From: Nitrospinota bacterium
GTDB lineage: Bacteria > Nitrospinota_A > UBA7883 > JACRGQ01
Assembly (NCBI GenBank): GCA_016217735.1
Contig: JACRGQ010000001.1
Location: 1-37,222 of the forward strand
Direction of reading: 5' to 3'
Length of the DNA: 37,222 bases
The notes under the pieces are model-generated. The model made no database searches, was not told where the DNA came from, and worked only from the letters and a program-made list of their open reading frames with translations. Within the stretch, counting starts at the first letter, position 1. Every line of letters starts with the position of its first letter. Shown piece by piece: positions 1 through 37,222 of this stretch. A program made the position numbers and the translations under genes.

Positions 1-26
1 CCGCTATGCGCTTCTTGAAATCGCAT
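1..26 (-). CDS. 5' end of an unidentified gene leaving the left edge
   Basis: On the minus strand a perfect AGGAGGTG ribosome binding site (33-40) sits six bases before an ATG at 24-26. The frame then runs open to the window edge and begins MRFQEAHS. Only eight residues are visible, so no family can be named. The gene would be transcribed divergently from ccmE, sharing the 27-262 intergenic region as its control region. The call rests on the strength of the ribosome binding site and its spacing. Confidence 0.5.
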
Positions 27-89
27 GAGTAACACCTCCTGCCCGAACATCGTCTTTCTCATAAAACGCCTCCATGGACGTTTTATATA

Positions 90-133
90 ACCGGACAGGT
101 AATGTGCTCCTACACCGGACGGTTAATGTGCTC
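90..133. repeat. Tandem 20-bp direct repeat, candidate operator pair
   Basis: Two copies of a 20-bp unit lie at 90-109 and 114-133. The first reads ACCGGACAGGTAATGTGCTC and the second differs at two positions, with a 24-bp period. The second copy contains a near-palindromic ACCG-GA-CGGT. The pair lies between the divergent left-edge gene and ccmE, next to an AT-rich TTTTATATAA stretch at 80-89. A paired regulator site is the natural reading, but no regulator can be assigned. Confidence 0.45.
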
Positions 134-262
134 GCAACAATATGCCGCACCCGGATATTTCACTTGGCCCGCATAAATGCTATAGTATCCCTCCACTGGC
201 ACGAACCCCGGCTCCGCCGGGCGGCAACAGGGCTGTGCGACATTTTGAAAAGGTAATCCGCG

Positions 263-661
263 ATGAAAAAGAACCAGACCAAGTTTTTGGCGGGCGGCAT
301 CGTTATTGTGGGCGCCGTCGCCTACCTGATGTACATGGGAATAAAGGAGACATCCGTCTATTACCTCACCGTCTCCGAATCGCAAAAGATGGCCGGCGGC
401 AAGGATTTCAGGATGGAGGGGACGGTCGCCCCCGGCTCCATCAAAGTCGCGCCGGATTCGCTGGGGGCGGAATTTTCCATCACCGACCAGGCGAAGAGCG
501 TGCCGGTCAGCTACCGCGGCACCATGCCGGACATGTTCAAGGACGACATCAAAGTGGTGGTGCAGGGAAAGCTTGACCAAAACGGCATCTTCCACGCCCA
601 CACGCTGCTCACCAGTTGCCCCTCGAAGTACGAGGCGTCCGAGCAGGGACATCCCAAGTAA
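263..661 (+). CDS. ccmE: CcmE, periplasmic heme chaperone, CxxxY variant
   Basis: The protein is 132 residues, normal for CcmE. It has one N-terminal membrane anchor (about 8-26) and a periplasmic OB-fold domain. CcmE receives heme from CcmC/CcmD and passes it to CcmF for attachment to apocytochrome c. The classical family binds heme covalently through a His in an HxxxY motif. Here the equivalent C-terminal motif is C119-P-S-K-Y123, so the His is replaced by Cys. That variant is known from archaeal, Desulfovibrio and related System I* pathways. A GAAAAGG ribosome binding site precedes the ATG. ccmF follows 21 bp downstream and is probably co-transcribed. Confidence 0.93.
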   Translation: MKKNQTKFLAGGIVIVGAVAYLMYMGIKETSVYYLTVSESQKMAGGKDFRMEGTVAPGSIKVAPDSLGAEFSITDQAKSVPVSYRGTMPDMFKDDIKVVVQGKLDQNGIFHAHTLLTSCPSKYEASEQGHPK

Positions 662-682
662 CCCTGTTCCGGAGAATGACGG

Positions 683-2683
683 ATGATTGAAATCGGCGAA
701 CTTTCACTCGCGCTCTCTTTGGCGGTATCGGTCTACGCCGCCGTTGCCTCATTCTGGGGGGGCAGGGCGAACAACGACGTTCTCGTCCGCAGCGGGCAAA
801 ACGCCTATTTCGCGCTGTTGGGCCTGCTCACCGCGGCCTCGGCGGCGCTGCTGTACGCGTTCGTTTCGCGCGACTTCACGGTGGAATACGTCTACAACTA
901 CTCCAACCGCGACCTGGCGATGTTCTACACCGTCTCCGCGTTCTGGGCGGGGCAAAAAGGCTCGCTGCTGCTCTGGGCCTGGATGCTCTCCCTGTTCGGC
1001 ACCATCGCCATCCTGCAAAACCGCAAAAAGAACCGCCATATCATGCCGTACGTCACCGGCATTCTCGCGGTTTCGCTGATCCACTTCAGCAGCCTGATGA
1101 TCTTCGCCTCCCCCGTGTTTGAGAAGATGACACTCATCCCGCCGGACGGCCACGGCCTCAATCCGATGCTGCAAAACCCCGGCATGATATTCCATCCGCC
1201 GACGCTCTATATCGGCTTCGTCGGCTTCGCCATACCGTTCGCCTTCGCCATGGCGGCGCTGATGCGGCGGCAGGAGGGGGATATTTGGATACGCTCCACC
1301 CGGCGCTGGACCATCTTTAGCTGGTTCTTCCTCCTGATGGGAAACCTGCTGGGGGCCAACTGGGCCTATGTGGAACTGGGCTGGGGCGGCTATTGGGCGT
1401 GGGACCCGGTGGAAAACGCCTCGTTCATGCCGTGGCTCGTCGGCACCGCCTATCTGCACAGCGTCATGATCCAGGAAAAAAAGAACATGCTGAAATTCTG
1501 GAACGTGTCGCTGGTGGCCACCACCTTCTGCCTCACCATGTTCGGCACCTTCATCACCCGTTCCGGCCTCATCTCCTCCGTCCACTCGTTCGGGGCGAGC
1601 ACCGTCGGCACGCAGTTCGGCTTTTTCCTTATTCTCGTCGTTGTGTTCTCGGTGGCGATGATCGCGTTGCGGCGCGACATGCTGCAAAGCGAAAATCAGC
1701 TCGATTCCATCCTCTCGCGCGAATCGAGCTTCCTCTTCAACAACCTGATACTGCTCGGCGCGGCCTTCGCCGTCATGTGGGGCACCACCTTCCCGATGAT
1801 TTCCGAAGCGGTGCGCGGCGTGAAAATCACCGTCGGCCCCCCCTTTTTCAACATCGTGATGGTGCCGATAGGGCTGTTCCTGCTCGTCCTCACCGGCCTG
1901 TGTCCGCTCATCGCGTGGCGCAAAGCATCGCTGGATAACCTGAAAAGGAACTTCCTCATCCCGTTCCTGGCGGCGGTGCTGGGCGGCGCGGCGATGCTGG
2001 CGCTCGGCATGCGCGAATTCATGGCGTGGCTGTTCTTCGTGGCGGCGGTCTTCGTGATGGCCACCATCGTTATGGAATTCATCCGCGGCGTCCGCGGCCG
2101 CACCGCCGGGGGCAAAGAAAACGTCCTCGGCGGCGCCTACAACCTGGTGGCGCGCAACAAGCGGCGCTACGGCGGCTACATCATCCACGCCGGCATGGTG
2201 GCGATGTTCGTCGGTTTCACCGGCAACGTCTGGAACCAATCGGTGGAGGCAAGCGTGAAGCCGGGCCAGCAGTTGAAGATCGGCAATTACACCGTCACAT
2301 ACATGGGAACCGAATACAGCAAGCCGAAGCCGAGCGTGGAAGAATATGTGGCCACGCTGCTGCTGGAACAGGGCGGGAAGAAACTGGGCTACCTCCGCCC
2401 CGAAAAGAATTTTTACCACAACCTCGACCAGCTCAGCGAAGAACCGCCGATGCCGAATTCCGAAGTGGCCATCCGCAGCACGCTGAAAGAGGATGTCTAC
2501 GTCATCTTCGCCGCGCTCAACGACGACAATAGCGCCACCATCAAGGTGCTGGTAAACCCGCTGGTGATCTGGCTCTGGATCGGCGGCTTCATCATGGGCG
2601 TCGGCACCATCATCGCCATGTGGCCCGACCGGCGCGAACAGAAGCTGCTCGAAGCCGCGCTGGCCCAAACCACCACCGCCTGA
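683..2683 (+). CDS. ccmF: CcmF, cytochrome c heme lyase subunit
   Basis: This is a 666-residue polytopic inner-membrane protein, the usual length for CcmF/NrfE. The tryptophan-rich WWD segment (WGGYWAWDPVENASFMPWL, about residues 233-251) is intact and is the periplasmic heme-handling site. Many hydrophobic helices flank it, and a large periplasmic loop precedes the last helix (VNPLVIWLWIGGFIMGVGT). CcmF takes heme from holo-CcmE and ligates it to CxxCH motifs of exported cytochromes such as the NirS and NirN-like proteins encoded here. No ccmG or ccmH follows; the next DNA is an AT-rich island. NrfE is the closest alternative, but the adjacent ccmE favours CcmF. Confidence 0.93.
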   Translation: MIEIGELSLALSLAVSVYAAVASFWGGRANNDVLVRSGQNAYFALLGLLTAASAALLYAFVSRDFTVEYVYNYSNRDLAMFYTVSAFWAGQKGSLLLWAWMLSLFGTIAILQNRKKNRHIMPYVTGILAVSLIHFSSLMIFASPVFEKMTLIPPDGHGLNPMLQNPGMIFHPPTLYIGFVGFAIPFAFAMAALMRRQEGDIWIRSTRRWTIFSWFFLLMGNLLGANWAYVELGWGGYWAWDPVENASFMPWLVGTAYLHSVMIQEKKNMLKFWNVSLVATTFCLTMFGTFITRSGLISSVHSFGASTVGTQFGFFLILVVVFSVAMIALRRDMLQSENQLDSILSRESSFLFNNLILLGAAFAVMWGTTFPMISEAVRGVKITVGPPFFNIVMVPIGLFLLVLTGLCPLIAWRKASLDNLKRNFLIPFLAAVLGGAAMLALGMREFMAWLFFVAAVFVMATIVMEFIRGVRGRTAGGKENVLGGAYNLVARNKRRYGGYIIHAGMVAMFVGFTGNVWNQSVEASVKPGQQLKIGNYTVTYMGTEYSKPKPSVEEYVATLLLEQGGKKLGYLRPEKNFYHNLDQLSEEPPMPNSEVAIRSTLKEDVYVIFAALNDDNSATIKVLVNPLVIWLWIGGFIMGVGTIIAMWPDRREQKLLEAALAQTTTA

Positions 2684-2697
2684 TTTTTTTGCCATCA

Positions 2698-2717
2698 TGC
2701 CGGACACCGATCCGGCA
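2698..2717. repeat. REP-like palindrome after ccmF
   Basis: A 7-bp stem TGCCGGA/TCCGGCA with a 6-base loop is followed by CCCAGAAAAATA. A close copy is at 32116-32134 and a right-half copy is near 36914. It lies 15 bp past the ccmF stop. There is no T-run, so it is better read as a dispersed repetitive extragenic palindrome than as a classical terminator. Confidence 0.5.
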
Positions 2718-2796
2718 CCCAGAAAAATACGATACGTTATCTTTCCACGCGGCTCCTTAAACCTTTTGTACCTCCTAAAGCCAGTTACTCTTGAGG

Positions 2797-2814
2797 TAAG
2801 GTATAGATACCTTA
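2797..2814. repeat. 18-bp inverted repeat in the 2684-2910 intergenic region
   Basis: TAAGGTA-TAGA-TACCTTA is a perfect 7-bp inverted repeat around a 4-base centre. It lies between the convergent ccmF and island genes, so it may be an mRNA-end hairpin or part of the island boundary. Nothing else convincing was seen in 2718-2910; a 41-codon ORF there is not supported. Confidence 0.35.
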
Positions 2815-2910
2815 ATAATGGGAAAGGACATCTTTTAGATGAAAGATCCTGAAGCTAAAGTTAAGTATCTGACGGAAGGGACTCACACGTCAACAATCTG
2901 TCGACCTTTA

Positions 2911-3327
2911 TCATTTAGGTATTTTGACAATATTAAAGACATAAGCAAAGGGACGGTCATTTAATGTCATATTGAGGGTATATTTACCATATTCTTGAAT
3001 AGGAAATGGAGAAAACAGATTTTCTATGAATAGTTTTGGTACTTTGGATTTAACCACGGTATCTTGAGACGTTTCGAACTTCTTTCCCGACGGTAGTGTT
3101 AGATGTGCGCGATACTTATATTCCCCAACTGGCACTTCAAAAATTGCAAGGATTAACATAGAGGGCATCGTCAAAATGCCGCCAGCATTTAATTTAGTTT
3201 CAACTTCTTGATTGGTTTCTACATTAATATCATCGCCGGTAAAGAGGCCATTGAGAGTTTTTTTATGGCCGATTTCAGAGCGGGAACCTTCTGCCAAAAG
3301 GCAGGTTAATAATTGTGGCTCAGCCAT
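2911..3327 (-). CDS. Unrecognised protein, third gene of AT-rich island
   Basis: The product is about 138 residues counting from the ATG at 3327, the likely start because the conserved-looking MAEPQLL begins there. It overlaps the stop of the preceding gene (3320-3322), which suggests translational coupling. The protein looks soluble and beta-rich, with an opening LLTCLLAEGSR, a central MLILAIFEVPVGEYKYRAHL and a closing FNIVKIPK. It vaguely resembles small uncharacterised sandwich-like proteins of the DUF6941 type, but I cannot confirm this. No signal peptide, transmembrane helix or catalytic motif is evident. Base composition is clearly more AT-rich than the flanking genes, consistent with horizontal acquisition. 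Confidence 0.6.
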   Translation of the reverse strand: MAEPQLLTCLLAEGSRSEIGHKKTLNGLFTGDDINVETNQEVETKLNAGGILTMPSMLILAIFEVPVGEYKYRAHLTLPSGKKFETSQDTVVKSKVPKLFIENLFSPFPIQEYGKYTLNMTLNDRPFAYVFNIVKIPK

Positions 3328-4042
3328 TTGCACACCCGGCATAGGAGTAGTAGTTTTCTGACGTTTCTGCTTGTGTCTTCATTGAGACCCCCTTAGAAGA
3401 TTTCATTTGAACAGGAACTTGAGTTGTTTCATCTAAGCTGGAATAAACCAAGTGTGGCCCGGATAAGGCAAACGCTTTGAACCCAACTGGATGTTGGTTG
3501 GTTAAAGCAAATGGAGTAACATTTTCCATGCAATTCGCAATAGATGAATATTTCCAATCAATCGGTTCAAGAATAATGCTACGTTCCAAAACGCTCGAGC
3601 TATCAAATAAATATGTCTCATTAGGAGCAATTGTTTCTAGCTCATCTTTCTCCGCTGGAATGGCATTGAAAATGTAGAAAGAATTGGGCAAAGGCAACTC
3701 TTGGGAGGGGACTATTGAAATATCGACCGAATGCACATTTGGTGATTCATCGTCGAAGGAAGTGTCAACGACAAAGAATGATTTTGCCTGTGTTAATAAA
3801 CTCAGATAGGAAATGCCTCCACAAAGAAATGATTGAAAAATAGCTTCTGTTACAATTGTGTAATAATGGCGAGAAAACTTTGCCTCATAATCGCTATCAA
3901 CATACGAGCCAATAATCCGTTCACCCAACTTATTCGTGCCAGAGAATAAAATCGGTTCATCATAATATAGATAAACTTCGCAATCATTAACGATTACCCA
4001 TGAATCGGATGTATTTTTTTTATCTTCTGGTATTTTAAACAT
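3320..4042 (-). CDS. Unrecognised 240-residue protein, second gene of AT-rich island
   Basis: The start lies only a few bases after the stop of the upstream island gene, and the end overlaps the next start by 8 bp, so all three are probably one transcript. The N-terminal half contains VNDCEVYLYYDEPILFSG and then GERIIGSYVDSDYE, a pattern seen in some uncharacterised accessory-genome proteins. I do not assign a family. The C-terminal half (about 120-240) is rich in Ser, Thr and Pro and has no recognised motif. No membrane segment or signal peptide is visible and no Shine-Dalgarno is obvious, consistent with coupling. Composition is AT-rich. Confidence 0.6.
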   Translation of the reverse strand: MFKIPEDKKNTSDSWVIVNDCEVYLYYDEPILFSGTNKLGERIIGSYVDSDYEAKFSRHYYTIVTEAIFQSFLCGGISYLSLLTQAKSFFVVDTSFDDESPNVHSVDISIVPSQELPLPNSFYIFNAIPAEKDELETIAPNETYLFDSSSVLERSIILEPIDWKYSSIANCMENVTPFALTNQHPVGFKAFALSGPHLVYSSLDETTQVPVQMKSSKGVSMKTQAETSENYYSYAGCANG

Positions 4043-4045
4043 TGA

Positions 4046-4498
4046 TTACAATGTGCCTATGTGTATAAATTCTAATAAACTAAGGTTGAATTGGTCGCTT
4101 TTATAAAAATCACAATGGTGTGGCTCACGTTGACTAGGAGTGTCAAAAACGGCTCCTGAAGGGACAAGAAATCGTATCTTACAATAGAATGGAAACCTCT
4201 TACCTGGGCTGACGGTCTTAATATCACGCAATCTTTGCAAGGCTTCTTGTTCGTTAATCTCATTTATTTTTGTAAAGGACAACGCCTTACGCTGGCATTT
4301 GTTGGTGCAATTCATTCTGGGTGGCTTGGAACCTTTTTCCCAATGAGACATAAAGTCACCGTCCTCGATCGGATTATTTAACAATCCCCTGACAAACATA
4401 TCAGTTGTGTTCAGATGCGTATTATCCTCAACACATCGGCAATCTGGTATATCAGAATGAATGTTATTAAAGGTACACTCCACCCCATTAGCACTCAT
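4046..4498 (-). CDS. Unrecognised cysteine-rich protein, first gene of AT-rich island
   Basis: This 150-residue protein starts the three-gene minus-strand unit. It carries several spaced cysteines: C8, a CxC at C20/C22, a CxxxC at C64/C68, one near residue 106 and an HHC near 127-129. A metal-binding or disulfide-bonded fold is possible, but no known signature is complete. No signal peptide is seen. A promoter-like TTGAAC-N18-TATATT lies about 100 bp upstream. The small shadow frame at 4072-4263 is not counted. Function is unknown; presence in an AT-rich island suggests accessory, possibly defence or toxin-related, DNA, which is inference only. Confidence 0.55.
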   Translation of the reverse strand: MSANGVECTFNNIHSDIPDCRCVEDNTHLNTTDMFVRGLLNNPIEDGDFMSHWEKGSKPPRMNCTNKCQRKALSFTKINEINEQEALQRLRDIKTVSPGKRFPFYCKIRFLVPSGAVFDTPSQREPHHCDFYKSDQFNLSLLEFIHIGTL

Positions 4499-4590
4499 CG
4501 GTCTTTCTTATTTTTCAACATTCAAAATGTTATTCATTTTATGAAATCTCTGGTGGCCTTGCAATAATCAAGGCTTTTTCCTAACAATTT

Positions 4591-4620
4591 AATATAGCAC
4601 ATTTCAGTAGTTTAGTTCAA
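4591..4620 (-). promoter_or_regulatory. Promoter for the AT-rich three-gene unit
   Basis: On the minus strand a -35 TTGAAC (4615-4620) and a -10 TATATT (4591-4596) are separated by 18 bases, a good sigma-70 match. The leader to the first island gene is about 90 bases and contains the hairpin GCCTTG-N7-CAAGGC at 4556-4574. Confidence 0.5.
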
Positions 4621-4804
4621 CGACAGACCTTTCCTTGTCTCAGGCAAAGGTGCAAAAACAGAGATGGGGATTTTGGTTAGCCAAATGAGGGGAGGAAATT
4701 TCAGAGTCTGGGATTATTAAAGCTTTTTTCCGTCATTGGGGTTTTTGGTTTATTCCATTATCTTGTTGTTTTTGCATCTCTATAGCAGCCAATGAGCAAT
4801 ATTC

Positions 4805-4834
4805 TTGACAAACATACCTATGGGTAGGTAAGCT
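4805..4834 (+). promoter_or_regulatory. tetR promoter with embedded operator palindrome
   Basis: A consensus -35 TTGACA (4805-4810) is followed by the perfect palindrome TACCTATGGGTAGGTA (4815-4830). The weak -10 TAAGCT (4829-4834) overlaps the palindrome's right end. A 15/16 copy lies before the RND gene at 5506-5521. A repressor bound between -35 and -10 would block transcription, so TetR autoregulation is the natural reading. Confidence 0.65.
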
Positions 4835-4855
4835 GGTCTCAGAAATGGAGAAGCC

Positions 4856-5485
4856 ATGACCAAAACCATCCGGAAAAGACTTACAGCGCGCCACACGGAC
4901 CGCGCGGCCGCGGGCGAAAAACAGGACACCAAAAAACTGATCGTCGAGATCGCGACAGAGTTGATTCAGCAGCGCGGCTATCAGGGATTCAGCTACCAGG
5001 ATATCGCCACGCGCCTTGGCATTAAAAAGGCGAGCATCCACTATCACTTCCCAAAAAAGGAAGACCTCGGCATCGCCGTCATCTCCGCGTACTACCAATA
5101 CATCCAGGACTGGATCGGCAAATACGATCTCGACAAGATGACCGCGCGGGAAAATCTGGAAAAATATTTCCAGTTCTTCACCGAAACCCATTTGCACCAC
5201 GAACTGGGATGCGTGATGAACGGCTTCCTTGCCGAGTCGGAGAGCCTGCCGGATGTCTTGCGCGAAAAGCTGGCCTGGTTCGAGAAATGGCACCTGGAGC
5301 TCGTCACGATGAAAGTAAAAGAAGGGGTGGAAAAAGGGGAATTCAAAAAACGGGGCGCCCCCGAAGAGCAGGCGCTCTTCATCATCGCCGCCACGATGGG
5401 GGCGCTGAATATGGCGCACGACAAAAAGTCCCCCGGTTATTACGAAACCGTTACCCGGCAGGTCATCGAGTCACTCATATGCTAA
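4856..5485 (+). CDS. TetR/AcrR-family transcriptional repressor
   Basis: The protein has 209 residues, typical of the family. The N-terminal DNA-binding domain (about 25-72) contains the helix-turn-helix YQDIATRLGIKKASIHYHF, which is diagnostic. The C-terminal helical domain (about 75-209) would bind an unknown ligand. It starts at the ATG after GGAG (4847-4850). Matching 16-bp palindromes before this gene and before the adjacent RND gene indicate that it represses itself and the export operon. By analogy with the family, a hydrophobic substrate of the pump or a fatty-acid-like ligand would relieve repression. The first 20 residues are basic and may make extra DNA contacts. Confidence 0.92.
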   Translation: MTKTIRKRLTARHTDRAAAGEKQDTKKLIVEIATELIQQRGYQGFSYQDIATRLGIKKASIHYHFPKKEDLGIAVISAYYQYIQDWIGKYDLDKMTARENLEKYFQFFTETHLHHELGCVMNGFLAESESLPDVLREKLAWFEKWHLELVTMKVKEGVEKGEFKKRGAPEEQALFIIAATMGALNMAHDKKSPGYYETVTRQVIESLIC

Positions 5486-5505
5486 AAAAAATTGCCTGCT
5501 CAACC

Positions 5506-5521
5506 TACCTATCGGAAGGTA
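5506..5521 (+). promoter_or_regulatory. Operator-like palindrome before the RND gene
   Basis: TACCTATCGGAAGGTA has the same 6-4-6 geometry as the perfect palindrome before tetR, with one arm mismatch. It lies about 70 bases before the RND start codon in the 106-bp tetR-RND gap. A TTGCCT (5492-5497) upstream may be the -35; the -10 is not clear. Confidence 0.6.
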
Positions 5522-5591
5522 AGGCAGATGCGCCGATACGCAATAAAGAATCCGGCGTAACCGGAAAACATTTTTTCAGGAGGAGGAAATC

Positions 5592-8500
5592 ATGAGAGCG
5601 TTTGTCCAATGGGTCACCAAGCATCGGGCGGCGGTAATCGCATTTACCATCCTCGTCACGCTGGGGCTGTTGTTCCAGCTTAAAAACCTCGCCATCGTTA
5701 TCGATCCGGCGAAAATCCTGCCGCAGTCGCACCCGATGGTGGTCGCCGGCAACCGCGTGGAAGAGCTTTTCGGCAACAAGCATACCGTCGTCGTCGGCAT
5801 CCACGCGCGGCAAGGGGAGGCGTTGACCCCGGCCATCCTGGGCAAGGCGCAGCGCATCACCCGCGCGCTTGTTGGCGCGAAAGGGGTGGTGCGCAACAAC
5901 GTGGTCAGCCTCGCGGCGCGCAAGGCGAAAGACATCAAAGGAACCGAAGAAGGGCTGGAGGTCCGTCAACTGATGGAGCGGGTGCCGGTTGATGACGCCC
6001 AGATGGCGGCGCTCAAGGAGGCCATCGCGGCGAACCCGCTGTACGAAAACCTCGTGGTCTCGGCCGACCGCTCCACGATTTCCGTCGTGGCGGAGTTCAA
6101 GGACGGTCCCGGAGGGTTCACCGGAATTACCGATACGGTGCGCGGCGTCATCGCGCCGGAGATGGACGGCTCCGTGGAAATCACCTTCGCCGGTGGCCCG
6201 GTTTTCAACGCCCTCATCGAGAAATACTCGGCGCGGATGGGGTTCTTCTTTCCGCTTGCCCTGCTCATAATCGCGCTGGTGCTCTACGAGGCGTTCTGCG
6301 GCGTGCAGGCGCTGGTGCTGCCGCTGGTCACCGCGCTGATGGCGGTCATCTGGAGCCTCGGCGTGATGGGGCTTTCGGGGGTGGAGCTTGACCCCTTCAA
6401 TGCCACCACCCCCATCCTCATTTTGGCGGTGGCGGCGGGGCACGCGGTGCAGATAATGAAGCGCTATTATGAAGAGTATCACCGCATCAGGGAAACATCC
6501 CCCGCGCTTGCGCCGCAAACGGCCAACCAGTTGGCGGTTATCGCCTCGATTGAGAAAGTCGGCCCCGTCATGCTGGCGGCGGGAACCATCGCGGCGATGG
6601 GCTTTTTCTCGCTGATGATATTCGACATCAAATCGATCCAGACGTTCGGCATCTTCACCGGCTCCGGCATCGTCTGCGCCATGCTCCTTGAGCTTACCTT
6701 CATCCCCGCGTTGCGCTCATCGCTGAAAGCGCCGGGCGAACGGGAGCGGATGCGTGAATCCAAGCACACATGGCTTGATGTTCTGGCAAAACGGGCCGCC
6801 GGCGCCGTGCTGGACAAACGCGGAATGCTCTTCGCCGCGGCGGCGGCGCTCATCGCGCTCTTCGCTTTCGGGGGCACGCTGGTGCGCATGGACAACTCCA
6901 CCAAGGGGATGTTCTACGGTTCGCTGCCGGAAATGAAAGACGACGACGCCTACAACCGGCGGATGGCGGGGGCCAATGCCGCGTTCATTCTGGTAAGCGG
7001 CAAGGAAGACGACGCGATTAAAAATCCCGCCGTCCTCAAGGGAATGGAAACGCTGCAACGGGAACTGGAAAAAGACCCGATGGTCGGCAAAACCCTCTCC
7101 ATCGCCGATTACATAAAGCGGATCAACAAGGCGATGAACGGCGATAATCCCTCGTTCGACCGGATACCCGACAGCCGGGAACTCATCGCGCAATACCTGC
7201 TGCTCTATTCCACTTCCGGCGAACCGGGCGATTTTGACTCGGTGGTGGACTATGGCTACCGGAACGCGAGCATTGCCGTATTCCTGAAAACGGACAGCAG
7301 CGCTTACGCGGCGGCGCTCGCCGATAAAGTGCAACGGCTGTCGGCGCAACTCTTTGGCCCGGAAGTGACCGTCTCGGCGGGCGGGGGCGTCACCAACGGC
7401 GCGGCATTGAACGAAGTGCTCGTGCGCGAGAAAATCCTCAACATCATCCAGATCGCGGCGGTGGTGTTCGTCATCTCCTCGATGATTTTCCGCTCGCTGC
7501 TGGCCGGACTGCTGGTGCTGGTGCCGCTCACCGTGACGGTGGCGGCGAATTTCGGCATTATGGGGCTGTTGGGCATTCCGCTGGAGGTTGCCACCTCCAC
7601 CATCTCGGCCATGGCGGTCGGCATCGGCGCCGATTACGCCATCTACCTCGCCTACCGCCTGAAAGAGGAATTGGCTGGCGGCGCGGATGAGCGGACGGCG
7701 GTGTATAAGGCGTTCGGCTCGGCGGGCAAGGCGGTGCTCCTCGTCGCCCTCTCCGTGGCGGCGGGCTATTCCGTCCTGATGTTCTCGTACGGTTTCTCCA
7801 TCCACTTCTGGCTGGGCCTGCTTATCAGCCTTGCCATGCTGGCCAGCGCCATCGCGTCGGTTACGCTCTTTCCGGCGCTCATTCTCGCCTTGCGCCCCCG
7901 CTTCATCTTCGGCGAAGCGGCGGCTCCCGCCGCGCCGAACGCCGCGTTGACCGCCGGCGCGCTGGCGCTTCTGTTCGCCGCGTCATTTTTCGCAACGCCG
8001 GCGCACGCGGCGGAGCTTTCGGCCGCGGAAATAATGAAGCTCAACTTCGCGGTATCGAAAGTGGCGGACTCCACGACGGATTCCACCTTCCGCCTTATCA
8101 ACGCCAACGGGCAGGAACGGGTGCGCAAGACCGAAGGGAAGACCAAGCTCATCCCCGGCGCCGGCGACGAAATGCGGGTGGTCCGGTTCCTCGCGCCGCC
8201 GGACGTGAAAGGAACCGCCACCCTGATGATCGAGCACGGCGCGGGCGATGACGACCTCTGGATATACCTCCCGGCGCTCAAAAAGGTGCGGCGGCTGGTT
8301 TCCTCCAACAAAAAGGACAGCTTTGTCGGCACCGATTTTTCTTACGGCGACGTGATGGGGCACAAAGTGGAGGACTGGACCCACAAAATACTCCGCGCCG
8401 AAACGGTGGACGGCGTAGAATGTCACGTCATCGAATCGCTCCCCGCCCGGCCCTCCGTGGCGGAGGATTCCGGCTATTCGAAACGGATCGGCTGGATACG

Positions 8501-8744
8501 GAAAGACAACATGGTGACCATCAAAGGTGAGATGTACGACCAGGGCGGCGAACTGCTTAAAACCTTCAAGGCGGACGACGTAACGCTGGTGGATGCCGCC
8601 AAGGGGAAGTGGCAGGCGATGCGGCTGGAAGCGCACAACGCGCAAAGCGGCCACCGCACCATCATCACGTTTGAAAACTATCGCGCCAACGCCGGCGTGA
8701 AAGAATCGGTCTTCACAACCCGTTACCTCGAAAAGGAGAACTAG
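5592..8744 (+). CDS. RND/MMPL-type exporter fused to a C-terminal LolA-like domain
   Basis: This 1050-residue protein starts at an ATG after AGGAGGAGG. Residues 1 to about 775 form a two-repeat RND permease of the HAE3/MMPL type: a first helix at 10-30, a periplasmic domain, a helix bundle from about 215, then a second repeat with helices from about 410 and 615. Residues 780-806 are a hydrophobic segment ending AHA|AE, like a cleavable signal peptide. Residues 807-1050 match the outer-membrane lipoprotein-sorting (LolA-like) family found as the next gene in similar operons. The permease probably extracts a lipid or hydrophobic molecule from the inner membrane and hands it to the tethered or released periplasmic carrier. 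Substrate is unknown. Confidence 0.88.
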   Translation: MRAFVQWVTKHRAAVIAFTILVTLGLLFQLKNLAIVIDPAKILPQSHPMVVAGNRVEELFGNKHTVVVGIHARQGEALTPAILGKAQRITRALVGAKGVVRNNVVSLAARKAKDIKGTEEGLEVRQLMERVPVDDAQMAALKEAIAANPLYENLVVSADRSTISVVAEFKDGPGGFTGITDTVRGVIAPEMDGSVEITFAGGPVFNALIEKYSARMGFFFPLALLIIALVLYEAFCGVQALVLPLVTALMAVIWSLGVMGLSGVELDPFNATTPILILAVAAGHAVQIMKRYYEEYHRIRETSPALAPQTANQLAVIASIEKVGPVMLAAGTIAAMGFFSLMIFDIKSIQTFGIFTGSGIVCAMLLELTFIPALRSSLKAPGERERMRESKHTWLDVLAKRAAGAVLDKRGMLFAAAAALIALFAFGGTLVRMDNSTKGMFYGSLPEMKDDDAYNRRMAGANAAFILVSGKEDDAIKNPAVLKGMETLQRELEKDPMVGKTLSIADYIKRINKAMNGDNPSFDRIPDSRELIAQYLLLYSTSGEPGDFDSVVDYGYRNASIAVFLKTDSSAYAAALADKVQRLSAQLFGPEVTVSAGGGVTNGAALNEVLVREKILNIIQIAAVVFVISSMIFRSLLAGLLVLVPLTVTVAANFGIMGLLGIPLEVATSTISAMAVGIGADYAIYLAYRLKEELAGGADERTAVYKAFGSAGKAVLLVALSVAAGYSVLMFSYGFSIHFWLGLLISLAMLASAIASVTLFPALILALRPRFIFGEAAAPAAPNAALTAGALALLFAASFFATPAHAAELSAAEIMKLNFAVSKVADSTTDSTFRLINANGQERVRKTEGKTKLIPGAGDEMRVVRFLAPPDVKGTATLMIEHGAGDDDLWIYLPALKKVRRLVSSNKKDSFVGTDFSYGDVMGHKVEDWTHKILRAETVDGVECHVIESLPARPSVAEDSGYSKRIGWIRKDNMVTIKGEMYDQGGELLKTFKADDVTLVDAAKGKWQAMRLEAHNAQSGHRTIITFENYRANAGVKESVFTTRYLEKEN

Positions 8745-8746
8745 CC

Positions 8747-10015
8747 ATGCGTTTTCCCCAAACGCTTTTCCTTCTCATTCCCCTCTTGCTCATGCCGATG
8801 CCCGGACCGCCGGGCATCGGCCCCCCCTTCCACGGCAATGCGTGGGGGGAGGAGGGAGGATGGCTCTCCGGCTCTGTCCGCGCTTCATGGTGGAGCGCCG
8901 GGAAAACCCCCGAAGCCGGGCCGGGTGCGCAGGCCAGCTCGCTTTGGGTCAAAAGTGGCGCATCCCTGTTTGACGGCAAGGCCGCGTTCCACGGCGAGGG
9001 GTGGCTGCGCGACGATTCATACTGCCAGAGCGGCTATCCCGCAAAGGCAAACCTGCGCGAAGGGTTCATCGATATTTCCACGGAGAATTTCGATCTGCGC
9101 GCCGGACGTCAAATCATCGCATGGGGCCGCACCGATGCGGTGAACCCGACCGACAATCTTGTGATGCGCGATTTCACGCTCGCCACGCCGGAAGACGCCG
9201 ACCAGAAAAGCGGCGTCGGCGCGCTGAAAGGGGCGTATCAGACGGGGAATCACCGCTTCATCGCTATATGGCTGCCGGAGTTTCGCGCGAACCTCCTGCC
9301 GTTTCCGAAGGGAACACCGGTGATGACGGAAACAAAATCTGACATTGCGCTAAGCCAGTGGGCGGCGAAGGTGGAATACACCGCCAGCGATTACGAGTAC
9401 TCCGTTTCGTATTTCGACGGGTTCGACCGCAACCCCGATTTCGCGCTCACCGGCGCGGAGGTGACGATGCGTTATGGCCGCCTGAAAGCCTACGGCGCGG
9501 ACGGCGCGTTCACTTCCGGCCGCTACGGGTTCCGCGCCGAGGCGGCATACCTCGCCTCCGAAGATGCCACGGGCCAAGACCCGTTTACCAAAAACCCGGT
9601 CTTCTTCGCCGTCGCGGGGGGCGACCGGACGTTCGGGGACAACTTCAACGTCAACCTGCAATACCTTTTCAGGCAGGTGTTCAACTACCGTGCGCCGGAA
9701 TCTATAACGCCCGCCGCCGCCCTGCCGCTGGCGGAAGCCGCCGTCTTCGCCGCGAATCAATATGACGAAACGCAACACGGCCTGACCTTCCGCATCGGCG
9801 ATAAGTGGCTGAACGATACGCTGGAAGCGGAAATAGCCGGTCTTGTTTGGCTGCAGCACGGCGACAGCCTGATCCGCCCCAAAATCACCTATGCGGCGAC
9901 CGATACTATACGCCTGTCGATGGGGGCCGATAGCTATCAGGGGCCGCATAACAGCTTTTTCGGACGGCTGACGGACTTCACCACGTTCTTCTTTGAGTTG
10001 CGCTGGGGTTATTAA
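8747..10015 (+). CDS. Outer-membrane beta-barrel protein, DUF1302-like
   Basis: This 422-residue protein starts 2 bp after the RND stop, with AAAGGAG inside the end of the RND gene, so it is surely in the same operon. It has an N-terminal signal peptide, repeated amphipathic strands and a terminal FFFELRWGY with the C-terminal aromatic residue that outer-membrane barrels use for assembly. An early GRQIIAWGRTDAVNPTDNL resembles the GRQ..WG....NP segment of DUF1302-type proteins found beside RND/LolA-like pairs. It is likely the outer-membrane end of the export route or a receptor for the exported compound. It could be another porin-like family. Confidence 0.75.
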   Translation: MRFPQTLFLLIPLLLMPMPGPPGIGPPFHGNAWGEEGGWLSGSVRASWWSAGKTPEAGPGAQASSLWVKSGASLFDGKAAFHGEGWLRDDSYCQSGYPAKANLREGFIDISTENFDLRAGRQIIAWGRTDAVNPTDNLVMRDFTLATPEDADQKSGVGALKGAYQTGNHRFIAIWLPEFRANLLPFPKGTPVMTETKSDIALSQWAAKVEYTASDYEYSVSYFDGFDRNPDFALTGAEVTMRYGRLKAYGADGAFTSGRYGFRAEAAYLASEDATGQDPFTKNPVFFAVAGGDRTFGDNFNVNLQYLFRQVFNYRAPESITPAAALPLAEAAVFAANQYDETQHGLTFRIGDKWLNDTLEAEIAGLVWLQHGDSLIRPKITYAATDTIRLSMGADSYQGPHNSFFGRLTDFTTFFFELRWGY

Positions 10016-10038
10016 CGGACTACGCTAAAAGGGAAAAT

Positions 10039-10392
10039 ATGGTAACCGGATTTCAAAGAATAGAATCGCTGTTTATCTTCGTCCTCGCATGCGCCGTGTA
10101 TTTCCATTACGGGTTTAGCTGGATTCTGTTTTTCTTCCTGATTCTGGCCCCCGATATTTTCTTTGCGGGCTACCTGATAAACCCGAAGATCGGTGCGCGC
10201 GTATACAACATCGGGCATATTTATGCCGCGCCGGTGATCCTGCTTTCATTGCATTATTCAGCCGGTATGCCGCAAGCGCTGCCCATCTCCATCATCTGGA
10301 TCGCGCACATCGCCTTTGACAGGGTATTGGGATTTGGACTCAAGTACGAGTCCGGTTTTAAAGATACCCACTTGGGAAAGATCAATCGATAA
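10039..10392 (+). CDS. DUF4260-family small membrane protein
   Basis: This 117-residue protein has about three hydrophobic helices (approximately 10-30, 35-52 and 58-92). It closely fits the DUF4260 pattern: an RIES start, a PDIFFAGYLINPKIGARVYNIGH-like core and a WIAHIAFDRVLGFGLKY end. The family has no known function. It starts 23 bp after the barrel gene with AAAAGGGAA before its ATG, so it may be the last cistron of the TetR-controlled operon. Its link to export is only positional. Confidence 0.8.
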   Translation: MVTGFQRIESLFIFVLACAVYFHYGFSWILFFFLILAPDIFFAGYLINPKIGARVYNIGHIYAAPVILLSLHYSAGMPQALPISIIWIAHIAFDRVLGFGLKYESGFKDTHLGKINR

Positions 10393-10425
10393 TACGGTCA
10401 GCGCTGTCCATTTCTGGATACATTC

Positions 10426-10442
10426 TGTCCTCCCGGAGGACA
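10426..10442. repeat. Perfect 8-bp inverted repeat after the DUF4260 gene
   Basis: TGTCCTCC-C-GGAGGACA lies 34 bp past the DUF4260 stop. It can form a strong hairpin, but no T-run follows immediately. It could be an mRNA 3' end or an operator for the small gene at 10567. The rest of the 10393-10566 gap shows nothing else definite. Confidence 0.4.
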
Positions 10443-10566
10443 TGCACACCTTTACTTTAAAACCGGAATAACCACAATCTGATGTTTTATAGTGCCTTAC
10501 AAATTCGGCACGGCTATTGCTTTTATATGTTGGCAAGAACGCAATTAAAGGATAAAGGAGACGAAA

Positions 10567-10782
10567 ATGAGCGCAACCGCAAGTTCCCATCTGAACGCAA
10601 GCACCCTGAAACCGTCCGCGGCGCAGGCGAAATCGCACGGCACCAGCAGCAGCAGCGCGATGAAACGGGTGGATGCCCTTCAGACCGGGGATAGCAACGG
10701 TTCGCTCACGCTCCGCTTGTTCGTGGTACTCGGCTTTGGCTCATTAGTTTTCGCCTTTGCCCAGTTTCTCGGACTTATCTAA
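10567..10782 (+). CDS. Small tail-anchored membrane protein, 71 residues
   Basis: AAAGGAG six bases before ATG and a strong terminator 15 bp after the stop argue that this short gene is real. Residues 1-48 are Ser/Thr/Ala-rich, hydrophilic and probably disordered. Residues 49-69 (LRLFVVLGFGSLVFAFAQFLG) form one C-terminal helix, so the N-terminus should face the cytoplasm. No family is recognised. It may be a small regulatory or complex-stabilising membrane protein. A 10482-10694 ORF in another frame is a shadow. Confidence 0.65.
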   Translation: MSATASSHLNASTLKPSAAQAKSHGTSSSSAMKRVDALQTGDSNGSLTLRLFVVLGFGSLVFAFAQFLGLI

Positions 10783-10797
10783 CCCCTCCCCACTGTA

Positions 10798-10834
10798 AAA
10801 CGGCGCGGTATACCCCCCGCGCCGTTTCTTTTTT
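10798..10834 (+). terminator. Rho-independent terminator
   Basis: An 11-bp perfect stem AAACGGCGCGG (10798-10808) / CCGCGCCGTTT (10817-10827) with an 8-base loop runs into TTTCTTTTTT. It ends the transcript of the 71-residue protein gene. Confidence 0.9.
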
Positions 10835-10840
10835 CCCCCG

Positions 10841-10891
10841 GCAGGTACAAGCCTGTACATCGGCCCACGAGGGCCAAGGGGCTTGCCCCTT
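10841..10891. repeat. Multi-hairpin intergenic element, copy D
   Basis: Three hairpins lie end to end: GTACA-AGCC-TGTAC (10845-10858), GGCCC-ACGA-GGGCC (10862-10875) and AAGGGGC-TT-GCCCCTT (10876-10891). The reverse complement reads GGCCC..GGGCCGATGTACA, the core shared with elements near 29828, 32164 and 37000. Its GGCAGGTACA end matches the GGCAGGTTACA end of the 29773 element. Confidence 0.55.
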
Positions 10892-10895
10892 ATTA

Positions 10896-10923
10896 TTGCC
10901 AATCCCGGCGGCGCGGGTATAAT
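10896..10923 (+). promoter_or_regulatory. Promoter for the ppx operon
   Basis: A -35 TTGCCA (10896-10901) and a perfect -10 TATAAT (10918-10923) are separated by 16 bases. They lie 44 bp before the start codon at 10967. Confidence 0.65.
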
Positions 10924-10966
10924 TTTCGTGGCACAATAATGTTGCCAACCCAATAAAGGAGCCGCC

Positions 10967-11914
10967 ATGACGCATGACCGTTTCGCCGTGATGGATATAG
11001 GCTCCAACACCATCCGCATACTCGTGGCCGAAAGGGCCGGCGCCGGATTCAGAACGCTTCACAGCGGCCAGGTCATCACCCGCTTGGCGGAAAAGGCGCA
11101 CGACAACGGCTGGACGCTGCTGGACGGCGCGATGGAACGCACCGTGGAGGGCATCGCGCGGCTCATCGGCGGCGCGGCCCCGTACAAGCCGTTCCGCATC
11201 TGCGCGGCGGCCACCCACGCCGTGCGGCAGGCCGCCAACAAGGAGGCGTTCCTCGCGCTCGTCCGGAAAAAACTCGGCTTCGGCCTTCACGTCATACCGT
11301 GGGAGACGGAGGCCGCCCTCTCGCTGCGCGGCGCGGCGATGGTGGTCGGCGCGCGCACGCCGGTGCTGCTGTTCGATATCGGCGGCGGCAGCACGGAGTA
11401 CATCTGCCGCGGCGCGGACGGCCGCATCCACGCCGAAGGAACCGCCCTCGGCGTGGTGCGCCTCACCGAAACCTACATCAAGCGCGCCCCGCTGGCGATG
11501 GACGAATACGCCCGGCTGGAAACATACCTGCAAGCGGAGCTGCGGGCCGTGGCGAAAAAGCTGGATCCGGCCCGCCCCTTCACGCTCGTCGGCACGGCGG
11601 GAACCGTCACCTCCATCGCCGCGATGATCCACAACGTCGTGCCGTTCGATCCCGAACGGATCAACAACCTCGTGCTGCTCCGCGATGCGGTGGCCGGTCT
11701 GCTGCGCACCGTAGGCGCGATGACCATCGCCCGGCGCGGCGCGGTGGAATCGCTGCAACAGGGACGCGAAGACCTCATCATCGCCGGTATCGGCATCACG
11801 CTGGCGACGATGGACGCGTTCGGCGTCGACCGGCTCACGGTGAGCGACGCGGGCATACGCGAGGGGCTGATGCTGGCGGCGATGAATGGCGAAGTGCCGG
11901 TGGATCAGCTATGA
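10967..11914 (+). CDS. Ppx/GppA-family phosphatase
   Basis: This 315-residue protein has the actin-like ASKHA fold of the Ppx/GppA family. The phosphate-binding motif DIGSNTIRILV is at 11-21, and the second nucleotide-binding motif FDIGGGSTEYI is near 136-146. The family hydrolyses inorganic polyphosphate or pppGpp, affecting phosphate storage and the stringent response. At this length it has only the two catalytic domains, so the longer C-terminal HD-like domain of E. coli Ppx is absent. AAAGGAG precedes the ATG. Its stop overlaps the next start as ATGA, so it leads a coupled three-gene operon. Polyphosphate versus pppGpp specificity cannot be decided from sequence. Confidence 0.88.
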   Translation: MTHDRFAVMDIGSNTIRILVAERAGAGFRTLHSGQVITRLAEKAHDNGWTLLDGAMERTVEGIARLIGGAAPYKPFRICAAATHAVRQAANKEAFLALVRKKLGFGLHVIPWETEAALSLRGAAMVVGARTPVLLFDIGGGSTEYICRGADGRIHAEGTALGVVRLTETYIKRAPLAMDEYARLETYLQAELRAVAKKLDPARPFTLVGTAGTVTSIAAMIHNVVPFDPERINNLVLLRDAVAGLLRTVGAMTIARRGAVESLQQGREDLIIAGIGITLATMDAFGVDRLTVSDAGIREGLMLAAMNGEVPVDQL

Positions 11915-12636
11915 GGCCGCTGTTTTACCTGGCCTGTTTCGCGCTGCTCGCCGCGTTCGGCGATGTGCACTACTTCGCCGTGAAAGAGGGAAACGAAAAA
12001 TACCGCGCGGGCGATTACGCCGCCGCCGAAAAACAATACGCCGACGCGCGGCAACAGAAAGATTCCGATACCGCGCGCCACAATCTCGGCGCGGCGCTCT
12101 ACCGGCAAAAAAAATATGAAGAGGCGGCCAAGCTGTTCGGCTCCGCGGCGGAATCGAAAGACGCCGTGGCCGGAAAAGCGGCGCTCAACTACGCCAACGC
12201 GCAAAACGCATTGGGCGGCGAGCGTCTGAAAAAGGGGGATGCCGGGGCGGCCCGGCAAAATCTGGAAGACGCCGTCGCCGCGTACCGGAAAACGCTGCTG
12301 GCCGACCCCTCGAAAATCTCCGCGAAGCACAATATGGAGATCGCCCTGAAGCGGTTGGAAGAGTTGAAGGATTTGGAGCAAAAGAAAGAAAAGCGGGAAC
12401 AAAACGGGCAGGGCAAAAAAGACCCCAAAAACGGCAATGACAAACAGCCCGACAAAGGGAACAATAAGGACGGCGAACCGCAACAGGGGGAGGGCCAGCC
12501 CGGCGCCGGCCCCGGCGGCATGAAGAAGGAACAGGCCGACCGGGTTTTGGCGAACCTCGCGCGGCGGGAAGAAAAGGAGCAGCGCGACATGCGCCGCTTT
12601 AAAATGCAGGAACGGGAAGTTGAGAAAGACTGGTGA
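11911..12636 (+). CDS. TPR-repeat protein with charged tail, BatC-like
   Basis: This 241-residue protein starts at the ATG that overlaps the ppx stop by 4 bp; longer frames upstream are shadows inside ppx. A short hydrophobic N-terminus (4-16) is probably a signal or anchor. Residues about 20-145 hold tetratricopeptide-like repeats with YRAGDYAAAEKQYADA and YRQKKYEEAAKLFGSAAE. Residues 155-241 are very rich in Lys, Glu, Gln, Gly and Pro and look disordered. Anchor, TPRs and a low-complexity charged tail resemble the BatC/BatE proteins of aerotolerance operons, but no Bat von Willebrand proteins are nearby. It may be a periplasmic scaffold. Confidence 0.8.
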   Translation: MRPLFYLACFALLAAFGDVHYFAVKEGNEKYRAGDYAAAEKQYADARQQKDSDTARHNLGAALYRQKKYEEAAKLFGSAAESKDAVAGKAALNYANAQNALGGERLKKGDAGAARQNLEDAVAAYRKTLLADPSKISAKHNMEIALKRLEELKDLEQKKEKREQNGQGKKDPKNGNDKQPDKGNNKDGEPQQGEGQPGAGPGGMKKEQADRVLANLARREEKEQRDMRRFKMQEREVEKDW

Positions 12637-13526
12637 ACACGCAGGGAGCGGCGCTCGCGGTGATCGGCGGCAGCAGGGCGTACGACCTGCTGCGCGGCAA
12701 CGGATTCGGGGAAGAGGAAAAAAAGGAAATCGTCAAAACCCCGTACGGCCCCGCCGCCCCGGCGCGGCTCTTCAAGGGGGACGGCTTCCATTACTGGTTC
12801 ATGTCGCGCCACGGCGAAAAGGGGTACGATACCGCCGCCGCCTATGTGAATTACCGCGCCAACGTCTGGGCGCTGAAAAAACTGGGCGTGGAGCGGATCG
12901 TCTCGTGGAGCGGGCCGGGCGCGGTCAATCCCGGCATCGCGCCGGGGGACTTCGTCATTCCGCACGACGCGATAGACATGACCAAAAACCGCGCGGCGAA
13001 TTTTTTTGAAGGAACCGGCCTCGGCTTCATCCGGATGAGCGAGCCGTTCTGCCCGGAAATCCGCGCGGCGGCCATCGCCGGCGTCGCCGCCACCGGCACA
13101 GCCGCGCACGACGGCGCGGTATACCTCTGCACCGAGGGCCCCCGCCTTGAGACTCCGGCGGAGATAAAAATGTTCGGCCAGTGGGGCGCCGACCTTGTTG
13201 GCATGACGCTGCTGCCGGAGGCGTTCCTCGCGCGGCAGATGGAGATATGCTACGCGGCGGTTTGTTACTGCACCAACTACGCCGAGGGGGTGGTTCCGCG
13301 CGCGTTCCGCGAGGGGGAGCTGTTTGAGGGGATGCTGAGCGCGGCGGAGAAAGAAAAAGTGGATGACGGGGTCTCGCGCTTTCCGCGGGTGATGGCCGAA
13401 ACGCTGCATCGCCTGTCGCGGCGCGGACGGGGATGCAAGTGCGGCGTTGCGATGGAGCGCTACCGCCGCGAGGGGCGCGCCGGCGATCTATTGCAGTTGG
13501 CGAAGGATTGCGCAAAGAAGCGCTAA
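12633..13526 (+). CDS. MTAP/PNP-family nucleoside phosphorylase
   Basis: The 297-residue frame starts with GTG overlapping the TPR stop (GTGA). Family marks are the N-terminal GGSRAYDLL phosphate loop region, SGPGAVNPGIAPGDFVIPHDAIDMT, the EGPRLETPAEIKMF motif and GMTLLPEAFLARQMEICYA. The family cleaves methylthioadenosine or methylthioinosine with phosphate for methionine and purine salvage. The segment after the last motif reads CTNYAEG rather than the CMVTDYD common in MTAP, which leans to the 6-oxopurine (methylthioinosine) type. This is inference. The C-terminus from about 250 is Cys- and Arg-rich and looks lineage-specific. A shared hairpin at its stop separates it from the convergent methyltransferase. 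Confidence 0.78.
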   Translation: MNTQGAALAVIGGSRAYDLLRGNGFGEEEKKEIVKTPYGPAAPARLFKGDGFHYWFMSRHGEKGYDTAAAYVNYRANVWALKKLGVERIVSWSGPGAVNPGIAPGDFVIPHDAIDMTKNRAANFFEGTGLGFIRMSEPFCPEIRAAAIAGVAATGTAAHDGAVYLCTEGPRLETPAEIKMFGQWGADLVGMTLLPEAFLARQMEICYAAVCYCTNYAEGVVPRAFREGELFEGMLSAAEKEKVDDGVSRFPRVMAETLHRLSRRGRGCKCGVAMERYRREGRAGDLLQLAKDCAKKR

Positions 13527-13541
13527 CCGCTCAAGCGGCTA
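13524..13541. terminator. Shared hairpin at convergent stop codons (phosphorylase / methyltransferase)
   Basis: TAACCGCT-CA-AGCGGCTA spans exactly from the phosphorylase TAA (13524-13526) to the methyltransferase stop (13539-13541) on the opposite strand. The stem pairs at 7 of 8 positions. No long T-run follows, so it may act as an mRNA end or processing site for both genes. Confidence 0.5.
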
Positions 13542-14300
13542 ATAATTCATTTCCCATTTGTCCTGGCGGTGGAAGACAAAGCGTCCTTCGTGCTGAACCA
13601 CCAGCCGTTTTTTCGAGCGGTCCAAAATGAAATCGCCGTAGCCGAAGACTTGCAGCTCCAGTCCGTTTTTATGCGCCAGGAATTCCATCGTGCGTTCGGC
13701 GAAAAAACCGATGTGGGTGGAATCCTTTTGGTATATCCAATGCGGGAAATATTTGATGTGCGCCATCGCGCGGTTGGTGAGCGCGGTGGTGATAAACAAA
13801 AATCCTTCCGGTGAAAGCCTGGTCAGCAGTTCATCCAGCACCGGCACCGGATCCGGCAGGTGCTCAAACACCTCGATGGCGGTGATCAGGTCGAACTTCA
13901 TGTCCGGGAGTTTTCCGAAATCCCCGAAGACGAAGGGGCGCATGTCGTTATCCACCGGCACGCGGTCGATGCCGTAGGCGGGGATGCCGTTCGCGCGCAG
14001 GAAGCGGATAAGGCCGGCGTTGCCGCAGCCGAAGTCGAGCGCCTTGACCGGGGCAATGCCGCAGCTTTGCGCCAGCGAAAGGATGTGCGGATAGCAGCCA
14101 ACGTTGCCGCCATCGGGGTTTTGTTCCCACTGTCCTTTGAAAAAAGCGCGCTCCTCTTCATGGGAGAGGCGTTGTTCGTCCGGCGCGGCGAAAATATAGC
14201 CGCATCCGGCGCAGCGGAAGAAACTTCGCCCGCCGGCATTGTTTTTGAGGAAAAAACCGGCCTCGCCGCGGCATATCGCGCAGGGCATCGAATCCATCAT
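13539..14300 (-). CDS. Class I SAM-dependent methyltransferase with N-terminal zinc ribbon
   Basis: This 253-residue protein opens with two Cys pairs, CxxC at C7/C10 and CxxC at C30/C33, forming a zinc-ribbon-like knuckle. Then follow a SAM-binding glycine motif ALDFGCGNAG (87-96), the acidic EVFEHLPDP post-motif and FFAERTMEFLAHKNGLEL. This layout is common in methyltransferases acting on sugars or small molecules in surface-polysaccharide pathways. Substrate is unknown. A purine-rich GGGGGG-type site precedes the tandem ATGATG start. It is divergent from the response regulator at 14481. Confidence 0.82.
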   Translation of the reverse strand: MMDSMPCAICRGEAGFFLKNNAGGRSFFRCAGCGYIFAAPDEQRLSHEEERAFFKGQWEQNPDGGNVGCYPHILSLAQSCGIAPVKALDFGCGNAGLIRFLRANGIPAYGIDRVPVDNDMRPFVFGDFGKLPDMKFDLITAIEVFEHLPDPVPVLDELLTRLSPEGFLFITTALTNRAMAHIKYFPHWIYQKDSTHIGFFAERTMEFLAHKNGLELQVFGYGDFILDRSKKRLVVQHEGRFVFHRQDKWEMNY

Positions 14301-14411
14301 GAAACCCCCTTTTCACGCGATTATAGGGCAAAGCGGTGTTATGGCGAAACAGCTATCCGGCGCCGGACTTATTGCGCCGGCCTTTTTAAAAGCGCCCCCA
14401 AAAAATACTAC

Positions 14412-14439
14412 TTGATTTATTAATGCCGGTTAGTATATT
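14412..14439 (+). promoter_or_regulatory. Promoter for the response regulator
   Basis: TTGATT (14412-14417) and TATATT (14434-14439) are separated by 16 bases. A second -10-like GATAAT lies at 14442-14447. The leader is about 35 bases. Confidence 0.55.
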
Positions 14440-14480
14440 TTGATAATGGGATTTTTGGGCAAATCATTAACGGGGTGTGC

Positions 14481-14900
14481 ATGGGCGAAGCGGCAAAACG
14501 CGCGGCGGATGTGCGGGATCGGCGCACCATTTTGATCGTGGAAGACGATGATATTTTGCGCACGGTGCTGCGTTTTGAGTTCGAAAAAAACGGCTTCAAA
14601 GTATTGGAGGCCGAGAACGGGCGGGCCGCCATTGCCGCCATCGGCTGCATTCAACCCGACATTATTATCACCGACCTTATGATGCCGGTGATGGACGGCT
14701 TCAGCTTCATCGACGCGGTGCGCAAAGCCAAAGGCAACACCGTTCCGATTATCGCCATTTCCGCCGCGAAAGGCGATGGCATGGGGGAAAAGGCGGTGGA
14801 GACCGGCGCGAGCCAGTTTTGCGAAAAGCCGCTATCCCTCGAAAGCCTTTTGACCGCCGTCAGAAACCACTTGCCCGCCAACGTCCCGCCGAAAAATTGA
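14481..14900 (+). CDS. Single-domain response regulator (CheY-like)
   Basis: From the ATG at 14481 the protein is 139 residues; a GTG six bases earlier would add two residues and is less likely given the GGGG ribosome binding site at 14472-14475. A receiver domain fills residues 15-133: acidic E21/D22/D23, phospho-acceptor D65 in ITDLMMPVMDG, a switch Ser in IAISAAKG and the conserved Lys in FCEKPLS. There is no output domain, so it acts by protein contact, for example in a phosphorelay or chemotaxis-like pathway. No histidine kinase is adjacent, so the partner is unknown. Confidence 0.9.
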   Translation: MGEAAKRAADVRDRRTILIVEDDDILRTVLRFEFEKNGFKVLEAENGRAAIAAIGCIQPDIIITDLMMPVMDGFSFIDAVRKAKGNTVPIIAISAAKGDGMGEKAVETGASQFCEKPLSLESLLTAVRNHLPANVPPKN

Positions 14901-14921
14901 AAAGGGGAAAAACCCTTTTCA
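14898..14921. terminator. Bidirectional hairpin at convergent stop codons (response regulator / rpe)
   Basis: A perfect 9-bp stem TGAAAAGGG / CCCTTTTCA with a 6-base loop begins with the TGA of the response regulator and ends with the TGA of rpe on the opposite strand. The T-run lies in the descending arm, so it could act in both directions. Confidence 0.65.
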
Positions 14922-15575
14922 GATATTCTCCAGCGTCTTGAGGGCTTTGATGGCGGCGGTGTAATCGCCCGATTTGAAGATGGCGTTCCCCGCGACAAGC
15001 ACGCTGGCCCCCGCCTGTATGATGTCGCGCACGTTATTCCGTCCCACCCCTCCGTCCACTTCAACCTCGGCGCCGGAGCCGTGCTCTTTAAGCAGCTTGC
15101 GGGTTTCGGCGATTTTTCTCAGCGCGCCGGGAATGAAACTCTGGCCGCCGAAGCCGGGGTTGACGCTCATGATAAGGACGAGGTCGACATCGGCGATGAT
15201 GTCTTTCAGCGTATGCACCGGCGTGGCGGGGTTGATGACCACCCCCGCCTGCTTGCCGAGCGATTTGATGAGGTGGATGGTGCGGTGCAGGTGGCGGCAG
15301 GCCTCCTGATGGACGGTGATGACGTCCGCCCCCGCCTTGGCGAATTCGGGGATATATGCGTCGGCGTTTTCTATCATTAAATGCACGTCGAGCGTCAGTT
15401 TCGTCACTTTGCGGATGCTGGCGACGACGGGCGGGCCGACGGTGATATTCGGCACGAAGTGGCCGTCCATGATGTCGAGGTGCAGCCAGTCGGCGCCGGC
15501 GTTTTCCACCGCCTTGATTTCCTCGCCGAGGCGGGCGAAATCGGCCGACAGTATCGAGGGGGCTATAATTGCCAT
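14919..15575 (-). CDS. rpe: Ribulose-phosphate 3-epimerase
   Basis: This 218-residue TIM barrel has the full family set: APSILSADFARLGEEI at the start, HLDIMDGHFVPNIT (metal-binding His and Asp), LDVHLMI, the HQEA segment and SVNPGFGGQSFI for phosphate binding, then EVDGGVG. It interconverts ribulose 5-phosphate and xylulose 5-phosphate in the pentose phosphate pathway or Calvin cycle. AAAGGAA precedes its ATG. It lies 122 bp downstream of the PASTA gene on the same strand, perhaps partly co-transcribed. Confidence 0.96.
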   Translation of the reverse strand: MAIIAPSILSADFARLGEEIKAVENAGADWLHLDIMDGHFVPNITVGPPVVASIRKVTKLTLDVHLMIENADAYIPEFAKAGADVITVHQEACRHLHRTIHLIKSLGKQAGVVINPATPVHTLKDIIADVDLVLIMSVNPGFGGQSFIPGALRKIAETRKLLKEHGSGAEVEVDGGVGRNNVRDIIQAGASVLVAGNAIFKSGDYTAAIKALKTLENI

Positions 15576-15606
15576 TGCGCCGGTTCCTTTATATACAACG
15601 GTTGTT

Positions 15607-15687
15607 GCGCGCCGCCCATACGGCGCGCTCGGTAAATACTACAACCTCCGCCGTCATTTTAGAAGGGGGCGTGTCGGGGCTTTGCCC
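15607..15687. repeat. Two hairpins between the PASTA gene and rpe
   Basis: The PASTA-rpe gap contains GCGCGCCG-N6-CGGCGCGC (about 15607-15628) and a GGGGC-TTT-GCCCC hairpin (about 15677-15689). These resemble the hairpin-rich intergenic sequences elsewhere in the window and might separate rpe expression from the upstream genes. Confidence 0.4.
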
Positions 15688-15697
15688 CCTGATTCCG

Positions 15698-16657
15698 TCA
15701 CGGGGCGAACGGTTTCACTTCGAGGAGCTGGTCGTTCATGTAAAGCCGCACGGTGGTGGGACCGCCGATTTCCACAAGCGCCGATACGGTATCGCCCCCC
15801 TTGTGGGCGCGGTTGTAAATCTCTTTTTGGCCGGTCTTTGTTTCCTGCAGCACCTTCACGGTGCCCGCGGGGACATTGGCCGGAAGAACCATGGTGTAGA
15901 GGGTATAGGTTCCCGGCTTTTCCGGATCCTTCGGGCGTCTCACCACGGTCAGCGGCACTTCACTTCCCGCATCGGCGGGCGTTCCCGCGGCGGGGTTCTG
16001 GGCGATGACGGCTCCACCGGCCCCCTCGGCGCTTTCCAGAAAAGTTATGGTTCCGGCGCGGAAGCCCGCTTTTTGCAGTTCGCGTTTGGCCGCCTCAAGC
16101 TGCATTCCCGTCACGTCCGGCGCCAGTTCGATCTCGGCCAATCTCCCGGCGCTCACCAGCGTTTCCACCTGGTCGAGGTCGGTCACATGGCTGCCGGCCG
16201 AGGGGTATTGCGCCACGATTTCCCCTTCATCCGCCGCCGCGTGGATTTTGTAGCTGGCGCCGATGGTCAGTCCCCGTTCCGCCAGCATATTGGCCGCCTG
16301 CCGCCAGGTAAGGCCGATCAGGGCGGGCATGTCGAATTCGCGCGGCCCCCGGCTGATGATCACCCGCACATCGCGCCCTTCTTTTATGGCGGTGCCAGCC
16401 TTGGGATCCTGGCTCACGATGGTGTTGCGCGGGCGCTCGGCGTCGTAGGCGAGCGATGTTATTTTGAGGTTGAGCCGCGCCTGATTGATTTTTTCCAGCG
16501 CCATCACCACCTCGTTTCCCTCGATGGCGGGGGTTTTCACGTCTTCCTTGACCTGCATGCCGAGCCGCATGACGACCAAGGCGCTCACCACGCCCGCCGC
16601 GATTACCGCCGCGATAAGCACCAGCAGTTTGAAGGTGTTTTTTAACTTGTCCAGCAT
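15698..16657 (-). CDS. Membrane-anchored PASTA-domain protein
   Basis: This 319-residue protein has one N-terminal helix (about 8-30) and a periplasmic part with three PASTA-like repeats, each ending near GT.....V...S or similar: VSQDPKAGTAIKEG, VAQYPSAGSHVTDL and IAQNPAAGTPADAG. PASTA domains bind peptidoglycan or muropeptides. No kinase or transpeptidase domain is attached, so it is a stand-alone PASTA protein of the kind seen near rpe in several delta-like genomes. The last 80 residues form a separate beta-rich tail. It starts 4 bp after the JAMM stop. Confidence 0.87.
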   Translation of the reverse strand: MLDKLKNTFKLLVLIAAVIAAGVVSALVVMRLGMQVKEDVKTPAIEGNEVVMALEKINQARLNLKITSLAYDAERPRNTIVSQDPKAGTAIKEGRDVRVIISRGPREFDMPALIGLTWRQAANMLAERGLTIGASYKIHAAADEGEIVAQYPSAGSHVTDLDQVETLVSAGRLAEIELAPDVTGMQLEAAKRELQKAGFRAGTITFLESAEGAGGAVIAQNPAAGTPADAGSEVPLTVVRRPKDPEKPGTYTLYTMVLPANVPAGTVKVLQETKTGQKEIYNRAHKGGDTVSALVEIGGPTTVRLYMNDQLLEVKPFAP

Positions 16658-16661
16658 CGCC

Positions 16662-17123
16662 CTATTCTATCCGCAATGTGGCGGCGGGGGCATAACCGCC
16701 GCCATCCCATGCAAAAACTTTCGCCTCTTTCGCCTTGCCCCCGAAGACGGAGACCACGATGTAGACCGCGTCCGGGTAGACCGGCTCGCCCCACATCACG
16801 GCGGCGGCGAGGTCTTCCTGCGAAAAATAGCTTTCGTTGTCGGGATGCGAGTGGTAGAAGGCGAGGATTTTGTTCCCTTCTTTTTGGGTGCGCGTGACGA
16901 GGTCGAAGACCTCCTTGGGATCGACGAAGTATCCGGTGCGCGCGTCCCGCCGGTAGCGTGCCGGGTCGTGCTTAAAAAGTTCGTCCAGTTTGTTGGTGAG
17001 CTTGTTGAGCGCGATCTCCTCCGGTTTTTCCCAGAGGCCGGTGAGCACCCCGACGCACTCGCGGGGGTAGGCGGCTTCGGCGTGCGCCACCATCAGCCGT
17101 ATCTGTGCGGGGGTGAAAATCAC
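16662..17123 (-). CDS. JAMM/MPN-type metallopeptidase (M67 family)
   Basis: This 153-residue single-domain protein has a complete JAMM zinc site: E22 in PRECVG, then H91-S-H93-P, S101 and D104 in HSHPDNESYFSQED. Bacterial members remove C-terminal extensions from small ubiquitin-like sulfur carriers such as CysO/ThiS-type proteins, or cleave isopeptides. No sulfur-carrier or E1-like gene is visible here. Its start overlaps the lyase stop by 4 bp and the PASTA gene starts 4 bp later, so it is firmly in the minus-strand operon. Confidence 0.9.
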   Translation of the reverse strand: MIFTPAQIRLMVAHAEAAYPRECVGVLTGLWEKPEEIALNKLTNKLDELFKHDPARYRRDARTGYFVDPKEVFDLVTRTQKEGNKILAFYHSHPDNESYFSQEDLAAAVMWGEPVYPDAVYIVVSVFGGKAKEAKVFAWDGGGYAPAATLRIE

Positions 17124-18550
17124 CGCATCCCCTTCCGCCGGGAGGCCAGGTTGGGGGAGGTGAGCCGCTTCGGATCGAGAAGTTTATCAAGCTCCGCTTT
17201 GGTCAGCAGTTTTTCCTCCAGCACCACCTGCGGCACGGTTTTGTTTTCGGCGAGGGCTTTTTTCACCACGGCGGCGGCGCGGTCGTACCCGATGACGGGA
17301 TTCAGGAATGTCGCGATGCCGGGGCTGATGAGCGCGTACCGTTCGCAGACTTCCTTGTTCACCTTGATGCCGGCCACGCATTTCGTGTCGAGGTGCGCGA
17401 TGCCCGCGGCGAGGATTTTGAGCGATTCGATGAGGCAATGGCCGGTGACCGGCATGGTGACGTTGAGTTCCAGTTGGGCGGCGGCCGCCGCCAGCGTGAC
17501 GGTCTGGTGGTTGCCCATCACCTTCAGGCAGACCATGTTCACCGCTTCGCAGATGGAGGGGTTGATCTTTCCCGGCATGATGGAGCTGCCCGGCTCCACG
17601 GCGGGGAGAACCACTTCGTTGAGGCCGGTCTGGGGGCCGGAGGCCATCAGCCGCAGGTCGTTGCAGATGCGCGCGGTGTCCACCGCCAGCGTGTTGAGCG
17701 CGGCGGAGAGATCGGCCATGTCGTTGGTGCTGTGGGTCGCCTCGATGCCGTTGCGGGTGACGGTGAAGCGGGCGCCGGTTTCCGCGTTGAGGTGTTTGAT
17801 GATGAGGCGGCGGAACGCCGGGTGCGTGTTGATGCCGGTTCCCACCGCGTTGCCGCCCACGCCCAGTTCGGAGATGTACCGCACCTTCGATTGCAGCCGT
17901 TCGATGTCTTTTTCCACGGCGTAAGCCCACGCGGAAAAAACCTGTCCCATGCGGACGGGAACGGCGTCCTGCAAATGCGTGCGGCCGCTTTTGAGGATGC
18001 GGTCGAATTTTTTCGCGTTCGCCAGCAGCGTTTTGCGGAACGCCCCGGCGTTTTCGATGAGCGCCAGCAGCAGCGGCAGGGCCGCCACGCGGATGGAGGA
18101 GGGAAATATGTTGTTGGTGCTTTGGCCCATGTTCACGTCGTCATTGGGGTGTACACGGGAGCGTTCGCCGCGTTTTCCTCCCAGGATTTCGGCGGCGCGG
18201 CTGGCCAACACTTCGTTGACGTTCATATTGCCGCCGGTGCCGCTGCCGGCCTGGAAGATGTCGAGCGGGAACTCGCCGCGCAGCGCGCCGCCCGCCACTT
18301 CGCGCGCGGCCTTGACGATGGCGTTCCCTTTGCGGGCGGAAAGGAAACCCAATTCCATGTTCGCTTTGGCGCAGGCGGACTTGAGGCGCGCCAGCGCGGT
18401 GATCTGCTCCGGCGGCAGGCGCAGGGAGCTGATTTGGAAGTTGTGCAGGCTGCGGGTGCTTTGGATGCCGTAATAGGCCTCCGCCGGAACCGCCAGTTCC
18501 CCCATGCTGTCTTTTTCTATGCGGATGGACGGCCGTTTATTTTTTTCCAT
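17120..18550 (-). CDS. Fumarase/aspartase-superfamily lyase, probably aspartate ammonia-lyase-like
   Basis: This 476-residue lyase has the superfamily signature GSSIMPGKINP (321-331), GSGTGGNMNVNEVLASRA (102-118) and the catalytic-site THLQDA (191-196). The middle, HPNDDVNMGQST, and the CEAVNMVC after the signature look like class II fumarase. The C-terminus NKEVCERY...GI.TFLNP.IGY...VVLEEKLLTKAELD looks like AspA. It could deaminate aspartate or hydrate fumarate; sequence alone does not decide. The start overlaps the CDF gene by 34 bp and the end overlaps the JAMM gene by 4 bp. A cytoplasmic homotetramer is expected. Confidence 0.88.
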   Translation of the reverse strand: MEKNKRPSIRIEKDSMGELAVPAEAYYGIQSTRSLHNFQISSLRLPPEQITALARLKSACAKANMELGFLSARKGNAIVKAAREVAGGALRGEFPLDIFQAGSGTGGNMNVNEVLASRAAEILGGKRGERSRVHPNDDVNMGQSTNNIFPSSIRVAALPLLLALIENAGAFRKTLLANAKKFDRILKSGRTHLQDAVPVRMGQVFSAWAYAVEKDIERLQSKVRYISELGVGGNAVGTGINTHPAFRRLIIKHLNAETGARFTVTRNGIEATHSTNDMADLSAALNTLAVDTARICNDLRLMASGPQTGLNEVVLPAVEPGSSIMPGKINPSICEAVNMVCLKVMGNHQTVTLAAAAAQLELNVTMPVTGHCLIESLKILAAGIAHLDTKCVAGIKVNKEVCERYALISPGIATFLNPVIGYDRAAAVVKKALAENKTVPQVVLEEKLLTKAELDKLLDPKRLTSPNLASRRKGMR

Positions 18551-19692
18551 GTTCCCAGCTGATGTTTGATGTTTACTTCCGTCACGATGCCGGTTTCAAA
18601 AAGCTTTTCCTTGATGCGCGCCGCCGTCCGCCGCGCTTCGGCCACCGTGTATTCATTTTCCGATTCCAAGGCGATGTCCGCCACAAAATTTTTGAGGAAG
18701 TAATGGAGGACGATGTCTTCCGCCAGCCGCATGCCGGGGGATTGCGCCAGTATTTCGGTCACCGCCTTTTCCACCAGCGCCCGCTGGTCGTGATAGAGGC
18801 GGCCCCCTTCGCTGTCGTCTTCGGAATCTATATGAACCATCGCGTCGGTGACGTGGGGGGCGCGGTGGCGCAGGTCGTGGCGCACCGATTCGGCTATGTT
18901 ATGCGCTTCGGATACCGAGATGCGCGGCGGCACCTGTATGTGGCAGTCGATGAATACGTCGCGTCCGGCGCGGCGGGTCTTGATGTCGTGGTGGTGCAGC
19001 ACGTTGGGAACCGCATCGATGATCCGGCGCAGTTCCTCCAGCTCTTCGCGGGAAAGCCCGCTGTCCATCAGGTTTTGCGTGGCGTCCCAGGTGATCTTTC
19101 CCCCCATGTGGATGATCATCAGGCCGACGATGACGGCGGCCAGCGGATCCATGGCGTGGTAGCCAAGCGCCGCGCCGCCGATGCCGATGAGCGCGGCGAG
19201 CGATGAGAGGGAGTCGGAGCGGTGGTGGTAAGCGTTGGCGATGACGCTTTCGCTGCGGGCCTTTTTGCCGATGGCCAGCGTGTACCAGTACATCGCTTCC
19301 TTGATAAGCATTGATGCCGCGGCGGCGGCGGCGGCAAACCATGTGGGGTGGTTCTCATGCCCCTGTTCCAGCGCAACCACCTGTTCCCATGTGAGCCAAA
19401 GGCCGACTATCGCCACCACCACGCCGATTACGGCGGTGCCGATGGTCTCGGCCCGCCCGTGGCCGTAGGGGTGGTCTTCGTCCGGCTCCAGATGCGATAT
19501 CTTGAGCGACACGAAGGAGACAAAGTCGGTGGCGAGATCGGTGAGCGAGTGGAGCGCGTCGGCGATCAGCGCCGAAGAGTGGCCCAGCGTGCCGGCGGCG
19601 AACTTCACCGCCGCCAGCGTCACGTCGGAGACGCTGCTTATGATCGTGGCTTTATAGCCGAGCGCGAGGGATTCTTTGTTGGCGTCCGTCAT
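18517..19692 (-). CDS. Cation diffusion facilitator family transporter
   Basis: From the ATG at 19692 the protein has 391 residues; an upstream extension to 19773 lacks support, while this start has GGGGAA before it. Six helices fill residues 15-205. Metal-site motifs are H48-x3-D52 in helix 2 (DALHSLTDL) and HRSD in NAYHHRSDSLSS of helix 5, with HPYGHGRAE after helix 2. A C-terminal cytoplasmic domain follows (about 210-390). It likely exports Zn, Fe, Mn or Co using the proton gradient; the HxxxD pair cannot fix the metal. It is the first gene of a minus-strand operon overlapping the lyase. Confidence 0.9.
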   Translation of the reverse strand: MTDANKESLALGYKATIISSVSDVTLAAVKFAAGTLGHSSALIADALHSLTDLATDFVSFVSLKISHLEPDEDHPYGHGRAETIGTAVIGVVVAIVGLWLTWEQVVALEQGHENHPTWFAAAAAAASMLIKEAMYWYTLAIGKKARSESVIANAYHHRSDSLSSLAALIGIGGAALGYHAMDPLAAVIVGLMIIHMGGKITWDATQNLMDSGLSREELEELRRIIDAVPNVLHHHDIKTRRAGRDVFIDCHIQVPPRISVSEAHNIAESVRHDLRHRAPHVTDAMVHIDSEDDSEGGRLYHDQRALVEKAVTEILAQSPGMRLAEDIVLHYFLKNFVADIALESENEYTVAEARRTAARIKEKLFETGIVTEVNIKHQLGTWKKINGRPSA

Positions 19693-19920
19693 GGTTCCCC
19701 AATCTGTGAGCGATACCGCTCTATTATAAGGATAAACCGGGGCGGGACGGCGCAAATAATCGGCGGCGGCCAATGGGGATGCCTGCCCGCAAAGGGCGAT
19801 TATGTCCCCGCGGTGTTATAAGCTCCCCGTGAAATCCAACGGAGAAAAGTGAACAAACCGTTACAGGCGTTAATAAACCATTCATGATGGAACGTGTAAT
19901 TATAGCATAGTTTGAGAAAA

Positions 19921-19946
19921 ATGCCAATGACTTTGGCAATTGGCAT
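19921..19946 (+). promoter_or_regulatory. Palindromic candidate operator upstream of nirS
   Basis: ATGCCAAT-N10-ATTGGCAT is a perfect 8-bp inverted repeat with an additional TTGGCA inside (19933-19938). The right arm provides TTGGCA (19940-19945) as a possible -35, followed after 16 bases by a weak CATAGG -10. A dimeric regulator of nitrite reduction could bind here; its identity is unknown. Confidence 0.45.
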
Positions 19947-20010
19947 CTAGCGGGCTTCTGTCATAGGCTGGACACGTTTACCAGAGGTGTATTTCCAAGG
20001 TAACGCTAGA

Positions 20011-20063
20011 GGGTGATTTTTCTTTTTAAGGTTAAGGGTGATTTTTCTAAGAGGAGGGTGATT
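20011..20063 (+). repeat. GGGTGATT repeats in the nirS leader
   Basis: GGGTGATTTTTCT occurs at 20011-20023 and again at 20036-20048. A third GGGTGATT lies at 20056-20063, overlapping the GAGGAGG ribosome binding site of nirS. The arrangement suggests RNA-level control or recent local duplication. Confidence 0.6.
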
Positions 20064-20065
20064 GT

Positions 20066-21679
20066 ATGAGGGTGAGGTCTCGTTTCTTTACAACGTTGCT
20101 TGCGCTAGGGGCATTGTTGACTCCCGCGCTGGCCGCCTACGCGGTGGAAGCGCCGGCAATGTCGCCGGAAGAGCTGACAAAAGGCAAACAGATATATTTT
20201 GAACGGTGCGCCGGGTGCCACGGCACGTTGCGCAAAGGGGCCACCGGGCCGAATCTTTTGCCGGATAAAATGCGCGAGATGGGATCCGAAGTCATTGGCG
20301 TATTCATTGGCGAAGGCACGGCGGGCGGTATGCCGGCGTGGGGTCCATCCGGAACGGCAATATTTACCGATGATGAAGTCAATTTGATGGCGCGCTACAT
20401 CCAGCAGGATGTTTCGGCGCCGCCAGAGATAAGCCTGGGTGATATGACCGAAACGTGGAAATTGACCGTACCCGTCAACAAGCGCCCGAAAAAACCGGCT
20501 CATACGCGCAACTGGCAGAACTTCTTCGGCGTCATTTTGCGCGATGCGGGCAAGGTCGCCATCATTGACGGCGATACCAAGGAAAAGCTCGCGGAACTTC
20601 CCACCGGTTTCGCGGTTCATATTCTCCGCTCTTCCGAATCGGGCCGGTATTTTTACGTCATCGGGCGCGACGGCAAGGCCACCCTTATCGACCTTTGGAG
20701 CAAAACGCCAACCATCGTCGCCGAGGTGAAACCCTGTGCCGAGGCGCGCAGCATCGACGGCAGCAAGTACAAAGGCTTTGAGGACAAGCTGGCCATCGTC
20801 GGCTGCTACTGGCCGCCCCAATTTGCGGTATTGGATGGTCAGACTCTTGAGCCGAAGAAGGTTGTCAGCACCCGCAGCATGACTTGGGACACGGGTGAAT
20901 ATCACCCCGAGCCCCGCGTGGCGGCCATCGTTGCCTCCCACTACAAGCCGGAATGGGTGTTGAATATCAAGGAGACCGGCTTCATCTGGCTGGTTGACTA
21001 TAGCGACCTGAAGAACCTCAACATCACGATGCTGGAAGGCGAACGCTTCCTGCACGACGGCGGCTGGGACGCCACCCACCGTTACTTCATGGCTGCCGCC
21101 AATATGAAGGATACCGAAGTGGTGGTCGATACCAAGATGCGCAAAGTAGTCGCCAAATTCAAAGTTGGCGTAAAACCGCACCCCGGCCGCGGCGCCAACT
21201 GGGATGATCCCAAATACGGTCCCGTCAGTTCCACCTGCCATCTGGGCGAAGGGAAGCTGAGCGTGTGGGGTTCGGATCCCGAAAAGCATGCGCAACACGC
21301 GTGGAAAGTCGTTCACACGATAGCTTTGCCGCCGGGCGCCGGGAGTCTTTTCGTGAAAACACACCCGAAGAGCGGGCATGTGTGGGTTGACTTCACGCTG
21401 AACTCCGACGCCAAGGCCACGCAGACCCTTTGCGTGCTGGACAAGGCCAATATCGAGGGAACGCCGAATTGTTTCCAGGTAACCGACCACGGCCGCGTGG
21501 TGCACCAGGAATACAACAAGGAGGGCAACGAGGTCTGGATCAGCGTATGGGATAAGGGTGATAAGGGCGAAATCGTCATTTACGACGACAAGACCCTGAA
21601 GGTGAAAACCAAGATCACCGGGCTTCAGACGCCGACTGGCAAGTTTAACGTGTACAACTCGAGAAACGACCTTTACTAA
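20066..21679 (+). CDS. nirS: Cytochrome cd1 nitrite reductase NirS
   Basis: This 537-residue periplasmic enzyme reduces nitrite to nitric oxide. A signal peptide (1-26, ending in ALAAYA) precedes a cytochrome c domain with CAGCH (48-52) and a likely Met ligand M89 in GGMPAW. The eight-bladed d1 propeller follows from about 150. The proximal d1 ligand H185 (TGFAVH) and both catalytic distal histidines, H330 (FLHDGGW) and H372 (KPHPGRGANW), are present with the same 42-residue spacing as Pseudomonas NirS. This separates it from NirN and NirF, which lack the full set. GAGGAGG precedes the ATG. Heme d1 genes follow immediately. Confidence 0.96.
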   Translation: MRVRSRFFTTLLALGALLTPALAAYAVEAPAMSPEELTKGKQIYFERCAGCHGTLRKGATGPNLLPDKMREMGSEVIGVFIGEGTAGGMPAWGPSGTAIFTDDEVNLMARYIQQDVSAPPEISLGDMTETWKLTVPVNKRPKKPAHTRNWQNFFGVILRDAGKVAIIDGDTKEKLAELPTGFAVHILRSSESGRYFYVIGRDGKATLIDLWSKTPTIVAEVKPCAEARSIDGSKYKGFEDKLAIVGCYWPPQFAVLDGQTLEPKKVVSTRSMTWDTGEYHPEPRVAAIVASHYKPEWVLNIKETGFIWLVDYSDLKNLNITMLEGERFLHDGGWDATHRYFMAAANMKDTEVVVDTKMRKVVAKFKVGVKPHPGRGANWDDPKYGPVSSTCHLGEGKLSVWGSDPEKHAQHAWKVVHTIALPPGAGSLFVKTHPKSGHVWVDFTLNSDAKATQTLCVLDKANIEGTPNCFQVTDHGRVVHQEYNKEGNEVWISVWDKGDKGEIVIYDDKTLKVKTKITGLQTPTGKFNVYNSRNDLY

Positions 21680-21687
21680 GCTGTTGT

Positions 21688-21715
21688 GGCGGGGGACGCA
21701 TATTGCGCCCCCGCC
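21688..21715 (+). terminator. Strong intercistronic hairpin between nirS and the nirN-like gene
   Basis: GGCGGGGG-A-CGC / GCG-CCCCCGCC forms an 11-bp stem with one bulge and an ATATT loop, 8 bp after the nirS stop. No T-run follows, so it may protect the nirS 3' end or only partly terminate, lowering downstream expression. Confidence 0.55.
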
Positions 21716-21813
21716 GCCATGCAATAGATGCACGACCTAATTTAAGCGGATCGTGGCGGGGGGACGTCTAGGGGGTTCTCCGCCACGCATACCGCGGCAA
21801 AAAGGGAAAAAAC

Positions 21814-23469
21814 ATGCTGGTTGTTGCTCTGCTTGCGGCCGCGCTGGTGACCGCCTCCGCTTCCGGCGGAGAGGACATCTACCGGCGGCATTGCGCCACC
21901 TGCCATCACCCGCAACGTTTGGGGCATACCGCTCCGCCCCTTATTCCCGATATCCTGGGTAAAACCGACGCCGCGGCGTTGGCCGGAACCATCCGCAATG
22001 GTCTTCCCGCCACCGCCATGCCGTCGTTTAAAAACAGGCTGCGCGATGAAGAGATCAAGGCGGTCGCCGACCATCTCCTTACCCCCGCTTCAACCACCGG
22101 ATGGAGTATGGAAGACATCGCCAACAGCCGTAAGACTTTCTCCCTTCCCCCCGTCACGAAGTTGAAAGCCGATCCTTCCAACATCATTTTGGTGGTCGAG
22201 CGGGGAACGGGGAAGATCGTCCTGCTGGACGGCGATACGCTGACAAAAGCGGGCGAGTTCCTCGCCGGGGCCGTGCATGGCGGCCCGAAGTTCACCGGAT
22301 CGTTCGATGCGGTTTTTTCCCTCGCGCGTGACGGCATCATGGTGCGGTACGATACGCGCCGCCTCGCCCGCGCCGCGTGGGCCAAAGTCGCCGTGAGCAG
22401 CCGTGGCGCCGCGGTCACGCCGGACGGGAATGTGGCGGCCGTGATGAACCTGCTGCCGCAGGAACTGCTTTTTCTGGACGGCACGCTGGCGCCGCTCAAA
22501 AAAATACCGCTTGCCCACCGGCCGGGCGGGCTTTACTGGCACGCCGGCAAAAAGGCCTTTATCTGCTCGTTCCGCGATGCGCCCGAGCTTTGGATCATAG
22601 ACCCCGTCACCTTCGCCGTGGAAACGGTCCCGCTCCCGGTTCCGTTCGAGGACTTCGCCCTGCTCCGGAATCTTGTGTTCGGCTCGAAGCGGGGCGTGCC
22701 GGGCATCCATGTGTTTGATCTGGACCGGCGCGAAACCGTCGCCACGCTTCCCGCCGATGGGATGCCGCACCTTGCGTCCGCCGCGTTTTATAAGGAGGGC
22801 GGCGGCCTTTTTGTGGCGGTTAACTTCATCGACAAACCGCTGGTATCGGTCTATCGCCTCGATACGTACGCAAAGGCGGGGGATGTTCCCCTCCCTTCGC
22901 CCGGCTACTTCATCCGCACGCATCGCAATACCCCGTATCTCTGGATCGACACGGCGGGGGATACCCTGGTGCTGGCGGAAAAGCGCAACCTCGGCAACAC
23001 GCGGACGCTGACGCCGAGCCCCGGCAAGCGCGCCATGCACGTTGAGTTCACCAAGGAGGGCCGCGCCGCGCTGGTGAGCGTGACGGAGACCGACGGGGAG
23101 GTGGCCGCGTACGACGCCGTATCGCTGCAAAAAACCGGCCGCCTGCCGTTTAACAAACCGATGGGGAAGTATAACGCGATGCTGAAAACGTACCCCGACG
23201 CGGCGCTGGAAGACGCGCAACCGCAGGGGAAAAATATTTTTCAAAAATATTGCATGGGGTGCCACCATGAGACCATCGTGGCGTTCGGCCCGCCATTCGC
23301 CGAAATCGCCGCGCGGAGAAGCGAAGAGGAAATCCGCCTGCATATCGCCACGCCGAAAGAAAGCGCGGCGGCGCACAACTACAAAATCAATTCGATGCCG
23401 GTCATCCCGCTTACCGCGCGCGAGATGGACGATATCGTGGCCTACATCGTCAGCTTCAAGGAGAAATGA
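21814..23469 (+). CDS. nirN: NirN-like protein with cyt c - d1 propeller - cyt c architecture
   Basis: The frame cannot extend further upstream because a TAG lies at 21769. The 551-residue product has a signal peptide (1-18), a cytochrome c domain with CATCH (27-31) and M69, a d1-type propeller (about 120-450) and a second cytochrome c domain with CMGCH (480-484) and M528. H155 matches the proximal d1 ligand of NirS and H319 matches one distal His. The other distal His position reads FEDFALL and has lost it, as expected for NirN, the dihydro-heme d1 dehydrogenase, rather than a reductase. The extra C-terminal heme domain may replace a separate NirC-type electron acceptor. Confidence 0.82.
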   Translation: MLVVALLAAALVTASASGGEDIYRRHCATCHHPQRLGHTAPPLIPDILGKTDAAALAGTIRNGLPATAMPSFKNRLRDEEIKAVADHLLTPASTTGWSMEDIANSRKTFSLPPVTKLKADPSNIILVVERGTGKIVLLDGDTLTKAGEFLAGAVHGGPKFTGSFDAVFSLARDGIMVRYDTRRLARAAWAKVAVSSRGAAVTPDGNVAAVMNLLPQELLFLDGTLAPLKKIPLAHRPGGLYWHAGKKAFICSFRDAPELWIIDPVTFAVETVPLPVPFEDFALLRNLVFGSKRGVPGIHVFDLDRRETVATLPADGMPHLASAAFYKEGGGLFVAVNFIDKPLVSVYRLDTYAKAGDVPLPSPGYFIRTHRNTPYLWIDTAGDTLVLAEKRNLGNTRTLTPSPGKRAMHVEFTKEGRAALVSVTETDGEVAAYDAVSLQKTGRLPFNKPMGKYNAMLKTYPDAALEDAQPQGKNIFQKYCMGCHHETIVAFGPPFAEIAARRSEEEIRLHIATPKESAAAHNYKINSMPVIPLTAREMDDIVAYIVSFKEK

Positions 23470-23470
23470 G

Positions 23471-24652
23471 ATGTTTCGGCTGACCGGACTGCTAAAAGCC
23501 GCCTACGGGGCGGATACCGCCGATAGCGCGCCGCCGGGGAACGGGAAACACCGCGCCGCCCCGGCCGGCGGGCCGGTGGTGATCTGGAATCTCACCCGGC
23601 GGTGCAACCTGGTCTGCGCCCACTGCTACGCATGGGCGACCGACGCCACGTACCGCACGGAGCTTTCCGGGCCGGATGCCTTGCGGGTGGTGGACGATCT
23701 GAAAGAGGCCGGCTGCCGCCAGTTGATATTTTCCGGCGGCGAGCCGCTGTTGCGTTCCGATATCTTTGATCTGGCCGCGCGGGCGAAAAAGGCCGGGATG
23801 CTCATCTCGCTTTCCACCAACGGCACGGTGATCACCGATGCCATAGCCGGCCGCATCCGCGATACCGGATTCGATTATGTGGGGGTGAGCCTCGACGGCG
23901 TCGGGGCCACGCACGACCGGTTCAGGGGGAAGGAAGGGGCGTTTGAAGAGTCGCTGGCGGGGCTGTTGCGCTGCAAGCGGCGGGGGCTCAAAACGGGGCT
24001 GCGCTTCACCATCACCACGGAAAACCTCCCGGAACTGCCGTTCCTTTTCCGGCTGGCGGAGGAACAGGGATTCCATAAAATTTATATTTCCCACCTCGTT
24101 TCGTCGGGGCGGGGACGGCTGAACATGGCGCTGGATCCCGACCTGACGGCGATGCGGGGCGTGATGGATTACATTTTCGAAAAGGGGCGGGAGTACGTCG
24201 AAAACGGAAACCCCGTCGAAATCGTCACCGGCAACAACGAGGCCGATGCCGCCTATTTTCTGCTGAAAATACGGGAAAGCCGCCCCGAACGGTTCGCCAA
24301 GCTGTTGTCGCGGCTGCGCCGGTGGGGGGGGAACAGTTCCGGCATCGGCATAGCCAATATCGATGCGCGCGGGAACGTCCACCCCGATCCGCTTCTGTCA
24401 TCCATCACGCTGGGCAATGTGCTGGAAAAGCCGTTCGGCGAAATATGGCGCGAAAGCGGCGATCCGGCGCTGGAACGGCTGCGCGAACGGCCCCGCCAAA
24501 TCGGGGGGCGTTGTGGAAGCTGCGTGTGGCTTGACGTCTGCAACGGCGGATCGCGCGCCCGCGCCGCCGGAGCGGGTAACATCTGGGGGGCCGATCCCGG
24601 CTGCTACCTGACCGAAGAGGAAATACATGCGGCTGAAATGGTTGCTTCTTAG
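23471..24652 (+). CDS. nirJ: NirJ, radical SAM heme d1 biosynthesis protein
   Basis: The start is the ATG one base after the nirN-like stop; an upstream extension in frame is inside that gene. The 393-residue protein has the radical SAM cluster motif C45-NLV-C49-AH-C52-Y, a GGEPLL motif and a C-terminal SPASM-like region with CGSCVWLDVCNGG and a final Cys in GADPGC. NirJ removes the two propionates of 12,18-didecarboxysiroheme and installs the oxo groups of heme d1 in the cytoplasm. Related AhbC/AhbD enzymes make heme from siroheme, but the surrounding nirS, nirN-like and nirF genes point to NirJ. Confidence 0.92.
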   Translation: MFRLTGLLKAAYGADTADSAPPGNGKHRAAPAGGPVVIWNLTRRCNLVCAHCYAWATDATYRTELSGPDALRVVDDLKEAGCRQLIFSGGEPLLRSDIFDLAARAKKAGMLISLSTNGTVITDAIAGRIRDTGFDYVGVSLDGVGATHDRFRGKEGAFEESLAGLLRCKRRGLKTGLRFTITTENLPELPFLFRLAEEQGFHKIYISHLVSSGRGRLNMALDPDLTAMRGVMDYIFEKGREYVENGNPVEIVTGNNEADAAYFLLKIRESRPERFAKLLSRLRRWGGNSSGIGIANIDARGNVHPDPLLSSITLGNVLEKPFGEIWRESGDPALERLRERPRQIGGRCGSCVWLDVCNGGSRARAAGAGNIWGADPGCYLTEEEIHAAEMVAS

Positions 24653-25790
24653 CCTGCTGCTTTTCACCGCATCGGCGGCGGATGCCGCCCAATGGGGCAC
24701 CGGCGCGCTCATGGTGGTGGTGGAGCGCGAAAAAGGGGCGGTGATGGTGCTGGACGCCGCCCAGAACCATAAGGTGCTGGGTGAAGTCGGCGGGCTGGGG
24801 GTATTGCATCATGCCTCAGCCGTCTTCTCGCGCGATGGCCGGTATGCGTACATGGTCAGCCGCGACGGCCTGCTGAGCAAAATAGATTTGCTGGGGCCGT
24901 CGCTGGCCGCGCAGGTGAAGGTGGGGGAAAGCTCGATAGGCCTCGCCGTCACCACCGACGGCAAGAATGTGGCGGTGAGCAACTACAAGCCGGGCAATAT
25001 CGTCATCGTCGACGACGCCAGCTTCAAAGTGGTGAAAAGCATAGAAGCGGACGCCTCGCGCACCGTCGGCCTCGTCGATGCCCCCGGAAACCTGCTGATT
25101 GTCGCGTTGATGGATGCCAACGAGATATGGATCATCGATGCGGGAAACCCCGATTTCCCCGTGGTGAAAAAGTACAGCGATGTCGGGGTGAAGCCGTACG
25201 ACGGCATGATCACATCGAACGGACGCTACTACATGGCCGGTTACTTCCATTCCGAATGGGTGTCGATCATCGATCTTTGGGATAGGGATAACGTTGTGAA
25301 GCTGCCGCTTCCCAAGCCTTCCTTCCGCATGGAGGAGGCCCCGCCGATATTGAAGCTTCCGCACCTGCGCGGCTGGACGATGAGCGACGGAAAACTGTTC
25401 ACCCCCATCGTGGGCGTTTCCGGCCTGGCGGTGATCGGCACGCGGGACTGGAAAGTCGAGAAAACGGTCGACCTCGCCGCCTATCCGGTTTTCACCGTGC
25501 TGCGCCCCGATGGCCGCCAGATGTGGGTGAACTACGCCATGGGGGAAAAGCACGACACGATGCAGGTGATCGACCTGAAGACGATGGGCGTGGTGAAAAC
25601 GCTGAAACCCGGCGCGAAGGTGTTTCACATGCAGTTCACCCCCAAAGGGAACGAGATATACGCCTCGGTGAACGGCGATGACAAAGTGGTGATATACAAC
25701 ACCGAAACCTTCGAGGTGGTGAAGACGATCCCCGTGCCGCAACCCTCCGGCATTTTCTGCAGCAACCGTTCCAGCCTCTTCGGCATGTAA
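24627..25790 (+). CDS. nirF: NirF, heme d1 biosynthesis protein
   Basis: This 387-residue protein has a signal peptide (1-20, ending ADA) and a d1-like beta-propeller without a cytochrome c domain, the NirF layout. The paired H61-H62 in LGVLHHASAVFSRDGRYAYMVSRDG matches the conserved NirF histidine needed for d1 maturation. It acts in the periplasm on a late d1 precursor, before NirN oxidation and insertion into NirS. Its start overlaps nirJ by 26 bp, so both are translated together. The end carries no lipoprotein box; tethering, if any, is by the uncleaved signal. Confidence 0.93.
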   Translation: MRLKWLLLSLLLFTASAADAAQWGTGALMVVVEREKGAVMVLDAAQNHKVLGEVGGLGVLHHASAVFSRDGRYAYMVSRDGLLSKIDLLGPSLAAQVKVGESSIGLAVTTDGKNVAVSNYKPGNIVIVDDASFKVVKSIEADASRTVGLVDAPGNLLIVALMDANEIWIIDAGNPDFPVVKKYSDVGVKPYDGMITSNGRYYMAGYFHSEWVSIIDLWDRDNVVKLPLPKPSFRMEEAPPILKLPHLRGWTMSDGKLFTPIVGVSGLAVIGTRDWKVEKTVDLAAYPVFTVLRPDGRQMWVNYAMGEKHDTMQVIDLKTMGVVKTLKPGAKVFHMQFTPKGNEIYASVNGDDKVVIYNTETFEVVKTIPVPQPSGIFCSNRSSLFGM

Positions 25791-25865
25791 TCCCCGGCGC
25801 TCCTTCTTTCCTGCCGCATTCGGGCAGGCACGGAAATTTTGTCGGCTGTTGCCCCCTCTCGGTAG

Positions 25866-25913
25866 CGGCGGCACTCTTGCCGCCGATTTGTTTAGGCGAC
25901 AAGAGTGTCGCCT
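25866..25913. repeat. Hairpin pair downstream of nirF (copy E)
   Basis: CGGCGGC-N6-GCCGCCG (25866-25885) and AGGCGACA-N4-TGTCGCCT (25894-25913) sit side by side, loosely bounded by GGGCAG (about 25822-25827) and CTGCCC (about 25914-25919). Neither has a T-run. They are built like the other multi-hairpin elements but lack the GGCCC core. Confidence 0.5.
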
Positions 25914-25928
25914 CTGCCCAAGACAAAT

Positions 25929-25963
25929 AAAAAACCCCCGGCGAACTGGGTTCGCCGGAGGTT
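25929..25963 (-). terminator. groEL terminator, possibly bidirectional
   Basis: A stem CCGGCGAAC (25938-25946) / GTTCGCCGG (25950-25958), extended outward past one mismatch, has a 3-base loop. On the minus strand it is followed by TTTTTTATTT, so it ends the groESL transcript 33 bp past the groEL stop. Confidence 0.85.
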
Positions 25964-25995
25964 GGTGATACGGGTCTAAAGCGCCGGGCGGAAGC

Positions 25996-27651
25996 TTAGT
26001 ACATTCCTTCCATGCCGCCCATGCCACCCATACCGCCCATGCCGCCACCGCCGGGCATACCGGCTTCCTTCTTCTCCTCGATCTCGGCGATGAGGACTTC
26101 GGTGGTGAGCATCAGGCCGGCGATGGACGCGGCGTTCTGCAATGCCGAGCGGGTGACTTTGGTCGGATCGATGATACCGGCCTTCACCATGTCGACGTAC
26201 TTCTCGGCGCCGGCGTCAAAGCCCATGTCGCCCGTTTCGTTCTTCACGCGTTCCACGACGACCGAGCCTTCAAGGCCGGCGTTCTGCGCGATCTGGCGGA
26301 GCGGCTCTTCCAGCGCGCGGCGGACGATGTCCACGCCAAACGCCTGGTCTTTGTTGTCCGTTTCGATCTTCTTGAGCACGTCGATGCAGCGGATGAGGGC
26401 CACGCCGCCGCCGGCGACGATCCCTTCTTCCACCGCGGCGCGGGTGGCGTGCAGCGCGTCTTCAACGCGGGCCTTCTTTTCCTTCATTTCCATTTCGGTC
26501 GCCGCGCCGACGTTGATCACCGCCACGCCGCCGACGAGCTTCGCCAGGCGTTCCTGCAGCTTCTCTTTGTCGTAGTCCGAGGTGGTTTCTTCGATCTGCG
26601 CGCGGATCTGCTTCACGCGGGCTTCGATCTCCTTGGCGGAGCCTTTGCCTTCGACGATGGTGGTGTTTTCCTTGTCCACCACCACGCGCTTGGCGGTGCC
26701 GAGGTCGGCAAGCTCGACGTTCTCAAGCTTCACGCCGATGTCTTCGGAGATCACGTTGCCGCCGGTGAGGATGGCGATGTCTTTCAGCATCTCCTTGCGG
26801 CGGTCGCCGAAGCCGGGGGCCTTCACGGCCACCGCCTGCAGGGTGCCGCGCAGCTTGTTCACCACGAGGGTGGCCAGCGCCTCGCCTTCCACTTCTTCGG
26901 CGATGATGACGAACGGGCGGCCCTGGCGCGCGATCTTCTCGAGAAGCGGCAGCAGGTCCTTCATGTTGGTGATCTTTTTTTCATTGATGAGGATCAGCGG
27001 GTTTTCCATCACGCAGGTCATCCGTTCGGCGTTGGTGACCATGTAGGGGGAGAGGTAGCCGCGGTCGAACTGCATCCCTTCGACGACTTCGAGGGAGGTG
27101 TCCATGCTCTTGGCTTCTTCCACGGTGATGACGCCGTCCTTGCCGACCTTCTCCATCGCTTCCGCGATGAGGTTGCCGATGGTCTCGTCGGCGTTGGCCG
27201 AGATGGTGCCAACTTGCGCGATTTCCTTCTTGTTGTTGGTCGGCTTGCTCATCTTTTTGAGCTTCGTCACGACCGCTTCCACGGACTTGTCGATGCCGCG
27301 TTTCACGTCCATCGGGTTGGCGCCGGCGGCGACGACCTTGATGCCTTCGCGGTAGATGGACTGCGCCAGAACGGTGGCGGTGGTGGTGCCGTCGCCCGCC
27401 ACGTCGGAGGTCTTGCTCGCCACTTCGTTGAGCATCTGGGCGCCCATGTTTTCAAACGGGTCTTTCAGCTCGATTTCTTTCGCCACGGAGACGCCGTCCT
27501 TGGTGATGACCGGCGCGCCGAATTTTTTGTCGAGAATGACGTTGCGGCCTTTCGGGCCGAGGGTCGCCTTCACGGCGTTGGCGAGGGTGTCGACCCCTTT
27601 GAGTATCTTCGCGCGCGCCGCTTCATGGAACAACAGTTGTTTCGGTGCCAT
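25996..27651 (-). CDS. groL: GroEL chaperonin, 60 kDa subunit
   Basis: This 551-residue protein is a complete, canonical GroEL. It has the N-terminal [19 protein letters not shown], the ATP-binding [12 protein letters not shown], the apical domain with [20 protein letters not shown], the equatorial [13 protein letters not shown] motif and the Gly-Met-rich tail ending [10 protein letters not shown]. Fourteen subunits form the double-ring folding chamber with the GroES lid. It follows groES by 37 bp and shares the CIRCE-controlled promoter. Only one copy is seen in this window. Confidence 0.98.
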
Positions 27652-27688
27652 CTATTAAGCTCTCCTTATCGGTGGGATGGTTGTTGGG

Positions 27689-27982
27689 TTATTCGATGAT
27701 GCCGAGGATGTCATCCTCGCGCATCAGGAGAAATTCCTCGCCGTTCAGCTTGATCTCGGTGCCGGCGTATTTGCCGTAGATTACCTTGTCGCCCTTTTTC
27801 ACGTTCATGGTGATCTTGTTTCCCTTGTCGTCGGTGCGGCCGGGGCCGACGGCGATAACCTCACCTTCCTGCGGGCGTTCTTTTGCGCTGTCGGGGATGA
27901 TTATCGCCCCCTTCTTCGTTTCTTTTTCTTCCATCGGGCGGACAATCACGCGGTCGGCCAGAGGTTTAATTTTCACTGCCAT
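27689..27982 (-). CDS. groS: GroES co-chaperonin
   Basis: This 97-residue protein carries the full GroES signature: [13 protein letters not shown] at the start, the mobile loop around [22 protein letters not shown], then [31 protein letters not shown]. It forms the heptameric lid of GroEL. GGAGGT lies six bases before the ATG. The heat-shock operator CIRCE sits about 140 bp upstream. Confidence 0.98.
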
Positions 27983-28304
27983 TCAGAGACCTCCAAAAAA
28001 AAGTTTTATATCTTCGGGAAGGGTTTTTCCCTCCCGTATTCCTTGCGCAAAAAATGTTTGCCACCGGCCACAAAGCCGATGATTGAAATAACGCATTGCA
28101 AATCAATAACCTATCACAGCCACTTAGCACTCCTCCCGTTCGATTGCTAACACCATATATAATCCATCCCATAAAAAGCAAGCTCCAACACGGGGAAAAA
28201 AGTATCCGGGTAAACCGCTCCCCCGCTTTTGGAGGGAAATCGGCTTATTTAACAAAGCGTTAAAGCAATCTTTTAAATCTGCCGATAAAATAATCTGGTA
28301 AAAT
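27983..28304. other. Divergent region between groES and the sugar transferase gene
   Basis: About 320 bp hold the groES leader, CIRCE (28124-28150) and an AT-rich stretch before the sugar transferase start. TAAAAT at 28286-28291 may be a -10 for the rightward gene, without a convincing -35. No gene was seen. Confidence 0.5.
28124..28150 (-). promoter_or_regulatory. CIRCE operator (HrcA binding site) for groESL
   Basis: TTAGCACTC (28124-28132), exactly nine bases, then GATTGCTAA (28142-28150) matches the CIRCE consensus TTAGCACTC-N9-GAGTGCTAA with one arm mismatch. On the minus strand it lies just after an AT-rich TATATA (about 28155-28160) that probably serves as -10. HrcA repression of groESL is implied; hrcA is not in this window. 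Confidence 0.9.
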
Positions 28305-29765
28305 ATGCAACCAATGACGAAGAAATATGAGCAGGCGATACGGGAGTTCGTGCGCCTTGCGGACGTCCTGATCATTTTCATCGCTTTCTACTGCGCCTAT
28401 TATGTGCGCAACACCGCATGGTTTACCGACAGCATGAATTGGCTGTTTGCCGGCATGTTGCCGATGCCGCTCCGGTACGACTTCCATGTGGAGAATTTTG
28501 AAAAGCTCCTCTGGCTCATCGTGCCGCTCTGGCTTTTTCTCCTGTCATATTTCAAGGCGTACGACTTTGAACGGACCGGCACCTTTTACAGCGCCATAAA
28601 ATCCATCTTGAAGGCGCATGTGGCGGGGGGGCTGGCGATCGCCAGCTACATATTCTTCACCAGCCAGCTTGATTACCGCCGCACCTTTTTCATCCTGTTC
28701 ATCATCTTCAGCGGCGCGCTGGCGCTGTCGCTGCGCTTCGTGGTGCAGTTCGGCCTGCGGTCCATGCGGATGCGGGGGCGCAACCGCTACCGCGCCGCCA
28801 TCATCGGCAACGGCGAGAAGGCGTTGCGCGCGCTGGTGGAACTCACGCGGCACCAATACTGGGGTTTCGTCATCGATGGCATCATCACCGAAGATCCGGT
28901 GAGTGAGGGAAAATTGCTGGGCATGAAGGTGCTTGGCTCATTGGCCGACGTGGAAAAAATCCTGCGCAAAACGCCGGTGGACGACGTCTTCGTGGCGATG
29001 GACGAAGGGAAATATGTGGAACTCAAGCAGATACTGCGTGTCTGCGAAAACATCGGCATCACCGTGCATCTGGTGCCGGATAAGTACGACCTCGAGATCG
29101 CCAAATCGAGCGTCGGCAGCATGGGGGATATGGAGTTCGTCACCTTCTTCACCCTGCAGGACAACCCGGCCCAGCGCTTCGCCAAGCGCGCGCTGGATAT
29201 TGCCATATCGCTTACGCTGCTGCCGCTGGTGGCGGCGGTCTACGTTATCGCCGGCATTGCCATCAAGCTTGATTCGCCCGGCCCGGTGATTTACCAGTCC
29301 ATGCGGCTCACCCGCAACCGCCGCCCGTTCGTGTTCTACAAGCTCCGCACGATGGCGCGGGGGGCCGAGGAAAAGTTCGAGATGGTTTCGCAGCGCAACA
29401 CCCTGCATGGGCCGATTGTGAAGATAAAGGACGATCCGCGCGTTACCCGCGTCGGGCGCTTCCTCCGCAAATGGAGCATCGACGAGTTGCCGCAGATCGT
29501 CAACGTGCTCATGGGGGACATGAGCCTGGTCGGTCCCCGCCCGCCGCTGCCGGAAGAGGTGGATCTCTACTCCCTGCCGCAACTGCGCAAGCTCTCCATG
29601 CCGCAGGGGATCACCGGCCTGTGGCAGGTCTCGGGGCGCGACGACATCGTCCGCTTCGAGGACCGGCTGAAGATGGACTTGCAGTATATCGACCACTGGT
29701 CGCTCTGGCTCGACTTCAAAATCCTCTTCAAGACCGTTTTTATTCTCTTTCGCGGCGCGCTATAG
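28305..29765 (+). CDS. Undecaprenyl-phosphate sugar phosphotransferase (polyprenyl glycosylphosphotransferase)
   Basis: This 486-residue protein has four or five N-terminal helices (about 15-150), a nucleotide-binding-like domain (about 160-275) and one further helix (about 300-322) before the bacterial sugar transferase domain. The latter shows KRALDIAIS, SPGPVIYQSMRLTRNRRPFVFYKLRTM, the acidic DDPRVTRVGRFLRKWSIDELPQ, MGDMSLVGPRPPLP and GITGLWQVSGR. It moves a sugar phosphate (WbaP-like glucose or galactose type) onto undecaprenyl phosphate, the first step of an exopolysaccharide or O-antigen unit. No other polysaccharide genes adjoin. No clear Shine-Dalgarno precedes either ATG (28305 or 28314). 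Confidence 0.92.
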   Translation: MQPMTKKYEQAIREFVRLADVLIIFIAFYCAYYVRNTAWFTDSMNWLFAGMLPMPLRYDFHVENFEKLLWLIVPLWLFLLSYFKAYDFERTGTFYSAIKSILKAHVAGGLAIASYIFFTSQLDYRRTFFILFIIFSGALALSLRFVVQFGLRSMRMRGRNRYRAAIIGNGEKALRALVELTRHQYWGFVIDGIITEDPVSEGKLLGMKVLGSLADVEKILRKTPVDDVFVAMDEGKYVELKQILRVCENIGITVHLVPDKYDLEIAKSSVGSMGDMEFVTFFTLQDNPAQRFAKRALDIAISLTLLPLVAAVYVIAGIAIKLDSPGPVIYQSMRLTRNRRPFVFYKLRTMARGAEEKFEMVSQRNTLHGPIVKIKDDPRVTRVGRFLRKWSIDELPQIVNVLMGDMSLVGPRPPLPEEVDLYSLPQLRKLSMPQGITGLWQVSGRDDIVRFEDRLKMDLQYIDHWSLWLDFKILFKTVFILFRGAL

Positions 29766-29772
29766 CTCTTCC

Positions 29773-29923
29773 CTTGGCAGGTTACACATTCGTGTGTGAC
29801 ATTGCCCCGGAGGGGCTAACCACCCTCGGCCCGCCGGGCCGATGTATCCAATATGGCCTATAGGCCACATCCGGCGCGGATTGAAGAATAGTTCCGCGCC
29901 TCCCGAATTGGGTACCTGCCAAG
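29773..29923. repeat. 151-bp multi-hairpin element with terminal inverted repeats (copy A)
   Basis: Perfect 10-bp ends CTTGGCAGGT (29773-29782) and ACCTGCCAAG (29914-29923) enclose five hairpins in a row: ACACA-TTCG-TGTGT (29784-29797), GCCCC-GGA-GGGGC (29804-29816), GGCCC-GCC-GGGCC (29828-29840), TGGCC-TATA-GGCCA (29854-29867) and GGCGCGGA-N12-TCCGCGCC (29873-29900). It carries no coding frame. The 29828-29900 part aligns with 37000-37066. It is a MITE-like or BIME-like element or a structured RNA between the sugar transferase and phosphoesterase genes. Confidence 0.65.
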
Positions 29924-29961
29924 AATGTGCATTTCATTCCCCAACGCGCTAAAATTTCCCC

Positions 29962-31044
29962 ATGACCGGCTTGCGTTTCCTGTTGTTCTTCATCGCCTTC
30001 ACTTCCGTGCTTTTCGGCATGCACCTCTTCGTTTACCTCCGCGTGGCGCAGGGGCTGGCGCTTGGGCCGCGCGAGGCGTCGCTGCTGAAGTGGCTGCTGC
30101 TCATCGGCGGCCTTTCGTTCTACGCCGGGATGTTTTACCGCCGGTGGCCCGAGCTGTATCAACTGCTCTACGTCGGACAGATATGGATGGGTTTCATTTC
30201 CATTGCTTTCGCCTTTCTCGTGGTGAAGCTGGGGTTCGACACCGCGCTCCCCGCCCACACCAGGGGGATAACGCTCATCACCCTGCTGTCGATCGCGTTT
30301 GCCACCGGTTACTCGTTATGGAACGCGCATGGCCAGCCGCGCCTGAAAGAGGTGCGCGTGGATGGCGTCAAGGGCGCGCCGCCGGGTTTTACCATCGTGC
30401 AGATATCGGATCTGCATCTCTGGCGGCTCGGCAACGTGGAGTGGCTGGAGGGGGTGTCGGCGGCGGCCAACGCGCAAAATCCCGATATCATCGTGATAAC
30501 CGGCGATGTGATGGACGACACCGCCGAGGCGCTGAAAGAGTATCTGCCGCCGCTGCAAAAACTGAAGGCGAAGTACGGCGTCTACGCCGTGGCGGGGAAC
30601 CACGACCACTACGCCGGCCTGCAAAACTTTTACGATCTGATGGCGGCGGCGGGCATCCATGTGCTGCGTAACCAAAAGGCCGATATCGGCGGCGTGATCG
30701 AGCTGTTGGGCGTGGACGACGAAGACCTGGACCTGATGCGCGGGTTCGATGCGTTTTTGAAAGAGCGGATAACGCCGGGGGGCAAGCCGGTGATCGTGCT
30801 GAAACACCGTCCCACGGAATACGGGCATGTGGAAAAGGCGGGGGCGGCGCTGATGCTGGCGGGGCACAGCCACGCGGGGCAGATACCGCCGCTTGACCTG
30901 ATTGTCGCCCTCTACTACCGGCACCCGTATGGACTGTACAAGGAAAACGGGACGTGGTTCTACACCACCTGCGGCACCGGCACCTGGGGCCCCCCCATGC
31001 GCCTCTTCTCCCGTTCGGAAATCGTGAAGCTCACTTTGCGGTAA
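29962..31044 (+). CDS. Membrane-anchored calcineurin-like metallophosphoesterase
   Basis: This 360-residue protein has about four N-terminal helices (5-28, 40-58, 70-92 and 102-120) and a C-terminal phosphoesterase domain with all metal motifs: D150-x-H152 in QISDLHLW, GD (181-182), GNHD (212-215), LKHRP and GHSHAGQIPP. The arrangement matches the YkuE-like class. Substrates of that class are phospholipid headgroups or nucleotides such as UDP-diacylglucosamine, but specificity is not readable here. No Shine-Dalgarno is obvious. It converges with the Mrr-like gene. Confidence 0.88.
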   Translation: MTGLRFLLFFIAFTSVLFGMHLFVYLRVAQGLALGPREASLLKWLLLIGGLSFYAGMFYRRWPELYQLLYVGQIWMGFISIAFAFLVVKLGFDTALPAHTRGITLITLLSIAFATGYSLWNAHGQPRLKEVRVDGVKGAPPGFTIVQISDLHLWRLGNVEWLEGVSAAANAQNPDIIVITGDVMDDTAEALKEYLPPLQKLKAKYGVYAVAGNHDHYAGLQNFYDLMAAAGIHVLRNQKADIGGVIELLGVDDEDLDLMRGFDAFLKERITPGGKPVIVLKHRPTEYGHVEKAGAALMLAGHSHAGQIPPLDLIVALYYRHPYGLYKENGTWFYTTCGTGTWGPPMRLFSRSEIVKLTLR

Positions 31045-31051
31045 GCAAGGC

Positions 31052-31072
31052 GAAAATCAATCATCGATTTTC
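31052..31072. terminator. Hairpin at convergent stop codons (phosphoesterase / Mrr-like)
   Basis: GAAAATC (31052-31058) / GATTTTC (31066-31072) with a 7-base loop contains the stop codon of the minus-strand nuclease gene and lies 8 bp past the phosphoesterase stop. T-rich arms on either strand could support bidirectional termination. Confidence 0.5.
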
Positions 31073-31971
31073 CGAAAGGATAATTGACCTTTCAAAATTT
31101 CACCATCTCTTATAATTGGCCGCATCAATGCCCGAACATGGGTTTTAGCCTGATGCGGTAAGTGTTCCCCATCTTTTAATAAAAGCATCTCTTCTTTTTT
31201 CATTGAGGCTAGGTCAGCCTCTGACAATAAAACTTGAGTAACGCCGGTCAACTCATTTTTTATTGCTTTGGTGTTGGGCAAATTGTCAACATAACCAAAA
31301 TAATACGTCCTCTTCAAGACAACATTTATTTTTAAATCTTTTATTTCGCGCTTAATATCATTCTGCAAAACAACAAAAGGATCCTCATAATTCGGATTAT
31401 AAGATTGCTCTTCTTGATCAAATTGAATTGCGCCTTGGTTCCAATCTCGTGCAAATCTATCCCGTAAATCCTCACCTGAAACAATTAAAGCTTTCCCCTG
31501 CGGAACGGGTATGTCCTTTTCAAGGTAGACGGTGTAGCTCACATTTAAAGATGGAAGAATCTCTTCCAGTATCAAAGGAACCTGAAGTAGAAGCTTCCAA
31601 TTTTTTGAATGTGCATCATGAATCATGCAGGGGTCTATTCCCCGATATTTGGCATAGTTTTTTGCGCTTTTTGAAAATCCAGAATTTGAGATCATCACCC
31701 CTCGGTGAGCCCCTACGTCCTGCATCATCGCGTAAAATGCACCAACTTGGTTAATATCCACCTTTGATTTTTGATTTTTACATTCGACAGCTATGAATAT
31801 TTCATGTCCCGAAACATTGCCGATAATTGAGACATCAATCTGTCGACTCGTTTTGCTTAGTCTTCCTATTAGGCGATGGTTATGGGTTACTTTACATTGT
31901 GGCGACAAGAGTTCATAAATTCTTGCCGTAATCATCTCATATTCTTGGGCATCAACTTTGTATTGTTTCAT
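31057..31971 (-). CDS. Mrr-like PD-(D/E)xK restriction endonuclease
   Basis: From the ATG at 31971 the protein is 304 residues; a TTG start at 31989 is possible. The nuclease core is near the N-terminus: RQID with D46, then VECKN with E63-C-K65, followed by DINQVGAFYAMMQDVGAHRGVMISNSGF, the helix and strand typical of Mrr-type enzymes. The C-terminal 200 residues have no recognised DNA-binding domain. The gene is notably AT-rich and stands alone, without a methyltransferase or specificity subunit, so a modification-dependent (type IV) or other defence role is plausible but unproven. It is flanked by repeat elements on its 5' side. Confidence 0.8.
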   Translation of the reverse strand: MKQYKVDAQEYEMITARIYELLSPQCKVTHNHRLIGRLSKTSRQIDVSIIGNVSGHEIFIAVECKNQKSKVDINQVGAFYAMMQDVGAHRGVMISNSGFSKSAKNYAKYRGIDPCMIHDAHSKNWKLLLQVPLILEEILPSLNVSYTVYLEKDIPVPQGKALIVSGEDLRDRFARDWNQGAIQFDQEEQSYNPNYEDPFVVLQNDIKREIKDLKINVVLKRTYYFGYVDNLPNTKAIKNELTGVTQVLLSEADLASMKKEEMLLLKDGEHLPHQAKTHVRALMRPIIRDGEILKGQLSFRKIDD

Positions 31972-32115
31972 CAACCAAACCCATCGCAAATAAATATTTT
32001 CGCAAAATCATGTATCGATCATAGCTTGTCTAGCAGTAATAATCACCCCGCAATTACGTAGGCGATGTGGCGGGAACGAGGGGGTTGGCGCAATAGCGGC
32101 AGACCTCTCTTTGTC

Positions 32116-32134
32116 ATGCCGGGCTTGACCCGGC
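32116..32134. repeat. REP-like palindrome, second copy
   Basis: TGCCGGG-CTTGA-CCCGGCA is followed by CCCAGAAATAATATCAAAGC. The preceding TCA and following CCCAGAAA match the copy at 2698-2717, and the right-hand 30 bases match the sequence near 36914-36942. Confidence 0.55.
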
Positions 32135-32163
32135 ACCCAGAAATAATATCAAAGCTTCCATTC

Positions 32164-32224
32164 GGCCCACAGGGCCGATGTACACAATAAATTGTGTGCC
32201 CGCCTTAAGAGGAAAGGCGCGGGC
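32164..32224. repeat. Multi-hairpin element, copy C
   Basis: GGCCC-ACA-GGGCC (32164-32176) is followed by GATGTA, ACACAAT-AA-ATTGTGT (32082 plus 100, that is 32182-32197) and a stem with GCCTT/AAGGC inside GCCC/GGGC (32198-32224). The last base touches the HD-GYP stop codon, so the element forms that gene's 3' end. The GGCCC-N3-GGGCCGATGTA core is shared with the 29828 copy. Confidence 0.55.
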
Positions 32225-33318
32225 TAGGCGGGAATTTTGATCTTGTAGAGGCCTTCGATGATGGCGGCGAATTCGGCGAGCAGCGATTGGTCGATATGGT
32301 TGGGATCGCGCATCATGCCGATGGCCTGTTCCGGCGGGTAGCCCGGCTTGTAGACGCGGCGGTCGGTGAGCGCCACATAGACATCGCAAATTGCCGCCAT
32401 GCGGGAGAGCATCCCCAACTGCTCCCCTTTCAGACGGCGCGGGTAGCCGCTGCCGTCGATACGCTCGTGATGGTTCCAGGCTATTTCGATCACCGATTCC
32501 GGCACTTCCGGCGTGCGGCGGAGCATCTCCACCGTGTAGCCCACATGATTTTGCATTTCAAGCCACTCCTCCGGTTCGAATTTCCCCGGTTTGTTGAGCA
32601 CCTTCAGCGGCGTTTTGGCTTTTCCCACGTCATGCACGGTGCCGCCGGTGGTGAGTATCTGGATGTCCTGCGCGGAAAACCCCCCGAAATTTTTTGCCAG
32701 CAGCGAAAGGAAAATCCCGACGCGCATCGAGTGGACGAAGGTATAGGCGTCGTGGTCTTTCACCGCGTCCAGCACCCCTTTGACATCCCCTTTTTCGATC
32801 ACCCGGGTCATTTTTCCGCTCACATCCATGAACTCGGCGTAGGGGAGTTGTCCGTTTTTTTGTATCGCATTGAACGCCTTGTCCAGCGTGGCGAGGGTGA
32901 GGGAGAGCACCTGTTCCTGCTCCGGCTTCAGCTTGTGCCAACCGGCCTCCACCTTCATGTTGATGAAGCGCGATACCTTGTGGAGGAATAATCCCGTGTC
33001 GAACGGCTTGACGATATAGTCCGCCGCTCCGAACTTGATGGCGTTGGCGACGTTCTCCTTTTCACTGCGGGCGGTGACGAAGACGATGGGGGTTTGCCGC
33101 GAGCGCCCCTCTTTGCGGATTTCCTCCATCACCCGGAAGCCGTCCATCTTCGGAAGCGTGACGTCGAGCAGGATGAGATCGAACTCTTTTGCGCGGGTAA
33201 GTTCCAGCGCTTTCAGGCCGGTATCGGCGACGACGCTTTCGTACCCCATTTTTTTGAGGATTTGGGGAAGGAGTTTCTGATACTCCTTGTCGTCATCAAC
33301 GCAGAGAACGGTTTTCAT
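32224..33318 (-). CDS. Response regulator with HD-GYP-type c-di-GMP phosphodiesterase output
   Basis: This 364-residue protein has an N-terminal receiver domain (1-120) with acidic D8/D9/D10, phospho-acceptor D52, T82 and K104. After a linker, a C-terminal HD-GYP domain (about 185-350) carries H229-D230 in GTVHDVGK and HHERIDGSGYP (283-293), the diagnostic end motif. Active members hydrolyse cyclic di-GMP, linking a phosphorelay to motility or biofilm decisions. The cognate kinase is not adjacent. A GGAAATTTTT-type leader precedes the ATG. A structured repeat abuts its stop codon. Confidence 0.92.
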   Translation of the reverse strand: MKTVLCVDDDKEYQKLLPQILKKMGYESVVADTGLKALELTRAKEFDLILLDVTLPKMDGFRVMEEIRKEGRSRQTPIVFVTARSEKENVANAIKFGAADYIVKPFDTGLFLHKVSRFINMKVEAGWHKLKPEQEQVLSLTLATLDKAFNAIQKNGQLPYAEFMDVSGKMTRVIEKGDVKGVLDAVKDHDAYTFVHSMRVGIFLSLLAKNFGGFSAQDIQILTTGGTVHDVGKAKTPLKVLNKPGKFEPEEWLEMQNHVGYTVEMLRRTPEVPESVIEIAWNHHERIDGSGYPRRLKGEQLGMLSRMAAICDVYVALTDRRVYKPGYPPEQAIGMMRDPNHIDQSLLAEFAAIIEGLYKIKIPA

Positions 33319-33512
33319 GAAAAAATTTCCCGGTGCGGCGGCGCGGGCATCGCGCCATCCTGCAAAGCATTATACAGCCACAGGGAGCGGAAGGAAGGAT
33401 GGGATTGGCACGGGGGAGCCCCGGCCGTCATTTCAATCCGGGGCGGACCCCCTCAAGGGGACAATGTACAAAAGTCCGTGTCCGCCAAGAAAAGGCCCCG
33501 GATAGGGGAAGA
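33319..33512. other. Hairpin-rich gap between the HD-GYP gene and ridA
   Basis: The 194-bp gap contains GGGG-GAG-CCCC (about 33412-33422) and CCCC-TCAA-GGGG (about 33452-33463), in keeping with the other structured intergenic stretches. No gene or convincing promoter was seen. Confidence 0.4.
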
Positions 33513-33893
33513 TCAGAGAACGGCGATGGCGTCGATTTCCACCAGCGCGTTTTTCGGCAGCGCCGCCGCCTGCACGGTGGCGCGGGCCGGCGGTTTGTCG
33601 GCGAAAAACGTGGCGTAGACTGCGTTCATATCGGCGAACTGCGCCATGTCGGCGAGGTAGACGGTGGTTTTCACCACGTTGTCCAAGCTCCCCCCCGCGG
33701 CCTCCAGCACCGCCTTCAAGTTCAGCAATACCCGCCCGGTCTGTTCCTTTATCCCGCCGGGAACCATGACGCCGGTGACGGGATCAAGCGGTATCTGGCC
33801 GGAGGCGTAGACCACGTTCCCCGCCTTGATCGCCTGCGAATAAGGGCCGATCGCGCCGGGGGCGTTTGCTGTTTTGATGACGATTTTTTCCAT
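33513..33893 (-). CDS. ridA: RidA/YjgF-family enamine/imine deaminase
   Basis: This 126-residue protein has the full RidA pattern: [28 protein letters not shown], the [26 protein letters not shown] segment, the substrate-binding Arg104 in PPARATVQ and E119 in LVEIDAIAV. RidA forms a trimer and hydrolyses reactive 2-aminoacrylate-type enamines released by PLP enzymes. It stands alone on the minus strand between the HD-GYP gene and a small hypothetical gene. Confidence 0.95.
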
Positions 33894-34038
33894 GCCGCCA
33901 ATCTACCGCGTGGTGCGGCGCGGCGCAAGGGGCGGGGGAAATTAAATCGGCCCGGCGGCGTGGGATGCAGCGTTACCCGCATCGATCCGCACCGGCGGAC
34001 CGGTAAAAACGGCATACAGGGCCACGGGTGGCCGCCGG

Positions 34039-34224
34039 TTAAGCGGCGCCGGCGGCGGGATAGTTCATGATCAGATCGGCAAAGGCCTTGCGGGGAAGCA
34101 TCACGCTGAATTTCCTGCTCCCAAAGCGGCACTCCCGCTCTTCGAAGTAGACTTTGGAGATGCCTTTCGAATCGCGTTCCCGTCCGGCTTCCTTGCCGAA
34201 CCGCTCTTTATCGTAATAGGCCAT
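34039..34224 (-). CDS. Small hypothetical protein, 61 residues
   Basis: A GGGAGAAA site precedes the ATG. The product is compact and charged, with YYDKERFGKEAGRERDSKGIS, then VYFEERECRFGSRKFSVMLPRKAFADLIMNYP. No family is recognised and there is no signal or membrane segment. It could be a small cytoplasmic protein. The evidence is the ribosome binding site and a natural-looking amphipathic composition, so the call is moderate. Confidence 0.5.
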   Translation of the reverse strand: MAYYDKERFGKEAGRERDSKGISKVYFEERECRFGSRKFSVMLPRKAFADLIMNYPAAGAA

Positions 34225-34372
34225 GACCGGTTTCTCCCATCAATGTGATTTTCTCTCTTATCGGTAATTGTGAATAATATCTGTATGGGTAAGAAGCAAG
34301 CCCCATGCCGGGAAAAAAGGCGGAACTGCGGCTTTTCGTACCCGGGTACCGTCAAAATACCGCTGACATCCG

Positions 34373-34402
34373 TTGACAACGGCTCCGTGCCGCGATTACA
34401 AT
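34373..34402 (+). promoter_or_regulatory. Promoter for the unknown gene at 34436
   Basis: Consensus -35 TTGACA (34373-34378) and TACAAT (34397-34402, 5 of 6) are separated by 18 bases. The leader to the ATG is about 30 bases and includes GGAG at 34423-34426. Confidence 0.7.
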
Positions 34403-34435
34403 TGTTGCAGAGATTAGATTTTGGAGTATTAAGAA

Positions 34436-34837
34436 ATGTCAAAAGAACACGATCCGGATAGGGAGATGGAGCACCTTTCGAAAGCCATCGTTGAAGCCAT
34501 CCTCGGCTCGAATGATGTGAAGAAAGCGCTGGAAAAGCTCAACACGTCCGAAGATACGCTGGGAAAGAATTTCATGGTCTTCATGGTGAGCCTCGATTCG
34601 CTCAACGACGCGAAAAAAGGCGGCAAAAACCATGAATTGAGCGAGCCGGGCGATATCAACGAACTGCCGGAGGATATGCCAAAACCGCGCCGCCGCCGCC
34701 CCGTGAAACGGGCCGACACGCCGGATCACATCGACGGGGAGCCGCTCTCGAAAAACGAGAAGCATTTCCGCGACATGATCTCGGATCATTTCGACACCGA
34801 GGCGTGGCTGAGGAGCCTGAAGCTCCGGCTCGACTGA
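34436..34837 (+). CDS. Unrecognised 133-residue acidic/basic protein
   Basis: This protein has its own strong promoter, GGAG ribosome binding site and terminator, so it is a real single-gene unit. Residues 10-62 are predicted helical (MEHLSKAIVEAILGSNDVKKALEKL). Residues 65-82 are acidic, followed by a basic patch KPRRRRPVKR (83-92) and a C-terminal helix-like segment to 133. No known domain, signal peptide or membrane segment is seen. The basic patch could bind nucleic acid. Function is unknown. Confidence 0.75.
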   Translation: MSKEHDPDREMEHLSKAIVEAILGSNDVKKALEKLNTSEDTLGKNFMVFMVSLDSLNDAKKGGKNHELSEPGDINELPEDMPKPRRRRPVKRADTPDHIDGEPLSKNEKHFRDMISDHFDTEAWLRSLKLRLD

Positions 34838-34857
34838 TCATTTTTTAGTCAAACACG

Positions 34858-34891
34858 GGGGCGGGTGCATAACCCGCCCCTTTTTATTTTT
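34858..34891 (+). terminator. Rho-independent terminator
   Basis: A 9-bp perfect stem GGGGCGGGT (34858-34866) / ACCCGCCCC (34872-34880) with a 5-base loop runs into TTTTTATTTTT. It ends the 34436 transcript. Confidence 0.92.
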
Positions 34892-34995
34892 CATCGAAAA
34901 AATAAAAAGGGGTTGGTTTTTTGACGGCGGCGTTATTTGCCCCATCCGGAAAATTCCCCCCATCGCGGCAAATTCTTCCGGGGGTGGATGAAGGC

Positions 34996-35898
34996 TTACA
35001 AACCGCCGAAGCGCTGGGGGCGGCCGCCGGGAACCAGCCGTTCCGGCATCAGCCTTTTCGTGAACTTATCCACGCGGCCGACGCCGAGGAATGCGCCCCC
35101 CTCTTCCCGATAGAGGCGGCAAAGCCCTTCCATCGGCGCGGAAGGAGTCACCTGCTGTCCGTTGAACAGGAGCCGTTCGTCGCGGCCTCCCACCAAAAGA
35201 CGCGGCATAAAGGCTATCGGATAATCGAGCGGCAGCAGCCACTCTTCGGGGTGATCCCGGCGCTCCTCTATCCGTTCGATGGTCCAGGAGTCTTCCTGTT
35301 TGAAGTTCGACGCTTCGGTGCGGATCAGCGCCCCCATATGCGCGGCGCTGTCCAGCGCGCGGCCGATGTCCTCGCAGAGCGCCCTGATGTAGGTGCCGCG
35401 CGAAACGGTGGCGGTCAGCACGGCGGTGGCGCCGGAAAATTCGTTCAGTTCCAGCTTGTGGATGGTCACTTTTTTCGGCTCGCGCTTTACTTCCCCCCCC
35501 TTGCGGGCGATTTCGTAAAGCCGTTTGCCATCCACCTTTTTGGCCGAGTACATTGGCGGCACTTGATCTATCTCCCCCCGGAATTTTTCCAGCGCCGTTT
35601 CAAACATCTCTTTGGTGACATGGGCGAAGGGGGCTTCGCGGGTGGTGGCGCCGGTGCCGTCCTGCGTATCGGTCTCGCTCCCCAGAACCAGCGTGGTCTG
35701 ATAGGTCTTTGGCATTGTTTCGAAGTAGGGGAAAAGGCGGGTGGCAAAGCCGAGGCCAACGGGCAGGATGCCGGCGGCAATCGGATCGAGCGTGCCGAGG
35801 AAGCCGGCTTTTTTTTCGCCGGTCGCCCGCTTGATGGTGTCCAACGCCTTGTTGCTGGCGATACCGGGCACTTTGAAGAAATTAATAAAGCCGTTCAT
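34996..35898 (-). CDS. truB: tRNA pseudouridine(55) synthase TruB
   Basis: From the ATG at 35898 the protein has 300 residues. The catalytic Asp38 lies in GFLGTLDPIAAGILPVGLG. The family's QVPPMYSAKKVDGKRLYEIARKG and SRGTYIRALCEDIG segments are present, and a C-terminal PUA-like part follows. It makes pseudouridine 55 in the T-loop of tRNAs. The N-terminal FFKVPGIASNKALD replaces the usual DKPxGxTS, a mild divergence. No Shine-Dalgarno is obvious. It is the last gene of the DUF503-rbfA-truB group, a conserved translation cluster. Confidence 0.95.
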   Translation of the reverse strand: MNGFINFFKVPGIASNKALDTIKRATGEKKAGFLGTLDPIAAGILPVGLGFATRLFPYFETMPKTYQTTLVLGSETDTQDGTGATTREAPFAHVTKEMFETALEKFRGEIDQVPPMYSAKKVDGKRLYEIARKGGEVKREPKKVTIHKLELNEFSGATAVLTATVSRGTYIRALCEDIGRALDSAAHMGALIRTEASNFKQEDSWTIERIEERRDHPEEWLLPLDYPIAFMPRLLVGGRDERLLFNGQQVTPSAPMEGLCRLYREEGGAFLGVGRVDKFTKRLMPERLVPGGRPQRFGGL

Positions 35899-35962
35899 AA
35901 GGGGAGTTATTGTATCCGTATCCGCCCGCAAAGCAAGGAATTTTACGATGCGGCGCGGCGGG

Positions 35963-36346
35963 TTATTCCCCGTGGGGCGGCTTGTCCCCCGGCTCGGCGC
36001 GCTCCGCCTCCATCTCGCGCAGCAGGCGGTTCACCGTGTCGGCGTGCTCGCCGGAGTGATCCCACTTTATCGTGATGGCGGGTATGAACTTGATTTTTAT
36101 CCGCTCCCCCAGCAGCCGCCGGATGAACGGCGCGGCCGTGCGTATCGCCTTGAAGGTCGATTTTTTCTGCCCGTCCGTCCCCATCGGCGAGATGTAAATG
36201 TCGGCGTGGCGCAGGTTGTCGGCCAGTTCCACATGCATCACGGTGACGAAACCGATGCGCGGGTCTTTCAGCTCTTCGCGGATGATCGCCGCCACTTCCG
36301 CCTGTATCAGTTCCCGCATGCGCGCGGAGCGTTTAAAGGAAAACAT
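35963..36346 (-). CDS. rbfA: Ribosome-binding factor A
   Basis: The ATG at 36346 has a perfect AGGAGG six bases upstream, so it is preferred over a start 8 codons earlier. The 127-residue KH-like protein opens with FKRSARMRELIQAEVAAIIREELKDPRIGFVTV, the family signature, and contains the FIRRLLGERIKIKFIPAI stretch with the usual ending. It helps mature the 16S rRNA 5' end and 30S subunits, particularly in the cold. It overlaps the end of the DUF503 gene by 14 bp. Confidence 0.95.
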   Translation of the reverse strand: MFSFKRSARMRELIQAEVAAIIREELKDPRIGFVTVMHVELADNLRHADIYISPMGTDGQKKSTFKAIRTAAPFIRRLLGERIKIKFIPAITIKWDHSGEHADTVNRLLREMEAERAEPGDKPPHGE

Positions 36347-36659
36347 CGTCGCCTCCTGCGATTTCAACATTTAATTGCACGCCGGAAATCTCCGCGTGGG
36401 TGATACCGGCGATGAAGTCTACCATGCGGCGCATCTGACCTTCCAGATAAACCCTGTCGTTCCCGATGGAGACCAGCCCCACCTGCGCCACCTGGCGCCG
36501 GTCCGAATCACCCACCTCGGCCACCGAGACGTTGAATTCGTTGCGTACGCGGGTTTTTACCCGGTTCAGCACCGAGCGCTTGTCCTTGAGCGAGCGGTTT
36601 GCGTGCATCACCAGCGTCACGATGCAGGTTGCCACAAAAATATTGTGTTCGCTTGCCAT
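36333..36659 (-). CDS. DUF503 (YlxP-like) protein
   Basis: From the ATG at 36659, with GGAAG upstream, the protein is 108 residues. It matches DUF503: HANRSLKDKRSVLNRVKTRVRNEFNVSVAEVG, RRQVAQVGLVSIGND and a GITHAEISGVQLN end. Family members sit between infB and rbfA and are thought to aid ribosome assembly, but their role is not firmly known. Here infB is not next door; more than 550 bp of hairpin-rich DNA lie upstream. Confidence 0.9.
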   Translation of the reverse strand: MASEHNIFVATCIVTLVMHANRSLKDKRSVLNRVKTRVRNEFNVSVAEVGDSDRRQVAQVGLVSIGNDRVYLEGQMRRMVDFIAGITHAEISGVQLNVEIAGGDDVFL

Positions 36660-36831
36660 ATCAACTTCCGTTTGCCCCCGAGCGCGTGGAGACCGCTCTC
36701 CCGCCTCCATTATAGCAACCCGCCGAGGCGGGGGGAAAGCTAAACGCGATCATGTGCATGCCAGGCTCCGATCCGGAGGCAGGCGTGACAGGAGGGGGAG
36801 GAGCGGGATGGAAATTTTCCAGCCGCTCCGG

Positions 36832-36867
36832 AAAAAAGCGGACAGTCCGCAGGACTGTTCCGTCTTT
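36832..36867. terminator. Bidirectional rho-independent terminator
   Basis: ACAGTCC (36842-36848) / GGACTGT (36852-36858) is extended past a one-base bulge to CGG/CCG. On the plus strand TCTTTTTC follows; on the minus strand CTTTTTTCC follows (complement of 36832-36837). It can end leftward transcripts entering from beyond the right edge. Confidence 0.7.
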
Positions 36868-36999
36868 TTCACATAAACGCCCGTGGCGCAGTGTAAAACA
36901 CCTTTCAAGGGTGTCCGGCACCCAAAAATATTTTCAAAGCTTTCTTCCTCTCTCCCAGTCGCACACAATAATCTTCCCTGTTCCCCAACCCGCAATGCC

Positions 37000-37088
37000 G
37001 GCCCGATGGGCCGATTGTGCCCTTAAAGGGCATTTCCGCGGCGGATTGTAAAAATGTTTCCGCCGCTCCTGTGCGACTGAAGTCGCAC
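37000..37088. repeat. Multi-hairpin element, copy B
   Basis: GGCCC-GAT-GGGCC (37000-37012), GCCCTT-A-AAGGGC (37019-37031), GCGGCGGA-N13-TCCGCCGC (37038-37066) and GTGCGACT-GA-AGTCGCAC (37071-37088) follow one another. The first three modules align in order with 29828-29900, including the shared GGATTG after the ascending arm of the third stem and a common CTCC after it. Confidence 0.65.
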
Positions 37089-37222
37089 CTTGTATCTTGG
37101 AAATCGTAGAATTTCATTAAGTGGAAACCGGGGAAAACTGTGTCGCACCTAATGGCTGGGACCATGTTTGGTAGATAAGTTTCCCCGGTCTTCCGACAGA
37201 CTCTGAACCGTATCTTAGGCCG

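Follow-up and report, generated by a model that had tools for sequence, protein, structure and literature searches.

NirS, the cytochrome cd1 nitrite reductase, usually receives its electrons from NirM, a cytochrome c551, and both NirM and the small cytochrome NirC are lost or swapped between denitrifiers. The related protein NirN in its canonical form works with a single c heme and must pass its electrons to a free carrier. In the heme d1 pathway as described in PMC13168839, NirC is the partner of NirF in making dihydro-heme d1 and may accept electrons in that step, and NirN converts dihydro-heme d1 to heme d1 by removing two electrons. NirN, NirF and NirS are reported to interact in Pseudomonas aeruginosa (PMC3694632). 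An extra cytochrome at the N-terminus of NirS has been described in Chloroflexi (PMC8756737), and NirS has been reported in some metagenome-assembled genomes of the Nitrospinota class UBA7883 (PMC10839748). In the open-access literature searched, where absence is no proof, we found no description of a NirN with a C-terminal cytochrome, and thus no sign of the many such proteins that a sequence-only reading of this locus had named as grounds for refuting its proposal.

Here, we analyze a 37,222-nucleotide stretch of DNA (the window) from a member of class UBA7883, in which a nirN-like gene encodes a protein with a cytochrome c domain at each end of its d1 propeller, an architecture we term c-d1-c. 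The gene lies in a cluster with the order nirS-nirN-nirJ-nirF, and the features that concern us are these:

20066..21679, + strand: nirS, cytochrome cd1 nitrite reductase, 537 aa (Pfam D1, 3.4e-123; 55% identity to Thermus NirS)
21814..23469, + strand: nirN-like gene, cytochrome c - d1 propeller - cytochrome c (ORF, Pfam, PDB match 6rtd)
21859..22077, + strand: N-terminal cytochrome c domain, residues 16-88, with CATCH at 27-31 (PF13442; NirC-profile match, 1.0e-11)
22171..23181, + strand: d1 beta-propeller, residues ~120-456 (PF02239; alignment to canonical NirN and NirS)
23221..23457, + strand: extra C-terminal cytochrome c domain, residues ~470-548 (PF00034), of c551/NirM type in profile comparisons, and under purifying selection
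23251..23265, + strand: CMGCH heme-binding motif, residues 480-484 (read from the sequence; invariant in 12 class members)
23395..23397, + strand: Met528, probable axial heme ligand of the C-terminal domain (S527-M528 invariant in the class)
23471..24652, + strand: nirJ, radical SAM heme d1 biosynthesis protein (TIGR04051, 459 bits)
24627..25790, + strand: nirF, d1-type propeller protein (Pfam D1, 1.3e-75; 42% identity to Pseudomonas NirF)

The nirJ score lies under the 515-bit cut-off of TIGR04051, yet this is its best family. Because nirJ starts 1 bp past the nirN stop codon and nirF overlaps nirJ, the products of nirN, nirJ and nirF are probably translated together. Neither nirC nor nirM is present in the cluster, in agreement with the earlier observation that no NirC or other free cytochrome is encoded there. 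The neighbors of the cluster are a cation efflux gene and groEL/groES (named from their sequences) on the other strand; downstream of it, at 31057-31989, the window encodes a protein with an Mrr-type restriction endonuclease domain. In the same genome, siroheme decarboxylase (NirDLGH-like) genes are not linked to the nir cluster and sit on a different contig (G000:C40; L097 3545-4530).

The nirN-like gene is a single open reading frame of 551 codons for amino acids, without an internal stop. Pfam identifies a Cytochrom_D1 domain (2.8e-41) and one cytochrome c stretch at each end of the protein, matched best by PF13442 at residues 16-88 and by PF00034 at 472-547, so the second cytochrome c domain proposed from the sequence, with its CMGCH motif, is real. 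Met528, put forward in the same proposal as a possible heme ligand, is invariant along with Ser527 in the nine full-length homologues of the class. The closest solved structure is P. aeruginosa NirN (6rtd, E 1.9e-77), which aligns to residues 16-456 and thus shares the order of cytochrome c domain and d1 propeller, but has no counterpart to the remaining C-terminal segment: canonical NirN stops shortly after the propeller, while this protein continues for about 95 residues with a second heme motif (hereafter the tail). An AlphaFold model of the c-d1-c protein, built from two input sequences, had a mean pLDDT of 37 and was set aside.

Alignment and tree construction with 15 canonical NirN and six NirS sequences place the protein on the NirN side, separated from NirS by a 100/100 branch. 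Its propeller carries H155, R172, H319, R368, H370, H409, E411 and Y453. Tyr453 and Arg368 are shared with canonical NirN, and the Phe and Lys that occupy these positions in all six NirS proteins are not present. H409 and Y453 correspond to P. aeruginosa His417 and Tyr461, which we take to be essential or catalytic and treat as a lead only. By sequence and by its diagnostic residues, then, we assign the protein to NirN. It had been argued earlier that the loss of one of the two distal histidines of NirS, with retention of the other, fits the role of a dihydro-heme d1 dehydrogenase. The pattern itself is correct, with H319 as the first histidine and Phe338 in place of the second, but as a sign of NirN the loss is weak evidence. 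Within the class we saw Phe338 in this genus alone, the other eight full-length members having His, and the second histidine is found in several canonical NirN proteins while missing from others and from Thermus NirS. We therefore dropped it as a marker; Tyr453 and Arg368 serve better.

The c-d1-c architecture is not limited to this organism. NirN is encoded in 12 of 23 genomes of the class, and all 12 carry the tail; nine of these genes are intact, one is cut at a contig start, and two are split between contig ends. A contig scan with the window protein as single query returned only the congener, while a wider sample of 385 genomes, followed up in detail, revealed the architecture in three other phylum-level groups: f134 (two genomes), f18 (11 of the 30 genomes of its phylum) and f76 (two genomes), which brings the total to 27 genomes in four such groups. 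In the class and in the other lineages alike, nirJ follows nirN, with nirF next in line on every contig that reaches that far. Canonical NirN without a tail occurs in each of the eight genomes of another phylum that encode NirN, in G072, and on plasmids, where matches to the window protein end at query residue 454-463. Comparison with the congener gives dN 0.056 and dS 0.593 for the tail (dN/dS ~0.09), similar to the propeller (dN 0.056, dS 0.508), and the tail thus evolves under purifying selection. We found no support for the idea that sequencing or assembly error joined two genes; 27 genomes that were assembled separately share the architecture, which, along with the selection acting on the tail, excludes it.

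Profile comparisons do not support a NirC type for the extra domain. A profile of 12 tails matches c555, c552, c551, NorC and the cytochrome part of 2zoo (E 0.0011), a NirK-cytochrome fusion recorded as a probable nitrite reductase, in the PDB, with NirC absent among the matches. Compared by hhalign, the tail scores 98.2% against a NirM profile (E 3.1e-14) versus 2.1% against NirC (E 0.022); NirC sequences reach at most 2.2 bits against the tail, and the GGLG motif of NirC is not found in the C-terminal domain. Conversely, a NirC profile finds NirC itself (6tp9) at the top of its PDB matches, with NirN among the next and NirS lower, and in this genome its clear matches are limited to the N-terminal domain of NirN and the c domain of NirS. 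In a small domain tree with weak support, tails group with NirM, opposite NirC, NirS-c and NirN N-terminal domains. Tails of the class score 99.9% by hhalign against tails of the other lineages (E 3.2e-31). We conclude that the tails of all four lineages are one kind of c551/NirM-type domain and that the relative of NirC in the window protein is its N-terminal domain.

Cytochromes resembling the tail also occur near nirF in two clusters without the fusion: a free cytochrome in G179 (33.4 bits), whose NirN is cut by a contig end, and the second domain of a diheme cytochrome in G510 (25.8 bits). The second domain of a comparable diheme cytochrome near nirF in G773 reaches only 11.5 bits. Since six loci with canonical NirN and nirF in view (G432, G193, G561, G587, G677 and G773) have neither a fusion nor a clear c551-type cytochrome by nirF, the tail domain is not obligatory. 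Small diheme cytochromes by nirF in clusters with canonical NirN (L119 6077-6709; L121 6219-6980) fall, with weak support in the domain tree, on the NirC/NirS-c side with their first domain and on the NirM side with their second.

Because NirC acts with NirF to make dihydro-heme d1, a missing NirC matters to the pathway, and we searched 37 genomes and four plasmid controls with combined NirC and NirS profiles. All four controls returned NirC, at 98-113 bits, and so did G072, at 59 bits; the canonical-NirN genome G493 gave a weak 149-aa candidate. None of the 27 c-d1-c genomes yielded a clear free NirC, and the NirC profile found no free NirC in the window's own genome, which is 95% complete. 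NirC was also missing from seven of ten genomes with canonical NirN (G179, G193, G432, G561, G587, G677 and G773), so a lack of NirC does not single out the fusion. Of the suggestion that the extra heme replaces NirC, the absence of NirC from cluster and genome is supported, but replacement itself is weakened, by these canonical genomes and by the partnership of NirC with NirF, and as a strict rule we reject it. NirS was found in every c-d1-c genome of the class, f134 and f76, but genome-wide in none of the 11 from f18, some of which are more than 95% complete. Several further features of the sampled nir loci came to light. G432 combines a canonical NirN with no NirS and an extra NirF-like propeller (L120 9734-10966). 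The NirS proteins of f134 (L087 4374-6743; L088 2323-4692) have two extra N-terminal cytochrome-like CxxCH domains, for three CxxCH motifs ahead of the d1 propeller. A family of 185-216 aa proteins (L032 5892-6449, L034 11657-12307, L035 13764-14393, L119 4375-4935 and L125 8258-8875), ~44-67% identical and with C-terminal GHPLNP-TC--CH and CGNR motifs, is encoded close to nir clusters both in the class and in another phylum; it has no match in the window, and Pfam recognized none of the four members searched out of these five.

We propose, with about an even chance of being right, that the protein is a dihydro-heme d1 dehydrogenase NirN with a covalently attached c551-type domain as electron exit. 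The propeller would bind dihydro-heme d1 and oxidize a propionate side chain to acrylate, and the two electrons would leave via the c hemes; the tail would dock with the carriers of the periplasmic pool and relay electrons to them. A single c heme could not hold both electrons of one turnover and two would suffice, which is why we read the tail as a built-in exit and docking domain. That the tail binds heme, that its electrons come from NirN's own reaction, and the order of the hemes are points we infer; the earlier idea that the tail could accept electrons from d1 oxidation is plausible. A different and unlikely role for the tail would be that of a stand-in for NirC at NirF, so that one NirN serves the keto-group step of NirF as well as its own dehydrogenation and channels intermediates between the propellers. 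The place of NirC beside NirF and its possible acceptance of electrons there (PMC13168839), the contacts among NirN, NirF and NirS in P. aeruginosa (PMC3694632), the tight packing of nirN with nirJ and nirF, and the lack of a clear free NirC in all 27 genomes would fit such a role. Yet the tail does not resemble NirC, tail-less NirN proteins lack a NirC companion so often that its absence does not track the fusion, and weakly NirC-like free cytochromes lie upstream of c-d1-c genes in f18.

The type of the tail, nearest to NirM/c551, and the lack of nirM in the cluster might instead point to a donor for NirS whose attachment to NirN would reflect the delivery of heme d1 from NirN to NirS, two proteins in contact in P. 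aeruginosa (PMC3694632). We consider this distinctly improbable: a respiratory donor with a high flux would be badly placed on a maturation factor, and a role that the 11 f18 genomes (L127-L136, L089) could not use, since they keep the tail in a c-d1-c nirN-nirJ-nirF cluster with no detectable NirS, is not a general one. These genomes, along with the match of the tail profile to 2zoo, could in turn suggest that the protein is no maturation factor and, like NirK-cytochrome c fusions, reduces nitrite with a donor domain of its own, as a second nitrite reductase. For the window protein this is very unlikely, given the separate NirS in the window, the 100/100 branch grouping it with NirN, and its NirN-type Tyr and Arg. 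The f18 propellers themselves differ, with the positions equivalent to R172, R368, H370 and E411 changed and Y453 kept, and most f18 loci have free cytochromes ahead of the c-d1-c gene. Together with the lack of NirS, these features argue against reading the tail simply as a donor to NirS or as the replacement of a free cytochrome that was lost. There is a slim chance that in f18-like lineages the c-d1-c protein itself makes final use of a heme d1-type cofactor and works as a self-sufficient redox enzyme, its electron-transfer domain built in, with the maturation role having evolved from or toward this one. Given a c-d1-c protein in genomes where NirS is not detected, one may ask whether cofactors of the heme d1 type are used by enzymes beyond cytochrome cd1 nitrite reductase.

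In a tree of NirN cores, the c-d1-c proteins of the class pair with the canonical NirN of G561 (100/96), and those of f134, f18 and f76 form a separate clade (99/100). Constraining all c-d1-c proteins to one clade gives an AU p value of 0.027, and we reject a single clade, although long branches limit the tree and, with the shared tail type, temper the rejection. Two core groups with one type of tail could reflect one old fusion followed by losses, or spread of the tail by recombination or domain transfer.

The c-d1-c NirN is a variation on a known enzyme, with the core features of NirN in place, and does not represent a separate type of system. With its own second cytochrome, it offers a one-protein system for testing an electron path by heme removal. 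Like P. aeruginosa NirN (6rtd/6rte), it combines an N-terminal cytochrome c domain and a d1 propeller over residues 16-456, conserves H155, H319, H409, R368 and Y453, and is encoded in a maturation cluster with nirJ and nirF; unlike that protein, it continues past the propeller into a linker and a second cytochrome c domain. That domain is of the class I cytochrome c551-c552 (NirM) type, but NirM is a free protein and here the domain is fused to NirN. NirC (6tp9), a small cytochrome of the heme d1 pathway with no copy found in this genome, is related to the N-terminal domain and does not match the C-terminal one. The Chloroflexi C1-C2-NirS fusion (PMC8756737) is a parallel case of a d1 propeller protein that gained an extra cytochrome domain, there at the N-terminus of NirS and here at the C-terminus of NirN.
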